NCBI GenBank assembly: GCA_021732085.1
Contig: JAKFVQ010000007.1
Span: 310,001 to 374,000 of the forward strand
Source of the DNA: Candidatus Obscuribacterales bacterium
GTDB taxonomy: Bacteria > Cyanobacteriota > Vampirovibrionia > Obscuribacterales > Obscuribacteraceae
Length of the DNA stretch: 64,000 nt
Reading direction: 5' to 3'
Notes under the pieces: model-generated
The model's database searches: none
What the model was told of the DNA's origin: nothing
The model's input: only the letters and a program-made list of their open reading frames with translations
In this document: positions 1-64,000 of the stretch, piece after piece
How positions within the stretch are numbered: position 1 is the stretch's first letter
Layout: each line of letters starts with the position of its first letter
Translations under genes and position numbers: made by a program

Positions 1-736
1 CGCGCCGCTCTTGCCGAGTCATCTCACTGAAATTTTTCTGTGCGGCATTCTCTGTTCGAGGAGCAGCAGCATCGCTTGTGACAGTCTTGGCTGGCTGCGC
101 CTGCGGCACATCCCCTTTATGTATTGGAGCAAAATTCAGAGTCGCTTCATTCTGATTTGCGCGAGCCTGGCGTGCATTACTGGCCTCACCAACAGGAAGA
201 GCCGGCCGGGCTGGATTGCCACCACCTTCGTTTTCCCGCCGTGCTTGATTGCTGTTTACGTATGTCTCGGGTCTTGCCGGATTAGGCGGTAAACCAGAAC
301 GCTCTGCAGTTACATTTAAGGCGGGTCCCATCTTTCCATCGGAGTTGACCTGCTGCCAGCTGGCGATGCCTTTGCCATCAGCATTCATTGTTCCTTCATA
401 GCGAGTCCCGTCAGGAGAAAGCAACATCGGTTTGCCATTCTCGTTGTACTCTTTGCCATAAATAACTTTGCCGGATTCGGTACCGAAAGTAATGTCCCGC
501 GGGGTAACTCCATAGGTCTCACGCCCCCACTGAGCTGCGGCTGAGTGGTCCTGATCCGCATTGCCTGAAGAGCGTGGCACGATCTCCTGCAGCTTTGCCG
601 GATCAGCTTTATCGTGAGGCTTAAGAATGTCACCGCCATCGGGCCCCCCGTCCTTCTTGGCCAAGTTCTCCTGCCGCGCTTTTTCCTCATCGAGCTGCTT
701 ATTGCGCTCTGCAGGATCGAAACTCTCTGCTGACAT
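1..736 (-). CDS. Hydrophilic, probably disordered protein (3' end outside window)
   Basis: An open frame on the minus strand starts at ATG 736 and runs without a stop through the left edge, so at least 245 residues are visible and the C-terminus is missing. A GGAG ribosome-binding site lies about nine bases upstream of the ATG. The protein starts MSAESFDPAERNKQL and is rich in Asn, Ala, Glu, Gly, Pro and Gln, without a signal peptide or membrane segment. A central patch, about residues 70-135, has repeated short DG/NG turns (for example SPDGTRYEGTMNADGKG) that suggest a small beta-rich or MORN-like section inside a disordered chain. I do not recognise a family. It resembles in style, but not clearly in sequence, the acidic disordered protein at 52929-54164, which also has a DG-rich beta section. 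Confidence 0.75.
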   Translation of the reverse strand, partial: MSAESFDPAERNKQLDEEKARQENLAKKDGGPDGGDILKPHDKADPAKLQEIVPRSSGNADQDHSAAAQWGRETYGVTPRDITFGTESGKVIYGKEYNENGKPMLLSPDGTRYEGTMNADGKGIASWQQVNSDGKMGPALNVTAERSGLPPNPARPETYVNSNQARRENEGGGNPARPALPVGEASNARQARANQNEATLNFAPIHKGDVPQAQPAKTVTSDAAAPRTENAAQKNFSEMTRQERR

Positions 737-954
737 ACATTAACTCCGGCGGCAAAACTCTGCTGACTGTTATATGCCCCGTCAGGTCCACCGGTACGCG
801 CCGGGGGGAAGCAATTATGGACTAGACGAGCTCAAGATGCATGCCAGTTATAGCTCAGGAGATTGCCGAACTCAAAAAGAATCGATTTGCCAAAGCACAG
901 GCCTGGCTTCAAAGTTTCAAGCTTCAGGGATCCTGGGCAGAAAAAACCAGAAAG

Positions 955-1335
955 CTACGCCTTTTCAGCTGCGGTCAAACTTTCGGTATGATTCATATTT
1001 TCAGCGCTTGAAGGATCCGGCGCGAAGTTAGTTTCGTCAGCCACATTTGCGACAGCAGGGTCCGCCGTGTTTGATTGAACTTTATTTGCCATTGTCACTT
1101 TATCTTCATCGACAAAGCGCCCTTCATAGCGATGTTTGTTTTGAAAGCGAACGAATGCCCACATCGCCGCAACGATCGTTATAACAGTAACGCCGATGAA
1201 CGCCCAGCCTACCTGATAGCCCTCGCGCACAAGAAAGATACCTGCAGCACCAATCAGACAGGCGACAAATAGCGATGTGGGAATCAAATAAGCTTTGAGA
1301 GACTGAATAAGTTCAGCGCGTTCAATGTCATTCAT
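955..1335 (-). CDS. Small membrane protein with two transmembrane helices
   Basis: A 126-residue protein. Residues about 15-37 (AYLIPTSLFVACLIGAAGIF) and 43-62 (GWAFIGVTVITIVAAMWAF) form two membrane helices separated by a short basic/polar turn. The C-terminal half is hydrophilic, rich in Asn, Asp, Glu and Ala, and likely cytoplasmic. The start ATG at 1335 has no strong Shine-Dalgarno sequence. I do not recognise the family. The gene follows the edge-truncated hydrophilic gene's promoter side on the same strand with about 220 bases between them, so co-transcription is uncertain. Confidence 0.65.
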   Translation of the reverse strand: MNDIERAELIQSLKAYLIPTSLFVACLIGAAGIFLVREGYQVGWAFIGVTVITIVAAMWAFVRFQNKHRYEGRFVDEDKVTMANKVQSNTADPAVANVADETNFAPDPSSAENMNHTESLTAAEKA

Positions 1336-1747
1336 TTCAAACTAACCCGATCGAAACTAGCTAGAGCACGAAAGTTACAACGAAACTCGTTCCTAGATTC
1401 TCCAACTTTTTGCCGTTGTATATATTAGCTGTGGCTTACAAGCGCTTGCGATGAACTTGCGGAATTCGAATCGGTCCATGGATTTCCATTTGCAAAGCAA
1501 CGACTGGGATTTAGACAAAAATAAAATCGCGCGCTTGACAAGCAGTAAAATCCTCTTGATATTTTTGAAATGATTGCAAAGGCGCAACTACAGAGCCTTT
1601 CAAGAGCTCACTGGAGCTTCAGAAATTCTTCCTGTTAGTAATAGAAAAGCTGACAGAATCTCGCTAATTCGCTATTCTCTTATTTCTATTGGCATCACCC
1701 GCCCATGCTTATTTTTTTCTCAGGGCGGCGTTTTCGGGGGATCAACA
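1336..1747. other. Intergenic region between divergent genes
   Basis: About 410 bases between the small membrane protein (minus) and the zinc-ribbon protein (plus). It holds the putative promoter listed separately at 1535-1565 and a 5' leader of about 175 bases. The frame of the downstream gene is open back to 1574, but that stretch has unusual composition and no ribosome-binding site, so I treat it as leader. No other structure seen. Confidence 0.4.
1535..1565 (+). promoter_or_regulatory. Putative sigma-70 promoter
   Basis: A perfect TTGACA box at 1535-1540 is followed 18-19 bases later by GATATT/TATTTT at 1559-1565, which would place the transcript start near 1572. It faces the zinc-ribbon/TM gene whose likely start codon is GTG 1748. 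The -10 box is poor, so confidence is modest. Confidence 0.35.
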
Positions 1748-3433
1748 GTGCCACTAACTCTCATCTGCCGGCGCTGCAACACAAATGTGCAGACTGACGA
1801 TCGTTTTTGTCAGGAATGCGGATTCGATTTGAAAACAGCTAGCGCTGCAAATGCTTCGCCTGTCGTGCCTCGAAGTGGCAACAATTTCGATTTTTCGCCG
1901 ACAGAAAACAAACAATTTGAATGGCCGTCGCTTGTAGAAGATCCGGCATCTGGAAACTCAAAAGCATTTTCGACTCCAGCTTTAGACCGGAAATTCTCAC
2001 GATACAGAGATAAGGAGCCAAATTGGGAAGGAAGCGAAACATCTGATCAGATCGATCCCCACGGGGAGCAATATGATGTCACTGAGGGTGCTGAGCTAAG
2101 CGCATATACAAGCGTGGAAACACAAATTGAACAAAGTGGATTAGAGGCTCAATCAATTCCTCAAAGTCCCACAGAAGTTCCCCCCATAGCCACATCAAAT
2201 GGTGCGACTGCGGAGTCGATGATTGCGACAACAGACTCAGCAAGTGCGACAGTTGCAGGAGCAGGAAATGCAGCTGGGGCAGCGAAACCGAGCACCATAT
2301 CTAACACCACATCAGAGCAACTCGTTACGCAGTCCGACACCACAGAAACGACGGGCGCCACCACTTCTGACACCACCATACAACTTGTAAAACGCTTACA
2401 TTCGCCACTGCTAGAGAAGGAAGCTGCACAGAAGAAGCTGCAACAGCCAAAAGGACGCCCTGTGTTTCTCATGGACGCCGCCGCAATAATCGCGGTCCTC
2501 GCATTCGCCGTAGCACTTGGAGCCTGGGGTTACAACAACTACTCTAAGCGTGAGCTTGCCGGCGCCAATAGGAAAGGCAGCGCCGCACAAGTTTCTGCCA
2601 AGAACAACGAATTACTCGCGTCTTACAAATCTCTTTTCGCCCTCAGCATACTTAGCCAAAAAGGGTTGGACACCAATCAGCAAACGACCTTCGACGACGC
2701 GGCATTTCGCTTAGGACAAGAAGCATTCAGCGCAGGAAAAATTACTGAAGCGCAAGACTACTTGAAAAACGTGAGCGCAGCTTCTGCCAATTACTCAAAA
2801 GCACAAGAACTTATTAAGTCCGCAGAAACCGGCGCGACAGGTCCTTCAAATGGAGCCAGTTCAGCTGCAAACAACCAGGCAAGCAAGACTTCGCGCAGAG
2901 AACCAGGTTCGAACAATCAAAAGATTTACTTACAGACGCCCAATGCGCAGTCGCCTGACAAACAGCTCAGTGAGCGAAGAGTCTTGTCTATTCCTGTGCT
3001 GCCAGAGCTGGAAGCACAATCCAACAGCAGTGCAGAAGAGGCTGCTGTGACAGAGACCAGCGAAGAGCCAGCAAAAGCCGGCAACGGGCTCGTCATCGAG
3101 ATGGCCGGTGATGCAAGTTCCAACACCGAAGCAAGTCAAGCTTCAAATAGCACCAGCAGCACTGGTGGAGTGCTGAGTTTCAGCCCGGAAAACGCAATCC
3201 GCGAAGGACGCCCAAGGAGAAAACGGCAAGCCGCATCCAGCGCTAGCACATCTTCGCAGGTCTCCACAAAGAATAAGGCACAGGAGGAGCCCACTCCGAA
3301 ATTCAGCGAATCCGAAATTTCTGTCTACAACCGGTTGCTGGGCAAGTTCATCGCTGAGCACGGACAAAAAGCTGCACAAAGTGAGCCGCCTTCATTCAAA
3401 GAATGGATTAGAAAAGGTAAGCCGGCATTCTAA
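1748..3433 (+). CDS. Zinc-ribbon, single-pass membrane protein with long disordered regions
   Basis: I choose GTG 1748 as start because GGGGG lies seven bases upstream and the protein then opens directly with a four-cysteine zinc ribbon, CRRC...CQEC, within the first 25 residues. The frame stays open back to 1574 but the extra 58 residues look like untranslated leader. With this start the protein has 561 residues: zinc ribbon (about 5-27), an acidic Ser/Thr/Ala-rich disordered section, one membrane helix near residue 242-264 (AAAIIAVLAFAVALGAWGY), a helical TPR-like section (about 285-360), another low-complexity stretch, and a basic C-terminus. The TPR-like part contains the phrase EAFSAGKITEAQDYLKN. 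Two bases separate its stop from the next gene, so the two are probably co-translated. Function unknown; the ribbon-TM-TPR plan matches the neighbouring kinases minus the kinase domain. Confidence 0.75.
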   Translation: MPLTLICRRCNTNVQTDDRFCQECGFDLKTASAANASPVVPRSGNNFDFSPTENKQFEWPSLVEDPASGNSKAFSTPALDRKFSRYRDKEPNWEGSETSDQIDPHGEQYDVTEGAELSAYTSVETQIEQSGLEAQSIPQSPTEVPPIATSNGATAESMIATTDSASATVAGAGNAAGAAKPSTISNTTSEQLVTQSDTTETTGATTSDTTIQLVKRLHSPLLEKEAAQKKLQQPKGRPVFLMDAAAIIAVLAFAVALGAWGYNNYSKRELAGANRKGSAAQVSAKNNELLASYKSLFALSILSQKGLDTNQQTTFDDAAFRLGQEAFSAGKITEAQDYLKNVSAASANYSKAQELIKSAETGATGPSNGASSAANNQASKTSRREPGSNNQKIYLQTPNAQSPDKQLSERRVLSIPVLPELEAQSNSSAEEAAVTETSEEPAKAGNGLVIEMAGDASSNTEASQASNSTSSTGGVLSFSPENAIREGRPRRKRQAASSASTSSQVSTKNKAQEEPTPKFSESEISVYNRLLGKFIAEHGQKAAQSEPPSFKEWIRKGKPAF

Positions 3434-3435
3434 AT

Positions 3436-3831
3436 ATGTTTGCAATAGCACTGAGACTAAAGCCGGACCAGGACCCGTATGAAGAACTGAAGGCACTAGC
3501 TCAGGAGAAACAAATCAAAGCAGGCGTTATCCTGTCAATGGTCGGCTCCTTTAAGAAGGCAAAGATCCGCTTTGCCAATAAGGAACAGGCTGAACTGCTT
3601 GCTGGTCCTTTTGAAATTGTTTCAGCTACGGGTACCTTAGGCATGGCTGGTCAGCACATACACGTGGCTGTCTCCGATGCTACAGGGCGTACTCTTGGCG
3701 GCCACCTCAGCGCCGGGTCCCTAATTTACACAACCTGCGAAGTAGTAGTACTTGACCTCAGCAATGAGTGGAACTTTGAACGCGTACTCGACAAAGAAAC
3801 CGGCTACCCCGAACTTAAACCAGTCCGCTAG
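3436..3831 (+). CDS. PPC/DUF296-domain protein
   Basis: A 131-residue single-domain protein matching the plant-and-prokaryote-conserved (PPC, DUF296) family. The diagnostic features are the central GQHIHVAVSD motif (His74, His76) and GGHLSAG (His90), which in known structures form a metal-binding site in a trimeric beta/alpha fold. Length is normal for the bacterial members, which lack the AT-hook found in plants. The ATG is two bases after the stop of the upstream zinc-ribbon gene, pointing to coupled translation. Bacterial members have no settled function; some are described as DNA-binding or ligand-binding, so I keep only the family name. Confidence 0.85.
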   Translation: MFAIALRLKPDQDPYEELKALAQEKQIKAGVILSMVGSFKKAKIRFANKEQAELLAGPFEIVSATGTLGMAGQHIHVAVSDATGRTLGGHLSAGSLIYTTCEVVVLDLSNEWNFERVLDKETGYPELKPVR

Positions 3832-3924
3832 CCCAATTCTCACAAACTCCTTACGTTACTGAACGTCGTCTTGTCACGAGCAGCCGTCCGGGCGCGGTAA
3901 AATATCAGGGACCAAAAACAGACT

Positions 3925-5988
3925 ATGCCTCACATGGCCAATCAGGACCAAGATCTTACCCACGTTAGCAAGACACAAATTTGTGTCCTGTGCCAGCGCG
4001 AAATTACCGGCGATCATCCAGTCTGCCCATTTGACGGCGGACCTTTGATTATGCGCCGTCCGGATCGCCTGCTCGGCAAGAAGATCCAGGACAAATATGA
4101 AGTAATCGAAGTGCGCAGCCGCGGAGGCATGGGTGTTATCTACAAGGGACGACACTTACTTCTGGAGCGCCCGGTTGCAATTAAATGCATAACGGAGGTT
4201 CTCACTTATGACACCTCCATTTGGAAGCGATTTGAACAAGAAGCCAAAAGCGCGAGCTTACTGAACCACCCAAATATAATTACGGTCCATGACTTCGGTG
4301 TCACCGAGGATGGTGACCTTTATTTAGTGATGGAGTATTTGGAGGGCGCAAGTCTAAACGAGTTCATCGAAATGAACGGGCAACTGAGCGAAAAACTTTG
4401 CACGAAGATTTTTGCGCAGGTTTGTGATGCTCTTCACCATGCACATTCGGTCGGCATTCTGCATCGCGATCTAAAACCAAGCAACATCTTTATCAGTTCA
4501 ACTTCGCGCGGCCCTAGCGTAAAAGTTCTCGATTTCGGGCTGGCAAAAGTAATGCATGCATCGACCAAGGAAAAAATCACCCGCACTGGCGAATGCCTCG
4601 GAACTCCTGATTATATGAGCCCGGAGCAATCTCGCGGCATGACCATGGACCAGCGCTCTGATATTTATGCAACTGGCATATGTATGTTTGAAGCACTGAC
4701 CGGCAAGCTGCCTTTTGCGGCCGATGACCTTATGCAGGTACTCAGTCGCCAGATGAAGGACAAACCACCAAGCTTCAAAGAAGTGGCGCCTGAGCGAAAA
4801 ATACACAGAGACATCGAACAAATTGTGATGAAGTGCCTGGAAAAGGATCCGCAAAAACGTTATCAATCTATGGAGTCATTGGGAGCAGCGCTATCCGGCT
4901 ATCTCCAAAAGCACGATGCTAATTTCGAGCCACAGAAGGGAAAGTCAGGCAGCAGCCCCTCGTCAAATGGTCAATCCAAAACCGCCAAGGCAAACGTGAA
5001 TGCCAAAGCGGAACCAGAGCAAGGAAAGAAAGAAGCCAGCGGAGGCGCAAAGGATAATTCGAAATTAGCTCAAGCCGAATCGCCACAGCAAAATCAAAAG
5101 CCAATCAAACAAAATGGTCTACTGCAAGAAGGGCAAAATAGCCCAGCTTCGCACACCAACGAATCGAAGATTCAGAAAGGGAAGTCGCCCTCTACTCCAG
5201 CAAAGAGTGATGCACTTCCTTCATCCGCGCCAGAGCCACCCAGCCACAACGGGCTCAAGAGTAGAGAAGGAGCTGTATCTAAAATAAGCCGCATAACAAG
5301 CAAGAGTGCAAGGATGGCGCTCTATGGTCTGGGCGCGGCGACAATCATTTTGATCTTTACAGCGACAGCCGTTCTCATGCCGTCAAAAACAGATCCGCCA
5401 CCTGCACATGAGGCAACTGGCATTCTCATGTTCTACAATCCCGACAAAAGTAATCGGATCGCAGAGTTAGACATCAACAATAGAAAGGTCCGCTTAAAGG
5501 TCACAGATTCTAGCCAGTTGCGCATTCGAAAAGGAGAAGGCTTACAGAACGGCGCCGTCTGGACTGTTTCTTACCATCAGGGTGCAACAGGACTTGAGCT
5601 TGATGATGCGAGCTTTAGTGGCTCAGTCGATCCGCTCTCTCACGAGGCGGATCTTTTGGTGCGACGACATTATGGTCAACTCGGGCGCAAACAATGGGCC
5701 GCGGCCTACGATAATATCGAACCCGGCTCAGGACTGAGAAAATCATCCTTCGAAGAGTTCAAAAAAGGTTTCAGGTTAGCATCACACAATCCCGATTCAG
5801 AAATGGCCCCAGGATATGCGACAAAGCTGGCGGCCTTTAGTGATGACAAAGCCAGAGTTCTTTTGGACATGCAATATTTCAGCAAAGCAGGCAAGGGTCA
5901 TTTTGCTTTCGAGTTGGTTCGCAAAAAAGGGCGATGGTTAATTTCAACAGTCACGCTGATACCGGATGCAGAGTGGGAACGCACATAG
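3925..5988 (+). CDS. Transmembrane Ser/Thr protein kinase with N-terminal cysteine knuckle
   Basis: A 687-residue Hanks-type kinase. Residues 19-40 hold CVLC...CPFDG, a three-cysteine knuckle of the CPxDG type seen ahead of some bacterial kinases. The kinase domain spans about 58-320: glycine loop RGGMGVIYKG, ATP-anchoring Lys87 (VAIK), catalytic loop HRDLKPSN with Asp182, DFG at 203, and SPEQ in the APE position. A hydrophilic linker of about 140 residues (Lys, Gln, Ser, Pro-rich) leads to a single membrane helix at 464-486. The outer domain (about 500-687) contains a section (QLGRKQWAAAYDNIEP) resembling the NTF2-like or DUF4878-like extracytoplasmic domains. All catalytic residues are present, so it should be active. 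The next gene is a second kinase with the same N-terminal knuckle. Confidence 0.93.
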   Translation: MPHMANQDQDLTHVSKTQICVLCQREITGDHPVCPFDGGPLIMRRPDRLLGKKIQDKYEVIEVRSRGGMGVIYKGRHLLLERPVAIKCITEVLTYDTSIWKRFEQEAKSASLLNHPNIITVHDFGVTEDGDLYLVMEYLEGASLNEFIEMNGQLSEKLCTKIFAQVCDALHHAHSVGILHRDLKPSNIFISSTSRGPSVKVLDFGLAKVMHASTKEKITRTGECLGTPDYMSPEQSRGMTMDQRSDIYATGICMFEALTGKLPFAADDLMQVLSRQMKDKPPSFKEVAPERKIHRDIEQIVMKCLEKDPQKRYQSMESLGAALSGYLQKHDANFEPQKGKSGSSPSSNGQSKTAKANVNAKAEPEQGKKEASGGAKDNSKLAQAESPQQNQKPIKQNGLLQEGQNSPASHTNESKIQKGKSPSTPAKSDALPSSAPEPPSHNGLKSREGAVSKISRITSKSARMALYGLGAATIILIFTATAVLMPSKTDPPPAHEATGILMFYNPDKSNRIAELDINNRKVRLKVTDSSQLRIRKGEGLQNGAVWTVSYHQGATGLELDDASFSGSVDPLSHEADLLVRRHYGQLGRKQWAAAYDNIEPGSGLRKSSFEEFKKGFRLASHNPDSEMAPGYATKLAAFSDDKARVLLDMQYFSKAGKGHFAFELVRKKGRWLISTVTLIPDAEWERT

Positions 5989-6034
5989 TTTTGTCTTGCT
6001 CTGACTGAATCCTATTTGTGCTAAAGTCGTTTGT

Positions 6035-7960
6035 ATGACACAAGTCCTTGACAAGATTTGCATAGTTTGCCGTCGAGAATTTCCGAAAGATGTTCACGAG
6101 TGCCCTGACGATCTGGTCAGGCTTACCGAAAAAGACCCTCTTCTCGGCACCGTATTCGATGGCAAGTTCGAGATGATTGACTTCATTGGAGTCGGTGGGC
6201 TCAGCCGTGTGTATAAAGCAAGACACGTCGAGCTAAATCGCATCTACGCTATCAAAGTGCTGAAATCGTCAGATTTCATAGATCTGCAACGTTTCCGCCG
6301 GGAAGCGGTTTCAATTGGGCAACTGAGCCATCCGAATATTGGGCAAGTCTTTTCATTTTCAATCGCGAATAACGGCCGTCCGTACATGGTGCTGGAATAC
6401 ATAGACGGCAAAGATTTAGGCGATATCATTGCCAAAGACGGTGGACTTCCACCGGCACGAGCCGCGGCAATTTTTGCGCAAGCATGCGCCGCAATCTCTC
6501 ACGCGCATACACAAGGAATTATCCACAGAGATATAAAGCCAGGCAATATCATCGTTCTCTTGCATCCTCAAGATGAAGCTGAAATCAAGGTAGTCGATTT
6601 CGGAATGGCCAAGATACTCAACGAAGGCAAGGATGCGCAGAAAATTACTAAGACCGGAGAAATCTTCGGCACCCGTCAATATATTAGCCCTGAGCAGTAT
6701 ACAGGCGCGCCGGCAGACGAGCGGGCAGACATCTATGCACTTGGAATTTCATTGAAAGAATCGTTCGGCAAGAATAGTGCTCCGGAACAGCTCAAAAGAA
6801 TTATCGACAAGGCAACCCACAGTGACCCTTCTAAGCGCTATTCCAGCGCCGAAGAAATGCGGCAAATGCTGTTAAGCCTCCTCGAGAATCCGGAGGCAAT
6901 CAGCACAGCTGTGCCTGACGGCAACTCCAGGTTTCCCATGACGCTGCTCATCACGATTGGTCTTCTTATAATCAGCGCATTCAGCCTCATTTACGTGAGT
7001 TCGCCAATTCAATCGACGCTAAAAGAAAAGCAGCTAGCAAAACAATCGATCTCAGCATCAGTTCCGTTGCGTTTTGCAGCTGCCGAAAGCTTAGCGGATG
7101 CACTTATACAAAAAGGCAACATTGCACAAGCGCAAGACATACTTGAAAGGTGGTTAGAGAAAAACAAACTAACGGCATCATCAAAAGAAGTAGCATCGAC
7201 AGCAATGCAGCGTGCAGGGTGCTATGCGGCTTTAGGTCAGTATCGGAAAGCCGACGCGGTTTGCGACGAAATGATTTCAATTATTGAGAAGATGACTGAA
7301 AGCAAAGTCGAAAGAGAATCGATGCGCGAACGAGCTCTCTCTTTGGCAGCAGTGTATCACTCCAAAGCGAGGTGGCTTATCGCTGCGGACAAGCCCGAAC
7401 AAGCCAGGCCTTGCTTACACAAGTCGATAGAACTTGTTAAACGAATTGATAACGAAACTGCGCGCTCGTTTTTGGTTTTGGATTATTCATTATTGAGCCA
7501 GACGTCGCTTCAGACCGGTGATCTAAATAAAGCCTACGATTGGGCCATGCAATCATATGCTGCCGGCAAAGAAACATTTGGTGAGACGAGCAGGGTTACC
7601 GCCACCGCTTATGAAAGCCTCGGGGCAGTATTGATAGAGCAGTCAAAGTACAAAGAAGCGAAACCTTTCGTGGATTTGGCAGTCGCAATCCGAAAAGAAA
7701 CCACTCCACCTAGAGAATCATCTTCTTTGATTAGCGCAATTCTGATGCAGGTTCAAGTTGAACTGGAGCTGGGCATGAAGAAGCGAGCCCGAAAACACTT
7801 TGACGAACTTATTCTTCTAAACCAAAGAAGCGAACCAGGACTTAATAAGCACTTGCTTGAACGTACAATCCGGAAGATGAATGGAATCGCTGATGAGTTC
7901 GACATCCCTCAGAATAAAAGAACGTGGAACAGAACTAGTTCGCGTCTTCCATCTTCTTAA
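6035..7960 (+). CDS. Transmembrane Ser/Thr protein kinase with cysteine knuckle and TPR tail
   Basis: A 641-residue kinase. The N-terminus has CIVC...CPDD (residues 9-26), the same knuckle as the upstream kinase. Kinase domain about 42-285: Lys74 (YAIK), HRDIKPGN with Asp166, DFG at 188, and ISPEQ in the APE position. The domain is compact and its C-lobe is shortened between ALGISLKES and the last helices. A membrane helix lies at 302-322, followed by about 300 residues of TPR-type helices (for example SLADALIQKGNIAQAQDILE). It follows the other kinase by 46 bases on the same strand and probably shares its transcript. Its last 26 bases overlap, tail to tail, the end of the DUF3370 gene on the other strand, so the two transcripts can run into each other. 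Confidence 0.93.
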   Translation: MTQVLDKICIVCRREFPKDVHECPDDLVRLTEKDPLLGTVFDGKFEMIDFIGVGGLSRVYKARHVELNRIYAIKVLKSSDFIDLQRFRREAVSIGQLSHPNIGQVFSFSIANNGRPYMVLEYIDGKDLGDIIAKDGGLPPARAAAIFAQACAAISHAHTQGIIHRDIKPGNIIVLLHPQDEAEIKVVDFGMAKILNEGKDAQKITKTGEIFGTRQYISPEQYTGAPADERADIYALGISLKESFGKNSAPEQLKRIIDKATHSDPSKRYSSAEEMRQMLLSLLENPEAISTAVPDGNSRFPMTLLITIGLLIISAFSLIYVSSPIQSTLKEKQLAKQSISASVPLRFAAAESLADALIQKGNIAQAQDILERWLEKNKLTASSKEVASTAMQRAGCYAALGQYRKADAVCDEMISIIEKMTESKVERESMRERALSLAAVYHSKARWLIAADKPEQARPCLHKSIELVKRIDNETARSFLVLDYSLLSQTSLQTGDLNKAYDWAMQSYAAGKETFGETSRVTATAYESLGAVLIEQSKYKEAKPFVDLAVAIRKETTPPRESSSLISAILMQVQVELELGMKKRARKHFDELILLNQRSEPGLNKHLLERTIRKMNGIADEFDIPQNKRTWNRTSSRLPSS

Positions 7961-9611
7961 TGGTCTCGATACTTATTACGTGCGGCGGCGTTGCATCGGG
8001 TGGATAAATAAATTCGAGCGTGACTTTCTTTCTGCTACCGGCTGGCATCACAAGCTCTGCAATTTTCGATCCGTCACATCCCTGACGTTGCACTAGATGC
8101 CAGAACTTCGTCTTTCCCTCGCAAACGACTTTGACCGTTCCTCGAAAATGTGCCCGCGGCGGCGGATCTTCGTAATACTGCAGCTCTTGCTTCGCCTCGT
8201 TGGTTTTGATCGGAGTTCGAAAAAGAAGCTGAACGTTTACCGTTTCTTTCAATTGATTGTAGAGCGGCAGATCTATCTTGTAAGTTATTCCATAGTTTCC
8301 ATTGGCTAGATATGCAGTATCTGCATACGACACCAATAATGGAGCACTCTGAATTTGTCCTGTCCCGAAGGTTCCACGCTCAACGGTGCAGAGCGGAAAA
8401 CTAATGCTCTGCCCCGTCTGCGGTATCGAAAAGTATTTGGCTACCTTTTCCTTCTTGTTCGAATCAGAGTCGCCAGGCCTCCTTTTCAGAGGGTCCAAAT
8501 CGATCTGTTTTCCTGAAGATATTTCAGAGAAACCAGCAACACGTCCATTCGCGTTCCCAGGTAAAGCGGAGAAGCTCAGCTTTACCTGAACCCCAGTGGT
8601 TCCAGGCATACTAAGATACTCAGATTGAGATGTTGCGGCATTCTTGCTTGCAGTATTCAACGCATCAGCAATGGTGGCATTCCATTGATTGCCTATACCA
8701 ACACCGGCAACTCTTCCAAATATGATTCCGCCCTTCCCGACAAATGGCTCCGTAGGAGTCTTGTCCCTGGGCGTCGCCAACTTGAAAGAATTGAGCGCTT
8801 CGAGCCACTGAGATTCAGTAGGACCTGATTCAGCCTGAGATGGCCCCACATACTTTGCCAAACTGGCAAGATGAACGGGACCGCTGGAGTTTAGCTTCAA
8901 CAACAGCGAGCGCCCATTCAGCGCCGGTCTCAGCTTGCGAACCGGCAAGGGCAAAGCAACTAAGAGCTTATTCTGTCCGGCCGGAATCTCGATAGATTTC
9001 GGCAAGAAGGTGGGGGATGCACCACGCAACACCTCATTGGCGACCCGGTCTCCAGGTCCAGCGAAGACTTTCCCATCGTCATTAGAACTTAACTCTGGCA
9101 ATGTGACGAATGGCGCATCAGGCTGACTGACATATGTGGCGCCTCTGAGCACCTTCAAATGAACTTTCTTGTTACTTGGATTACCAACAAGGAATCCCAA
9201 CCATAGAACCCGCTCATCGCTGTCCGATTCAGCTTTGGTCACATGGTGGGCAAACAGATCAAAATCGCCCTTGAATGCAAAATTCAAATGGCACTCGGGA
9301 TGCGCCATCTGTTCAAAGGGAAAAGTGGAAAGTAAGATTCCATCTTCAAGCACCATTTCCGGTGAATTGCTGTTGAAGACATTGACTTCGTTTAGAGCTC
9401 CGGGAAGCGCTCTAAGGATTGTCGGCTCGGTGAATTTCGCCAGTGCCTTCTCAGGCGGCTTTTCAGCTGGTTTTTCCAGCGCTTTTTCTATCGGCTTTTG
9501 CATAGGGTCCGCTGCTGCCCATCCGTCTACTGCTGAAAACTGAACAAGAAAAAGAAGCAAGCAGACAAAACTCAGTTGCATTTGTCTTCGAGGATCGCAA
9601 TCTAAGCGCAC
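7935..9611 (-). CDS. Exported DUF3370-family protein
   Basis: A 558-residue protein with a signal peptide (hydrophobic core SFVCLLLFLVQFSA, cleavage near GWA-AADP). The body matches DUF3370, a family found mainly in Cyanobacteria: LRALPGALNEVNVFNSNSPE, ILLSTFPFE, FDLFAHHVTK, YVSQPDAPFVTLPEL and AGPGDRVANEVLRG are the family's conserved blocks. A repeated Glu/Lys/Pro linker (KPIEKALEKPAEKPPEK) separates signal peptide and domain. Start is GTG 9611, with GGAAGG upstream; ATG 9581 is an alternative that still keeps the signal peptide. It lies 20 bases downstream of an unknown protein gene, probably in one operon. Function of the family is not established; envelope location is inferred from the signal peptide. 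Confidence 0.88.
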   Translation of the reverse strand: MRLDCDPRRQMQLSFVCLLLFLVQFSAVDGWAAADPMQKPIEKALEKPAEKPPEKALAKFTEPTILRALPGALNEVNVFNSNSPEMVLEDGILLSTFPFEQMAHPECHLNFAFKGDFDLFAHHVTKAESDSDERVLWLGFLVGNPSNKKVHLKVLRGATYVSQPDAPFVTLPELSSNDDGKVFAGPGDRVANEVLRGASPTFLPKSIEIPAGQNKLLVALPLPVRKLRPALNGRSLLLKLNSSGPVHLASLAKYVGPSQAESGPTESQWLEALNSFKLATPRDKTPTEPFVGKGGIIFGRVAGVGIGNQWNATIADALNTASKNAATSQSEYLSMPGTTGVQVKLSFSALPGNANGRVAGFSEISSGKQIDLDPLKRRPGDSDSNKKEKVAKYFSIPQTGQSISFPLCTVERGTFGTGQIQSAPLLVSYADTAYLANGNYGITYKIDLPLYNQLKETVNVQLLFRTPIKTNEAKQELQYYEDPPPRAHFRGTVKVVCEGKTKFWHLVQRQGCDGSKIAELVMPAGSRKKVTLEFIYPPDATPPHVISIETIKKMEDAN

Positions 9612-9631
9612 CTTCCACCGCCTTCCATTTG

Positions 9632-10393
9632 CTATTCTGCAAAATTCAGTTCGGCTTGCCTGAATGCAATCTGCGCACCATCATATTTGGATGCGATAAT
9701 CGCCGATTCCATAACGATTTTTCCGGCAAGCACAGGTGGAATTATTTCCTTCGTTTGTCCAATGAACGTATGAACAGCCATAGCAATTAAGATTGTCCAG
9801 TACAAGGGATCCACGTTCTTAGAATGCCCGGGTCCAAAGTCTTTTTCATACGTGAAAATACCGACCGTTGGCATCCAAAATAATTCAAGTACTGTCTTGG
9901 GCGGAATGTGCGGCTGGTGTTCATCAGGCACATCTAAAAATCCAAACTCGACGGATCCGACAGTTTCAGCCGCTTTTTGGAATAACGGATTCACATCCGG
10001 CAGATCTTGTTGATCAACTCCACCTGCAACCAGAGCACCGGCAACATATGCCCAAAGAGTGTGCTGAGTCCCACCTGGCTGAGGGACGATGTAAGCATTC
10101 AACAAATCGCCGAAGTAAAATTTCTCGCCGGAATTTGTGCTTACTTCCAAAAATCCATTTTCGGGAATGGGCTTCTTCTGCTTGACGTATTCTTCAAGAA
10201 CAGCATTAAGTGCTGAGAAACCAGCCAGTGAACCGAGCACGCACATCAGTGTCTCGCAGTGAATACGTCCTTCATGCGCTACCCAAGATAGCAAGTTCTC
10301 GCGAAGATTATAGATTGCAAAATTAGCGGCAGCATCACCGTCAGGGCTCCAGGGATAGAGTGGAGCCTGCAAGTTAGCTTCGGCAGGGCTCAT
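9632..10393 (-). CDS. Conserved protein of unknown function
   Basis: A 253-residue soluble protein. A GGAGGAG ribosome-binding site precedes ATG 10393. No signal peptide and no clear membrane helix, although two stretches are fairly hydrophobic (LMCVLGSLAGFSALNAVLEE near 50-70; LYWTILIAMAVHTFIG near 198-213). The sequence opens with an aromatic patch (PLYPWSPDGDAAANFAIYNL) and has a central DVNPLFQKAAETVGSVEFG segment. I do not recognise a family or active-site motif. The gene is the first of a probable two-gene operon with the exported DUF3370 protein. Confidence 0.8.
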   Translation of the reverse strand: MSPAEANLQAPLYPWSPDGDAAANFAIYNLRENLLSWVAHEGRIHCETLMCVLGSLAGFSALNAVLEEYVKQKKPIPENGFLEVSTNSGEKFYFGDLLNAYIVPQPGGTQHTLWAYVAGALVAGGVDQQDLPDVNPLFQKAAETVGSVEFGFLDVPDEHQPHIPPKTVLELFWMPTVGIFTYEKDFGPGHSKNVDPLYWTILIAMAVHTFIGQTKEIIPPVLAGKIVMESAIIASKYDGAQIAFRQAELNFAE

Positions 10394-10489
10394 AAACTCC
10401 TCCAGTCTGGGTTTTCAACGCTCGCCATCTGTTTCTAATACTATCTTCTTGTCATTTATTTCTCCAGCTACGAGCGTCAGAGCTTGGGC

Positions 10490-10524
10490 AAAAAAAAACA
10501 GCGAGCCGAGTAATCTCGACCCGC
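10490..10524 (-). terminator. Rho-independent terminator of the glycine-zipper gene
   Basis: On the minus strand, GCGGGTCGAG and CTCGGCTCGC form a 10-bp stem (two G-U pairs) with an ATTA loop, directly followed by a run of eight or nine T. It lies about 55 bases past the stop of the gene ending at 10581. Confidence 0.85.
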
Positions 10525-10580
10525 TTTAATTGAAAGACTCAATGACTCGCTTTCAAGCGGTCGGAATCTACGTGCTAAAT

Positions 10581-11042
10581 TTATCTGAACTCGTCGCGCA
10601 GCAACCCGGCGCCCAAGCCGATAGCGGCTCCGATTCCTGTTGTGGCTGCAACTCGCTTACCTGTACCGTGTCCTCGATTGGCAGCCAGACCCAGTCCGAG
10701 TCCAACGGCAGTACCTGTTGCAACTTGCTTGGCGACCGGATGCCTCTTGAGAGTTTTGCTCGATCTGATCAAACCAACGGAAGCACCAGTTCCGGTACCG
10801 ATCAAGGCACCTCTTATTGCGCCCTTTCCAGTGACAAGTCCAGTAAGAGCGCCGGCACCGGCACCAACACCAGCACCAACGGCGGTTCTCTTAACCACAG
10901 GATGGCGCTGCAAATAAGTTCCAGATTGAACTTTAGTTCTGCTCACAGAACCTTGATAGGTTTCTGCAAACGAAGCCGGCATCGAGCCGAGAAGCGCACA
11001 CATGGTGAGTGCCAGAGCATAATTTTTGTTCAGAAGATCCAT
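10581..11042 (-). CDS. Exported glycine-zipper protein
   Basis: Start at ATG 11042 is set by an AGGAAG ribosome-binding site nine bases upstream; the frame is open further up but without such a site. The 153-residue product has a signal peptide (LALTMCALLGSMPASFA). The mature part is made of two related glycine-zipper units, each opening with RHPV: one begins RHPVVKRTAVGAGVGAGAGA and the other RHPVAKQVATGTAVGLGLGL, ending in a third GxxxG stretch. Such glycine zippers normally form membrane-inserting or oligomerising helices in the cell envelope. A strong terminator follows at 10490-10524, so this is probably a single-gene transcript. No specific function can be assigned. Confidence 0.8.
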   Translation of the reverse strand: MDLLNKNYALALTMCALLGSMPASFAETYQGSVSRTKVQSGTYLQRHPVVKRTAVGAGVGAGAGALTGLVTGKGAIRGALIGTGTGASVGLIRSSKTLKRHPVAKQVATGTAVGLGLGLAANRGHGTGKRVAATTGIGAAIGLGAGLLRDEFR

Positions 11043-11538
11043 TTTATTTCTTCCTGTCTTTGGGGGATGAGTAAGACGCTTATCTGATTGAATAGACGCA
11101 TACTGCGATGGGGGAAGCATTTACAGTTTAGGCGATATTTTGCTGTTTCACAAGAATCACCAGGGGCGGTGCATCATGCAGCCATTAGAATACACGAATG
11201 ATATACGCGAATCCCGCTAACTAATGCCTACAGACGCCGACCCAAATCGAAGGTTCCCGAGCTTTGCAAATATTTGCCTGCCAAGAAGCCACTGCCCTGG
11301 CAGCGATTTACCGGAATGTTCAGGCCCAGAACCTTAACCTGAAAGAGAAATTATTTCGCCGGGGAGCGCTCCTGCTGCCGTTAGGCTTGTCGGGCTCGAG
11401 ATCGACCCTAACAGTTCTGTTGGAAATCGCCCCTGCGAGGTTTAAGATCTACAAGCCTGCGCGGGCTATGCCGCCGGAGAAAATTGCGAACGGAAAGCCG
11501 TTTCAAATTCAGAGCACCTTTCATATATAGGAACAGTT
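11043..11538. other. Intergenic region between divergent genes
   Basis: About 500 bases between the glycine-zipper gene (minus) and the TMTC-like gene (plus). It must hold both promoters. A frame of 88 codons at 11264-11530 has no ribosome-binding site and no protein-like composition, and I do not call it. No repeat or strong hairpin seen. Confidence 0.35.
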
Positions 11539-14004
11539 ATGGCGGACGACGACACTCCGACAAACGAGCAAGCAGACGATCAGCCTTCAAAAAAAATTGA
11601 GGGCGAAGCTGCATCTCCGCCTGGTCCCGCACAAGAAGAGCCACAAGCAAGCAACTCCGGTCCAGCAGACGCTGTTAACGCACCGATAGATTTTGCAAAA
11701 AAGCAAAAACAGAAACAGGAGACGAAAGCATCCGCAAAGAGAGACGTCAACCTGGGTAAGCTGCGCAGAACAACTACAACTAAGACACCCAGCGTTGCTT
11801 CTGGAAAGGAAAGCGACAAGCCGAAACCAAAAAAAGAAGAAGAAGCTGAATTCGATTACGCAGATGGCGACGACGAAGTTCGCCCAGCTGCAAAACCGAT
11901 AAGTCAAACAAGAAAACGTCCGGAAAAGAAAAACGAAGGACCTGAAATTGACTGGAAATTCACTTGCATCGGGCTTGTCGGCGTAATGATGTTTGCCCTG
12001 GTTGTGCACATATTTAGCATAAATGGCGGAATGGTGCTCAACGATCGCTTTAAATTAGACTTCCTCTTCAACCGATTTTTGCTTCAGAAAGTTTCAACCG
12101 ATATCGTCAGAGACATGATTTCTCGCCCCCTGAACCAGCCATGGGTGAATGCATCCTTTGTAGGAGACTTCGGCGAGTACAAGTCAGAGCTGATGTGGTA
12201 TCACACCATAGATGTGTTTTGGCATGCATTTACGTGCGGGTTGGTATTCATATTCATTTTGACCATCGCCCGCCATTTGCATTTTCAGAAGCGCCTCAGC
12301 CTTAACCCTTATTATCTAGCCGCTGCGGCGGGGACCATCTTCGCCTGCCATCCATTCACTTCGCAAGTAGTAAGCTATTTATCGACCCGCTCCATCCTTT
12401 TAGGATGCAACAACTATTTTCTTAGCTTGAACTTTTTACTGCTGGGTTGCCTAGTCAAACATCCAATTGCACGAGCCATCTTCGTATTCGGCTCATTGAG
12501 CACAGGACTAATGGCGATCTGGTCGAATCCAGAAATGATGTCACTGCCTATAGTGGCAGGCTTCTCATTGCTTTTGATAAAACGCCCGCTCCTGCAAGCA
12601 AAGGACACGTTCAAAGAACATCCGTTTATTCTGTCAGGTTGCGGCTTGCTTTCATTTCTGGTGCCTGCCTCCGCAGCGCTCGGGTACAAAGCGACCGATG
12701 CAATTAACTACTTTACACAGCCTTTGGCCTCGATGCCATATGGGCTGTCGCAAGTCAAGTCCTTCCTTTTCTATTACCTTCGTTGCTTCATTGCTCCCTT
12801 CGGATTATCAATTGACCCTCCTCTGGCGATCGCCACATCGGCTACAGATCCATTTTTCATTGGCGCTGCCGTTGTCTTAGCCGGAATACTCTTTTTACTC
12901 TGTCGCATCAAGAAACAACCGATACTGGGACTGGCAAGCTTGCTATTCTTCGCGGGATTCATAACGCACGGATTTATCCTGCAACGAGACACAGTTGCCG
13001 ATTGGGTCGCTTACCTGCCGTTGACTGGTGCATCCATTTTCATGGCATATGGATTAGTTTGGCTTGCGCAAAAACACCTCAGACATGCGTTCTTCGCATT
13101 CACGGCGATCGCACTGTTATTTACGACCATTACACTCTTGCGCGAGTACGAATGGAGTTCGAACTATTTATTGTGGAAATCCGCACTAGAAGTTCGTCCA
13201 AAGAGTGGACTTGCGCATGCCATGATTGCAAGAGAATACCTGCACCGCATGCAACCGGAATTAGCCGAGAAGCACGTTTTGCTGGCTAGATCTTATGGAC
13301 AGAATCAGGTGATGCCTCAAATTGCTCAAGCTGATTTAGATCTGGCTAAAGATAATACGGCCAGTGCCTTCGCCAATTATTCGGCGGCATTCAAGCTTGC
13401 TGATACACAGAATCTGCCGCGAGCTATAAAGCTTGAATGCATGCTTGGACAAACTCAATGTCTTATCAAAGAGCGCAAGCTGGAACTGGCAAACTTAGTT
13501 CTTCAGCAAGTGGACAAAATTATTCCGCAAGATCCACGGCTTCTTTATCAGGTCGCCTACGCTGCTATGCAAGAGCGCAAATATGAATTGGCGCTTAACT
13601 ACTTTCAAGCCATACTTAAAGACGACCCGGCCCAAACGCAAATCTGGGAGCCCATGGCGCGGGCGGCTCTTGCGGTCAGACTATATGACGCCGCTTTCGA
13701 CGCAGCCAACAAATATGACCGCTATTACCCGGGGCCGGAGGCAAAACTGCTCATAGCCAGAACAGCAATTGTCGTCAAACGAGAGTCGGATGCTGAACAA
13801 ATTCTCAAACAACTGATTAGCCAAGAGCCACGTAACGCTCGGGCGATATACTTATTATCGCGTCTATACAAACGCAAAGGAAATGCCGCAGAAGAGAAGA
13901 AATATCGCGAAGATGCGGTAAAAATTGATGCAGACATTGCTTCAAAGTATGAGCTGCCCGAATTGGAAGTCGAAGAATCAATCACGATTCCATCAAAAGA
14001 GTGA
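11539..14004 (+). CDS. TMTC-like multi-pass membrane glycosyltransferase (GT-C fold) with TPR tail
   Basis: An 821-residue protein. A charged, disordered cytoplasmic N-terminus of about 140 residues precedes around ten membrane helices (about 141-555). The first loop after TM1 carries ISRPLNQPW and a WYHTIDVFWHAFTCGL stretch, then TIFACHPFTSQVVSYLSTRS. These correspond to the RPL...N, HLxN..LH and FAxHPxHTEAVxxVxxR signatures of TMTC-type O-mannosyltransferases and related GT-C enzymes. The C-terminal 260 residues are TPR helices (for example GLAHAMIAREYLHRMQPELA), as in TMTC. AGGAA lies seven bases upstream of the ATG. It overlaps in operon with the small zinc-ribbon gene six bases downstream. 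I infer transfer of a sugar from a lipid carrier onto exported proteins; the acceptor is unknown and the catalytic acidic residues in the first loop need alignment. Confidence 0.75.
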   Translation: MADDDTPTNEQADDQPSKKIEGEAASPPGPAQEEPQASNSGPADAVNAPIDFAKKQKQKQETKASAKRDVNLGKLRRTTTTKTPSVASGKESDKPKPKKEEEAEFDYADGDDEVRPAAKPISQTRKRPEKKNEGPEIDWKFTCIGLVGVMMFALVVHIFSINGGMVLNDRFKLDFLFNRFLLQKVSTDIVRDMISRPLNQPWVNASFVGDFGEYKSELMWYHTIDVFWHAFTCGLVFIFILTIARHLHFQKRLSLNPYYLAAAAGTIFACHPFTSQVVSYLSTRSILLGCNNYFLSLNFLLLGCLVKHPIARAIFVFGSLSTGLMAIWSNPEMMSLPIVAGFSLLLIKRPLLQAKDTFKEHPFILSGCGLLSFLVPASAALGYKATDAINYFTQPLASMPYGLSQVKSFLFYYLRCFIAPFGLSIDPPLAIATSATDPFFIGAAVVLAGILFLLCRIKKQPILGLASLLFFAGFITHGFILQRDTVADWVAYLPLTGASIFMAYGLVWLAQKHLRHAFFAFTAIALLFTTITLLREYEWSSNYLLWKSALEVRPKSGLAHAMIAREYLHRMQPELAEKHVLLARSYGQNQVMPQIAQADLDLAKDNTASAFANYSAAFKLADTQNLPRAIKLECMLGQTQCLIKERKLELANLVLQQVDKIIPQDPRLLYQVAYAAMQERKYELALNYFQAILKDDPAQTQIWEPMARAALAVRLYDAAFDAANKYDRYYPGPEAKLLIARTAIVVKRESDAEQILKQLISQEPRNARAIYLLSRLYKRKGNAAEEKKYREDAVKIDADIASKYELPELEVEESITIPSKE

Positions 14005-14010
14005 GGATCT

Positions 14011-14310
14011 ATGAAAGACGGTTTTATGATCTTGGTTTTGATCCTTGTGATGATTACTCCGATGTTTCCATTTCTGCTAAAGAGTAAGTGTCCCAATTGC
14101 AAGAAGCGTAAGCTCGAACATCTCGACACAGAACAGCGCGGCGACGGCAGAAAGAGGACCTACATCACGAACTATCACTGCCATGCTTGCGGTGAAGACT
14201 TCGAGCAAAATAAGAGCGGTCCGTTAGTTCCAATCAAAAAGCAAGCGCTTGTCGCAGAAGAGCAAGCAAGCACAAAAACAGAAAGCCCGGCTCTAGCTAA
14301 AACGGTCTGA
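14011..14310 (+). CDS. Small membrane-anchored zinc-ribbon protein
   Basis: A 99-residue protein with one N-terminal membrane helix (MILVLILVMITPMFPFLL), then a zinc ribbon CPNC at residues 27-30 and CHAC at 57-60 separated by a basic loop, and a polar tail. GAGGATCT upstream of ATG gives a good ribosome-binding site. Six bases separate it from the stop of the TMTC-like gene, so the pair is very likely co-translated. I do not recognise a named family; the position suggests an accessory to the glycosyltransferase. Confidence 0.8.
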   Translation: MKDGFMILVLILVMITPMFPFLLKSKCPNCKKRKLEHLDTEQRGDGRKRTYITNYHCHACGEDFEQNKSGPLVPIKKQALVAEEQASTKTESPALAKTV

Positions 14311-14575
14311 CAATCCCGCAACAGCAGCACAATAGTTCCGGTGCCTATTGGTCCGGAGAGTAAGAAGTCGCCTGCTTGCAACCCTTCACTTACTGTTAAC
14401 TTCTTTGAAAGAAAAGTTCGCATAGGACTGAGACCGCTCCAGAAGCGGCTTGAGCCCATGATACAATCTGCGCACGGATAGATTTAGTAGGCGCCTCCTC
14501 AAGATGGAGGAAGAACGCATCCCCCTACCACTCTTGGAAGCTGGGATGTGCAGCCTCAAAAGCAAAGGATTAGCA

Positions 14576-15301
14576 ATGAACCGCGAATATCATAAATGGC
14601 ACAGCCAGAGCCTGGGCAGAGATATGGAACTTCTTGTCTTCGGACATGCAGGCGCCAGAGTTGTAGTTTTCCCGACACAGTCCGGACGATTCTTTGATTG
14701 GGAAAATCGCCGTATGTTCGACACCCTATCGAGACATTTGGAAAACGGATGGGTTCAAGTTTATTGCGTAGACAGCGTCGATCCCGAAAGCTGGGACAAC
14801 GCGCATGCATCCCCTAGAGACCGAGCACAACGCCACCTTCAATACCATGATTACATCATCAATGAAGTTATCCCCTTTTCGAAATCGAAAAACGATAACT
14901 CTTACGCTATGGCAATGGGAGCGAGCATGGGAGCCTACCATGCCGCCAGCATTGCACTGCGTTTCCCGGAACACTTCAATCGCATGATTGCAATGAGCGG
15001 CATCTACGATATTCGTGCCTGGACATCCGGTCACGATGACGAGCTCATTTATCAGGGCAATCCCATTGAGTTTATTCGCGGACAAGACAATGGCAAGCTC
15101 GATCAAATCCGCAATATGGACATGATCATCGCCATCGGCAAAGACGATCCAGCAATTGAAGAGAACAGAAGATTTTCCCAATCCCTCTGGGATAAAGGTT
15201 GCTGGCACGCCTATCGCGAATGGGATGGCTTTGCCCACGATTGGCCTTACTGGCATGAAATGCTTCTGCTCTACATCGGCGGGGCCGAAAGCAAAGACTA
15301 A
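14576..15301 (+). CDS. Alpha/beta-hydrolase esterase (esterase D / PHB-depolymerase-like)
   Basis: Start ATG 14576 is preceded by AAAGGA at eight bases; an upstream in-frame ATG at 14504 has no such site. The 241-residue protein fits the putative esterase family (PF00756). It begins with the typical MNREYHKWHSQSLGRDMELL, has the nucleophile elbow GASMGAYHA, a likely acid Asp in IAIGKDDPAIEE, and the catalytic His in GFAHDWPYW. No signal peptide, so cytoplasmic. It lies about 60 bases ahead of the third kinase gene on the same strand. Natural substrate is unknown. Confidence 0.85.
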   Translation: MNREYHKWHSQSLGRDMELLVFGHAGARVVVFPTQSGRFFDWENRRMFDTLSRHLENGWVQVYCVDSVDPESWDNAHASPRDRAQRHLQYHDYIINEVIPFSKSKNDNSYAMAMGASMGAYHAASIALRFPEHFNRMIAMSGIYDIRAWTSGHDDELIYQGNPIEFIRGQDNGKLDQIRNMDMIIAIGKDDPAIEENRRFSQSLWDKGCWHAYREWDGFAHDWPYWHEMLLLYIGGAESKD

Positions 15302-15358
15302 TCGGGCTGTCACCTTTCTTCCAGTCATTGGGTATAACTCTCGAATGGGAGAGCCCAA

Positions 15359-17494
15359 TTGACTCAGGAACCGACAATCAAGAAAGAATCAATTGAAGCT
15401 AAACCTGCGGGGCTAGCCTCTGATGCTTTGCCAATTATCGAAGATGTCGAACTCGATTCTTTAGTGGGACGAGGAGCTTTTTCGCTAGTTTACGCAGGGC
15501 GGCAGCGGATGCTTGACCGCAAGGTCGCGGTCAAAATCCTATCTGCTTCGAAACACTTCGAGGACTCGACTCTAGCGCGCTTTCAGCAAGAAGCAAAATT
15601 GACGAGCCGCTTGAATCATCCCAACATAATAAAGGTGCTCTCTTATGGCGTTGCCGACTCCGGTGCACCATATTTTGTCATGGAATATGCGGAAGGAAAG
15701 ACGCTGGAAGCAGTATTGAAAGAGAAAGAAACTACCTCGCTGCTTCAGTTTCGACAGATATTCATTCCAATCCTTTCAGCTCTCAGCTATGCTCATGAAC
15801 ACAAAATAGTCCACAGAGATATAAAGCCCAGCAACATCGCCATTTCCTTGAATGCGGACGGTTCAATTATGCCTAAGCTATTGGACTTGGGCCTGGCTAA
15901 GACTTTCGAAAATGCAGATGACAGCCAGCATCGCACCAAGACGGGGATTTTTGTAGGCACGCCAGCTTATATGAGTCCGGAACAGTGTTCAGGAGCGGAC
16001 GTGGATGGGCGTTCAGACATTTACTCGCTTGCCTGTGTAATGTATGAGTATCTACGCGGTGAGCCCCCTTTTAGCGGTGGATCGGCTCTAGAAATAATGA
16101 GCAAGCAAATACAATCTGCACCAGTTTCGATACCACAGTTTTGCAACGAGACTGGAGTGGCGCCAAAGCTGGCTGCAAATATTCTTTCTGCACTGGAAAA
16201 GGAAGCATCGAAGCGCCCACAATCCGCTGAAGAATTCTCTTCCCGGTTGATGGCAAGTCTTCAGGATGCAGACCTAACCCACACATTCTTGAAAGGGCAA
16301 AAAAGCTCAACGGGCAAGCCACAGAGTAAGGCACTACTGATCTACGTATTGATAGGCCTGATCGCCACTGGAATTCTACTGTTTGCAGTTCTTCCGAAAT
16401 CGAAAAATAAGCGAATAGTTCATGCATCCGCAAAGCGAGTCTTGAAGGCTGACGAAATCATACCTCGAACATCACGTAACAGCGAGCTGGCTGAAATCGA
16501 GAAATTCAAAAACGGGAACGATCAGCAAAGGCTTGAGACGTTCTTCAGGCTTCTAAAGATTATTCCAGAGTTGGAAGCAAGAGAAGGTATCCACAGGAAG
16601 GATCTAGGCAAGGCGTACGTCGATGCTGAAACCTTAATCAACGGCTTTGGCGATACCAAACTTGTTCCTTATACAGCAGAGCAACTAAACGCAATGCTAA
16701 TCGACTATTCTAACAAGGGCTGCGCCATAGCAATCTTGACAGACAATTCGGAATGGTTCAACTTAAACTGCAACAATTCATTCTTCCGCTTAGTAAAACA
16801 AAAAAACGGCGTCGAGACAATCGAATCGAGGCTAGTTCAGGCAAGAAAACAATGGCCTTTAAGCCACAGAACATTCGAAATTCATGTGTTAGCATTTCAA
16901 TGCCTTCTCAAAGAAAAAAAACTAAAGGCAGCCGAAAAAGTATTGCAGATGGCATCGCAGGTATCTAAGCCAGGGTCCGTTGAGCTATGGTCAATTTGGC
17001 TAGATGCTATGTCGGCAAATCTGTCCGCCGAACTTGGTCAAAGAAAGAAAGCGGAGAAGTTCCTCTGGTCGGTGCTAAGTGCCTACGATTCTCTATCTGT
17101 CCTCAGCCCAAAGTCGAGAAAGGAGCTCATGGAATCAATATTAGCTCCCACCTTCAAAGCCCTAAATGAATCGAAGAAATTTGCTGAATTTGCAGATAGT
17201 GAATATCGCAGAAATACAATTATGTATGACTCTTTGGGAGAAACATCCGCAGGCAGCCTTTGTGAGCTAATCTGCGCAGCTTATCGTGACGCCAAAGAGC
17301 CGGAAAAATCGATTGATTACTATGAAAAGGCAATAAAATATTATGAGCGGGACGAAGATCAGAAGAACTTACTGCCACGCCGATATAAGAGTTTCATTGA
17401 GGAACTCTCCAAGATGGGAGCAAAGTACAAAGTAACTTTAGCAATATACCGAGAGAAATTGAAGAAGCTCGAAACGGCAGAACAAAGCATGTAA
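15359..17494 (+). CDS. Transmembrane Ser/Thr protein kinase with helical-repeat tail
   Basis: A 711-residue kinase read from TTG 15359; GGGAGAG lies five bases upstream. The only nearby ATG (15346) is in another frame and stops at once, so a TTG start is the best reading. Kinase domain about 30-300: GRGAFSLVYAG glycine loop, Lys59 (VAVK), HRDIKPSN with Asp154, and DLG at 176 in place of DFG, a frequent bacterial variant; MSPEQ follows in the APE position. One membrane helix lies at 325-346. The remaining 360 residues are TPR-like helices (for example AFQCLLKEKKLKAAEKVLQM). Unlike the two kinases at 3925-7960 it lacks an N-terminal cysteine knuckle. A strong hairpin follows the stop codon at 17500-17533. 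Confidence 0.92.
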   Translation: MTQEPTIKKESIEAKPAGLASDALPIIEDVELDSLVGRGAFSLVYAGRQRMLDRKVAVKILSASKHFEDSTLARFQQEAKLTSRLNHPNIIKVLSYGVADSGAPYFVMEYAEGKTLEAVLKEKETTSLLQFRQIFIPILSALSYAHEHKIVHRDIKPSNIAISLNADGSIMPKLLDLGLAKTFENADDSQHRTKTGIFVGTPAYMSPEQCSGADVDGRSDIYSLACVMYEYLRGEPPFSGGSALEIMSKQIQSAPVSIPQFCNETGVAPKLAANILSALEKEASKRPQSAEEFSSRLMASLQDADLTHTFLKGQKSSTGKPQSKALLIYVLIGLIATGILLFAVLPKSKNKRIVHASAKRVLKADEIIPRTSRNSELAEIEKFKNGNDQQRLETFFRLLKIIPELEAREGIHRKDLGKAYVDAETLINGFGDTKLVPYTAEQLNAMLIDYSNKGCAIAILTDNSEWFNLNCNNSFFRLVKQKNGVETIESRLVQARKQWPLSHRTFEIHVLAFQCLLKEKKLKAAEKVLQMASQVSKPGSVELWSIWLDAMSANLSAELGQRKKAEKFLWSVLSAYDSLSVLSPKSRKELMESILAPTFKALNESKKFAEFADSEYRRNTIMYDSLGETSAGSLCELICAAYRDAKEPEKSIDYYEKAIKYYERDEDQKNLLPRRYKSFIEELSKMGAKYKVTLAIYREKLKKLETAEQSM

Positions 17495-17499
17495 GCAAA

Positions 17500-17533
17500 G
17501 GTCGGGCTCACTTCTTTAAAGGAGAGCCCGACC
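17500..17533 (+). terminator. Perfect 10-bp hairpin after the kinase gene
   Basis: GGTCGGGCTC and GAGCCCGACC form a perfect 10-bp stem with a 14-base loop, beginning five bases after the kinase stop codon. There is no T run on either side, so it may be a transcript-end stabiliser or a non-canonical terminator. Confidence 0.5.
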
Positions 17534-17599
17534 CTAGAAGAATAAGTTAAGTGGCAAACAAAACAGGGAGCCAATAAATGACTCGCTCTCCCTCCCACT

Positions 17600-17839
17600 C
17601 TATTCCTGTCCGCCACCACTCTGGTCTTGTCCGCCTTGTCCTTTGTTCTGACGCGACTGACCACCTTTCTTTCCTGCTTCGGCAGCTTCCTCGGAAGAGA
17701 ATTCGTGGGCCCGGCCCATCTCGTGAGCTCGCCTGCCAGCTTCAGCTGCTTGCTCAGGAGTAAATTCATTTGCTACTCCCTGCTCATGCGCAGCCTTCCC
17801 TCCTTTGCTTGCGATCGCTCTTTGCTTTTCTTCATCCAT
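17600..17839 (-). CDS. KGG-repeat stress-type protein (YciG/GsiB-like)
   Basis: A small, very hydrophilic protein of 79 residues built of repeats around KGGKAAHE, AEAGRRAHE and AEAGKKGG, the hallmark of the KGG or GsiB/YciG family of stress-induced, LEA-like proteins. The tail is Gln/Gly-rich. I start at ATG 17839 because the repeats begin right after it (MDEEKQRAIASKGGKAAHEQ) and GGAT lies about nine bases upstream; an in-frame TTG at 17860 is possible. Members are typically induced in general stress and stationary phase; no regulator is visible here. Confidence 0.85.
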   Translation of the reverse strand: MDEEKQRAIASKGGKAAHEQGVANEFTPEQAAEAGRRAHEMGRAHEFSSEEAAEAGKKGGQSRQNKGQGGQDQSGGGQE

Positions 17840-17907
17840 GGAAGCGAATCCGCTAATCAAGTCATCAAATTACGAGATGTCTTCGGCTATGAAACGACTT
17901 TCATAAG

Positions 17908-20043
17908 TTACTGCTGCACAACAATTTCGCGCAGACTAGCCCGAAATTGTGCAGGATCAGTTGTTGGCTGTTCGCATGCGAAATTGCGGCAAACATAAGC
18001 CGTCGGTTTGCCATCAAGCGCGCGGCGTCCTTCAAGTAAGGGACAAGCCTTGACCAGATCTTGAAAATCATCCCGAGCCTCATCGGCAATGATGCTTACC
18101 GTTGCGGGCAAGTAGAATTGAAATAGCATGGAAGAGATTTCCTTGGCAGATTGCTTCTTCGAATTAAACACAATGGCAATCTCAGTGGGGCTAGATACGT
18201 AGCTGTCTAGCGCGCAGAGCAGATTCGAGAACTGATCAGGTGCCTTGTGCAAATAAGGAGAATAGAGCTTTATCGTGCGGGCAGCTTTCTCCAAATAATC
18301 ATTGTTATTTGTCATTCGGCCAAGCCGGATAAGATTCATTACCGAAACAGATGTCGCCGATGGCGTCGAACCATCATAAAAATGTTTTGTCCGTGCAATA
18401 AGTTCTTCGTGGTCGTCGCTAGTGTAATAAAAGCCGCCATCGTCAGCCGACCAGAAGTGTTCGAGAACGACGTCATTGAGTTTTTGTGCCGTAATGAACC
18501 AGCGCGCATCAGGGTCTACGGCTGACAGATCCATCAACGCCTGAATCAAGTAAGCGTAATCATCCAAATATCCATTTAGCTTAGCAATGCCACGACCATA
18601 AGTTCGCAGCACACGTCCATTTTTATAGAGTGTGTCAAGAATAAAGGCTCCGGCTTTCTTAGCAACAGCCAGGTAACGCTCATCGCCCATGACCCTGTAG
18701 CCGTCAACGAAAGCAGAGATCATCAAGCTGGTCCAGCTAGTGAGCATTTTGTCATCGCGCCCTGGACGAATGCGCTTTTCTCTAGCATCTAATAGCTTCT
18801 CTCTAAGCGGATTCAGCCTTTTCCAAAACTCGTCCTTGCCAATTTCTAAGCGCTGGCGAGCCTCGTCTGGACCTTCGGGAAAATTGAGAGCGGAGCTGCC
18901 GTGTTCGAAGTTGCCACCGGCAGTAACACCATACACATTGCAAAGCCAGTCGCCGTCCTCTTTGCCCAGAACTTCCTTTATTTGGTCGGGAGTCCAAACA
19001 TAGAACTTGCCTTCTTCGCCTTCACTGTCGGCGTCGAGACTGGAATAGAAGCCGCCCTCTTCCATTTGCAATTCGCGGATTACAAACTCAAGAACGCCAC
19101 GGGCAACCTCAAGCCAATAATCGTTGCCTGTGATCAAGAAGCCATCAAAGTAATTGCGCGGAATCAGCGCGTTATCGTAGAGCATCTTTTCAAAGTGCGG
19201 GATCAGCCATTTGCGATCAACGGAGTATCTTGCAAAACCACCACCAAGCTGATCATGCATTCCGCCCCAAGCCATGCGGTCAAGGGTTGTGGTGACCATC
19301 TCCATGCAATCAAGATTTTTGCTCGTTTTTTGAGGAGTACCCGGCTTCATTCTGCGCATTCCAAGGCTCACGCTTGCCGTATGCGGAAATTTCGGAGCAC
19401 CGCCAAATCCACCCCAGGTCTTGTCAAACACGCGCAACAATGGATCCAGCGATCTGTCCAAAACATCCTCATTAAGATCAATATCGCCTGGCTTAACCTT
19501 GTCCAGTAGATTCAGGTGCACGGTGATATCGCTGGAGCTTTCTTCAACCTCATCGCGACGTGTGTCCCACGCGTCCTTTACTCCCAACAATACGCGCTTG
19601 AATGACGGCATGCCGTGCCGATCTTGGGGAGGGAAATATGTGCCGGCAAAAAATGGTTTTAATTGCGGAGTTAGAAAGACGGTCATAGGCCAGCCACCAT
19701 GGCCGGTGAGCAGCTGCACGCACTTCATATAGATCTCATCCAGATCCGGACGTTCTTCTCGGTCAACTTTGATGTTTACGAAATGCCGATTCATCAACTC
19801 GGCTGTGCTTTCGTCTTCAAAAGACTCATGTTCCATAACATGGCACCAGTGACATGCACTGTACCCAATCGAGAGCAATATTGGCTTATCTTCGCCCTTT
19901 GCTTTTTGCAGCGCCTCGTCGTTCCATGGATACCACTGCACTGGATTGTATGCATGCTGCAACAAATAAGTGCTGGTCTCATCGACAAGCTTATTTGGAC
20001 TACGGTCTTGCTTAGATTCTGACTTTCCTGCCGATGAACCCAT
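17908..20043 (-). CDS. yyaL: Thioredoxin-domain protein of the YyaL/SPATA20 (DUF255) family
   Basis: A 711-residue soluble protein. The N-terminal thioredoxin-like domain (about 15-180) has the family signature NPVQWYPW, then [10 protein letters not shown] with Cys64 and Cys67, and [11 protein letters not shown]. The remaining 500 residues are the alpha-helical (alpha/alpha-toroid) domain typical of the family, with conserved [20 protein letters not shown] and [11 protein letters not shown] blocks. Length is normal. GGAGGA stands about 11 bases upstream of ATG 20043. The biochemical function is not established; a redox or carbohydrate-related role is inferred by others from the two folds. Confidence 0.95.
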
Positions 20044-20129
20044 AAGCCGTCAGTCCTCCATCTCTGAAATCCTGGTATACGTCTACTTCCAATGGCATTC
20101 TACCTGAAAGAGTAGCAATCTTATTCCGG

Positions 20130-21308
20130 CTATGGAGTTTTGCCCGAATTCTTTACCGTTAAGGCGATTTCATAAGCCTTGATGGTTTGAATTACAGTCT
20201 GTTCCCAACTTATTTTTGCCGAACTTAGCTTTGCGTTTTGGCAAAGTCGTTGAAAAAGGGCCGAGTCACTCATTAAATTGAGCATGTGTTGTGCAAGCTC
20301 GGGAGCACTCAATTGATCTTGCAAAAGGATTGAATCGTGTCCGTTCTGCAACGCTTCTGCAACGCCCGAGACTTTGCTTACAATAGGAACGAGCCCCCTC
20401 TGCATACCTTGTATTGGCGCCATTCCGAAAGGCTCCACGCGCGATGGCAAAATGATCGATTGCGCTTTCTGGTAGACAAGCTCCATATCCTTTTGAAAGC
20501 CCAAATACTGAACATAGCCATCGAGCCCCATCATACTTAACCGTAATTTGTCGGCGGTCTTGGCTCGTAATCCAGCTATAAAAAGAGTGAATTTTTTCGG
20601 CGTACGAGCTTTTAGAATTGCGCATGCCTGAAGGAGAATATCGAGTCCTTTCTTCCGAAAGCCTCTGCCGACAAAAAGAAAGTTGAACACCTCAGTGGAT
20701 TGATGTCCATTACTTGTCGAGGACAGCTCAGTAATTGTTGATTGCAGTGAGGCGCCAGGATATGCCACCACATATGGTTTAGGCGGCGGACCTTCCAAAA
20801 AAGGAAAGTTTTGAAAGAAGTCCTCCTTCATGACCTCGGCCGGAAAGATCAACGAATGGGCGCGGCGGCAAAGAATCTCATCTTGCATTTCACGAAGCCG
20901 ATAGGCTGGAATAATTTTGCGCTTCTTCTCATTCAACAAAACTTCCCACCAGAGTCCAACCTTACTCAGGCGCGCCGTTGTGTGATTGTGAAAAGTAACT
21001 ACATCGCAATGCGCACTGGGACAATGCTGCGAATGAATCAAATCTACATCACTCAGCTCTTGCAGTGTTTCATTGCCCGCGCGAAATAGATGTTCAAGCC
21101 TGACTCTTTTATTCTTCGTTTTAGGCGCGCTTTCGATTGCCTTAAAATCAAGCAGCCGATGAGAAAAATCGGAATCTTTTTCCTGGCAAACGACAGTTAC
21201 GGCAATGCCACTGTCAAGAAGACCTTCGACAACCTTATGTGCGTATAGCTCAAGCCCACCGTGCGCGGAGAACTGTCTCATTAACATCGCGATCTTTCTT
21301 GGCTTCAT
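20130..21308 (-). CDS. GT4-family glycosyltransferase
   Basis: I start at ATG 21308 so that the protein opens MKPRKIAMLMRQFSAHGGLE, the usual beginning of a GT-B glycosyltransferase; the frame extends to 21356 without a better ribosome-binding site. The 392-residue product has the GT4 plan: an N-terminal donor-independent half with SAHGGLELYAHKVVEGL, and a C-terminal nucleotide-sugar half with FLFVGRGFRKKGLDILLQA and the EPFGMAPIQGMQRGLVPI motif containing the conserved E-x7-E. This is typical for enzymes of lipopolysaccharide or exopolysaccharide synthesis. It is divergent from the oxidase gene at 21382. Donor and acceptor sugars cannot be told. Confidence 0.9.
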   Translation of the reverse strand: MKPRKIAMLMRQFSAHGGLELYAHKVVEGLLDSGIAVTVVCQEKDSDFSHRLLDFKAIESAPKTKNKRVRLEHLFRAGNETLQELSDVDLIHSQHCPSAHCDVVTFHNHTTARLSKVGLWWEVLLNEKKRKIIPAYRLREMQDEILCRRAHSLIFPAEVMKEDFFQNFPFLEGPPPKPYVVAYPGASLQSTITELSSTSNGHQSTEVFNFLFVGRGFRKKGLDILLQACAILKARTPKKFTLFIAGLRAKTADKLRLSMMGLDGYVQYLGFQKDMELVYQKAQSIILPSRVEPFGMAPIQGMQRGLVPIVSKVSGVAEALQNGHDSILLQDQLSAPELAQHMLNLMSDSALFQRLCQNAKLSSAKISWEQTVIQTIKAYEIALTVKNSGKTP

Positions 21309-21381
21309 GCAGCTATTATATTGGGGATCCACCAGCAGGCGGACGCGCATAAGCATAATGAACGAGAGCTAAAGGTCACAG

Positions 21382-22536
21382 ATGGCTGAGAAAGTCGAAT
21401 ATTGCGTTATCGGAGCAGGAGTGGTCGGCAGTTCCGCCGCTTATCTTTTAGCCCGAGAAAACAAGTCAGTAGCCTTGCTTGAACAATTCGAGTTCGCCCA
21501 CGATCGCGGCAGCTCTCACGGCGAAAGCCGCATCACACGCTACTCTTACGATCATCCACTCTATGTCCGCATGGCAAAGCGAGGCTATCCATTGTGGGCT
21601 GAAATCATGAGCGAGTCTGGCGAAGAGCTGTTTGTGAGGACGGGCGGCATCGACCTTGACGAAATAGGCGGCAAGGGAATTAGCGATTGTCGATACTCTC
21701 TGGATGCTGAAAACATTGCGTACGAAATATTGGATCGTGCTGAGATTGGAAAGCGCTTTCCCCAGTTCAACATACCAGACAATTACGAGGGCCTGTTCCA
21801 GGAGGATACAGGAATTCTGAACGCATCCTTATGCGTTAAGTCCTTGCAAAAATTGGCAGCAAAGCATGGGGCGTTGTTAGCGGACAAAGCAGCGGTTGTA
21901 AAAATCGAAGCTGCCGGAAACGAATTTTCCATCATTACAAAAACACAACAGCTCATAGCTAAGAAGCTGATCCTCTGCGCAGGATCGTGGATGGGGCCAG
22001 TTCTTCATGGCTGGGGCATAAACCTTCCGCTCTCAGTGAGCCAAGAACAATGGGGATTTTTTACCACCAAAGATCCCAGTCGCTTCACGCCTGATAAGCT
22101 TCCCGTTTTCATTGAACACGGAGGGCATGGCAGTGGGGGAATTGGCTGGTACGGCTTTCCCATCTTTGGTCGCAATGGAGTGAAATGCGCATTCCATCAA
22201 ACAGGAAAAACAACTACCGCCGATACGCGTGATTTTGAAGTCGACGAAAAACAATTGCAGTTATTGCATGCACGAATGCAACAGTTTCTCCCGGATGCAG
22301 CAGGCGACATCATCCATGCCGGTACATGCCTCTACACTAATACTCCAGACACACATTTTGTTATCGACACAATTCCCGACCAGCGAAATGCCGCATTCTT
22401 CGCAGGCTGTACGGGGCACGCGTTCAAATTCGGTCCGGTTATTGCCGAACTATTGATCCAGTTAGTTGAACAGAAGGAACCGAGCGTCGATCTTCAATTA
22501 TTTTCGTCGCGCCGTTTTTCTGCTGTCAAAGCTTAA
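21382..22536 (+). CDS. Monomeric sarcosine / N-methyl-amino-acid oxidase family flavoenzyme
   Basis: A 384-residue FAD enzyme. It has the N-terminal dinucleotide fold VIGAGVVGSSAAYLLA, then RGSSHGESRITRYSY, the strongest signature of the monomeric sarcosine oxidase / N-methyltryptophan oxidase (MSOX, SolA) group. Cys316 in GTCLYTNTPD sits at the position of the cysteine that covalently holds the flavin in MSOX. GHAFKFGPVIAELL near the C-terminus is the last conserved block. The reaction is oxidative demethylation or deamination of an N-methyl amino acid with release of hydrogen peroxide; the exact substrate is unknown. It stands alone between a GT4 gene and a TPR gene facing it. Confidence 0.88.
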   Translation: MAEKVEYCVIGAGVVGSSAAYLLARENKSVALLEQFEFAHDRGSSHGESRITRYSYDHPLYVRMAKRGYPLWAEIMSESGEELFVRTGGIDLDEIGGKGISDCRYSLDAENIAYEILDRAEIGKRFPQFNIPDNYEGLFQEDTGILNASLCVKSLQKLAAKHGALLADKAAVVKIEAAGNEFSIITKTQQLIAKKLILCAGSWMGPVLHGWGINLPLSVSQEQWGFFTTKDPSRFTPDKLPVFIEHGGHGSGGIGWYGFPIFGRNGVKCAFHQTGKTTTADTRDFEVDEKQLQLLHARMQQFLPDAAGDIIHAGTCLYTNTPDTHFVIDTIPDQRNAAFFAGCTGHAFKFGPVIAELLIQLVEQKEPSVDLQLFSSRRFSAVKA

Positions 22537-22612
22537 AACAAGATCTGATAAATCTGCTATAGCAAAGTGTTCAAATTCAAATCTGATTATTCAGACAAAA
22601 AAAGTATGGCCC

Positions 22613-22643
22613 AAAAAAAACGAGGGTGCCAATGACACCCCCG
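22613..22643 (-). terminator. Rho-independent terminator of the TPR gene
   Basis: On the minus strand an 8-bp stem (CGGGGGTG with CACCCTCG, one G-U pair) and a seven-base loop is followed by eight T. It lies 50 bases beyond the stop of the gene ending at 22694. Confidence 0.88.
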
Positions 22644-22693
22644 CTGATAATGTTGTCGAGTCCCGATCACATCAATTGAATAGAGAACACTTA

Positions 22694-23284
22694 CTATTTC
22701 TTGGCCAGTTCTCTTGACTTGGCTCGATCTGACTTAGCCATTTGTTCGTAGATAGCTGCGCGCAGCTGATAAAATCCACCGCGTTTGCCATTCAACTTAA
22801 TAGCCTGATCGATATCCTGTAGCGCTTCAGCCAATTTGCCCTGATTTTTATTTGCCATAGCGCGATCTGCGTAAGGCAAGGCACCGGGGGCGACGGCGAT
22901 TGCTTTTGTAGCGAAATCGGCTGACTCAGCCCATTCGCCCAATTGGTTTGCGGCACCGGCAGCGATCATGAAAGCTTCACGTTGCTCTGCCTTATGTGCT
23001 TTGTCGTTGGCCAAAACAGCTTTGCAATCATCAATAGCTTTTCTAAATTCCTTAAGATGCATATATGAGACGGCCCGCTCAAGGTGAGGTGCCGGATCTT
23101 TGGCATCGGCTTCAATTGCTTTGGTGAAATGAGTGACGGCCTCGTCGTATGACTTCTTTGCAGCCAGCTCAACACCCTTGTCGTGTTCGCTCTTTGCGGG
23201 ACTCGGCGAAGCAGCACTGGCCGCGCCTATTGAAAGAGAGAGCAACGCAACCAGCGTATTTGTCAGCAAGTATCTAGACTTCAT
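22694..23284 (-). CDS. Secreted TPR protein
   Basis: Start ATG 23284 has GGAAGGA about eight bases upstream and gives a clean signal peptide (KSRYLLTNTLVALLSLSIGA, cleavage near ASA-ASP). The 196-residue product is composed of about four TPR units (for example GVELAAKKSYDEAVTHFTKA and ADRAMANKNQGKLAEALQDI). It is likely periplasmic and serves as a protein-interaction scaffold; no enzyme domain. A strong terminator follows, so it is probably transcribed alone. Confidence 0.88.
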   Translation of the reverse strand: MKSRYLLTNTLVALLSLSIGAASAASPSPAKSEHDKGVELAAKKSYDEAVTHFTKAIEADAKDPAPHLERAVSYMHLKEFRKAIDDCKAVLANDKAHKAEQREAFMIAAGAANQLGEWAESADFATKAIAVAPGALPYADRAMANKNQGKLAEALQDIDQAIKLNGKRGGFYQLRAAIYEQMAKSDRAKSRELAKK

Positions 23285-23358
23285 TACAACCGTCCTTCCA
23301 ATAGTTGTCAGCAAAACATGACCAAACTAACTCTTGAGTCTAACAAAGATCTACCCGT

Positions 23359-24108
23359 TTATTCCATCAATGCTGCAAGTAACCCATCGTACAAATAAAT
23401 ATTGGCATCAAGAATGCCCATTAAGCCTAGCTCCACAGATTTTGCGGCATCGTGTTTTTCTTCAAAATATTTTGCCAGCGCCACGGACTCATCCCGGTGC
23501 GCTTCCTCAATGGTGACGTGATGGAACCAATGATGTTCGGCAAGCCCAAGTGAATCAAAGGCTTTCTGCATCGAAGCGAACTCTTTGACAGCCAGAATCT
23601 CTGTTGCTGTTATGGCGCCGGCAACAATGGCCGGGTTTTTCATTCCAGAGCAATGCGTGCCCTTGCCAGGACAATAATAAAGTCGAGCCGCTTTAATGAA
23701 GGCCTTAATGCCAGTGTTCACTTTTGCATTGAAGAACAAGGCCGTACTGATACCCGATTTCCAAGCCAGATCTCGCAGCTGCTCTTGATGATTTTTTGAA
23801 TAATCACCGTTGCCATATTCATTGCGAACATTTTCAAGTACGAGCGGAACGGCCTCCTCAGGCATGATGGCAGCGGCTCTCAATAGATAGCGCCGCAAAA
23901 CGGACGCATGCGCATCATAGTTACGCAAAAGGCGCGCCGCTTGCAACTGCGTGAGTCTGGTTGAATCGAGCTTTTCAAAGAGAGGATGCTGAGAACAAGC
24001 ATGCTCAGCAGCAATCGCCCTCAGCTTTTCGCCATAGTCAGCGGCGCAGGCAGATTGAACAGGATCCGCGTTCGAAACTGTAGCAGCCAAAGACTTACTC
24101 TTTAACAC
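23359..24108 (-). CDS. Heme-oxygenase-like, iron-containing redox enzyme family protein
   Basis: A 249-residue all-helical protein of the TENA/PqqC/CADD superfamily, close to the iron-containing heme-oxygenase-like (HDO) group. Recognisable blocks are AEHACSQHPLFEKLDSTRLT at the start, NEYGNGDYSKNH near 96-107, Glu170 in ITATEILA, and HHVTIEEAH near 196-204, which together offer the Glu/His ligands of a di-iron site. No signal peptide. Its start overlaps the end of trxB by 14 bases, so translation is coupled. HDO enzymes oxidise small amines or cleave C-C or C-N bonds; whether this one uses thioredoxin-system electrons is speculation from the coupling. Substrate unknown. Confidence 0.8.
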   Translation of the reverse strand: MLKSKSLAATVSNADPVQSACAADYGEKLRAIAAEHACSQHPLFEKLDSTRLTQLQAARLLRNYDAHASVLRRYLLRAAAIMPEEAVPLVLENVRNEYGNGDYSKNHQEQLRDLAWKSGISTALFFNAKVNTGIKAFIKAARLYYCPGKGTHCSGMKNPAIVAGAITATEILAVKEFASMQKAFDSLGLAEHHWFHHVTIEEAHRDESVALAKYFEEKHDAAKSVELGLMGILDANIYLYDGLLAALME

Positions 24109-25087
24109 CAGCTACGGCTTTTTGTGGATTGGCGTCACTGCTGTTTTTTTTTGATGATTCATGTTCCTGACGCTCTAAATACCACTGGGCTTCCAGGGCG
24201 GCAGCGCATCCGGTACCAGCAGCGGTGATGGCTTGTTTGTAGGTTTCATCTTGTACGTCACCGGCAGCAAAGACACCAGGAACACTGGTCCTGACACCAT
24301 CTGTGGTGATGTATCCATTTTCGTTCATCTTAATTTGACCAGTGAAAAGGTCTGAGTTGGGATGATGTCCAATTGCGATAAAAACGCCATCTGCAGCATA
24401 TTCTTGAGCTTCGCCAGTCTTGAGATTCTTCAGACGAATACCCGTGACCTCGCCCTTGCTCACATCGAGAATGTCTTCAACAATGGTGTCGAGGAAGAAC
24501 TTGATTTTCGGATTTGTTTTGGCGCGATCCGCCATGATCTTTGAGGCACGGAAACTATCGCGTCTGTGAACCAAATTGACCTCAGAGGCAAAACGCGTCA
24601 AGAAGATTGCCTCTTCAAGCGCCGTGTCTCCGCCGCCAACCACAAAAACAACTTTCTCTTTAAAGAAAAATGCGTCGCAGGTTGCGCAAGCGGACACTCC
24701 GTGCCCCATCAATTTTTGCTCGGATTCCAGACCGAGCCATTTTGCCGAAGCTCCAGTACAAATGATTAGCGTATCGGTATGAACCTCTTCACCACTTGTC
24801 TGAATAACAAAGGGGCGCTTACTTAAGTCAACTAGCTCGGCATTGTCGTAAATAAACTGGGTGCCGAAGCGCTCAGCTTGCTTGTGCATCTCTTCCATCA
24901 AGGTGGGTCCGAGAATGCCATTAGGAAAGCCAGGGAAGTTCTCCACATCTGTTGTGATGGTCAGCTGTCCGCCTGCTTGAAGACCCTGGATGACCAACGG
25001 TTCCAAATCTGCTCTTGCAGCGTATATCGCAGCGGTAAGTCCAGCTGCTCCGGAGCCAAGTATGGTCAATTTCTTCCGTATGGTCAT
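24095..25087 (-). CDS. trxB: Thioredoxin-disulfide reductase
   Basis: A 330-residue NADPH-dependent flavoprotein. FAD-binding GSGAAGLTAAIYAAR at the N-terminus, redox-active CATC (Cys134, Cys137) and NADPH-binding GGGDTALEEA are all intact; the closing ATG-A motif GVFAAGDVQDETYKQAITAA is also present. I start at ATG 25087 with GGGGGA about 12 bases upstream; the upstream 14 codons have no support. A short Lys/Ser-rich tail (EHESSKKNSSDANPQKAVAG) extends beyond the usual C-terminus. It reduces thioredoxin for ribonucleotide reductase and disulfide repair. Coupled by overlap to the heme-oxygenase-like gene. Confidence 0.96.
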   Translation of the reverse strand: MTIRKKLTILGSGAAGLTAAIYAARADLEPLVIQGLQAGGQLTITTDVENFPGFPNGILGPTLMEEMHKQAERFGTQFIYDNAELVDLSKRPFVIQTSGEEVHTDTLIICTGASAKWLGLESEQKLMGHGVSACATCDAFFFKEKVVFVVGGGDTALEEAIFLTRFASEVNLVHRRDSFRASKIMADRAKTNPKIKFFLDTIVEDILDVSKGEVTGIRLKNLKTGEAQEYAADGVFIAIGHHPNSDLFTGQIKMNENGYITTDGVRTSVPGVFAAGDVQDETYKQAITAAGTGCAAALEAQWYLERQEHESSKKNSSDANPQKAVAGVKE

Positions 25088-25215
25088 AATGTCTTGTTTC
25101 CCCCTGCCTCTGCGCGTGCACAGAGTCAAAGACTGAATTCTTCGTTCACCGATCTACTTAGTCAATTTTATGGTCTTAAGAGGCGATAGTTGGCAATAAA
25201 GAGATGTGATTTTAA

Positions 25216-26130
25216 TTATCTTGTGTATGAGATGACACCAGGGCGAAGACCGTAAGGAAGATCTTTCTTAGCCTTCTCAAACTCTTGTACCAATGCTGAC
25301 CGTTCCTTCCTCAACCTTGTGAGGGATTCCACATCATCAGGAGCAGACTCTTTAAGAACAGGTTCCAATCTGTCGAAGTCGTGAATTTCTCCGAGCAAGG
25401 TCTGAGCTTTGACAAGATCCAGGTTCGTCAGACCCATACACTCAGTCAGCAGATATCGCCACTTCTTAATGGCCAAGCGCAGCTTATGAAGTGACTCCGG
25501 TGAACTGGCCTTTTCCGAGAGACTTCGTACGTTCATTTCGTGCTCAGCAATATAGCGATCGAAATGAGAAAATGCGCTGTGATTGGCTTCCTCCGATTCG
25601 GCAAGCTCCTTGGCCAATACCAGAGCCCGCTTCTCAAGGTAGCTTTCGATATCCTCGCGCAGCTTCTCCGGATCGACTTTTTTCAATCTATCGTCAATGC
25701 GGCTCTTCAATTTTTTGCGCCGCTTCTTGAATTCATCAATGGTCTTTTCATCACAGCCCAGCTTTTCTGCGGTCTCAATATTGACATCACAATCTCTCAG
25801 CTCGCCCAGCTCTTTGAGAAATGCGCGCAAAGGCTTCAGCGTGCCCTTTTTGAAATTCTTCTTTTCCCAACCATCCTGCTCAAGCAAGCTCCAGACTGAG
25901 AACCAGCGCCGCAGCGAAACTCGCGATTTATGGACACGCTCTTTAATTACACGCAATTTCAACTTCTTGAGCTCGCCCACCATGGGCTGCAGAAGGTTGG
26001 AAGCAGAGCGCAGCTCAAACTCTACCCACGACTCGGAGGATAGGTGTTCAGGCGGACTGTAAGACGTCTCTCGCATTTTCCTGACAGGCTTGCTGTGAAC
26101 TGTTTCAACTGCGATCGAAAACCTTGGCAT
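25216..26130 (-). CDS. CHAD-domain protein
   Basis: A protein of about 304 residues with a CHAD domain (conserved histidine alpha-helical domain). The two repeated halves are visible as VHKSRVSLRRWFSVWSLL and LHKLRLAIKKWRYLLTE, each with the conserved His and basic residues on one helix face. Lys/Arg content is very high overall. CHAD domains bind inorganic polyphosphate and often accompany polyphosphate granules. The start is uncertain; ATG 26130 is chosen because it removes a short TTG-started extension, and ATG 26076 is also possible. No CYTH partner domain or gene is next to it. Confidence 0.88.
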   Translation of the reverse strand: MPRFSIAVETVHSKPVRKMRETSYSPPEHLSSESWVEFELRSASNLLQPMVGELKKLKLRVIKERVHKSRVSLRRWFSVWSLLEQDGWEKKNFKKGTLKPLRAFLKELGELRDCDVNIETAEKLGCDEKTIDEFKKRRKKLKSRIDDRLKKVDPEKLREDIESYLEKRALVLAKELAESEEANHSAFSHFDRYIAEHEMNVRSLSEKASSPESLHKLRLAIKKWRYLLTECMGLTNLDLVKAQTLLGEIHDFDRLEPVLKESAPDDVESLTRLRKERSALVQEFEKAKKDLPYGLRPGVISYTR

Positions 26131-26380
26131 CACAACGACGGGACCGGCCAAGGTCTGCTATTTTAGGAAGTTGGGATGGCGAAATCCGGCAAAGCATCTC
26201 TCTCTTAATAATTCGACATACCGACCTGGCGCGTTGCATGCTCACCTTGCCACCGGGAAAGTATATGGTGGGGTGGAGTGTGACCTGAGCGACAGCTCGG
26301 CATACTACCTGGGCGTCTATGAGGCAATGGCGAAGTGACAGGCTGGGCCTGGCAGGTTCGAGAATTTAGAGGTGTTGGAT

Positions 26381-27478
26381 ATGCATCAACGTTGGATATT
26401 GGCGGTTGTGCTTTCAATTTTGGGACAGGCAAGTGTAAACGCGGTCGGAACTGAAGCTTCAAAACCGGCGGCTCCAGCAAAACCAGCCGCCGCCAAGACA
26501 GCAGCAGCGGCAGCAAAACCGGCAGCACCCGCCGCGGCTAAACCAGCGGCAGCGGCGCCAGCAGCAAAACCAGCAACCAATAGTGCCGGCGAACCACTAG
26601 ATCCGGCGTTTGAAGCAGCCCAAAACAAAGGCATTGAGCTCTACAACAAAAATAAAGGCGAGGAAGCTCTGGTCGAATTTCAGAAGGCATTGGAACTCGA
26701 CAAAAACAACACAATGATTAGAACCTGGATTGGTGCTTGCTATCAGAAGATGAACAAATTCCAGGAAGCAGCGCAAATCTATGAAGAGGTTGTGCAGCTC
26801 GATCCGGACATGCCTGAAGGGCACAACAACTTGGCTTTCAGCTATCAGAATCTGCAAGAATACGAGAAAGCTGAAGCTGAATATAAGAAAGCGCTTGAGC
26901 TGAAGCCTGATTTCACAGCAGCGCAGCTTAACTTAGCTTACGTACTTAAAGAACTCAAGAAATTCGACGAAGCAAAAGTTGCTTTCGAGAAAGTGCTGAA
27001 AACTGATCCCGGCAACTCCGATGTAATTTTGCAACTCGGCAACATTGAAATGGATGCCGGAAATGCAGAAGGTGCCATGAAGTATTTCAATATGGCCTTG
27101 GCGAAGGATAAGAAGAACCCGGCAGTTCTCTGCAAAATGGCGCTACTGACCAAACAACAAGGCGACAGAAGCAAGGCACGCGAAGACTTCGAGAAAGTAC
27201 TGGACCTCGACAATACATTCTATGATGCTTATCTGAATATCGGCATCATGGATTATGAGGATAAAAATTTCTCGTCTTGCTTGGCCAACTTAGGCAAAGC
27301 TTTAGAGCGCAACCCGTACGATGCAGCAGTACACTTTTGGTTAGGTCGCTATTACTTCTCGCTGGATTCGATGAAGAATTCGATCAAGCAATTTGAAGAC
27401 ACGCTTAAGTGCGACGCAAATTTCCCCGAAGCAGAGGAGTGGCTGGAGAAGGCGAAGAAAAGACAGTCTTCGTTCTAG
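26381..27478 (+). CDS. Secreted TPR protein with Ala/Pro/Lys linker
   Basis: ATG 26381 is preceded by AGAGG at about eight bases. The 365-residue product has a signal peptide (RWILAVVLSILGQASVNA), then a low-complexity linker of alternating KPAA and AAAK units (about 30-70), and about eight TPR units (for example KGIELYNKNKGEEALVEFQ; AHNNLAFSYQNL-type helices). It ends KKRQSSF. The linker resembles PAKP/KPAA wall-spanning or periplasm-spanning spacers. Likely periplasmic or surface scaffold. Convergent with the GT4 gene, 45 bases between stops. Confidence 0.88.
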   Translation: MHQRWILAVVLSILGQASVNAVGTEASKPAAPAKPAAAKTAAAAAKPAAPAAAKPAAAAPAAKPATNSAGEPLDPAFEAAQNKGIELYNKNKGEEALVEFQKALELDKNNTMIRTWIGACYQKMNKFQEAAQIYEEVVQLDPDMPEGHNNLAFSYQNLQEYEKAEAEYKKALELKPDFTAAQLNLAYVLKELKKFDEAKVAFEKVLKTDPGNSDVILQLGNIEMDAGNAEGAMKYFNMALAKDKKNPAVLCKMALLTKQQGDRSKAREDFEKVLDLDNTFYDAYLNIGIMDYEDKNFSSCLANLGKALERNPYDAAVHFWLGRYYFSLDSMKNSIKQFEDTLKCDANFPEAEEWLEKAKKRQSSF

Positions 27479-27523
27479 AAGGCGGTCTGAATTTGCAACT
27501 CCAATAAATGATGCTGCGCTGAC

Positions 27524-28909
27524 TTATCCTCGCAATACATCCTTGATTATCTCTGTTGAACGCTTAATCAAAAGTTCTTTGCCTCCGCGCTCAAGCACAG
27601 CACTGGCTCGCTCAACTATGTTCGGCATTTTGATCTTCTTGAATGTCGGTGCGTGGTATGGATCTGCACAGAACTGGCGAATCGGCCCCACAACTTCACT
27701 CCACCTGTAAGCTTCTCCAATCTTCATTGATGCGGAAGCCATTTCTTCAATTTCAGATCCGGCACCGCCAGCCTCGCTTGCACCGGCACTATTTTTACTT
27801 AGCATTAGCTTCTCAATAGCAGATGCCCAGGCAGCGACATCCTGGTAGGGGAGTGCATATCCAGCGCCTTCGCGTTCCACGCGTTCTGCCAGCTCGTCAC
27901 CGCAGGTGGTGAGTATCGGCAAGCCTGCCCAAAAATAATCGAGAATCCTTGTTCTGAATGAAAAGCGTGTTTCTGGTAAATCGAAGTGCGCCGAGACAGC
28001 AACGTCTGCGTCGAGCAAGCAATTTACGCGATCCTCGTAAGCCGTCCATGAATCGGAAAAGAACACGTTCTTGTTGAGCACGTTCAAGCGCTCAGCAAGC
28101 TCCTTTGCTTTGACAGACATTTGCATTAAACCGACTTGAGGATTAGGCGATTGATAACCCATGAAGTAGAGTTTGACGCTGGCGTGGCGCTGCGACACCT
28201 GGGCAACAGCTTCAATGATGGTGAGGGGATCAAACCACTCCCAAATACCGCCTCCCCACAGCAGGACAAAATCATCGCTGCCAATTCCATCGACTTTGTT
28301 GCGCATCCCAAACCCAGTCCGCTCTGGCGCACGATCGGGCAAACCGAACGGCACCACATCTATGAGCTTGCGAAAAGAACGATCAAAACCATACATCTCC
28401 GGTGTCAACCTGCCGATAGCGCAGTATCTGCCGAGCCAGTAATCAAGCTGTCTTTCGGATGCACAAACTGAAAAATCGGCATTGATCATATGCTTCTTTA
28501 GTACTTGATGCATCAACCTGTAACTTGACGAAGCACTCACGCTATCCACCTCGAACTGTGCGAGCACCGAAAGCAAGAAGGGATCGTACAAATCGACAAC
28601 AAGATATTTACCGAGATCGACAAGCGCCGGATATGGCTTTAAGACATTACCCTGAATGAAAATTATGTCTTGATTTTGTGCGAGCCGATAAAGGTCGGAC
28701 TTGCTTCCCTGGCAGTGAAGTCGAAAATTAGCGTGATCAAAAATTTCCTTGGCGCTTTTATAATCGCTGGCACAAGGTGAAAAGACCGTGACTTCATGAT
28801 CGCTAGCAAGTTGCTTGCCAATCTCGACGGCCCGAATGGCAGGACCGGCCATCTTTCTGGAGATGGGCTCAAGGGTTATGATCAAAACGCGGCGAGTAAA
28901 CGCAGACAA
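27524..28909 (-). CDS. GT4-like glycosyltransferase
   Basis: A GT-B fold glycosyltransferase. The part from residue 1 of my chosen start onward opens with FTRRVLIITLEPISRKMAGP, as is usual for this family; nucleotide-binding blocks are DDFVLLWGGGIWEWFDPLTI and the C-terminal RTRILDYFWAGLPILTTCGD. The frame is open to ATG 29050, which adds 47 Ser/Arg-rich residues with no family match; TTG 28909 has GGAG about ten bases upstream and leaves room for promoters before the divergent GT2 gene. With this start the length is 461 residues. It probably contributes to surface polysaccharide; sugar and acceptor unknown. Confidence 0.82.
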   Translation of the reverse strand: MSAFTRRVLIITLEPISRKMAGPAIRAVEIGKQLASDHEVTVFSPCASDYKSAKEIFDHANFRLHCQGSKSDLYRLAQNQDIIFIQGNVLKPYPALVDLGKYLVVDLYDPFLLSVLAQFEVDSVSASSSYRLMHQVLKKHMINADFSVCASERQLDYWLGRYCAIGRLTPEMYGFDRSFRKLIDVVPFGLPDRAPERTGFGMRNKVDGIGSDDFVLLWGGGIWEWFDPLTIIEAVAQVSQRHASVKLYFMGYQSPNPQVGLMQMSVKAKELAERLNVLNKNVFFSDSWTAYEDRVNCLLDADVAVSAHFDLPETRFSFRTRILDYFWAGLPILTTCGDELAERVEREGAGYALPYQDVAAWASAIEKLMLSKNSAGASEAGGAGSEIEEMASASMKIGEAYRWSEVVGPIRQFCADPYHAPTFKKIKMPNIVERASAVLERGGKELLIKRSTEIIKDVLRG

Positions 28910-29107
28910 GCTTAGTATTCTCCAAGCTCCGCTTGTCGGAGCACATTTGAGAAGAATATCATGCGCCAAGCGCCGGGACGCCACGGCCGACCGTTTCGTG
29001 GAGCTTTGCGAAGTGAAGAAATCTTGAACTTGAAGAGATCCTACTGACATATCAGGAAGAGCGCCCGCCTATCTGCTATGCTCATCTGGTCATTGTGGAA
29101 AGATTCA

Positions 29108-30181
29108 ATGCAGTTAACAAATATGCCTTCGACAAACAGCAGTGCTGCAAATGCAGAGTCCGGCTCCGGCATCGTGAAGGGATTGGTAAGCGTGGTCATT
29201 CCGAACTGGAATGGCAAGAAATTTTTGAAAGGCTGCCTTGATTCATTGCTTGAATGCAGCTACGGACAGATCGAAATTGTAATGGTTGATAACGGTTCAA
29301 AAGATGGCTCAGTAGAGTTCCTCGAAGAGAACTATCCAGAAGTAAAACTGATCAAGTTCGAACAAAATACGGGTTTTAGTGTTGCAGTTAACGCAGGCAT
29401 AAATCACTCCACCGGTGAGTTTGTTGCGCTGCTGAACAACGACACAACAGTCGATCCTCTCTGGATTACCAACATGGTTGGCGCCATGAGAGAGCATCCG
29501 GAAATTGGCAGCACAGGCTGCAAAATGCTCGCATATGACGATCACAAACTGCTTGACGGCGCCGGTGACGGCTACAGGAGAGGTGGCCTGCCCGGGCGAA
29601 TTGGGCATCGCGAAATCGACCTCGGTCAATTCGATCAAGAACGCTATATATTGGGACCGTGCGGAGGAGCAGCTCTTTATCGAAGAAGCATGCTTGATGA
29701 TATCGGCTTGTTCGATTCCGATTATTTTGCCTATCTCGAAGACGTGGACATTGGACTGCGCGCTCAAAGCGCTGGTTACAAGTGCCTGTATGTTCCCAGT
29801 GCTGTCATGTACCACTTGGGCTGCGGCACCACTGGCAGTGGCTACCATCCGCTGGTTGTTCGCCTGTCTTCTCAGAACAACTGGAACACCATTGTCAAAA
29901 ACATCCCATTTCCACTTCTTCTCAAGTTTATGCCTCAGATTATTTATTGGCAGGCATTCTACTTTGCCGTCGTAATAGTGCGTGGTGGGCAAGTTCTTCC
30001 TTGGCTGGAAGGAACGGCAAGAGCGCTACTTCTTCTTCCCAAGATGTTGAAGAAACGCGCTGCAATTAACAAACGGCGAGCCGTACCACTTTCCTACTTA
30101 GAGGAAGTGATTGTTCGCTCAGAGCAAGAGCTTGCCGAGTCGCGCGCTCGATTGGTTGCGCAAAGCCAAGCCAAGCAATAA
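29108..30181 (+). CDS. GT2-family glycosyltransferase (rhamnosyltransferase-like)
   Basis: A 357-residue GT-A enzyme. It has SVVIPNWNGKKFLKGCLDSL at the start of the domain, VMVDNGSKDGSVEFLEENYP, the metal-binding LLNNDTTVD, and the acceptor-site block YFAYLEDVDIGLRAQSAGYK, all typical of the RfbF/WcaA-like subfamily. The C-terminus has an amphipathic membrane-associated stretch (PLLLKFMPQIIYWQAFYFAV). ATG 29108 with GGAAAG six bases upstream is preferred over ATG 29078. Together with the divergent GT4 it suggests a small polysaccharide-assembly locus. Stop is five bases from the end of the converging Fur-family gene. Confidence 0.9.
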   Translation: MQLTNMPSTNSSAANAESGSGIVKGLVSVVIPNWNGKKFLKGCLDSLLECSYGQIEIVMVDNGSKDGSVEFLEENYPEVKLIKFEQNTGFSVAVNAGINHSTGEFVALLNNDTTVDPLWITNMVGAMREHPEIGSTGCKMLAYDDHKLLDGAGDGYRRGGLPGRIGHREIDLGQFDQERYILGPCGGAALYRRSMLDDIGLFDSDYFAYLEDVDIGLRAQSAGYKCLYVPSAVMYHLGCGTTGSGYHPLVVRLSSQNNWNTIVKNIPFPLLLKFMPQIIYWQAFYFAVVIVRGGQVLPWLEGTARALLLLPKMLKKRAAINKRRAVPLSYLEEVIVRSEQELAESRARLVAQSQAKQ

Positions 30182-30186
30182 GCCAA

Positions 30187-30846
30187 CTAAACCGGTTTGC
30201 TTTCTAAATTTTCCAGACAACGCTCCAGCTCCTCGCAAGACTCTTGTAAGGTCGGAAGCAAGTTTTCTAATAGTTCTTTAGCACGGGCAAACTTGCGAGA
30301 GCTTAGTTGCTCAAGTGCAATCTCCAGATCGGCTGTGGCGGATTCGCAGGCGCCGATCAGTTGTTCGACCGAAGCCGTCGCCATTTCGATTTTGTGTTCG
30401 TCACCTTGAGTCTTGCAATTTTGGCAAAGCCCGAGAATATCAAAGCGGCTGTGCTTGTACTCATAACCTTTGCGATCGGCCACGGATTTTCCGAAGCCCC
30501 GAATCAAATCGTCCTCGAACTCAATCGTCAATCCGCACTTAACGCATATAAGATGATCGTGATCGTGTCCGGGCTCAGCAGCCTCGTAGCGTCGTCCGTG
30601 CTCACCAGCTAAGGCTTGAACCTGTCCCTGCATCGAAAGAGTATTCAAAGTTCGATAGACAGTTGAGAGACTTACCTTTAGTCCGTTGTCTCGGGCCTGC
30701 TTGTAGACTTCCGGGGCAGTCAAGTGCAGCCCTCTGGGCAATCCTTTTATAAAGGACTCGAGATTATCTTGCGCCGCCCCTTGTCGACTCCTTGCGCCAA
30801 GTTGTATCTCATCCATTCCTTCGTCCATGAGCCCTAATCCATCCAT
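30187..30846 (-). CDS. Fur-family transcriptional regulator with C-terminal helical extension
   Basis: A 219-residue metalloregulator. The N-terminal winged helix is recognised by LHLTAPEVYKQARDNG and SLSTVYRTLNTL. The dimerisation part has HDHDHLICVKCG (His94, His96, His98, Cys101, Cys104) and CQNC (Cys141, Cys144), forming the structural zinc and the regulatory metal site. Fur proteins normally end around residue 145-155; here about 70 extra residues form an acidic, Leu-rich helical tail (LEIALEQLSSRKFARAKELL) that looks like a coiled coil. Which metal or oxidant it senses (Fe, Zn, Mn, peroxide) cannot be told from sequence. Inverted repeats in its own upstream region suggest autoregulation. 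Confidence 0.92.
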   Translation of the reverse strand: MDGLGLMDEGMDEIQLGARSRQGAAQDNLESFIKGLPRGLHLTAPEVYKQARDNGLKVSLSTVYRTLNTLSMQGQVQALAGEHGRRYEAAEPGHDHDHLICVKCGLTIEFEDDLIRGFGKSVADRKGYEYKHSRFDILGLCQNCKTQGDEHKIEMATASVEQLIGACESATADLEIALEQLSSRKFARAKELLENLLPTLQESCEELERCLENLESKPV

Positions 30847-30881
30847 ATATCTCGAGCTTGATCGATTGTTTCATTGCCTCA

Positions 30882-30917
30882 TTCTCAATTCAGAACCTAT
30901 TGAATGCTTATTGAGAA
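30882..30917. promoter_or_regulatory. Candidate operator: inverted repeat upstream of the Fur-family gene
   Basis: TTCTCAAT (30882-30889) and ATTGAGAA (30910-30917) are a perfect 8-base inverted repeat with a 20-base spacer, and a second nested pair ATTCA/TGAAT lies inside. It is about 36-71 bases upstream of the Fur-family start codon, a suitable place for autoregulation. The words CTCAATT and TTGAATGC recur together at 31183-31195. Confidence 0.45.
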
Positions 30918-31124
30918 CATGTCTAAAAATCTTTCGTCCATATTATTGCAGATTTCACAAGCGAAGAGAACGGAAAGCGAGCGCCCAATAGTCGGCAGAC
31001 CTAACAGTGGACTGGTTTTTACTCACAAAAAGCATGCTTGTTAGCGACCCGGTAACAGATGTTCAAAATGAGCCGCGCTTAATTGACTCTCTCGTCGTCT
31101 CAAGCTATCTTATTGCAATCTTGT

Positions 31125-31139
31125 TGAGAATCATTCGCA
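31125..31139. promoter_or_regulatory. Fur-box-like 7-1-7 palindrome
   Basis: TGAGAAT-C-ATTCGCA matches the 7-1-7 inverted-repeat design of Fur-family boxes, with six of seven positions symmetric. It lies about 280 bases upstream of the Fur-family gene and about 65 bases before the hairpin cluster that begins at 31205, so it could control either a divergent RNA or the downstream gene. Confidence 0.4.
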
Positions 31140-31204
31140 CAAGAAAAGCTAGTGAATGACTATCCTTTTCGTCAGTGGTTCTCTCAATTGAATGCGACAA
31201 GTAC

Positions 31205-31347
31205 AGGCAAACACGACTCGCATCGTAAAAATTGCCTCTCGGGGCAAAGGGGTCGCAAGACCCCGAATCTTAATCAATAGAAGTCAACCTTCAAAAGTTG
31301 ATTTCTAAACGCTAAAGGGACTGAGGCTATCCAGTCCCTTTAGCGTT
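31205..31347 (+). ncRNA. Candidate structured RNA: cluster of consecutive hairpins
   Basis: About 140 bases hold five local stems: AGGCAA with TTGCCT (31205-31210 and 31232-31237) enclosing ACGA with TCGT; GGGGTC with GACCCC around a GCAA tetraloop (31249-31264); AAGTCAAC with GTTGATTT (31281-31304); and a perfect 16-bp stem at 31308-31323 and 31332-31347. TTGCC at 31232-31236 can alternatively pair with GGCAA at 31243-31247, so two folds exclude each other, as in switches or attenuators. The strand is assumed. No T run follows the last stem. I tried tmRNA, SRP, RNase P, 6S and common riboswitch motifs and found no convincing match. Confidence 0.45.
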
Positions 31348-31763
31348 GGTAGTGTAATTGAGCTAATTCGAGCCGCACTGCATTTGGTGAGTGGATGGTG
31401 ATACCGAATTTAGTATCATCACGGGAAGGAAAATTCGCATTTCCCTGACAAGGCAAGCGCAGATATGGGCTGCAAAGTTCCAGAAATCACTTAGCCCTGA
31501 ATGTACACTAGGCAATGAAATCTTCGGGAATCCGTTTGTCCTTTTGCATCAAGCCTTCGCTTTTGATACTCTTAGTTGTGCCTCTTCACCATGCTGCTTG
31601 GAAAGAGGCATTATTCGCTGACTATCAGTGATCAAGCTGGTTATTGTTAAAACAGTAAAGATTTCCAGTTTTTACTAGATTAAATTTCGGAACGAGTTAA
31701 TTTGGCAGCAAGCAAAGGCATAATCATATGTGGGGTGGACGCTGGAAACCATTGGCGGTGTAA

Positions 31764-33191
31764 GTGGCTAATAACGCAGATTTTGCCGGACCAGGGGGAG
31801 CGGTTGCGGAAGACGACAAGAATATGTCCTATCAGAACAAAGAACAGGTAGGCAGCCTAGAACAAGAGCTGGAAAGAACCGAACAGGATTTCCGCAAGGC
31901 AGCCGAATCGAACAATATGCAGCTCGTTATGCAGACACACAATCGCTTGTGTCAGCTCGTCGCGGCTTTGAGCGCGGCATGGTCGGGGACAGGCAATCCC
32001 ACAGTTTTTTCGCGATTCCACGTAGCCACTGAGCATTCTACAGGGCAGCAGAGTGCAGCAAGCACCACCCAAATGCCTGCAAGCCCACCGACTGGCGCAG
32101 ACGAGCTTGACATTGCAGCATTGGAAAAACAAGTCGCTGAACTAGCCTCAAAAATGCAAAAGTGTTTGGAAGCTGGCGATATGGATGGCATGTTGCAAGC
32201 AAATGAAAAGATGGGTGAGCTCAGCGAATTGATGGCGAAGGCGGAAGCTCGCCAGAAAGCGGCGAAACAGCAAGAAGCCAAGCCAACAGATGCGCAAGTG
32301 GCAAAAGGCGTATCATCCGGCTCTTGGGCCGCCGGCGATACAATGGCTCTTGCAAAGCAGCGCGCCGAAGAGCGCAAGAAACAGCAACGTCTTGCGGATT
32401 CATCCTTTGACCTTACCGTCGGAGAAGTAACTACTGACTTGCCGGCAGGTGCAGCGCCAGCTGCTGCAGCGCCAGCAGGTGCTGCATCTAGTGCGGATCA
32501 GTCCGGTGCCGCTTTCCTCAACGATCGCATGAAAGCGAAGATGAAGGAGACGGGCGACCAAAAACTTACAAAGAAATCGATGACTCAGGATCAGCTGCGC
32601 GAGAAGCTGGAACAATACAGCTTTTACGAGATCCTCTCCATCCCCTCAACAGCCTCATTTGAGGAATTACATCGCAGCTTCTTGCGAAAAATCAAAAAGC
32701 TAAATGCCAAGCTCTACAGCAAAGAGCTGGAAGACTGGCAATTTCAGGAGTTTGTGGCATCACTGTGTCTTGCGCATGATGTGCTGAAATTTCCTAACGC
32801 CCGCCTGCAATATGATCTTGTTCTCTTTGGACCAGGCGATGGCATGTCGCCAGAAACCACAGCAAAACAAAAGCTTATTCCTCTGCGAGAAATGGTGAAA
32901 TTTTCCACGCTGGTAAATGCAAAGGATTTAGCAGATGCCGTTGAGGAAACAAAAGGAACCGGAGATGAACGCGATTTGGGACGCGTGCTGGTCTCCAAAG
33001 CATTCCTCTCATCGGAGGAATTTGATTCCATTCTCTTTGCCCAAAAGCTTGTCTCTAAAGGGAAATTGACGGTTGCTCAATTCGAGCTTGCCATGCAAGA
33101 AATGCGCGAAAGCAATATTCCATTGCTCGATACTTTAATAGCATCGGAATGGATTCAGCCTCACGAAGTTTTCAGCGGCGAGCTAAATTAG
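31764..33191 (+). CDS. J-like protein without HPD, with coiled coil and GspE-N-like tail
   Basis: A 475-residue protein from GTG 31764 (GGCGGTG just upstream; ATG 31824 is an alternative). Residues about 1-220 are polar and helical with likely coiled coils (SLEQELERTEQDFRKAAESN; ELASKMQKCLEAGDMDGMLQ). An Ala/Pro linker follows. Residues about 283-352 (FYEILSIPSTASFEELHRSF) have the shape of a J domain, but the HPD triad needed to stimulate DnaK is absent. The C-terminal 110 residues carry two units like the GspE/PilB N-terminal domain (LGRVLVSKAFLSSEEFDSIL). No membrane segment. It is a plausible adaptor in a pilus/secretion or signalling complex; function is unknown. Confidence 0.8.
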   Translation: MANNADFAGPGGAVAEDDKNMSYQNKEQVGSLEQELERTEQDFRKAAESNNMQLVMQTHNRLCQLVAALSAAWSGTGNPTVFSRFHVATEHSTGQQSAASTTQMPASPPTGADELDIAALEKQVAELASKMQKCLEAGDMDGMLQANEKMGELSELMAKAEARQKAAKQQEAKPTDAQVAKGVSSGSWAAGDTMALAKQRAEERKKQQRLADSSFDLTVGEVTTDLPAGAAPAAAAPAGAASSADQSGAAFLNDRMKAKMKETGDQKLTKKSMTQDQLREKLEQYSFYEILSIPSTASFEELHRSFLRKIKKLNAKLYSKELEDWQFQEFVASLCLAHDVLKFPNARLQYDLVLFGPGDGMSPETTAKQKLIPLREMVKFSTLVNAKDLADAVEETKGTGDERDLGRVLVSKAFLSSEEFDSILFAQKLVSKGKLTVAQFELAMQEMRESNIPLLDTLIASEWIQPHEVFSGELN

Positions 33192-33333
33192 CCTTTCGAT
33201 TGCAATTAGCAAAACTGTTGACGCCGAAGAATTCGCGGCAACGATTTGCGCCGAATAGATTGCAGCGATCTAGCTCCAGTCAGAGTGGAGAACACAGCCC
33301 GGATCTCGCAAAGAAGAGTGTAAGACTTTGCCG

Positions 33334-34374
33334 CTATTTGCGAGGAACGACACCTAAACCAGGCCGATCAGTCAAAGTCATGTAGCCATCTTTATATACA
33401 GCGCCATCGAAAGGATCCTCTGCCAGAAGCATAGCTCCATCGAGATCAAGATAATCGACAAGCGGTGCGATGTGGGCAGCGGCACTAATGCCTATTGAGG
33501 ATTCGATCATGCAACCGATCATTATTTTGAGATTGTGCGCGCGAGCACAATGAATCAACTTCAAAGCCTCTGACAATCCACCAGTCTTAGCTAGCTTCAC
33601 AACAACACCGTCGACAACGTTGGCTAACCTTGCAACGTCAGTCGCCCGGCAACAGCTCTCATCGGCAAAGATTGGCAACGGGCAGTTTTCGCGAACAAAG
33701 CGCCATTCGTCCAGGTGTGCATGCTTTTGAATCGGTTGTTCGATAAACTGAACATTGTGTTCAGCAAGAAACTTAGACATTTCCACGGCTTGCTTAGGGC
33801 TCCAGGCGCCATTTGCGTCAACCCGCAACGGAGTATCCGGCGCAAACTTGCGAACGGTTTCGATGATTTGTCTATCGTAATTAGTGCCTTGTTTTACCTT
33901 TAGAACCTTGAAACCATCCTCGATAGCTTCCTTTGTCTTGCGCTCTAGCATTTCCAGGCTATCGATTCCGATTGTGAAATCAGTAATCGGAGCTTGCATT
34001 GCGCTAAGTCCAAAGAGTTGATAGAGCGGCTTACCGACTATCTTCCCGCAGATGTCTTGCAAAGCCAACTCGATGCCGGCTTTGGCTGAGTAATTGGCTG
34101 CAATAGCCTTGTCCATTCGTTTGCAAATTTCTTGAATGGCAAACGGATCATCACCAAGAATATCCTTCTTGCTCAAATCATCCAAAACCGCCATCACCGT
34201 AGCTGGTGACTCCATGTGATAGGACGCTGGCGAGCACTCGCCATAGCCCTCGACATCACCGTATTGCAACTTAACCAAGACATTGATGCTGTCAGACGAA
34301 CTACCGTAAGAAATGCCGAACGGATGCTTTGTACGCAGCTTTAAGATCTCGAATGAAAGCTTCAGTTTTGACAT
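33334..34374 (-). CDS. Dipeptide epimerase-like enolase-superfamily enzyme (possible N-acyl-glutamate racemase, DgcA-like)
   Basis: A 346-residue enzyme of the muconate-lactonising branch of the enolase superfamily, nearest to L-Ala-D/L-Glu epimerase. ATG 34374 has AAGG about eight bases upstream and matches the usual start before LSFEILKLRTKHPFGIS. Catalytic KVK (Lys159, Lys161), metal ligands Asp186 (VDANGAW), Glu212 (IEQP), Asp238 (ADES), and the second lysine Lys260 (VVKLAKTGG) are present, as is the specificity segment GCMIESSIG and LAEDPFDG. It follows a DUF1611 gene by 14 bases. That gene pairing is known from D-glutamate catabolism, where the partner enzyme acetylates D-Glu and this one racemises the N-acetyl product. 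Muropeptide recycling is the alternative. Confidence 0.9.
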   Translation of the reverse strand: MSKLKLSFEILKLRTKHPFGISYGSSSDSINVLVKLQYGDVEGYGECSPASYHMESPATVMAVLDDLSKKDILGDDPFAIQEICKRMDKAIAANYSAKAGIELALQDICGKIVGKPLYQLFGLSAMQAPITDFTIGIDSLEMLERKTKEAIEDGFKVLKVKQGTNYDRQIIETVRKFAPDTPLRVDANGAWSPKQAVEMSKFLAEHNVQFIEQPIQKHAHLDEWRFVRENCPLPIFADESCCRATDVARLANVVDGVVVKLAKTGGLSEALKLIHCARAHNLKIMIGCMIESSIGISAAAHIAPLVDYLDLDGAMLLAEDPFDGAVYKDGYMTLTDRPGLGVVPRK

Positions 34375-34388
34375 CGTTTCTACCTTGC

Positions 34389-35486
34389 TCACTTGGACGA
34401 CTCCTTCTTGAACTTTTCTATGGCATCAAATAACTTGTCGGCTCCCTGCCGAACAGGGTCGCAGGTTGGAAGCCCAACTTGCTTTTCCGTTTCCGCGATA
34501 ACTTTGGCAGCTTCTTCTTCACTCATACGAAATGTATTAAGCGCTATCGCCACAACCTTAGATGGGCGCATGTAGCTAGCGATTCTTTCATAGATAGAAA
34601 CGAGTTCAGGCAAGGGCAAGAGCTCTTGATCGATGCCGTCGGCTTTCAAATTTTTGCGGCTGGCATTATGACAAAGAACCATTGCTTGCGGGCAGCTTCC
34701 ATGAACCAGTGAAATAGTAACGCCCGAGAAACTGGGATGCACGATTGAGCCCTGTCCTTCAACCAAAACATATTCATTACCAGGAGCAAGTTGCATGATC
34801 ATCTCTTCGACGGCACCCGCCATGAAGTCTCCGATTACACGGTCAATTGCGATTCCGGCACCACAAATCATAATGCCGGTTTGTCCGGTCGCGACGAAGG
34901 CGGCTTTCTTGCCACGCTTGAGCGCAACCTTTTGGATTTCCAAAGATGTGGTCATCTTGCCGACCGAACAATCACTGCCCACCGTCAACACAATAAAGGA
35001 ATCAGTCTTCATTGCTGAGGCCGTTCCAACAGGAAGCTTTTCAGGAGATCGTCTCACGTCTATCAGCTTCCGCCCATGCTGCTTGGCAGCAGCAGCTACC
35101 ACGGGATCATCAGCCAAGAAATCGTGAAGTCCATTAATTATGTCCATGCCATTGGCAATTGCTTCAATGATGTCAGGCTTCCACTGCTCAGGAAGCTCGC
35201 CTCCTGACCAAGCGGTGCCAAGAAGCAAGGCTTCCGGTTTGTATTGCAAAGCCGCCTGAATGCTTTCTACGACTGGAGCATCAGATGCTATGCCAGTTAC
35301 TTGCCGTACAGTTTTTCCGGACTGACTCTTGTCAACGACGGCAACAACGGGGTTTTGCGCGTATCTCAGAACCCCTTCAGCCGTTTTGGAACTCTCTTTT
35401 CCTAGCGCATCGGGCGCATAAATAGCCAGTCGAGCGTTCATATCATAGTAAACACCAGTCTTCTCTTTTTCACTTGCAATCATCAT
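34389..35486 (-). CDS. DUF1611-family P-loop protein (DgcN-like)
   Basis: A 365-residue protein of the DUF1611 family. The C-terminal half has a P-loop VGSDCSVGKMTTSLEI (about 168-183 counted from the chosen start), then ATGQTGIMICG and VEGQGSIVHPSFSGVTISLV, all family signatures. The N-terminal half has the usual LLLGTAWSGGELP and DIINGLHDFL blocks. I choose ATG 35486 with GGTGA upstream over the TTG-started frame end at 35528. The family is linked to D-glutamate metabolism as a D-glutamate N-acetyltransferase (DgcN) in some marine bacteria, next to an enolase-superfamily racemase, as here. Assignment by family plus neighbour; the reaction in this organism is inferred. Confidence 0.88.
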   Translation of the reverse strand: MMIASEKEKTGVYYDMNARLAIYAPDALGKESSKTAEGVLRYAQNPVVAVVDKSQSGKTVRQVTGIASDAPVVESIQAALQYKPEALLLGTAWSGGELPEQWKPDIIEAIANGMDIINGLHDFLADDPVVAAAAKQHGRKLIDVRRSPEKLPVGTASAMKTDSFIVLTVGSDCSVGKMTTSLEIQKVALKRGKKAAFVATGQTGIMICGAGIAIDRVIGDFMAGAVEEMIMQLAPGNEYVLVEGQGSIVHPSFSGVTISLVHGSCPQAMVLCHNASRKNLKADGIDQELLPLPELVSIYERIASYMRPSKVVAIALNTFRMSEEEAAKVIAETEKQVGLPTCDPVRQGADKLFDAIEKFKKESSK

Positions 35487-35771
35487 AAATTCACCAGATG
35501 TAAATGCCTTCCGATTGCCAAGAGACAATCAGGCAGAAGTATGAATGCATTTAATATTACTTACTTTGTTGGAAAATGCCAAAGCTATTAAGACTTACCA
35601 GCAACAGCCCGTACAATAATATGCGATGGTGATCTGTAATTTGGCGAATTTCTGGGCGTTACGCAGACAGCTAGATGCAAAGCGCCCAATGGACGGGTAG
35701 ATCATAATTGCTTGGTCTTTCTAAAAAGGCTGAGAAGGCGCATAAAATGGAATACGGAGGCGGCTCACACA

Positions 35772-36629
35772 ATGCCGGATGATGAGGAAAATCAAGAAGA
35801 CAAGGGCTCCCGAATGGATGCTGCAAAAGCATTCTTCAGAGCAATGTACGCGGGAGACGAACCCCAACCACAGCAGCAATCTGCGCCCCCATCCGAGGCA
35901 GATTCCCGCCGCGTAAAAGAGCTTGAAGCCCAAGTCGGCCACCTCGAGCAAAAAGCTGCAGAAGCAGAAAATCTTTACAGGCGTATGGCCGCTGACTTCG
36001 ACAACTTCCGTCGCCGCATGGACAGAGATCGCGACGAGTTAGGCAATGCCGGCATTAGAAAAGTCGTTGAGGCAATTATCCCGGCGCTTGACGACCTTGA
36101 TCGGGCCTTGACTTATTTGACACCGGAAACTCCTGCTGACAAGGTAATCGAGAGCTTCAAACTGGTTGCCAATCGAATCAACCAGTGTTTGGAAACAGCC
36201 GGATTGAAGCGATTGAAATGTATTGGCGAGCAATTCGATCCGCGTTTTCATGAGCCGGTGCAACAACTAGCAAGCACAGAACACGTAGACGGCAGCATTA
36301 TGCATGAGCTTAGAGGCGGATATGTTCTGGGCGAACGTGTGATCAGACCTGCAATGGTAACCGTGGCTCAAAATGATGCGATGCCTGCGCCACCACCACC
36401 ACCTAAAACGACTACAGAACAATCGATGCCGGGAGCAAACAACAAAACTTCCGGGGAACATCAAGCAGCAAGTTCTGCACAAACGGCATCAACCCCAGAA
36501 GATGCGGTTGCACAAGCTAAAACCGAGGAAGAGAGTTCTAATACCGACGATGCGGAAAAAGCGAAGGCAACTGCATCAACAGCAAAGGAAGACGGCGTTT
36601 ACGATCTGGGAAACCTGGATGACTTCTAA
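35772..36629 (+). CDS. grpE: Nucleotide exchange factor GrpE with long C-terminal tail
   Basis: A 285-residue protein. The GrpE domain covers about residues 45-205: long coiled coil (VKELEAQVGHLEQKAAEAEN), ADFDNFRRRMDRDRDEL, and the beta domain with FDPRFHEPVQ and GYVLGERVIRPAMVTVA. ATG 35772 has GGAGG about 11 bases upstream. The last 80 residues are a Pro/Thr/Ala/Glu-rich disordered tail absent from most GrpE proteins, ending KEDGVYDLGNLDDF. GrpE releases ADP from DnaK. First gene of the operon grpE-dnaK-dnaJ-YVTN. I see no CIRCE element upstream and no hrcA. Confidence 0.95.
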   Translation: MPDDEENQEDKGSRMDAAKAFFRAMYAGDEPQPQQQSAPPSEADSRRVKELEAQVGHLEQKAAEAENLYRRMAADFDNFRRRMDRDRDELGNAGIRKVVEAIIPALDDLDRALTYLTPETPADKVIESFKLVANRINQCLETAGLKRLKCIGEQFDPRFHEPVQQLASTEHVDGSIMHELRGGYVLGERVIRPAMVTVAQNDAMPAPPPPPKTTTEQSMPGANNKTSGEHQAASSAQTASTPEDAVAQAKTEEESSNTDDAEKAKATASTAKEDGVYDLGNLDDF

Positions 36630-36671
36630 AAAGCAGGAGTACACGTCAGGAAAATTGGAAATAGGTGTTGA

Positions 36672-38435
36672 ATGACAACGGAGAAAGTAATCGGAATTGA
36701 TCTTGGGACCACGTACTCATGCGTGGCTGTGATGGAAGGCGGCAAACCGGAAGTCATTCCCAATGCCGAGGGATCGCGAACCACGCCGTCGGTAGTTGGC
36801 TTCACCAGGACCGGCGAGCGCATCGTCGGCCACCTGGCAAAACGACAAGCAGTTACCAATCCGGGCCGAACCATTCTCTCGATCAAACGCGAGATGGGAA
36901 CGAATCACAAGGTCACCATTGATGGTACCGCCTATACACCGGAACAAATCTCGGCGATGATTCTGCAGAAATTAAAGGCTGACGCCGAAGCCTACATTGG
37001 AGAGTCTATCTCTAAGGCAGTAATTACAGTTCCGGCATATTTCAATGACTCCCAGCGCCAAGCGACAAGAGACGCCGGCCAAATTGCTGGTCTTGAAGTA
37101 TTGCGCATCATTAATGAACCGACAGCAAGCTCACTTGCTTACGGTTTAGATAAGCTTGATCAAAATGGCGTCATCCTCGTTTATGACTTGGGTGGTGGCA
37201 CGTTCGACGTAAGCATTCTCGACATCACCGAAGGAGTCTTTGAGGTTAAGGCCACAGCCGGAAACAACAAGCTCGGCGGCGATGACTTTGACCAAGCGAT
37301 TATCGATTGGATGAAAGAAGAGTTTCAGAAGGCAAATGGAATTGATATTTCAAACGACCTGATGGCTATTCAGCGCCTAAAAGAAACCGCTGAAAAATCA
37401 AAAATCGAACTTTCATCGGCGATGGTCTCAGAAATCCATTTACCATTTTTGACAGCAGATGCCACGGGGCCAAAACACTTCCAGGCGGCTCTTACTCGAT
37501 CTAAGTTTAACGAGCTTATCGCCCATCTTGTCGAATCGACAATGGAGCCGGTTCAACAATCTATCGAAGATTCAGGCCTTGGTCCCGAGCAAATCGAACA
37601 CGTATTGCTCGTGGGCGGTTCAACTCGTATCCCAGCTGTGCAAGATGCCATTAAACGCTTCTTCCAAAAAGATCCGGTCAAATCAGTCAATCCAGACGAA
37701 GCAGTCGCACTAGGTGCAGCTATACAGGCATCTATCTTAACTGGTGAAACTCAAGACGTTCTGCTTTTGGACGTTACTCCGTTATCACTGGGAATTGAGA
37801 CAGCCGGCGGCTTGTTTACCAAGATCATCGAGCGCAATACTACAGTCCCTACCAGCCGCACCATGTCGTTTACAACTACAGAAGATGGTCAATCAAACGT
37901 AGAAGTACATTGCTTGCAAGGCGAACGGGAACTGGCAAAATTCAATAAGTCTCTTGCACGCTTCAGCCTGGACGGCATCCCACGTGCACCCAAGGGTGTT
38001 CCAAAAATTGACGTTACTTTTGATATCGACGCCGACGGCATTGTGCACGTGAGCGCAAAAGATGCGGCATCAGGCATCAAGCAATCCGTCACAATCAGGC
38101 GATCCTCTGGTCTTTCCAGGCAGGACGTCGAACGCATGGAAAAAGATGCAAACGAATTTGCCGAGGCCGATCGCATTCAGCGCGAAACCATTTCAGCCAG
38201 GATGAAGGCAGAGATGTTAGTTCAAGATGCCGAACGTACACTTACAAAGTACAGTGGCGTCGTAGATCAGGCCTACCTCGATTTAGTTGTTCGCGGTCTA
38301 GAAGCCGTTAAAGAAACAATGGCAGCGGGAGGAGATTCTCCTGATCTAAAATCAAAAGTAGACCAGCTTGATGCAGCGTTGCTCGAAGTAGGACGCGTCC
38401 TCTACAGCAGTGGACGGACAGCAGCAGCAGACTAG
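36672..38435 (+). CDS. dnaK: Chaperone DnaK (Hsp70)
   Basis: A 587-residue Hsp70 with all the phosphate-binding signatures: [33 protein letters not shown] and [15 protein letters not shown]. The substrate-binding beta domain (from about 375) is normal. The C-terminal lid helices are short and end SSGRTAAAD, without the acidic EEVD-like or EDK-rich tail, so the protein is about 30-50 residues shorter than typical bacterial DnaK. It lies 42 bases after grpE with AGGTG before the ATG. Confidence 0.97.
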
Positions 38436-38623
38436 CTAGGCTGAGCAGGAGGTGAGTTATCAACCACATCCGGCAATGAACAAAAGCGGAATCAGTCCGC
38501 CAGCAGCCTACGCTTGCAGGAGCGAATGGCCCAACGCCCCTGATGGACTGAAGCTTCGGCACAGTTCTCAAAAAAAATGGTTACCCCTTGTACGAAGTGA
38601 ATTAAGATCGCGTGAGCATAAAG

Positions 38624-39856
38624 ATGGCAGCCCAAGATTATTACTCTATTCTTGAAGTCCCAAAAACAGCAGGCCCGGACGAAATCAAAAAGGCATTTCG
38701 AAAGAAAGCGGCAGCATTGCATCCAGACAATAAGGATACCGGCGATGAAACCAAGTTCAAGGAACTGGTTGCTGCATACGAAGTTCTTTCGGACGAGAAC
38801 AAAAAAGCGCTTTACGACCGTTACGGTGAAGACGGTCTGAAACGTGGAGGTGGAGGCAGCGGCTCTGCCAGCTACGGCTCCGATTTCGACATGAGTGCGT
38901 TTTCCGATCTTGGCGAAATATTCGAATACTTTTTCGGCGGCAACTTTCGAGGCGGTCAAGGACGAGCAAGAGGCGGACCACAGCGCGGCGCAGACTTGCG
39001 CTTCGACATGGAATTAGACTTTCAAGAAGCAGTTTTCGGTGTCGAGAAGAAAATAACCATCAAGCACCAACGATCATGTTCGACATGCCACGGTTCCGGT
39101 GCCGCACCGGGCAGCAATTCCGTCACTTGCAATTCTTGCGGAGGACACGGTCAGGTAAGACAAACAACATCCACTCTTTTTGGACAGTTCTCACAAATTA
39201 CCGTATGTCCTGGATGCCAGGGCGAAGGCTCAAAAGTTGAGAAGGCATGCGAGTCTTGCAGCGGAAAAGGACTGCTTCGCAAAGAGCGAACGCTTGAGCT
39301 AAAAATACCTGCAGGTGTTGATACAGGATCAAGAATAAGAGTTACAGGTGAAGGTGACAGCGGTAAAAAAGGCGCAGGCGTAGGCGACCTTTACGTCATC
39401 GTCCACGTTCGCCAGCATGAGAAGTTTATCCGCGAGAACACAACCATCCACATCAAACAACCGATTAGCATGTCTATGGCGGCGCTAGGCGGCGACATGT
39501 TGGTCGACACTGTCGGCGGCAAACGCCTGCTGAAAATTCCCAGCGGCACGCAAGCAGGCACCGTAATAACCATGCGTTCCGAAGGAGTGCCCTTTTTGAG
39601 CCATCCAGAAAAACGTGGCGATCAATTGGTCCACCTTTTCATTGAAACACCAACGAAATTGAGCGACGAAGAGAAAGAACTCTACGCCAAGCTGGCTGAG
39701 CTCCGCGGCGAGAAGTTGACCGTCCCCGAATCAGAGCGTCCACAAAGCAGCTCTGGAAAAGAGGGAAAGCACGATAAGGATAAGGACAAAGAGAAAGACA
39801 AGTCCATATTCGATGCGATTGCTGGCGTTTTCAAAGGCAAATCGCATGAAGAATAG
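38624..39856 (+). CDS. dnaJ: Chaperone DnaJ
   Basis: A 410-residue type-I J protein. J domain at the N-terminus (DYYSILEVPKTAGPDEIKKA) with the HPD triad at residues 33-35, a G/F-rich linker (GGGGSGSASYGSDFDMSAF), four CxxCxGxG zinc motifs (CSTCHGSG, CNSCGGHG, CPGCQGEG, CESCSGKG), and a normal C-terminal substrate domain. A charged Lys/Asp/Glu tail (EGKHDKDKDKEKDKS) and FKGKSHEE close the protein. ATG 38624 is preferred over GTG 38612, because the family begins right before the YYSILEV block. It delivers substrates to DnaK. The start of the YVTN gene overlaps its end by 11 bases. Confidence 0.96.
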   Translation: MAAQDYYSILEVPKTAGPDEIKKAFRKKAAALHPDNKDTGDETKFKELVAAYEVLSDENKKALYDRYGEDGLKRGGGGSGSASYGSDFDMSAFSDLGEIFEYFFGGNFRGGQGRARGGPQRGADLRFDMELDFQEAVFGVEKKITIKHQRSCSTCHGSGAAPGSNSVTCNSCGGHGQVRQTTSTLFGQFSQITVCPGCQGEGSKVEKACESCSGKGLLRKERTLELKIPAGVDTGSRIRVTGEGDSGKKGAGVGDLYVIVHVRQHEKFIRENTTIHIKQPISMSMAALGGDMLVDTVGGKRLLKIPSGTQAGTVITMRSEGVPFLSHPEKRGDQLVHLFIETPTKLSDEEKELYAKLAELRGEKLTVPESERPQSSSGKEGKHDKDKDKEKDKSIFDAIAGVFKGKSHEE

Positions 39857-41282
39857 GCTATTGCCGCTGTTGGCAGTTGCAACAATGATAGGTCTTTCTT
39901 CTCTACCTGCAATTGCCACCAGATTGCCACCAGAAATTCGCAAAACAGTTCTTGATGTTTATACAAAAGGTACAGTCAGACTTGACGGCTCTGTTGCACT
40001 GCCGGACGGTAACTTCCTCCTGCCTCTTATCCCTGGAATGAATCCACTGCTTAAGATCAAGTCCGAGGCCGTTCAGAAATTTCCTGGCAATACCAGTGAG
40101 CCCAGCCTTCTAATCTATGAAAACGGATGGGCTCACCTCAAGACCCTTAAGAAGGGCTCTGTATTAACAGTCAACGTTCCGGCCGACGTTCCTGAGCCTG
40201 TGAAGAAGAAACTCTTAGCGATGAAGCTACCTGCCGATCTCATTGTCCCAGATGGTTTCGTGATGCCGAAATCATTGAAAGCATTTCTTGGCGATCTAAA
40301 TGTACCGCAGATAGACGATGCGACACTGGCAAAGCCAGACTTTGGACAGAAGAAGGCCGAATCATCACAGACCGCCTACAGCGGAGCTGGAACTTTTGCC
40401 TTAATTTCAATCAAAGATGGCACCATTATTTTGATTGATGCCAAAACATTCAACAAGTTAGCTGAGTTTCCAACCGAAGGAACACCCTGGGGAATGACAT
40501 TCTTCAACGGCAAACTCTACATAACCGATCAGGCAAAAAATAGAATTTTGCTTTTGGATCCTGTTGCACGAAAGTTCCTCGGCCAATTTGACCTGCCGCC
40601 GGCGACAGCACCTAAAGGCATCGCCGTTCTGCCTGCTGCAAAGTCTCTCTACGTCTCGCAGTCCGGCAGCGCCACGGTCGGCATCTACGAAGCGGCCAAT
40701 GGCAAAGCCATTTCAAAAACGAAAGTTCCCACAGGACCAAGTCGAGTAGTTTTGACGCCGGATGGCATTTACGCACTTGTGGTCAGCGTAACAGCATCAG
40801 AGCTTTCATTGATCTCAACCTACAATCAGCATGTCATCGGCTCGGTTAAAGTCGGCAACGTGCCAACCTGTGTGGCGCTCCATCCCACAGAGAAATGGGC
40901 CTATGTTTCGAACCGAATGTCTAACACAGTTTCAGTAATTGACTTCAGCAAGAGAGCAATCAGCGGCACCATTAAGACAGGCACCTCGCCAACAGGATTG
41001 GCTGTCACGCCTGATGGCAGTAAGCTTTTCGTTGCACTGGGACGCGACAACACGATCACCATATACGATACCAAGACTTTAGAAAAGAAACACGAAGCGA
41101 AATTGCCACTGGACGTCGATTTCCCGGGCACAATTTGCCTTACGCCTGACGGAAAGAATTTGCTGATCTCAAGCCAGCAAACAGATACGATAGGCATTCT
41201 CGACACCGAGACTTACGAATTCAAAAAGCAAGTACAAGTCGGGCACACAACTCAGGAAATCCTCTGGCTCCCAGCGGGCTAA
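39846..41282 (+). CDS. Exported YVTN beta-propeller repeat protein
   Basis: A 478-residue protein with a signal peptide (LLPLLAVATMIGLSSLPAIA). The N-terminal 120 residues are an unassigned domain; the rest is a seven-bladed YVTN-type propeller with repeats such as VLTPDGIYALVVS, HPTEKWAYVSNRMSNTVSVI and VTPDGSKLFVALGRDNTITI. ATG 39846 is set by AAAGG at eight bases and overlaps the end of dnaJ by 11 bases, so translation is coupled to the chaperone operon. The protein is probably periplasmic or surface-exposed; YVTN proteins bind or oxidise diverse partners, and no active-site residues are evident here. Confidence 0.9.
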   Translation: MKNRLLPLLAVATMIGLSSLPAIATRLPPEIRKTVLDVYTKGTVRLDGSVALPDGNFLLPLIPGMNPLLKIKSEAVQKFPGNTSEPSLLIYENGWAHLKTLKKGSVLTVNVPADVPEPVKKKLLAMKLPADLIVPDGFVMPKSLKAFLGDLNVPQIDDATLAKPDFGQKKAESSQTAYSGAGTFALISIKDGTIILIDAKTFNKLAEFPTEGTPWGMTFFNGKLYITDQAKNRILLLDPVARKFLGQFDLPPATAPKGIAVLPAAKSLYVSQSGSATVGIYEAANGKAISKTKVPTGPSRVVLTPDGIYALVVSVTASELSLISTYNQHVIGSVKVGNVPTCVALHPTEKWAYVSNRMSNTVSVIDFSKRAISGTIKTGTSPTGLAVTPDGSKLFVALGRDNTITIYDTKTLEKKHEAKLPLDVDFPGTICLTPDGKNLLISSQQTDTIGILDTETYEFKKQVQVGHTTQEILWLPAG

Positions 41283-41330
41283 AGGCATTCTGGACAGACA
41301 AGTGTAAACGATTGTAGGACCATTGCCTTT
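41281..41330 (+). terminator. Possible terminator after the YVTN gene
   Basis: AAAGGCA at 41281-41287 can pair with TGCCTTT at 41324-41330, followed by CTTAAT. The 36-base loop is long and the T run weak, so this is only a candidate. It lies between the convergent YVTN and VapC genes. Confidence 0.25.
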
Positions 41331-41361
41331 CTTAATGCTGGGTTGGTCTTCGAAACAACGC

Positions 41362-41775
41362 TCAATCAAACGGCAAAATACTAAACCGTCGCCGCCCAAC
41401 CCTTATTGCGCGAAAGTGCTTTTGATCCAGGGTCAAAACCTTGAAAGATTGATAACGCTCAGCCAAGACAACAATAGAAGCATCAGCTAAACCAATCGAC
41501 AAATCAGAGTATCTTTCCATTACTTCTTTTGCTCGAGATAGGTCAGACGCATCAAACTCCACTAGCTTATAGACGCTAGCGATGACTTGATCCAAAAAGA
41601 GAAACTCTGCTGTCTGTCCCACGTGCCGAAAGAGCATGTAATCAAGCTCTGCCAAAACGAATGGCGACAGAATCAACTCATCGCCAGACTCTTCAAGGCT
41701 CTTTGCGCACTCTCGATGATAGGTTTGGCTGGAATCAATAGCCGACAATAAACCGCTCGTATCAAGGAGAATCAA
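41362..41775 (-). CDS. vapC: PIN-domain toxin, VapC family
   Basis: A 137-residue PIN-domain endoribonuclease. The acidic metal-binding residues are Asp5 (ILLDTSGLL), Glu43 (LAELDYML), Asp98 (GLADASIVVLAE) and Asp117 (TLDQKHF), all in the expected places. Its start overlaps the stop of the antitoxin gene by four bases (ATGA), the usual arrangement of VapBC operons. VapC toxins cleave tRNA or rRNA when the antitoxin is lost; the target here is unknown. Confidence 0.93.
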   Translation of the reverse strand: MILLDTSGLLSAIDSSQTYHRECAKSLEESGDELILSPFVLAELDYMLFRHVGQTAEFLFLDQVIASVYKLVEFDASDLSRAKEVMERYSDLSIGLADASIVVLAERYQSFKVLTLDQKHFRAIRVGRRRFSILPFD

Positions 41776-41993
41776 AATTCGCCAAAGCCTTGAAGATACT
41801 TATCTACGTTTTCTGCCAAGTTCGGATTACCACTCTTGAATAGAGGCAGTCTGGGCTTCGGCGGTGCGGCGGACTCTATAATTCCCTTAAGTGCCTCACG
41901 AATCAATTCAGCCTCGCTAATTCCTCTGGAGGCAGCGATTCTCTGAAGCTCTAACTTCATTTCTTCTGGAAGGTATATGGTGGTCTTAAGCAT
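41772..41993 (-). CDS. vapB: Ribbon-helix-helix antitoxin, VapB/CopG-like
   Basis: A 73-residue protein. MLKTTIYLPEEMKLELQRIA followed by GISEAELIREALKGII is a ribbon-helix-helix DNA-binding domain; the C-terminal PLFKSGNPNLAENVDKYLQG is the flexible toxin-binding part. ATG 41993 matches family starts; ATG 42002 in the same frame is possible. Neither has a Shine-Dalgarno sequence, see the operator entry just upstream. It is expected to bind and neutralise VapC and repress the operon. Confidence 0.9.
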   Translation of the reverse strand: MLKTTIYLPEEMKLELQRIAASRGISEAELIREALKGIIESAAPPKPRLPLFKSGNPNLAENVDKYLQGFGEF

Positions 41994-42011
41994 ACCATAC
42001 ATTGTACCATA
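41993..42011. promoter_or_regulatory. Candidate VapB operator with direct repeats overlapping the start
   Basis: TACCATA occurs twice, at 41993-41999 and 42005-42011, separated by CATTG. The repeats cover the antitoxin start codon. On the minus strand they include TACAAT at 42006-42001, which would act as a -10 box and put the transcript start near 41994, making the message nearly leaderless. Ribbon-helix-helix proteins commonly bind such short direct repeats. Confidence 0.45.
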
Positions 42012-42013
42012 TG

Positions 42014-43369
42014 TTACAGATTCTTGACGTTCAGAAGCGGTTCCGGATAGCCATCCGGGTCTCCGGTGAATCCGTAGACAGGATCATTTTGCGCTTTTGC
42101 TTCGTTGATCAACGTGTTCATCACCTGGTCCGGAGTGGCGCCTTTATTTCTCGCCCTCACTAGGGCAGCTCCACCGGCGGCATGCGGTGAAGCCATTGAA
42201 GTCCCGCTCATTACCTCATAGGTATCAACGTTATTGCCATCACGTTTGGTGGCAGCTTCGATGCAGACGCCGGGAGCTGCGAGTCTAACATTGCGTCCAT
42301 AATTCGAGAATGTAGCGAAGGTATCGTCGACCTCATCAGGCTCACAGGCTGGATTAGCGCCGCCGCCGCCCCTGCCGTTTCCATCGGTGATTGCAGATAC
42401 CGTTAAGACTCGCGGATGATTGGAAGGTGCTTCCACTTTCGCATCGCGAGCATCGTTACCAGCCGCCACCACATAAGTAACACCGGCATCAACTGAACGT
42501 GAAATTGCTCGGTCCAATGCTTTGGATTGCTCCGTATCGCTCAAACTCATATTTACGACATCGACCTTATCAGCGTGCTGTGTGACGTAGTCGATGGCAG
42601 CGATTATTTGAGACCAGGAACCGTTGCCGTCTTTGTCGAGAGCCTTGAGCGCCCATAACCTTGCTCCTGGTGCGACTCCCACGGTGCCGTGCCCATCCTT
42701 TCGAGCTGCGGCAATAGCAGCTACGTTGCTGCCATGGCCATCATCATCTTCGGCGGTGGCAACACCCGGCACAAAACTCTTTTGGCGAACAACATTTAGA
42801 TCCGGATGGTTTAAGTTGATTCCCGTATCGATAATAGCAATGGTGGCGTCAACACCACCAGGGGCATTGGCGGTGGCGCTCAGGTGCCCTTCGACTCGCT
42901 GCACGCCCGGTTGCAATTCCTTACTAGGTCCTGTTGCTACAAGAGAACGTTTTACAGGCAATCTGCTTACGACACGATCCTGTTCGACTGCAAGAACGTT
43001 CGGATCGCTTTCAATCAATCGTTTCTCAGCAGGGCTTAGTGTGGCCGCAAAGCCGCTCAAGGCATGCCGAAATACAATCGTGTCAGTTCGGCTACGTGGG
43101 TCAAAGCGAAGGTTTGCTGCCAATGAATCCATTTGTCCTTGATCTGCTGGAGCCCCGGGAGCGATCCCGGGCTTTTCCTTCATGGTGATTATGTACCGGT
43201 TTGGAATCGCTTTGGATTGTTTTGAGCCAATCCCGCTCTCATCCAAAAGTCGCGACCGCGCTTGGCTTGCCTCCGAGTTTCGCTCTGAATCCCCGCGAGC
43301 TTCAGCGCGCGCGTCCGTTGTGCTTTCAACCAATAAATCCACCACCAGAGTTTCTCCAGCTATCCCCAT
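42014..43369 (-). CDS. Subtilisin-like serine protease (S8) with I9-type propeptide
   Basis: A 451-residue S8 protease. The catalytic triad is complete: Asp181 (IIDTGIN), His212 (DGHGSNVAAIA), Ser391 (SGTSMASPHAAGG), with the oxyanion Asn305 (AAGNDARD). Residues about 55-135 (NRYIITMKEKPGI; FAATLSPAEKRLIESDPNVL; VEQDRVV) form an inhibitor-I9-like propeptide. No signal peptide is visible after ATG 43369, although the catalytic domain resembles secreted subtilases, so either the enzyme is intracellular, exported in another way, or the start lies elsewhere. It ends three bases before the antitoxin's upstream repeat region. Confidence 0.92.
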   Translation of the reverse strand: MGIAGETLVVDLLVESTTDARAEARGDSERNSEASQARSRLLDESGIGSKQSKAIPNRYIITMKEKPGIAPGAPADQGQMDSLAANLRFDPRSRTDTIVFRHALSGFAATLSPAEKRLIESDPNVLAVEQDRVVSRLPVKRSLVATGPSKELQPGVQRVEGHLSATANAPGGVDATIAIIDTGINLNHPDLNVVRQKSFVPGVATAEDDDGHGSNVAAIAAARKDGHGTVGVAPGARLWALKALDKDGNGSWSQIIAAIDYVTQHADKVDVVNMSLSDTEQSKALDRAISRSVDAGVTYVVAAGNDARDAKVEAPSNHPRVLTVSAITDGNGRGGGGANPACEPDEVDDTFATFSNYGRNVRLAAPGVCIEAATKRDGNNVDTYEVMSGTSMASPHAAGGAALVRARNKGATPDQVMNTLINEAKAQNDPVYGFTGDPDGYPEPLLNVKNL

Positions 43370-43499
43370 TGCCGATTATCGGGGTCCAGGGTCCCGGAGA
43401 GTAGGGAAAATGCTTTCATATAGACAGCTTCATTGGGAATTTCCGCAAGCATGTTAAAGTGATTCTGATTCTCCCTTAATCCAAAGAAACTCCGAAACC

Positions 43500-44603
43500 T
43501 TGTCTTCGAATCCCAACACTCGAAAGATTATTCACGTGGATATGGATGCATTCTTCGCATCGGTAGAACAGCGTGACGAGCCGAGTTACAGGGGAAAACC
43601 AATAGTAGTTGGTGGTTTGCCCGAATCACGAGGAGTTGTTGCCGCAGCAAGTTACGAGGCCAGGCAATTCGGCATCCATTCGGCAATGCCATCAAGGTCA
43701 GCGGCTCAACGCTGCCCCCATTTGATTTTTGTGCGTCCACGTTTTGAAGTTTACAAAGAAGTTTCCGATCAAATTCATGAGATATTCATCGAGTTCACCG
43801 ATTTAGTTGAGCCACTTTCTTTGGATGAAGCCTATCTGGATGTAACCACCAACAGGAAAGGAATTCCGTCGGCCACATTGATCGCGCGCGACATAAAAAA
43901 CCTGATATTCGAAAAGACGAAGTTAACCGCATCAGCGGGAATATCGATAAACAAGTTTCTAGCAAAGACAGCCTCCGGACTGAAAAAACCAAATGGTCTG
44001 TGCTTGATCGCACCAGATAAAGCAGAGAACTTTGTCGAGGAACTGGCGATAGAAGAGTTTTATGGAATAGGAAAAGTCACAGCAGAGCGCATGCGAAATC
44101 TCGGCATATTCAAAGGTGCGGACCTGAAGAAATGGAGCGAGCATGAGCTTCTTGAGAAGTTCGGTAAGACTGGACGCTTTTATTACCAGATTGCTCGAGC
44201 ACAAGATGATCGTCCGGTTGAACCCAATCGCGTCAGAAAATCCATCGGTGCAGAAGAGAGCTATGCAGAAGATCTTTCGAGCAAAGAAGCGATGCTTGTT
44301 GGACTAAAAGAGATAGCGCAGACTGTCATGCGCAGGCTGGAAAGAACTAAGACAAGCGGACGGACAGTAACGCTGAAGGTAAAATATGCTGACTATCGAC
44401 AGGTCACACGTAGCAGAACGCTTTTGCAGTCGATTAAAAGCATCGATGAGCTTCTCAACATTGCCAATGAACTATTGCTAGCAACTGAAGCAGATTCCCT
44501 TTCAGTGCGGCTTCTCGGGCTCTCGATTTCCAGCCTTGACAGCGAACGTGAACAACAGAATGAACAAAGTGAGTTTCAGCAACTCACCCTCAACTTTAGC
44601 TAA
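43500..44603 (+). CDS. dinB: DNA polymerase IV (Y-family)
   Basis: A 367-residue translesion polymerase. Catalytic residues Asp14 and Asp16 (VDMDAFFASVE), Asp109 and Glu110 (SLDEAYLD) are present, as are RPRFEVYKEVS and GIGKVTAERMRNLGI. The C-terminal QQLTLNF is a sliding-clamp binding motif. Translation must start at TTG 43500, because no ATG or GTG is available before the catalytic motif and the upstream frame has no start. It makes error-prone synthesis across lesions; SOS control cannot be seen, as no LexA-type box is evident upstream. Confidence 0.95.
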   Translation: MSSNPNTRKIIHVDMDAFFASVEQRDEPSYRGKPIVVGGLPESRGVVAAASYEARQFGIHSAMPSRSAAQRCPHLIFVRPRFEVYKEVSDQIHEIFIEFTDLVEPLSLDEAYLDVTTNRKGIPSATLIARDIKNLIFEKTKLTASAGISINKFLAKTASGLKKPNGLCLIAPDKAENFVEELAIEEFYGIGKVTAERMRNLGIFKGADLKKWSEHELLEKFGKTGRFYYQIARAQDDRPVEPNRVRKSIGAEESYAEDLSSKEAMLVGLKEIAQTVMRRLERTKTSGRTVTLKVKYADYRQVTRSRTLLQSIKSIDELLNIANELLLATEADSLSVRLLGLSISSLDSEREQQNEQSEFQQLTLNFS

Positions 44604-44715
44604 TCATCCTTAAAAAGCAACGGTTCCAAGTCTGGCGAAGGAGCCATGGAAGTTGCCTGCGCAGGTAAATTAGCTGGCTGCTATGCCACTACATGCGATG
44701 CTTCACTGTTTCAAG

Positions 44716-45336
44716 TTAGAATCCCGATTCGGCCGGCTTAGTCGGGCGAGCAGGTTCTCCTGCTGGAGGCGCACCGCTCGATTGAGCTGAAGATGAACTG
44801 TTGTTCGGTTGCAAAATGGTAGCAGAGAGTATTCGATCGCCAGGACGAATGTTATACACAGTTTGCATGCCGTTGGTTACACGGCCAAATACTGCATATT
44901 TTCCGTTGAGCTGCGGCATTGGCGACTTAAGAATATAGAATTGGCAACTGGCGCTATTGGGGTCATTACTTCTGGCCATGGCGACCATACCGGCTTGATT
45001 GTGACCCAGATTTCGATTAATTTCCAGACGCAGAAATTTGGGTTGACCGGTGCTCGGATCCATGTAGTGTCCGCTGCCATTCCCATTGGGATCGCCGCCC
45101 TGAATCACCCAATTCTCAACCCTGTGCCAAGATAATCCGTTATAGAAGCCCTGTTCGACAAGGTCCAGAAAGTTACCGGCAGTGTTCGGCACCATGCTAA
45201 CGAAGATTCGCATGGTGATCGGTCCTTTGGTGGTCTGAAGCAAAACGAACTGATCACTACCTTGTGCCCGCGATTGAGAAGCCACGCAAACCAAAGAAGT
45301 GGCTAGTGCTATCAGTCCTATAAAGAGCCGCCTCAT
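44716..45336 (-). CDS. Exported cyclophilin-type peptidyl-prolyl isomerase
   Basis: A 206-residue protein with a signal peptide (LFIGLIALATSLVCVASQS, cleavage near SRA-QGS). The cyclophilin domain has ITMRIFVSMVPNTAGNFLDL, FYNGLSWHRVENWVIQGGDP, GMVAMARSNDPNSASCQFYI and YAVFGRVTNGM, with the catalytic Arg of the WHRV block. A Ser/Pro-rich tail follows. It probably speeds proline isomerisation of exported proteins outside the cytoplasm. Confidence 0.93.
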   Translation of the reverse strand: MRRLFIGLIALATSLVCVASQSRAQGSDQFVLLQTTKGPITMRIFVSMVPNTAGNFLDLVEQGFYNGLSWHRVENWVIQGGDPNGNGSGHYMDPSTGQPKFLRLEINRNLGHNQAGMVAMARSNDPNSASCQFYILKSPMPQLNGKYAVFGRVTNGMQTVYNIRPGDRILSATILQPNNSSSSAQSSGAPPAGEPARPTKPAESGF

Positions 45337-45515
45337 TCAAACCTCCCACTAAAAGCTATCATCTTCTTACCCTGAAACCCAATGTATCACGCAACTGTGG
45401 GCGTTGTCCGGGCACTGCTTAGAAGGCAGGCTGGATGGCTGCACTCGAGCGCGGTTTATCCGTCCTTCATCCCGGGAAATGAATAATTAGCTGGCACAAC
45501 GGGACAAGCGACAAA

Positions 45516-47930
45516 ATGCTGGCAAGCAGTTTTATCGACTCAGTTGTAGATAACCGATTTCGCATCCTCAAAGTCCTCGGAGAAGGAGGGATGGGTGTAG
45601 TCTTTCTTGCCGAACAAATAGACCTTAACCGGATGGTGGCGCTGAAAATTCTGGAGGAGAATCTTGCCGAAGATAATGAATGTAAAGCCAGATTTCTCCG
45701 GGAAGGAAAGCTCCTCGGCTCACTCATGCATCCTAACATCGTGTCCTTTTACCAATTCGGCTTCATCAATGATTTGCCGTACCTGGCAATGGAATGCTTG
45801 AAAGGCAAATCACTCAAGCAAGAGATTAATGAAAGTGGTGGCATGGATTGGCGAGCAGCAAGCAACGTTATCCTTCAACTGTGCTCCGCGATGCAGTACG
45901 TGCATGACGCCGGAATCGTTCATCGTGACTTGAAACCAAATAATATTATCCTGCTCGATGATCAGCCAGGGCGAATCAAATTACTTGATTTCGGACTGGC
46001 GTCATTAAAAGACTATTCGGACCAAAAACAGAAGCTCACGGCAACAGGTTTGCTTATCGGGTCAGTACAATACATGAGCCCTGAACAATGCCTTGGGCGC
46101 AAAGCTGATAATCGCTCCGATATATACGCTGCAGCCTGCATCTTTTACGAGATGCTTAGCGGCCATTGTCCGTTTGATGCCGATTCAGCTATCGGTCTTT
46201 TGCACAAACATATAAGTGACAGAGCAGAACCAATTTCAGAGGCTTACAACCGAATAAGAGCGCAGTCCGGCGACAAAAACAATAGCTGTCCGCCAGGGCT
46301 GGAACTTGTCCTACAACGCTGCATGGAGAAGGATCCCGACGCTCGGTATCAGAGCATGGAGGAACTGGCAAAGGATCTCGAACTGATTCTAGAGAATCGA
46401 GATTCAGAGTCAGCATTTCTTAGCAGAGCCGACTTGCGTGGCGGCAAGCAAGAAGATAAGAATGCTAATTGGCTCTTGATTCTGACAGCTATGCTTGCTT
46501 TTGGATTTATCGCATTTGTTGCATTCAAACAGAATTTCGAGCGGCAAACAGAAAAGCACATCATTCAGGAAAGTTCGATCGTTAAAGCATCCAAGTTATC
46601 CAACAAACTGGCAGGGGCAGCAAGCATAAATTTGCTAATGCAGGAAGTTGATCAGCTTTATAAAAACGGGCTGCCCGGTGAAGGAAGCAAGAAGGTGAAA
46701 GCATGGCTGGCGGGGCGCAAGCGTAGGGGCATCCCACTGACGGTTCAAGAGGATGTGGATACAACTATTATGCTTGCTAACGGAGAAGCAAACTCCCTAA
46801 GGCATGATTTGGCATCAGCACGATTGGAGCAGAAATATCAGGAGTTGCTAAATAATCCGGAATTCACCGACCAGCTAAAAATAAGGCTCTTGCAAAACAA
46901 GGGTAGCATAGACGGATGGACAGGTAATACAACAGTGCTTGCCGTGATTGAGGAGCGACTTAAAGACATCCTCAACAAAAGCACCGCGCTTTCAGCTATG
47001 GAAAAGGCCTATCACTGGCTCGGTAATTCAGGATATCTCCAGCAATGCAAGAAATACGCTCAGGCGCTCCAAGCAGTAGAGAACGCCAGAAAACAATGCC
47101 TTAGTCAAGGAGACGATGCCTTCTTCATGAGGGAACTGGAAAGGAACAAAGCTTCCATTTACTACCATATGGGAAAAATCAAAGAAGCTCAACAGAGCAT
47201 AGAAAAGGCATTTGAATACAACAATAACGATGGACTTGCCGGGACTAGTCATCTTGTTGCCGAAGGCTTAAACGAACAATTTGCAGCTTCGGAGGAAAAC
47301 ACCAAACGGAGTCTGCTTGCTGGATTACAGGCTGAAGCAGCAGCTTCTACGGGCTACAACAAAATAGCAGTTGAAATGATGAATGAACAGCTCAAAGGAC
47401 CAGTTTCTAAAGAGGCGCGCGCGCAGATTCTGTCTAGGCGCGCCGAGGCAACCTTAAACACGTGGAGCACTACAGATCGAAATCGCGGTGTTCGTTTTGA
47501 TCGAATCAAGCACCGCGAGCAGTGGCTGAAGGATAATCGCTGGGCCGCTAAAGAATTTATGGCCGCTTATAATTTAGCACCAGCAAATGCGCAAGAATTC
47601 AAGCGACAGGTTCTGGCGTGGAGACATGCCTGCTTGTCGGATCTAGGTGATGAGGAAGCAGCACAGGCGACGATAAAGGAAGCCCTGAAGCCTATGGCAA
47701 ATGAATCAGCAAACGATGCTAAAGCCTCCGTCGCAAAGTGCGTTTGGGTAACAGGTTCTTTGTTCACGCTTCACGGATACTATCCCGAATGTATTCCCAT
47801 CTTCAAGAAAGCGATGGAACTTTATCAGGACATCCCAGCAATGGAGAATCAATTTAAGCGGGCGAAAGGCGATTACGCCAGCTCCGTCGAAAGATGGAAA
47901 AGCATGCAAGCGCTCGAATTGAAAAAATAG
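45516..47930 (+). CDS. Transmembrane Ser/Thr protein kinase with long TPR tail
   Basis: An 804-residue kinase. The kinase domain begins almost at the N-terminus (about 14-290) with GEGGMGVVFLA, Lys44 (VALK), HRDLKPNN with Asp138, DFG at 158, and YMSPEQ in the APE position. Membrane helix at 319-338. The C-terminal 460 residues are helical repeats of TPR type (for example KAYHWLGNSGYLQQCKKYAQ; EAQQSIEKAFEYNNN). No N-terminal cysteine knuckle. It is the longest of the four kinases of the window and ends 12 bases from the tail of dnaB on the other strand. Confidence 0.93.
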   Translation: MLASSFIDSVVDNRFRILKVLGEGGMGVVFLAEQIDLNRMVALKILEENLAEDNECKARFLREGKLLGSLMHPNIVSFYQFGFINDLPYLAMECLKGKSLKQEINESGGMDWRAASNVILQLCSAMQYVHDAGIVHRDLKPNNIILLDDQPGRIKLLDFGLASLKDYSDQKQKLTATGLLIGSVQYMSPEQCLGRKADNRSDIYAAACIFYEMLSGHCPFDADSAIGLLHKHISDRAEPISEAYNRIRAQSGDKNNSCPPGLELVLQRCMEKDPDARYQSMEELAKDLELILENRDSESAFLSRADLRGGKQEDKNANWLLILTAMLAFGFIAFVAFKQNFERQTEKHIIQESSIVKASKLSNKLAGAASINLLMQEVDQLYKNGLPGEGSKKVKAWLAGRKRRGIPLTVQEDVDTTIMLANGEANSLRHDLASARLEQKYQELLNNPEFTDQLKIRLLQNKGSIDGWTGNTTVLAVIEERLKDILNKSTALSAMEKAYHWLGNSGYLQQCKKYAQALQAVENARKQCLSQGDDAFFMRELERNKASIYYHMGKIKEAQQSIEKAFEYNNNDGLAGTSHLVAEGLNEQFAASEENTKRSLLAGLQAEAAASTGYNKIAVEMMNEQLKGPVSKEARAQILSRRAEATLNTWSTTDRNRGVRFDRIKHREQWLKDNRWAAKEFMAAYNLAPANAQEFKRQVLAWRHACLSDLGDEEAAQATIKEALKPMANESANDAKASVAKCVWVTGSLFTLHGYYPECIPIFKKAMELYQDIPAMENQFKRAKGDYASSVERWKSMQALELKK

Positions 47931-47942
47931 TAGCGCATATTC

Positions 47943-49358
47943 TTAAGCGACTACATGAGCCGCTTTATTTAAGAAACGCGTGATACTGGCCTGATACAGC
48001 AGCTCAACCGTTCCAACCGGACCGTTTCTTTGTTTGGCGATGATGATTTCAGCTTCGCCACGATTCTCGCTCTCGGGATTGTAGTAGTCGTCGCGATATA
48101 TGAACATCACGATGTCCGCGTCTTGTTCAATTGAGCCAGATTCTCTCAAGTCCGAAAGCATCGGACGTTTGTTTTGCCGCGCCTCCACAGCACGAGACAG
48201 CTGTGACAGCGCGATAACGGGCACGTTAAGTTCACGTGCCAATTGCTTGAGTCCTCGGGATATCTCAGATACTTCTTGCACACGGTTGTCACTGCCGCCG
48301 GCTTTTCGTCCTTGCATCAACTGGATGTAGTCAATGATGATGAGACCAAGGTCCTTCATTTCTGCTTTAAGACGCCTGCACTTGGCTCGAATATCAAGAA
48401 CTGAAACAGCCGCCGAATCATCGATGTAAAGCGGCGCTTCGCCTAACCTACCCATCGCATTTGCCAGATCGGTCCAATCGTTTGTTTGCAAGAAACCAGT
48501 ACGCAATTTATTGGCGTCGATTCGTGCCTCTGCGCAAAGCAAACGCTGAACCAGCTGTTCCTTGGACATTTCAAGACTGAACAACGCAACAGGAGCGTTC
48601 GAGTCGCAGGCGGCACTTTGCGCCAGGTTCAAAGTGAATGCTGTCTTGCCCATCGCCGGTCTGGCAGCGACAATGATCAAGTCGGATTTATTCCAGCCTG
48701 CTGTCATTTCATCCAGATCGTAAAATCCTGTAGACAGACCAGACAAAGCATCGCGCTGTTCATAGCGCTTCTCGATGCGGGCGAACGATTCGTTGACAAT
48801 GTCACGAACCGGTACAAGTGAGTTCATATCGCGCCCCTGCGAAATACCGAAGACGAGTCTCTCAGCCTTATCAACAGCGATGTCCGCGTCAATCTCTTCA
48901 TAGCAGGTGGCAACTATTTCAGTGCCCGCCTTGATCAAATTTCTAAGGAGTGATTTTTCGGCTACCGTTTTGGCGTAGAACTCAACGTTGGCAGTAGTCG
49001 CGATCGACATTGCCAAATCTGTCAGGTATTGCCGGCCCCCGATTGAATCAAGCTTGCCCTGGTCCTTGAGCAGTTGAGACACGGTGACTATATCGACAGG
49101 CTCGCTCTTTTCGAAGAGATCGACGATTGCGGCATAGATGACCTGATGCGACTTCCTATAAAACTGCTCTGGATCCAGTAAGTCAACGATACGAGTGATC
49201 GATTCGGGATTTACAAGTATGGAGCCCAGCACAGCTTGTTCCGACTCCACCGATTGTGGAGGCAAACGTTCAAGAGAGGTATCGCTGAGTTCTTCCGGCA
49301 TTGGACGTTCTCGGTCTCTGTTTCGGTATCGATCATTATCTGGTCGCGGTCTTGGCAT
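47943..49358 (-). CDS. dnaB: Replicative DNA helicase DnaB
   Basis: A 471-residue helicase, without intein. N-terminal domain PQSVESEQAVLGSILVNPES; RecA-like motor with Walker A ARPAMGKTAFTLN, Walker B LIIIDYIQLMQG, and the downstream QLSRAVEARQNKRPMLSDLR and the DnaB-family C-terminal GPVGTVELLY. ATG 49358 begins with a basic, disordered PRPRPDNDRYRNRDRERP stretch; ATG 49409 is an alternative. It unwinds DNA at the replication fork. No loader gene is adjacent. Confidence 0.96.
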   Translation of the reverse strand: MPRPRPDNDRYRNRDRERPMPEELSDTSLERLPPQSVESEQAVLGSILVNPESITRIVDLLDPEQFYRKSHQVIYAAIVDLFEKSEPVDIVTVSQLLKDQGKLDSIGGRQYLTDLAMSIATTANVEFYAKTVAEKSLLRNLIKAGTEIVATCYEEIDADIAVDKAERLVFGISQGRDMNSLVPVRDIVNESFARIEKRYEQRDALSGLSTGFYDLDEMTAGWNKSDLIIVAARPAMGKTAFTLNLAQSAACDSNAPVALFSLEMSKEQLVQRLLCAEARIDANKLRTGFLQTNDWTDLANAMGRLGEAPLYIDDSAAVSVLDIRAKCRRLKAEMKDLGLIIIDYIQLMQGRKAGGSDNRVQEVSEISRGLKQLARELNVPVIALSQLSRAVEARQNKRPMLSDLRESGSIEQDADIVMFIYRDDYYNPESENRGEAEIIIAKQRNGPVGTVELLYQASITRFLNKAAHVVA

Positions 49359-49762
49359 GTGTTTACGTCTCTCTAGTTCAATAACGTCAGAAGGGTCCGA
49401 AAAGTTCAAAATAATCCAACGATTTCATATTAAATCAATCAGCCAATAGCATTAGACAAGATTTGAGCAGCGCTTTGCAGCATCAGCTCATTTGCATGCA
49501 TCGAGGCTAGCCGGACATTTCATCCGCCACCTCGTGGGTCGACCTGTTGATTTTGATTGAAATTATTATGGCACTCGGCGCGGCCGTCAACATAATTCAG
49601 CTTTCTTCAGCTGAGTCCCCGATACATATGAGTGCTAGCCACCGGGAGTCCAAAGTATATACAGAATAGATACTTGTAAGTCCCGCTTTGTAAGTTCTAA
49701 TCCTTATGACTGGACGCGACACGAGCTAGCTCTATTCCTTGTTTTCCAACTAGAATTAGCTC
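49359..49762. other. Intergenic region between divergent genes
   Basis: About 400 bases between dnaB (minus) and an exported unknown protein (plus). A small hairpin (CAGCT and AGCTG) lies near 49600. I see no convincing promoter, riboswitch or repeat. Confidence 0.3.
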
Positions 49763-50761
49763 ATGCCGAATCTGCAGACCTCGCAAAAAATCAGCAATGT
49801 CATTAGCTTTTACAAACTCGCACGGTTTCGAGCATCTATTTTTTGTGCGCTTATTTCATTTACTTTTCCCCAGCAAAAGGCATTGTCGCAATTCGATGAC
49901 AGCATCGCAGACAGAATCAAACAGCAACTGTCAAACACAACAGCACCGGCCCAGCATCATAGCAAGCCGGTAAAACAACACCCCACTGATCCAAACAAGT
50001 TTATTTTGGAAGGAACAGTGCAACATTCCAACGCTCTGCCGCCGGTTGATCCACGGCTCAAGCCTGGTTCAAAGTTCGATTTGCGGCGACTTCCGATCAA
50101 CGATCCACTATCACTGCTGTGGTGGCGGGTCCCCGAATGGCTTGCCGGCACCTGGCGAAACTCCGGAAAAGTGAAACGACTCTCCTTTGTGGATCTGGAA
50201 AATCCCGATAAGAAAGAAGGTTTCAATATGCTGGATATCCATTATCCAGACAGCGAAGTGATCGGCTATCAGGAAGATCGAGGCAAGGCAATTTGGACTT
50301 GCGTACTGACACCATATATGGGGCGAACAAAACAAGGTGAGAATACCAACGTTAGCGTGATACATTCTGCCGTACCACTTGAGACGTCGCAACATCAAGT
50401 GGTTCTTAAGTTTCTAGCCACCACCGTCGTAATTGGTCGTAACAAACGCATCATTTCTGTTTCGCAAAGAGAGTCGATTCAAACCTACAGACCAGTTGAT
50501 GCAAACAAAGTCATAGTTCTATCCTCAATGAAGTTTTTCGATGATGAGGGACAAGCAAAATATGAAAGCGACCTGCTGAGCCATTGCCACAGGCAGCTAC
50601 CCTATCACGAATTACAGTATCTACCAGCGCCGCAGCCGCTTACGCTAATTGACCTGCGGCAATCCTTCGACAAATTTTTGCATTCTCAGCAGATGGACGG
50701 CTTAATTCCCCAACGGACGCCTCAAGAGCCCCCGCTTGGCTATAACATAATTGCGCCTTGA
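49763..50761 (+). CDS. Probably exported protein of unknown function
   Basis: A 332-residue protein with a plausible signal peptide (FRASIFCALISFTFPQQKAL). A short disordered stretch leads to a domain that opens with LLWWRVPEWLAGTWRNSGKV and includes VIGYQEDRGKAIWTCVLTPY and a beta-rich section up to SQRESIQTYRPV. The WWRVPEWLAGTW start recalls small lipocalin-like exported proteins, but I cannot name a family. It converges with the WG-repeat gene, with three bases between the stops. Confidence 0.75.
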   Translation: MPNLQTSQKISNVISFYKLARFRASIFCALISFTFPQQKALSQFDDSIADRIKQQLSNTTAPAQHHSKPVKQHPTDPNKFILEGTVQHSNALPPVDPRLKPGSKFDLRRLPINDPLSLLWWRVPEWLAGTWRNSGKVKRLSFVDLENPDKKEGFNMLDIHYPDSEVIGYQEDRGKAIWTCVLTPYMGRTKQGENTNVSVIHSAVPLETSQHQVVLKFLATTVVIGRNKRIISVSQRESIQTYRPVDANKVIVLSSMKFFDDEGQAKYESDLLSHCHRQLPYHELQYLPAPQPLTLIDLRQSFDKFLHSQQMDGLIPQRTPQEPPLGYNIIAP

Positions 50762-50764
50762 GCA

Positions 50765-52297
50765 TTAACGTCTTTGTACTGCGGCGACGCCATCGTGGAA
50801 AGGACGAGCACCTGCATATGCAGGAGGAATCTTCCAAGCGCCAGTCTTATCAATAAACCCGAACAAGCCCTCGCGTGGAACCACTGCAAGCCCATCACTA
50901 AAACGATAAAGCTGCTTCGGTAATATAACGTAGTAACCTTCTTCAATTGGAAACTTAGCCGAAATAACGAGCTTGCCTGAGCGATCAATAAAGCCAACGT
51001 TGTCGCCTTCCGTCCCTGCCACCACCACAGCAGCCAAACCTTCGGAAAAAGACCCGGCAGCTCTATAAGCAGGCTTGATTACGATTTGCCCTTTGAGGTC
51101 GGCAAAGCCAGCCAAGCCTTCTAAGCAAACAGGCAACAAGCCTTCGGAGAACTCTCCGATTTCATCGAAAGTTTTCCCGACTATATCGCCTTTGCCGTTG
51201 ATGAGCTGGCGGCGTTGACGTCCCTGCATGGGTCGTGTGGTCACGACAGCCAATGGTCCTGTCGCTGCTACAGCATCTTGAAAGGCGCGCAGCCCATCAA
51301 AAACTTGATTCAAGTGCTTACCTTTAGTGTTCAGCAAAGTCCATTGGGCATCCGGCGACGTACGGCGCACTTGCTTCAATTCAAAATCAAAAAGCTTGAC
51401 CGGCGCCACGCCATTGCTAAACTGTTTCGCTTCGGCAAAGCGCGGTTTGATCGACGTGCCTCCAGTCGTGTTGATGTATCCCCAGAACTCATCCTCTTTA
51501 ACTGCAGACATTTTCTGATAGAAACCCGGTTGAAGCTCTGATACAGCGTCGAACTTCTGAGCGAACGCCGGTACAAATTTACTGTTAACGAATTGATATT
51601 TCTTGCTGGACAGCTCCTTCACAGGAGCAAGACCTTCATGAAAAGCGCCACACAGCATATACTTCTTCGAGAAATCCTTGAGCGCCGAAATTGATGAAGT
51701 GAGCTCTTTACCAGTCTTGTCGAAAACTCTCAGATTGCACTTTTCACCCTCTTGCGGCTTGGAAGAATCAACGACTCCAAGACCATTCTCGAAATCGAAT
51801 GCATAAGAAAAACGCTCAGCTGAAAGAGGCTTGCCGTCCTTCTTGATGTAATACCATTTGCCTGGATTTCTGTATTCCTTCCACCCTTTTTGCGTTTCAA
51901 TATAGGGACCAAGTAACGGATGCGGAACTTCAATAGTATTAACGTCCATTATCAAAGCGGCGTTTCTGATAGAGTCAATTGGCGCAGTCTGCGCTTTATC
52001 TAGAGTGATCACATTCAACTTGCTGACTCGGTAGCCGCTTTCAATTTTCAGCTTGGTAATTTGCTCAAGCGAAAGTTGAATATTCTTCTTAAACATCGCA
52101 TCGCCATACTGCAAAGGCGTGATCTTGATTACTGATTTCGAGCAGGCCATTGTCTTGCCGTTAAAGGGTAGTTTCTCTGCTAGTGCGGGCCGCCCCAAAG
52201 CTAGAGTGCAGGCTGCTAATAGCAAGATTGCCAGCGTTAATTTGAAAGCCTTCACTGAAGGAAGAAGAGAAGAATGCTTAAAGTGAGTTACGAACAT
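50765..52297 (-). CDS. Exported WG-repeat protein
   Basis: A 510-residue protein with a signal peptide (KLTLAILLLAACTLALGRPALA). The C-terminal two thirds consist of at least six WG-type repeats (for example LAGFADLKGQIVIKPAYRAA; FGFIDKTGAWKIPPAYAGAR; WGYINTTGGTSIKPRFAEAK), which form beta-hairpin units. N-terminal domain unknown. WG-repeat proteins are common in envelope-facing proteins but their role is mostly unknown. The ATG at 52297 lacks a strong ribosome-binding site. Confidence 0.88.
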   Translation of the reverse strand: MFVTHFKHSSLLPSVKAFKLTLAILLLAACTLALGRPALAEKLPFNGKTMACSKSVIKITPLQYGDAMFKKNIQLSLEQITKLKIESGYRVSKLNVITLDKAQTAPIDSIRNAALIMDVNTIEVPHPLLGPYIETQKGWKEYRNPGKWYYIKKDGKPLSAERFSYAFDFENGLGVVDSSKPQEGEKCNLRVFDKTGKELTSSISALKDFSKKYMLCGAFHEGLAPVKELSSKKYQFVNSKFVPAFAQKFDAVSELQPGFYQKMSAVKEDEFWGYINTTGGTSIKPRFAEAKQFSNGVAPVKLFDFELKQVRRTSPDAQWTLLNTKGKHLNQVFDGLRAFQDAVAATGPLAVVTTRPMQGRQRRQLINGKGDIVGKTFDEIGEFSEGLLPVCLEGLAGFADLKGQIVIKPAYRAAGSFSEGLAAVVVAGTEGDNVGFIDRSGKLVISAKFPIEEGYYVILPKQLYRFSDGLAVVPREGLFGFIDKTGAWKIPPAYAGARPFHDGVAAVQRR

Positions 52298-52928
52298 ATT
52301 GACTAGTCTGCCTGGGTGCCAAAAACCTAAACCAGATTATCACACCGGCTGCTGCAATGACGCAGTCCGCATAAAATCTAAGTTTGGCTGAATGCAAATA
52401 GTTAATCACTTTGGTTTCACACAAATATTTCTCGAATTCGCCACGAAATGCTAAGCGAATTTGCGAAGGATATCGATCCTTTGAATCTAATTTACAAGCA
52501 CGTTTCCAGAGATCAAAATGCTCACAGCGAACTCACGGTCAAATTGAATCGAGAAAAAACTCACATCAAACTCACGCAGATCACGCACCCCAAGCCGCCC
52601 AACCAGCAAGCCTTTCAGGATTCGCACCGTAGCATTACACAGTCAATAATTGACACAAACTGCAGGACCAACTTCAAAGTTAGGCATTCGTCTTTGCGCT
52701 TGATGACTCACACTTGGGAAGAATCGCACATGCACACGAACTGATTTTTGTCGCATCATAAATTCGTCGAGCGAATCCGATTCCGCCGGATCGTGCGTCT
52801 TCATCAGCATTATGCTCATGAGCTCAGATCGTCAATGTTCAAACACTTTAAACAAAAATACTAATTATCAAATATACCGGTGCCGAACCTATTAAGAAGA
52901 GGTGGGCATCCCACTGGAGGACAACTGA
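52298..52928. other. Intergenic region between divergent genes
   Basis: About 630 bases. A 98-codon frame at 52448-52744 has no ribosome-binding site and an unlikely composition; I leave it uncalled, but it is the best candidate for a missed small gene. No hairpin or repeat of note. AT-rich just before the downstream GGAGG site. Confidence 0.35.
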
Positions 52929-54164
52929 ATGGCTGATAGCAGAGAGAGCGAACCGGAAGTACAAAGAAGTAATGGAGGAGAAAGCGATTCATTCCGCGCA
53001 GCAGAAGACAGTGCCGCAGCCGCTTTCAGAGATGAGTTAGTGAGCGATTCCCGATCACAAGAGAACGATTCGTCTGCAAATTCAAACAGCATGGGGGGCA
53101 GCAGCGAAGCCACGCGCAACGATTCCATGTCCAGAGGCACGGGAGCTAGCAGTGATAGTCAGCGCGACGATTCGCAAGCCGGATCAAAAGTTATGGGAGG
53201 AACAAGCGACAGCGAGAGATTGCAAGGTCGCGCATCGGCAACAGAAAGCCATGCCACCAATGACAGTGCAAGCTCCGAAGGACACAGAGCACTGGAACAC
53301 AAGAATTCAGATTCATTAAGCCAGTATGATAGAACAGAAGGCGGGCGCAAACCACCAAGCGAGCAAGCTGCGCCAGCAGACGCCAGTACTCAAGAAAAGC
53401 GTTCCCCATCAGATGCGATGGACGAGACTGCGACTAACTCGAATGGACACATGTCGCCTTCTGAAGATTGGGGCAGGGAAAGCACAAGTTCGGCAGGCAG
53501 CTTGGACCATACCCAGCAATTGGATGAACGCTCTGCAAATTCTGAAGAGGATTGGATTGGTCTGGATCCCCCGCCGAAAACGCTGCCAGAGCAAAGCAAC
53601 TCAAAAGAGAAAGAGCCGCCAAAAGGACCGAGTTCATCAGACGCTGCTTCAAGCACAATTGGTCACGCTGATACTAATCAATTAGAGTTTCCAGATATAT
53701 TTACGGCCGATCAATTGGGCTCACGACATAAGTCAGACACAAACAAAGCCGGCAATCAGGGCGACACAAAATCGCATCAGGGAGAAGCAGAAAACCCAAA
53801 ACCGACTCCAGACATAATCGGCATGGACGATAAGAATAGCGAGCCGCCGGAAGACTCCAAAGACCGAGCAACTGAACGTGCACTACCAACAGGAGACACA
53901 CTGGAGAAGAGAGCTGACGGCACACAGATTTTAAGAACGCCTAATGGAGATAAGTTAAGGTTCAATCCTGATGGTAGTTTTTCCGTCGAGGGTAATGTGA
54001 AAGGAATCAGCCAGAAAGGTCAGTTTACTGAAATCGATTTTGCCGACGGAGCAAAGGTGACAATGGATAAGAAAGGCATTCTCACAGTAGAAAGAGCAGA
54101 TCAAGCAGTAGGGTTCTCTCGTCTCTCCGACAGAGAACGAAGACCAGAAGTGCTCAAGAAATAA
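52929..54164 (+). CDS. Acidic Ser-rich disordered protein with DG-rich beta C-terminus
   Basis: A 411-residue cytoplasmic-type protein (no signal peptide, no membrane helix) with an ideal GGAGG nine bases before ATG. Residues 1-300 are of low complexity: Ser, Glu, Asp, Asn, Gly, Thr and Ala dominate, with repeats such as SRGTGASSDSQRDDSQAGS. The last 100 residues change to a short structured section (ADGTQILRTPNGDKLRFNPD; FTEIDFADGAKVTMDKKGIL), suggesting a repeated beta-hairpin unit. I recognise no family. A strong bidirectional terminator follows. Confidence 0.8.
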   Translation: MADSRESEPEVQRSNGGESDSFRAAEDSAAAAFRDELVSDSRSQENDSSANSNSMGGSSEATRNDSMSRGTGASSDSQRDDSQAGSKVMGGTSDSERLQGRASATESHATNDSASSEGHRALEHKNSDSLSQYDRTEGGRKPPSEQAAPADASTQEKRSPSDAMDETATNSNGHMSPSEDWGRESTSSAGSLDHTQQLDERSANSEEDWIGLDPPPKTLPEQSNSKEKEPPKGPSSSDAASSTIGHADTNQLEFPDIFTADQLGSRHKSDTNKAGNQGDTKSHQGEAENPKPTPDIIGMDDKNSEPPEDSKDRATERALPTGDTLEKRADGTQILRTPNGDKLRFNPDGSFSVEGNVKGISQKGQFTEIDFADGAKVTMDKKGILTVERADQAVGFSRLSDRERRPEVLKK

Positions 54165-54226
54165 GAAGTCCCCGGCGCCGCAGACGAAACAACAAGTCAC
54201 TAATACGCTTTTCCTTCGCCCAAACA

Positions 54227-54266
54227 AAAGCCCCGCATTCGCTCCTGAGAACGCATGCGGGGCTTT
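54227..54266. terminator. Bidirectional rho-independent terminator
   Basis: AAAGCCCCGCAT at 54227-54238 and ATGCGGGGCTTT at 54255-54266 form a perfect 12-bp stem with a 16-base loop. T-rich runs follow on both strands (TTTATTT on plus, TTTTGTTT on minus). It ends both the plus-strand gene stopping at 54164 and acs, which stops at 54281 on the minus strand. Confidence 0.92.
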
Positions 54267-54280
54267 ATTTCTAATAGGGC

Positions 54281-56095
54281 TTATTCTTCGTCGAGCGAAG
54301 AGGTATCGCCAGCAGGCAATCCCAATTCCCAAGCCTTAAGCAGGCGGCGCATAATTTTGCCGCTTCTGGTCTTAGGCAATGAATCACGAATTTCAATTTC
54401 GCGTGGATAGGCGTGGGCCGCTAATCTGCGTTTTGTGAAATCCTTGATCTCATCGAGCAGCTTCGGCGTTTGCTTGACGTTATTATTCAGAACGATGAAC
54501 GCCTTGATAATTTCGCCGCGCTCTTCATCCGGCTTACCGATGACGCCAGCTTCGGCAACAGCTTCGTGCTCGACAAGAGCTGATTCGACTTCAAAAGGTC
54601 CAACCCGGTGTCCAGCTGTGTTGATTACATCATCAGCTCGACCAACGAACCAGAGGTAACCTTCGTCATCTTTCCATGCGTTATCGCCAGAGAAGTACCA
54701 ACCAGGGATCTTGAAGTACTCTTTGAATTTCTCTTCGTTTCTCCATACTTGACGTAGCATTGATGGCCAGCCCGGACGAACTACAAGTCGTCCCAATTGC
54801 CCAGGTTTCAGTTCGTTGCCCTCATCATCAACAACAGTTACGTAAACACCCGGCAGTGGTTTGCCCATAGAGCCCGGCTTCACTGCTGTGCATGGCAGGT
54901 TGGCGACTAGTTGCATACCAGTTTCCGTTTGCCACCAGTTGTCGTGAACTGGCAATCCATATACTTTCATGCCCCAACGAATCACTTCAGGGTTCAAGGG
55001 TTCGCCTACGCTCAGGATGTGGCGCAGGCTTTCTAGCGAGTGGCGGCCGACTTCATCGTCCCCAGCCTTCATTAGCATACGCAATGCAGTCGGAGCCGTG
55101 TACCAAACAGTGACATGCAATCGATCGATCAATTCATACCAACTGGCAGCGTCGAAGCGTCCTTCGTATGCCACCACAGAAGCACCATTGGACCACGGGC
55201 CGAAGATGCCGTAAGCAGTTCCCGTCACCCAGCCCGGATCAGCCGTGCACCAATAGACATCGTCATCACGAAGGTCTAACACCCATTTTGTTGACGCATG
55301 TAATCCGATAATGTCGTTGTGGACATGCAAAATACCTTTGGCTTTACCTGTGGTGCCTGAGGTGTAAAGCAAATAAAGTGGATCTTCACGATCCATGTGA
55401 GTGCAGCTCAAATGCTCTGATGAATTGACCATCAATTCTTCGTATGAGAGATCGCCAGGTTTGAGTTCGCCTTTGCCGCGTACAACGATTACGTATTCGA
55501 GGTCTGTTAGTTGATCACGAATCTCATCGAGTTTTGGCTTTAACTCTTGTGTTGTAATAACAACTTTTGCTCCGCTGTCTGATAGACGATCCTTCAGTGC
55601 ATCAGGACCGAAGGCCGAGAATAGAGGTCCGATCACTGCACCAATCTTGGCGATAGCAATGGTGGCAATATACAGTTCAACAACACGTGGCATAAAAACG
55701 AAGACACGGTCGCCCTTCACGACGCCGAGATCACGCAGGGCATTGCCCATTCGGTTGGAAAGATAGTAGAGGTCCTGGAAGGTAAACATTTCCAATTGAT
55801 TCTCGGCATCTACCGAATATAAGGCAACTTTGTTTCGTCGCCCATCGTTCATATGACGATCAATCGCATTGTATGCAGCATTGATTTTGCCATCGGCAAA
55901 CCAGCTCAATTCTTTCTGCGCTTCATCCCAAGAAAAGCTTGCGTAGGCGGCTTCGTAATCGTCTAGATTCGCCTTTACAGGGAACTTTTTGATGATCTCC
56001 CTGCGAGCACCAGGTTGGACATGTGTAGAGCTACCAGAAGCTCGGAACGCTCCTTCTTTGGTGTCTTTCTTCTTGGAGTGATCGGCCACTTTCAT
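54281..56095 (-). CDS. acsA: Acetyl-CoA synthetase (acetate-CoA ligase)
   Basis: A 604-residue adenylate-forming enzyme, nearer to the short AcsA type. ATP-binding YTSGTTGKAKG at 244-254, WWQTETGMQL, GWYFSGDNAWKDDEGYLWFVGRADD, and the C-terminal acyl-transfer lysine Lys580 in PKTRSGKIMRR, whose acetylation usually silences the enzyme. GGAGG lies seven bases before ATG 56095. It turns acetate, ATP and CoA into acetyl-CoA. No acetyltransferase or deacetylase gene lies next to it. Confidence 0.95.
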   Translation of the reverse strand: MKVADHSKKKDTKEGAFRASGSSTHVQPGARREIIKKFPVKANLDDYEAAYASFSWDEAQKELSWFADGKINAAYNAIDRHMNDGRRNKVALYSVDAENQLEMFTFQDLYYLSNRMGNALRDLGVVKGDRVFVFMPRVVELYIATIAIAKIGAVIGPLFSAFGPDALKDRLSDSGAKVVITTQELKPKLDEIRDQLTDLEYVIVVRGKGELKPGDLSYEELMVNSSEHLSCTHMDREDPLYLLYTSGTTGKAKGILHVHNDIIGLHASTKWVLDLRDDDVYWCTADPGWVTGTAYGIFGPWSNGASVVAYEGRFDAASWYELIDRLHVTVWYTAPTALRMLMKAGDDEVGRHSLESLRHILSVGEPLNPEVIRWGMKVYGLPVHDNWWQTETGMQLVANLPCTAVKPGSMGKPLPGVYVTVVDDEGNELKPGQLGRLVVRPGWPSMLRQVWRNEEKFKEYFKIPGWYFSGDNAWKDDEGYLWFVGRADDVINTAGHRVGPFEVESALVEHEAVAEAGVIGKPDEERGEIIKAFIVLNNNVKQTPKLLDEIKDFTKRRLAAHAYPREIEIRDSLPKTRSGKIMRRLLKAWELGLPAGDTSSLDEE

Positions 56096-56374
56096 CTTAA
56101 ATCCTCCGGATTTTGCGAATATCCAACCCGCAATCGCAAGTAGCAGCTCTTGAAAACAAGCCGCCTGTACGATAACTTCTGCATATCTTATCGCAGATCA
56201 GGGCAGGCATAGCATCGCCATACATTTATAGAGCAGCCGGATTTAGTCAGCCCCTGCAGTAGGATGAAATGTCTGCGCAATTAGAATACTTACGACCGAA
56301 ACGGCATCTTACATAGAATCAGGATTCGGATGAATATAAGTTCCGCTGGGCATTCCGCAAAGTCGGAAAGTCCC

Positions 56375-56629
56375 TTACTTGGCGTCCGGATAATGTCTTT
56401 CATCGACCATCCAGCCGATGAACATACCGACAACAGCGCCAGGTATCAAGCCCCACCACAAGCCTTCCGTCCAGCCGAAATACGGAGCGACCGAAGGAGG
56501 AAGCGGCCAGAAATTAATGACCTCAGTTGATGCGGCAACAATAACTGCCGCCGGTATTCCGACCAGGAACATGCCAATCATCGGCAAACTCATTCCTGCT
56601 TCGTTCTTCTGATTATTATTAGTAGCCAT
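56375..56629 (-). CDS. Small two-helix membrane protein
   Basis: An 84-residue protein. ATG 56629 has AGAGG seven bases upstream. Two hydrophobic helices (LPMIGMFLVGIPAAVIVAAS; LWWGLIPGAVVGMFIGWMVD) are joined by a Pro/Trp-rich loop (FWPLPPSVAPYFGW). Family unknown. Confidence 0.8.
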   Translation of the reverse strand: MATNNNQKNEAGMSLPMIGMFLVGIPAAVIVAASTEVINFWPLPPSVAPYFGWTEGLWWGLIPGAVVGMFIGWMVDERHYPDAK

Positions 56630-56714
56630 TAATCGCCTCTTCGACAATCTATCAGCCGTAAAGTATAACAGGGCTCGAAGAATCAGTTTTAGACTTTAAA
56701 GAACGTTATCGAAA

Positions 56715-57245
56715 TTAAGGGTGAACAAGCATGCCCAGAGCGGCTACGGTCTTGGCATCGCGAATTTTCCCAGACCGCACCCAGGACCATGCTTCCTCCA
56801 AACTAACATCAAGCACTTCCGTCTCTTCGTCTTCGTCCAACTTTTTGCCGTGATACTCCAGATTAGTTGCTCGATAAAACGACAATAATTCATTGCAAAA
56901 GCCAGGAGCAGAATACATATGCGCCAGTTCATTCCAAGTATTGGCAAAAAAGCCTGTCTCTTCAGTCAACTCTCTTTTGGCTGCCAGAAAGCGATCTTCG
57001 CCCTTCTCGACACGACCAGCAGGCAATTCAATTAGCTCCTCATTGATCGCATAGCGATACTGACCAATCAGTAAAATCCTGCCTCGCTCTGGTTGACAAG
57101 CTATAACGACACCGCCGTTATGCTCGACAACTTCCCGATGAATCACTTTGTCTTCCCGCTTCAGCTCATCTTTTCGAACGTTGAAGATTTGTCCTTCGAA
57201 GATCCGCTGGCTGGCTATGAAATGTTCGCGTGTGAAAAGAACCAC
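56715..57245 (-). CDS. Nudix hydrolase, ADP-ribose pyrophosphatase type
   Basis: A 176-residue Nudix enzyme. Complete Nudix box from Gly77 to Phe99 (GRVEKGED then AAKRELTEETGF). VVEHNGGVVIACQPERGRIL and APGFCNELLSFYRA are typical of the ADP-ribose pyrophosphatase subgroup. GTG 57245 is preceded by GGAGGG, with a rather short spacer. It hydrolyses nucleotide-sugar diphosphates such as ADP-ribose; the exact substrate is inferred from the subgroup only. Confidence 0.92.
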   Translation of the reverse strand: MVLFTREHFIASQRIFEGQIFNVRKDELKREDKVIHREVVEHNGGVVIACQPERGRILLIGQYRYAINEELIELPAGRVEKGEDRFLAAKRELTEETGFFANTWNELAHMYSAPGFCNELLSFYRATNLEYHGKKLDEDEETEVLDVSLEEAWSWVRSGKIRDAKTVAALGMLVHP

Positions 57246-57390
57246 AAACCCTCCGGTTATTGGACATCATGCCCAGCAAATCGAGTGCACACGATCAAGC
57301 GAGCTTCGAGCTGAAATTATTGCACGTGCGCGATAACATGGGTGCCATAGAAAGAATGTCAATATTGCATCAGTGCAATAATTTCAGAGC

Positions 57391-58764
57391 ATGAACTATC
57401 AACAATCAGTAGAATATCTTGAAAGTCTGATGCCAACGCAGCTGTCACCAGGGCTTCAACGCCTGGCTGCTTTTTTGGCCGAACACGACAATCCACAGAA
57501 CAGACATTTCAATATACACGTTGCCGGAACTAATGGCAAAGGTTCGGTGGTGGCACTGGTCGAAGAATGCCTGCGCCGCTCGGGCATCAACACGGGACGT
57601 TACACTGGACCGCACCTTTTGAACTGGACAGAGCGCATTGAAAATAATGGACACGAAATAACAGAGCAGGATTTTGCAGATCTATCGACTACCCTGAAAT
57701 CGCTCTGCGATACATTTGCAATAAGACATCCAACAGAAGGTCCTTTAACCTGGTTTGAATTAATAACCGCTATGGCGTTTTTCTATTTCCAAAAGAGAGA
57801 TGTCCATACAGCAGTGATCGAAGTAGGCTTAGGCGGCAGGTGGGACGCGACAAACACCATTAAGTCTGCCGTTGTCAGCGCCATTGTAAGTGTTGGTTTG
57901 GATCATACGCAGATACTCGGTGATACCATAGGCGCCATCGCGAAAGAGAAAGCCGAGATTATCAAAGAGAACGTGCCGCTAGTGACCGCTTGCGACGGAG
58001 AAGCATTGGCAGTAATCAAAAATGTAGCGATCAGCAGAAACGCACCGGTTCTTAGCATAAAAGGTGGCGATGATGACGGCGCATTTGTTGTTAAAGGCGC
58101 GACGGGCACCGCCCACGAATACGAACTAGCAAAAGCAGTCCAACAACGCATTGAACAACTCGGATTGAATAAATACAGAATCAAATTTGGCTATCAGGAA
58201 CTCAATGCACGCGTGGCAAGTTCGGTCTTGGCTGTGTACGAAATCAGAAGCGGTCTAAAATGCCTCGAAAAATTCAAAGAATCAGTGGAGAATTATTTCT
58301 GGCCAGGACGCCTGCAATATTTTCCAGAACATCAGCTTATTTTGGATGGGGCCCACAATGAGGACGGGGCCCGAGCCTTGCGGGCAAGTCTTGATGAATT
58401 ATTTCCAAACAAGCATATTGACTTCATCCTCTCCTTTTACAGGACGAAACAATTCGAGCCAATACTTTCAGCGTTTTTACGCCCCGGAGATAGAGTATGG
58501 GCTTCTCAAGCCGAGGGACGCCGTGCGGTAATAAGCACAGAAGAGATTGCTTCTGCCTGCAAAGCGCTTTCTGTGCCTGTTTTCTCGTTCCACAGCTTAA
58601 AGGAAGCTCTCAAAGGTGCTCAAAGTACAAGTGCTGATGGGCGTTTACGTGTAGCGACTGGCTCTTTTGCAACGGTGGCGGCGGCACTATATTTCATGGG
58701 CTATCAAAGCGTTGAAGCTTCACGCTCTGGCACTAAGCCCTTGTTCGTCCAAGCCCAGGCATAA
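57391..58764 (+). CDS. folC: Folylpolyglutamate synthase / dihydrofolate synthase
   Basis: A 457-residue ATP-dependent Mur-ligase-fold enzyme. P-loop AGTNGKGSV at 45-53, PHLLNWTERI, EVGLGGRWDATN, SVGLDHTQILG and the C-terminal ILDGAHNEDGARAL are all diagnostic. It adds glutamate to dihydropteroate and folates in folate metabolism. ATG 57391 has only a weak AGAGC upstream. It precedes the beta-sandwich gene by 36 bases. Confidence 0.95.
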   Translation: MNYQQSVEYLESLMPTQLSPGLQRLAAFLAEHDNPQNRHFNIHVAGTNGKGSVVALVEECLRRSGINTGRYTGPHLLNWTERIENNGHEITEQDFADLSTTLKSLCDTFAIRHPTEGPLTWFELITAMAFFYFQKRDVHTAVIEVGLGGRWDATNTIKSAVVSAIVSVGLDHTQILGDTIGAIAKEKAEIIKENVPLVTACDGEALAVIKNVAISRNAPVLSIKGGDDDGAFVVKGATGTAHEYELAKAVQQRIEQLGLNKYRIKFGYQELNARVASSVLAVYEIRSGLKCLEKFKESVENYFWPGRLQYFPEHQLILDGAHNEDGARALRASLDELFPNKHIDFILSFYRTKQFEPILSAFLRPGDRVWASQAEGRRAVISTEEIASACKALSVPVFSFHSLKEALKGAQSTSADGRLRVATGSFATVAAALYFMGYQSVEASRSGTKPLFVQAQA

Positions 58765-58800
58765 TACAATGCTGAGATCATGTTAGGCGGGGCTTTTTAG

Positions 58801-60507
58801 ATGGTCGTCACGAGGGAACTCTCATACAATTTGGCTGGAGCGGTAAGCAATCTGGGGCTACCTGTTAATGGAACAGCGGTCCGTCTTTATGACTATTGGC
58901 ACCAAGCCGGCGCCCTCGTTAAGCACTTCTTAGCAGAGCAAGTAACCGACAATAAAGGTAGCTTCAGTTTTGACGTTCGCAAAGGCATATATTGCCTGGA
59001 ACTAGTGCCCAGCGACAATACTCGCTATGCCCGCCAATCGATTGAGGCAATTCGTGTTACAGCAAATACAAGTTTCACAATAGGACTGCATTCCGGATCG
59101 ATCCTCTCAGGTACAGTTCGAAGCAATAATGGCGAGCTGCTTCCAAATGCAGAACTCATGGTCTTCGGCATTGAGCCACATGTTTTGAGAGTCACCGAGC
59201 CGCTAAGCGGGGAAGGTCACTTTGCTCTCAGCCTGCCCACCGGCAAATACTATCTTGCCCTAAGACACAAAGAAATCGAAACAAACAAAAAAGAGAAGAA
59301 GTTAGCCCCTTTTCTGTGTCCTGTTTTTCAGGTTGTCGAACTAAAGAAAGACACCACATCCGATATCACTTTACCGGTTCTAAATCACTTTAAGGGCACC
59401 GTCACAAACGTAGAGGGTCACCCGATGCTTGGCGTTAAAGTGGTCGTCACATCTGCAAGCAAGCCGGAAAATGTCTTTGCCAAAGAAATAGCGATGTCTG
59501 TAGAAACAGAGACGGATAAGAAGGGCGCATTTGAATTCATGCTTCAAACCGGTCTCTACAACATGCGCTTGGAACCACCAGCTGATTCGCACCTTGCCGA
59601 AAAAACTATTACTTCAATAATGGTCGATCACGACCGCAAAAAGAATTACACGCTTGAGCCTGGTTTTGGGCTCACAGGAACAATCACGCACAATGGAAAA
59701 GCGGTCTGCCAAGCGGCAGTTAATGCTTTAGGCGATCACATCGACTCAGTTTCGCTAACTAACGAGGACGGTGAGTTCCACTTTTCGCTCCCTGGTGGCA
59801 GTTATGAAGTAACAGTAGTAACACAGCAGAGTTCACTAGCTGATGAACCGGCAGTGGAAGTGGCACCATGGAAGGGCGAACTGTTGATCGATCATGATAC
59901 CGTTTACGATGTGAAGCTGGAACAGGGAGTGCTTGTTTCCGGCAAAGTACTGGATCCAAACAAACAAGCAAGAGCAGGCGTACAGCTGTCTTTATATGCA
60001 ACCCACAATGGTGAGTTTGACAGCCAAGCAGCCAAACGTAGACCACTTTTTGTTGGTATTACTGGTGATGATGGTGGCTATGAGTTCCGTTTACAGCCGG
60101 AGAAGTACTGGCTGGTGTTAAACAATCAAGCGTCTACAGGTCATTTGGTGCACGTCTCAGAAGGTCCATATACAAATGACCTGACTATCGAAGATGTGTG
60201 CATGTTGAATTTCGAGATAGTCTCAGAAAATGACGAGCCCATTCCAAACTGCCAGATCAGTTACGAGGCTTACAGCTTAAAGAACAAGCCCGTACTTGAG
60301 CCCGGAGAGATTGAGGAAATCGCACCACCGGCTTTCACAGGCGATGATGGACGTTGTGTCTTGACCCTTCCGATTGGCATTTACACAATCGACCTGCACC
60401 CGCCTGAAGCGAGCAAATATGCCTCCCGCCTGATAAGGCAACTTTCGGTAAATGCTGATATGGTTAGAAAAGTTCGCCTATCCACCAAAGAAGGAATGGA
60501 AGATTGA
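58801..60507 (+). CDS. Protein with six carboxypeptidase-regulatory-like beta-sandwich repeats
   Basis: A 568-residue protein made of six tandem beta-sandwich units of 80-95 residues. Each has a strand ending GxxxG...L/V plus a DxxGxFxF turn and a G-x-Y-x-L close (for example GEGHFALSLPTGKYYLAL, KKGAFEFMLQTGLYNMRLEP, EDGEFHFSLPGGSYEVTV, DDGGYEFRLQPEKYWLVL). This is the CarboxypepD-regulatory/SpaA-like fold. No signal peptide or membrane segment is visible after ATG 58801 (AGGCGGGG upstream), unusual for a fold common on cell surfaces. The following gene starts inside its stop codon (TTGA), so both are co-translated. Probably a structural or adhesive role; unproven. Confidence 0.82.
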   Translation: MVVTRELSYNLAGAVSNLGLPVNGTAVRLYDYWHQAGALVKHFLAEQVTDNKGSFSFDVRKGIYCLELVPSDNTRYARQSIEAIRVTANTSFTIGLHSGSILSGTVRSNNGELLPNAELMVFGIEPHVLRVTEPLSGEGHFALSLPTGKYYLALRHKEIETNKKEKKLAPFLCPVFQVVELKKDTTSDITLPVLNHFKGTVTNVEGHPMLGVKVVVTSASKPENVFAKEIAMSVETETDKKGAFEFMLQTGLYNMRLEPPADSHLAEKTITSIMVDHDRKKNYTLEPGFGLTGTITHNGKAVCQAAVNALGDHIDSVSLTNEDGEFHFSLPGGSYEVTVVTQQSSLADEPAVEVAPWKGELLIDHDTVYDVKLEQGVLVSGKVLDPNKQARAGVQLSLYATHNGEFDSQAAKRRPLFVGITGDDGGYEFRLQPEKYWLVLNNQASTGHLVHVSEGPYTNDLTIEDVCMLNFEIVSENDEPIPNCQISYEAYSLKNKPVLEPGEIEEIAPPAFTGDDGRCVLTLPIGIYTIDLHPPEASKYASRLIRQLSVNADMVRKVRLSTKEGMED

Positions 60508-61238
60508 AAATCGCTAAAAATGCTATGCGCAGAACTATTTCACTTCAGCGCATAGCATTTTCAGCAGGGCTTTCATATTGCCTATCATTGGCTCATTGCG
60601 CACTTGCGTTTGCACAAAATAGCAACACTAAGACAACAGCGGCGGCACAATCGGCGGCTCAGTCCAAAGCTGAAAATACGAATCCGACTGCCAATAATTC
60701 AAACAAAGCACCGGAACAACAAAATAAACCATCGAACGATGAGGGACGGCAAGAAGCACACGAAAAGTTGCAACGGTTAAAAACCATGCAAGTCCGTGAG
60801 AAGACCCAGGAGAAGACTGGAAGCTACCACAATGCCGCCATGTCTTTTTCCACCCAGATTCCGGAAGGGTGCCAAATAACCGAGCTGGGCGATCGCTCAA
60901 TGCGCGCATTTCTTCCCCGCTCCGAAAGCTTCCTCTCCTTTGCTGCGACAGCTCAACCAGTATCACCACAGGTAGATCTGTCCTGGTTCTTCCAACAAGT
61001 CGTCCAACACTTGCCACCAAGCTGGAAAATATTGAGGCAGGAGCCCACCACGCTTGATGGCGCTAAAGGCTATGCGCTGGAAGCCGAGGAAAACCATCCC
61101 TCAGGAAATACTTACAGACAACGGATCTATGTAATGCGCAACCAGAAGATCATGATTTTCGATGTGAGCTGCCCGATGGAAAACGTTACGCGTAATGATG
61201 CTTCCATTAAAACCATCTGGGCGCAGCTCAGGTTTTGA
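60504..61238 (+). CDS. Exported protein with PsbP/DcrB-like domain
   Basis: A 244-residue protein. TTG 60504 overlaps the upstream stop codon (TTGA) and has GGAATGGAAGA just ahead; ATG 60525 is the alternative. A signal peptide (FSAGLSYCLSLAHCALAFAQ) is followed by an Ala/Asn/Gln/Lys-rich disordered section and a 130-residue domain: AAMSFSTQIPEGCQITELGD; FLSFAATAQPVSPQVDLSWF; RQRIYVMRNQKIMIFDVSCP. This shape (a small antiparallel sheet with flanking helices) fits the PsbP/DcrB/DUF1795 fold, but homology is only suggested. Probably in the periplasm. Confidence 0.75.
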   Translation: MKIAKNAMRRTISLQRIAFSAGLSYCLSLAHCALAFAQNSNTKTTAAAQSAAQSKAENTNPTANNSNKAPEQQNKPSNDEGRQEAHEKLQRLKTMQVREKTQEKTGSYHNAAMSFSTQIPEGCQITELGDRSMRAFLPRSESFLSFAATAQPVSPQVDLSWFFQQVVQHLPPSWKILRQEPTTLDGAKGYALEAEENHPSGNTYRQRIYVMRNQKIMIFDVSCPMENVTRNDASIKTIWAQLRF

Positions 61239-61469
61239 ACAGAATTATTAATTGCTCAGTTCAACGAGTGCTCAGATCATGATGATTTGCAGCTCAATAC
61301 GTATCAGCCTATTGTCGCATTGATGCGCGCGCAATGGCTGCCTCATCATCAAGCGGGCAAGAAGGCATACGAAGACGAAATCCAAGATTCTATCTACTGC
61401 CTGTGAGACCTGATAAACTGGGCATTGTTTTAAGCGCAACACTTTACAGCTCTTGAGCTGGAACGCAAA

Positions 61470-63041
61470 ATGACATTGAAGCTAACAGCAAATATTCGGC
61501 TCCGGAATCAAAATGCTTCAGCACTGGCACTGACAGTTGCCTGCTGTCTTGTTCTGATTCTCGTCTGCTTCGGTTTTCTTTTGCTAAGCCTCATCATTGG
61601 TGGAGAACAAAAACTCAATACAGCTACCAAATCCGGGGCCCTGAATGTTGCCCAACTTATGCTGCAGCAGAGCACGCCAGCCACGGGACAATTTGCTGAT
61701 GTCGCGGATCAAAATGGCAATATAACACTGGCCAACGTCAACATGGTTTATGCAAAGGCATTGATGATTGCGTTGAACGGTCAAGACATCCAGTCAAAGC
61801 GATTGGCAAACAGCTCAACGACCGAGAACGTCCAAGCCCTCATAAACGAAGCAAATGCAATTTGTCAGCGGCTTCAGGGGCAAGTAAATAATACGCGCAC
61901 GATGCAGAACTATTTTCTGCCCGCGGCTCAGAATAACTCATTGGGCCTGTTTGGCGTCGGCGCAAGTGCTGATATAGGTAGCATGCCGAACACATGGAGC
62001 ACTGCTTACGCCTTCGCTGGAACAGAAAGCAACGTCAGTGTTAACATGAATCAATTGCCTTTATCAGCTAATGTCGCCAACTTGAACTTCGTAGTGAAGC
62101 TCGGTAGCCACTTCTTTCCAGGCTACAAGCAAATTCCCGCGATGGGATATTACATTTCGTTTGTGCCTTATCTTTTGCAGGGTCAGCCCCAATTACTATC
62201 ACCTGCAATCTTCGAACAAAGTTTGCAAGCTCCAACGGCTGACATAACCCAGCTTCCAAATTCATGGTCCGTGTCGGGACTCGAGAAGACTGGTGCACAA
62301 ATAAATGGTGCTTTGACGGCCGCATATTCGATTACTAATCCGCAACAAACTATCCCATTCAAAATGAATGGTTTCATTAGAATAAAACTCAATCCTAATA
62401 CTTGCTCTTTTAATTTTGAAGGCGAACCTTGCGGGGAGTTCAACTACGGCTACGGCCCGACGCCGGTCAACCTGAGTTCAAGTGAGTTTGAAATTCCGAA
62501 ATGCTGCCTAGCTGCAATGCTAGCTACTGTCGGACTTGAGTCCAGACCCGGAGATCTCTATTCAGCGCTTTTTCCATACGAAAAAGGTGTGGCACAAACG
62601 ATGCCGGTGCTCATGCAACGAATCTATCAAATTGCGCCCAACGCAAACCTGGCAACAGTTACAGCATTGCTGTCCGGCACCATGTGCAACGATTCGAATA
62701 GTCAGACTTACTATCTTTACACAGACAAGAACGGCAACCTGCAATGCAGCGCCAATCCAGTCAATATTCCTTCTTTCTACAATCTCAAGGCTTCAACGGA
62801 TGGAAACTCGTACATAATTGCTTCTCAGGAGTTTCCAGTTGATGCACCTAACCTTGCTCAACTGATAGCTGAACCTGCAGGAGACTGTGTTGGCGCAGGA
62901 GTTGCAGAAACAGACATATCCATTTCGAATTTGATGTGGGCACCAAGCAGTGGCTGCAATGGTCTTCTAGGAGAGCTATCAATCAGTCGGACTTGCACAG
63001 TTGAGGGCCAAGGGTTTTGCCAGGTTGTTCCGAGTCCATAG
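61470..63041 (+). CDS. TadG-like pseudopilin-type membrane protein
   Basis: A 523-residue protein. GGAA lies seven bases before ATG 61470. It has one membrane helix at about residues 18-45 (ALTVACCLVLILVCFGFLLL), after a short basic head containing RLRNQNASALALTVA, in the style of TadE/TadG pilus-assembly proteins. A long Asn/Gln/Ser-rich extracytoplasmic part follows with several Cys in its C-terminal half (CNDSNSQTYY, PAGDCVGAG, SSGCNGLLG, SRTCTVEGQGFC), which may form disulfides. No other tad genes are in the window, so the pilus role is inference. Confidence 0.72.
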   Translation: MTLKLTANIRLRNQNASALALTVACCLVLILVCFGFLLLSLIIGGEQKLNTATKSGALNVAQLMLQQSTPATGQFADVADQNGNITLANVNMVYAKALMIALNGQDIQSKRLANSSTTENVQALINEANAICQRLQGQVNNTRTMQNYFLPAAQNNSLGLFGVGASADIGSMPNTWSTAYAFAGTESNVSVNMNQLPLSANVANLNFVVKLGSHFFPGYKQIPAMGYYISFVPYLLQGQPQLLSPAIFEQSLQAPTADITQLPNSWSVSGLEKTGAQINGALTAAYSITNPQQTIPFKMNGFIRIKLNPNTCSFNFEGEPCGEFNYGYGPTPVNLSSSEFEIPKCCLAAMLATVGLESRPGDLYSALFPYEKGVAQTMPVLMQRIYQIAPNANLATVTALLSGTMCNDSNSQTYYLYTDKNGNLQCSANPVNIPSFYNLKASTDGNSYIIASQEFPVDAPNLAQLIAEPAGDCVGAGVAETDISISNLMWAPSSGCNGLLGELSISRTCTVEGQGFCQVVPSP

Positions 63042-63539
63042 GATAAGCTCGTATTTTCTTTGCCTGGCGCACTCCGCACACTAAACGAGTCACCCAAAAA
63101 CAAAAGCAAGTTTTTTAAGCAAGATCGCGATTTAGTCCTTCTCTGGACGCTCCGCCCGGTTAAACTTGGCCTTGCTGAAGGCGTTTTCCGACAAGTTTGC
63201 GCAGAAGCGCTGTCCTTCCATTTCTCGGAGCTGTCGGTCATCTCATAGCGATGCGCTAAACCTGGCACAGAATTTCAGAGACAAACCCGGACAGCAAAGA
63301 GCTCCAGTGCTCATATCCGGAGCAGGCTTTAGACATTGAGATTGCTGGTTTTGAAGGCTTAAGCTTCTAATCACAAAAAACTCAGCCAAACTTCATCTAA
63401 AAAAAGCAAAATGTCGTCATTAGCCATTCATCTTGGAAGACCGACAATGCTTTTCTGGCCTAAATCTTAACGATAGTTGAGATCGTGAGATTATTCCCTT
63501 TCTTAAGGGCATTCAGAATAAGGAGGCCCAGATACGAAA
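63042..63539. other. Intergenic region
   Basis: About 500 bases between the TadG-like gene and the partial TPR gene on the same strand. Short frames on both strands (for example 63060-63248) are not convincing. Two small hairpins near 63470-63510 (ACGAT with ATCGT; CCCTT with AAGGG) precede the ribosome-binding site. The first 200 bases show nothing. Confidence 0.3.
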
Positions 63540-64000
63540 ATGCAGGTTTCACTTTTGCGACGCACTAAACTTTCCCTCGAATCACTTTGCCGCCGTTCGT
63601 TTTTTTTGGCACTGGGATTAGGCTTTCTTTTCAGTGGCAGCGTTATGGCGGCTCCGGCTCCGCCAAAGAAAACTGCGGTCCGACGGCCGATGTACCAGCA
63701 CATGAAGCCTTTTGAAGATCTTTCAAACGTGGAAGACCCCAATGAGGTTTACGACCGAGCCCTGGCAGCATTTCAAGCCAGCCGCTACGACGAAGCAGAA
63801 AAACTCTTCAAGAAAGTACTGGTCCTTTCACCGAAAAATGCAGACGCAAAATACAACTTGGGCGCGATAGCTGAATGGAGAGGAAACCTGACGGCAGCAC
63901 TGAAATATTACAAAGACGCGCTGTCTTTGAAGCCCGGAGATGGTGACATTCAAAAAGCTGTCGGTGATGTTCAAAATCGGATGAAGATCGCGCAGTTAGA
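63540..64000 (+). CDS. Secreted TPR protein (3' end outside window)
   Basis: The frame starting at ATG 63540 is open to the right edge; 153 codons are visible. AAGGAGG lies about 13 bases upstream. A signal peptide (SLCRRSFFLALGLGFLFSGS, cleavage near VMA-APA) precedes TPR helices (YDRALAAFQASRYDEAEKLF; KYNLGAIAEWRGNLTAALKY). It is the fourth exported or membrane-tethered TPR-rich type in the window. C-terminus unknown. Confidence 0.85.
   Translation, partial: MQVSLLRRTKLSLESLCRRSFFLALGLGFLFSGSVMAAPAPPKKTAVRRPMYQHMKPFEDLSNVEDPNEVYDRALAAFQASRYDEAEKLFKKVLVLSPKNADAKYNLGAIAEWRGNLTAALKYYKDALSLKPGDGDIQKAVGDVQNRMKIAQL

Follow-up and report, generated by a model that had tools for sequence, protein, structure and literature searches.

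In cyanobacteria, the small RNA (sRNA) IsaR1 is activated by iron stress and, among other iron proteins, targets the major ferredoxin Fed1 (PMC8136909, PMC11221513). In proteobacteria, RyhB and PrrF are Fur-repressed, trans-acting sRNAs that lower iron-containing proteins, and FsrA of B. subtilis and IsrR of S. aureus are also under Fur control; IsrR has Fur boxes at its start site and pairs with Shine-Dalgarno regions through C-rich loops (PMC9410917). Iron-sparing sRNAs share targets but not synteny or sequence, even among themselves (PMC9410917), and an independent sRNA family would therefore fit among them. No regulatory sRNA was found in the open-access literature for the Melainabacteria or Obscuribacterales, the non-photosynthetic sisters of the cyanobacteria. 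The locus described here, located in a 64,000-nt stretch of DNA from a Candidatus Obscuribacterales bacterium (hereafter the window), probably encodes an iron-saving switch of this known kind that is new in these groups.

Like IsaR1, the predicted RNA would be an iron-linked sRNA directed against ferredoxin, in a sister lineage. Unlike IsaR1, it is ~230 nt long and divergent from fur, and its supported targets consist of ferredoxin only, plus PreA in genus g23; it has no Rfam match and is set apart from IsaR1 by description. With RyhB and PrrF it would share Fur repression, action in trans and the turning down of an iron protein, but it belongs to another phylum and another locus and matches no Rfam model. 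Relatives in genera g23, g14, g10 and g9 resemble FsrA and IsrR in showing a CUCC or UUCC loop opposite AGGAG, whereas in the genus of the window the core pairing is away from the Shine-Dalgarno, 37-46 nt ahead of the start codon, and no sequence relation to either sRNA was detected.

The initial annotation had reported a hairpin cluster at 31205-31347, in the region of the window between a fur-family gene and a J-like gene (31764-33191; weak DnaJ-domain match). These hairpins are predicted to form the 3' half of the RNA divergent from fur (Table 1). The top NCBIfam and PDB matches of the fur product are Fur proteins, with NCBIfam scores below the cut-offs. A putative Fur box occupies the start site of the promoter, and the palindrome at 31124-31140 does end 65 bases before 31205, as had been claimed. 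A single Fur-box match within 64 kb is not rare by chance, so the evidence for this box is its recurrence across genera: the pair of promoter and Fur box, divergent from fur, is found in 11 genera of the family (Candidatus Obscuribacterales), with the candidate box at +1 in an unchanged position beside fur. The proximity of fur and the palindrome suggest that this promoter is under Fur control, with autoregulation of fur. The structured RNA is tied to this candidate box and is thus probably metal-controlled, in agreement with an earlier guess.

Table 1. Features of the predicted sRNA locus, in window coordinates.
Feature	Position	Strand	Remarks
fur-family regulator gene	30187..30846	-	Pfam FUR E 2.5e-23; divergent neighbour of predicted sRNA, likely controller
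sigma70-type promoter TTGACT-17-TATCTT	31083..31111	+	consensus scan; aligned promoter in relatives
Predicted sRNA, ~230 nt	about 31118..31350	+	ends predicted from the positions of promoter and last hairpin
Candidate Fur-box palindrome	31121..31142, core 31124-31140 TTGAGAATcATTCGCAC	+	at expected start site
Segment antisense to ferredoxin mRNA leader	31157..31208	+	core AAGUACAGGC 31199-31208
Hairpin AUGCGA/UCGCAU, loop exposing AAGUACAGGCAAAC	31192..31223	+	stem probability 0.76-0.89
Scaffold hairpin 2 (UUGCCU-CUCG-GGGCAA)	31232..31247	+	CCC-UUCG-GGG in G002
Scaffold hairpin 3, GNRA loop GCAA (GAAA in G002)	31249..31264	+	2/6 pairs compensated
Scaffold hairpin 4	31278..31307	+	G002 has a different hairpin at the same place
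Terminator-like 16-bp stem	31308..31347	+	G002 has the same inner 10 bp and loop

The genus of the window (g1) comprises its own genome (G000, where the window is C1:310001-374000) and G001, G002 and G003. One of these three others, G002, retains the whole interval from fur to the J-like gene. G003 retains fur, the promoter, the Fur box and AGTACAGGCAAA, followed by genes for a Flp-like pilin and a TadE protein, and G001 has no such Fur box beside fur. In the window and G002, as in four other genera (g9, g10, g14 and g23), the box is followed by a non-coding stretch, in most cases with a terminator-like hairpin at its end. The neighbours of Fur boxes elsewhere in G000 revealed no clear iron regulon; one perfect palindrome (L265, G000:C18:106741) lies 44 nt ahead of a 367-aa ORF, and another Fur-box palindrome (L268, G000:C11:113774) lies 31 nt ahead of a small cysteine-rich protein resembling thioredoxin-like ferredoxin. 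A second conserved block at 31617-31763, 85% identical to G002 and directly upstream of the J-like gene, is perhaps the promoter and leader of that gene.

The five stems of the hairpin cluster are present and fold far beyond chance: the segment 31199-31353 has a folding energy of -63.1 kcal/mol, compared with -33.9 +/- 3.8 on average for shuffled sequence (z = -7.65; 0 of 200 shuffles as good), and the whole predicted RNA (31120-31353) gives z = -7.2. Their elements also lie where the initial annotation had placed them, with AGGCAA at 31205-31210, TTGCC at 31232-31236, GGCAA at 31243-31247, the GCAA-tetraloop hairpin at 31249-31264 and the perfect 16-bp stem at 31308-31323/31332-31347. When the predicted RNA is aligned with that of G002, the hairpin series is kept and ten two-sided compensatory pairs appear, the type of change that had been named as potential support. 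Compensation is clearest in hairpin 3 (GGGGUC-GCAA-GACCCC vs GGAAUC-GAAA-GAUUCC in G002), where the GNRA loop is kept. Stable tetraloops occur on the plus strand only, which supports this as the RNA strand. The nearly invariant segment 31178-31222 is the most alike stretch between G000 and G002; the hairpin at 31192-31223 is nearly identical in stem and loop, and its loop has a mean unpaired probability of 0.74 in the predicted fold. The RNA appears to be non-coding, structured and terminator-ended, with a T tail after the terminator-like stem that is weak in the window, T-rich in G002 and good in the g23 relatives. No conserved start codon was found among small ORFs in the predicted RNA, and a 38-aa ORF starting at 31192 was rejected as coding, as its third codon is a stop in G002. 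On the minus strand, hairpin 2 (31247-31232) reads TTGCCCCGAGAGGCAA then TTTTTACGAT, terminator-like towards fur, at about chance expectation. One g10 genome carries a terminator unit, GAGCCCGACGAAAGTTGGGCTCGTTTCTTGATCTATATAGGTTTG, in tandem repeat upstream of fur (L098, L058).

In a covariance search in relatives, as had been proposed, a model of the hairpin cluster run across 146 genomes of the class gave strong matches in G000 and G002 only, and seven other genomes scored at chance-like E values of 0.002-0.09 per genome. The 3' scaffold is thus young or fast-evolving. Rfam 15 returned no match at the gathering threshold for the window and 15 relative loci, and chance scores only at relaxed thresholds, bearing out the earlier view that the element belongs to no known RNA family; a search of plasmid records also gave no match.

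The hairpins had further been likened to a riboswitch or attenuator, that is, a cis-acting leader of the downstream J-like gene toggling between two pairings of TTGCC, and we consider this very unlikely. Both pairings are possible on paper, and the upstream one is dominant (0.94) when the nascent RNA is truncated at 31240, but in the full RNA this AGGCAA/UUGCC pairing has a probability of ~0.04 against ~0.92 for the downstream pairing, and three of its six pairs are lost in G002. The competing fold is therefore neither conserved in G002 nor favored in the full RNA, leaving the riboswitch or attenuator proposal unsupported; the upstream pairing could be transient during transcription, as the truncated fold would suggest. 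A c-di-GMP-I riboswitch score does exist, far below the cut-off (11.5 vs 35 bits, E 8.4). Moreover, the J-like gene starts 416 nt past the terminator-like stem, the genes downstream of the same box differ in other genera, and the co-evolving match to ferredoxin would be left unexplained. This locus thus does not show the conserved pair of mutually exclusive folds that would mark the leader of a riboswitch- or attenuator-regulated gene.

The conserved, informative part of the predicted RNA is the segment antisense to ferredoxin mRNA, which indicates a trans-acting sRNA and lies mostly upstream of the originally reported span. This segment has 10 perfect pairs and further blocks with the leader of the genome's own 4Fe-4S ferredoxin (L205, G000:C5:50783-51004, minus), in which GCCUGUACUU, 37-46 nt ahead of the start codon and near the predicted 5' end of the mRNA, is complementary to AAGUACAGGC. 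The match is in register over 31157-31208 (about 50 nt), CAAUUGAGA included. Local alignment scores and co-folding were used in place of ViennaRNA duplexfold, because the latter allowed very long bulged duplexes. The local score of 49 compares with 25.4 +/- 5.0 for shuffles (0 of 100 as good) and with at most 38 for the leaders of 45 window ORFs, and the co-folding gain is -25.4 kcal/mol vs -7.1 +/- 2.9 for shuffles (0 of 100 as good). The sequence GCCTGTACTT occurs 20 times in G000 and G002 together, and the sole orthologous pair besides the locus itself is the ferredoxin leader. G001 is without both the box beside fur and the site in its ferredoxin leader.

In the g23, g14, g10 and g9 relatives, a GCAAACUCC-like loop directly follows the Fur box. 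The g23 and g14 genomes were searched for the complement of this loop by a start codon (AGGAGTTTGC..ATG), with the reversed pattern as a control; this control is blind to the general surplus of AGGAG ahead of ATG, so the numbers of matches carry little weight by themselves and it is orthologous recurrence that counts. Seven of the eight g23 genomes, and g14, have the recurring match at the start of a 74-aa 4Fe-4S ferredoxin; matches also recur at a response regulator and at PreA, likewise a 4Fe-4S protein. Computed pairing with the mRNA leaders of iron-containing proteins thus covers ferredoxin and, in g23, both PreA and ferredoxin. PreA (4Fe-4S dihydropyrimidine dehydrogenase subunit; L191, L182, L186, L189 and L184) starts AGGAGTTTGCAA(A)TG in g23, where the RNA may target it in addition to ferredoxin. 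The g23 response regulator (L187, L173, L174 and L176) starts AGGAGTTTGCCATG.

In g23, g14, g10 and g9, the matching RNA is predicted to pair over the ferredoxin Shine-Dalgarno and start codon, and flanking bases of RNA and target change together (UUUGG/CCAAA, CCAUCAG/CUGAUGG and AAAG/CUUU). The pairing sequences are specific to each group: UUUGGCAAACUCCU in g23, CCAUCAGCAAAC in g10, AAAGCAAACUCC in g9 and AUCUGUACAGGC in G013. Among seven genera, chosen after the matches were known, the true assignment of RNAs to ferredoxins ranks 1st of 5040 permutations by co-folding and 2nd of 5040 by local alignment; when three non-matching pilus-type genera are added, 5 of 100000 random assignments are equally good, and this ten-genus version softens the effect of that choice without removing it. 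In G014, G028 and G066 the box is present and the pairing is not significant. The ferredoxins of G005 (L192), G009 (L199) and G066 (L193) have the AGGAGTTTGC start, reading AGGAGTTTGCC/TAAATG, and searches of these genomes beside fur and near Fur boxes at other places detected no matching RNA. In genomes that lack the GCAAACTCC loop near fur, a search for this loop together with a Fur box at other places returned nothing convincing.

That g1, g11 and g16 have a common core close to GTACAGGC/GCCTGTAC at both places might alternatively mean that a transcription factor binds GTACAGGC as DNA in both the fur-side and the ferredoxin promoter, with no RNA pairing involved. We regard this as highly improbable, since the two copies are in opposite orientation, as RNA pairing needs, and the window match stays in register across about 50 nt; in four other genera the matching sequence is a different one and covers the Shine-Dalgarno and start codon, and the co-change of flanking bases between RNA and target also argues against a shared DNA site.

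The same promoter leads into a pilus operon in seven genera (g1, through G003, and g5, g11, g12, g13, g16 and g20), where it would drive a Flp-like pilin, with a TadE-like protein next in several (pilus-type loci upstream of fur: L043, L044, L046-L049, L051-L054 and L059). This arrangement suggests metal control of a tad-type pilus in these genera. Because the Pfam Flp model detected no pilin above its cut-off in any of nine genomes, the Flp-like assignment is based on sequence character and on the adjacent TadE protein. With a pilin and TadE behind the box even in the same-genus G003, and a 3' scaffold present in two species only, the locus could be seen as the decaying leader of a lost flp/tad operon, in which promoter and box persist and the hairpins are a terminator and functionless debris. 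This is unlikely in our judgment, although somewhat less so than the riboswitch or the shared DNA site: neither compensatory changes, nor the nearly invariant 31178-31222 between G000 and G002, nor co-evolving complementarity to ferredoxin would be expected of debris, and independent non-coding RNAs would arise from the same promoter in four further genera. A further and less certain twist is the pilus-operon state of sister lineages in which the leader itself pairs, as G013 and G018 carry the ferredoxin-pairing segment within the pilus leader. We tentatively propose that one Fur-controlled promoter has been wired, in different lineages, either to a flp/tad operon or to a stand-alone sRNA, with the pairing segment also residing in pilus leaders (G013, G018 and perhaps G003).

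In conclusion, computation identifies at this locus a promoter match, a conserved box, a structure with covariation and a co-evolving complementarity to ferredoxin. The best reading, in which we place fairly high confidence, is a Fur-repressed, trans-acting, iron-sparing sRNA that silences ferredoxin. We infer that the RNA is transcribed with approximately the ends given in Table 1, that Fur represses it with iron as the signal, and that ferredoxin is silenced. With an ample supply of the metal (most likely iron), Fur would occupy the +1 box and block the promoter, and as iron falls the ~230-nt RNA would be made. Its 5' half (31157-31208), partly displayed in the loop of the hairpin at 31192-31223, would then pair with the 4Fe-4S ferredoxin leader, leading to a translation block or mRNA decay and so saving iron, while the hairpin cluster at 31232-31347 would serve as a 3' scaffold for stabilization and termination.

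A Fur-linked sRNA against ferredoxin would parallel IsaR1, and it becomes testable whether RNA-based iron sparing is ancient in the phylum or has repeatedly arisen. The co-changing RNA and target sequences across genera would provide a natural record of seed evolution in an sRNA whose remaining parts get replaced. If the proposal for the pilus leaders is true, sRNA and pilus mRNA leader would be interchangeable states of one regulatory element, and iron, ferredoxin and pilus expression would be linked.
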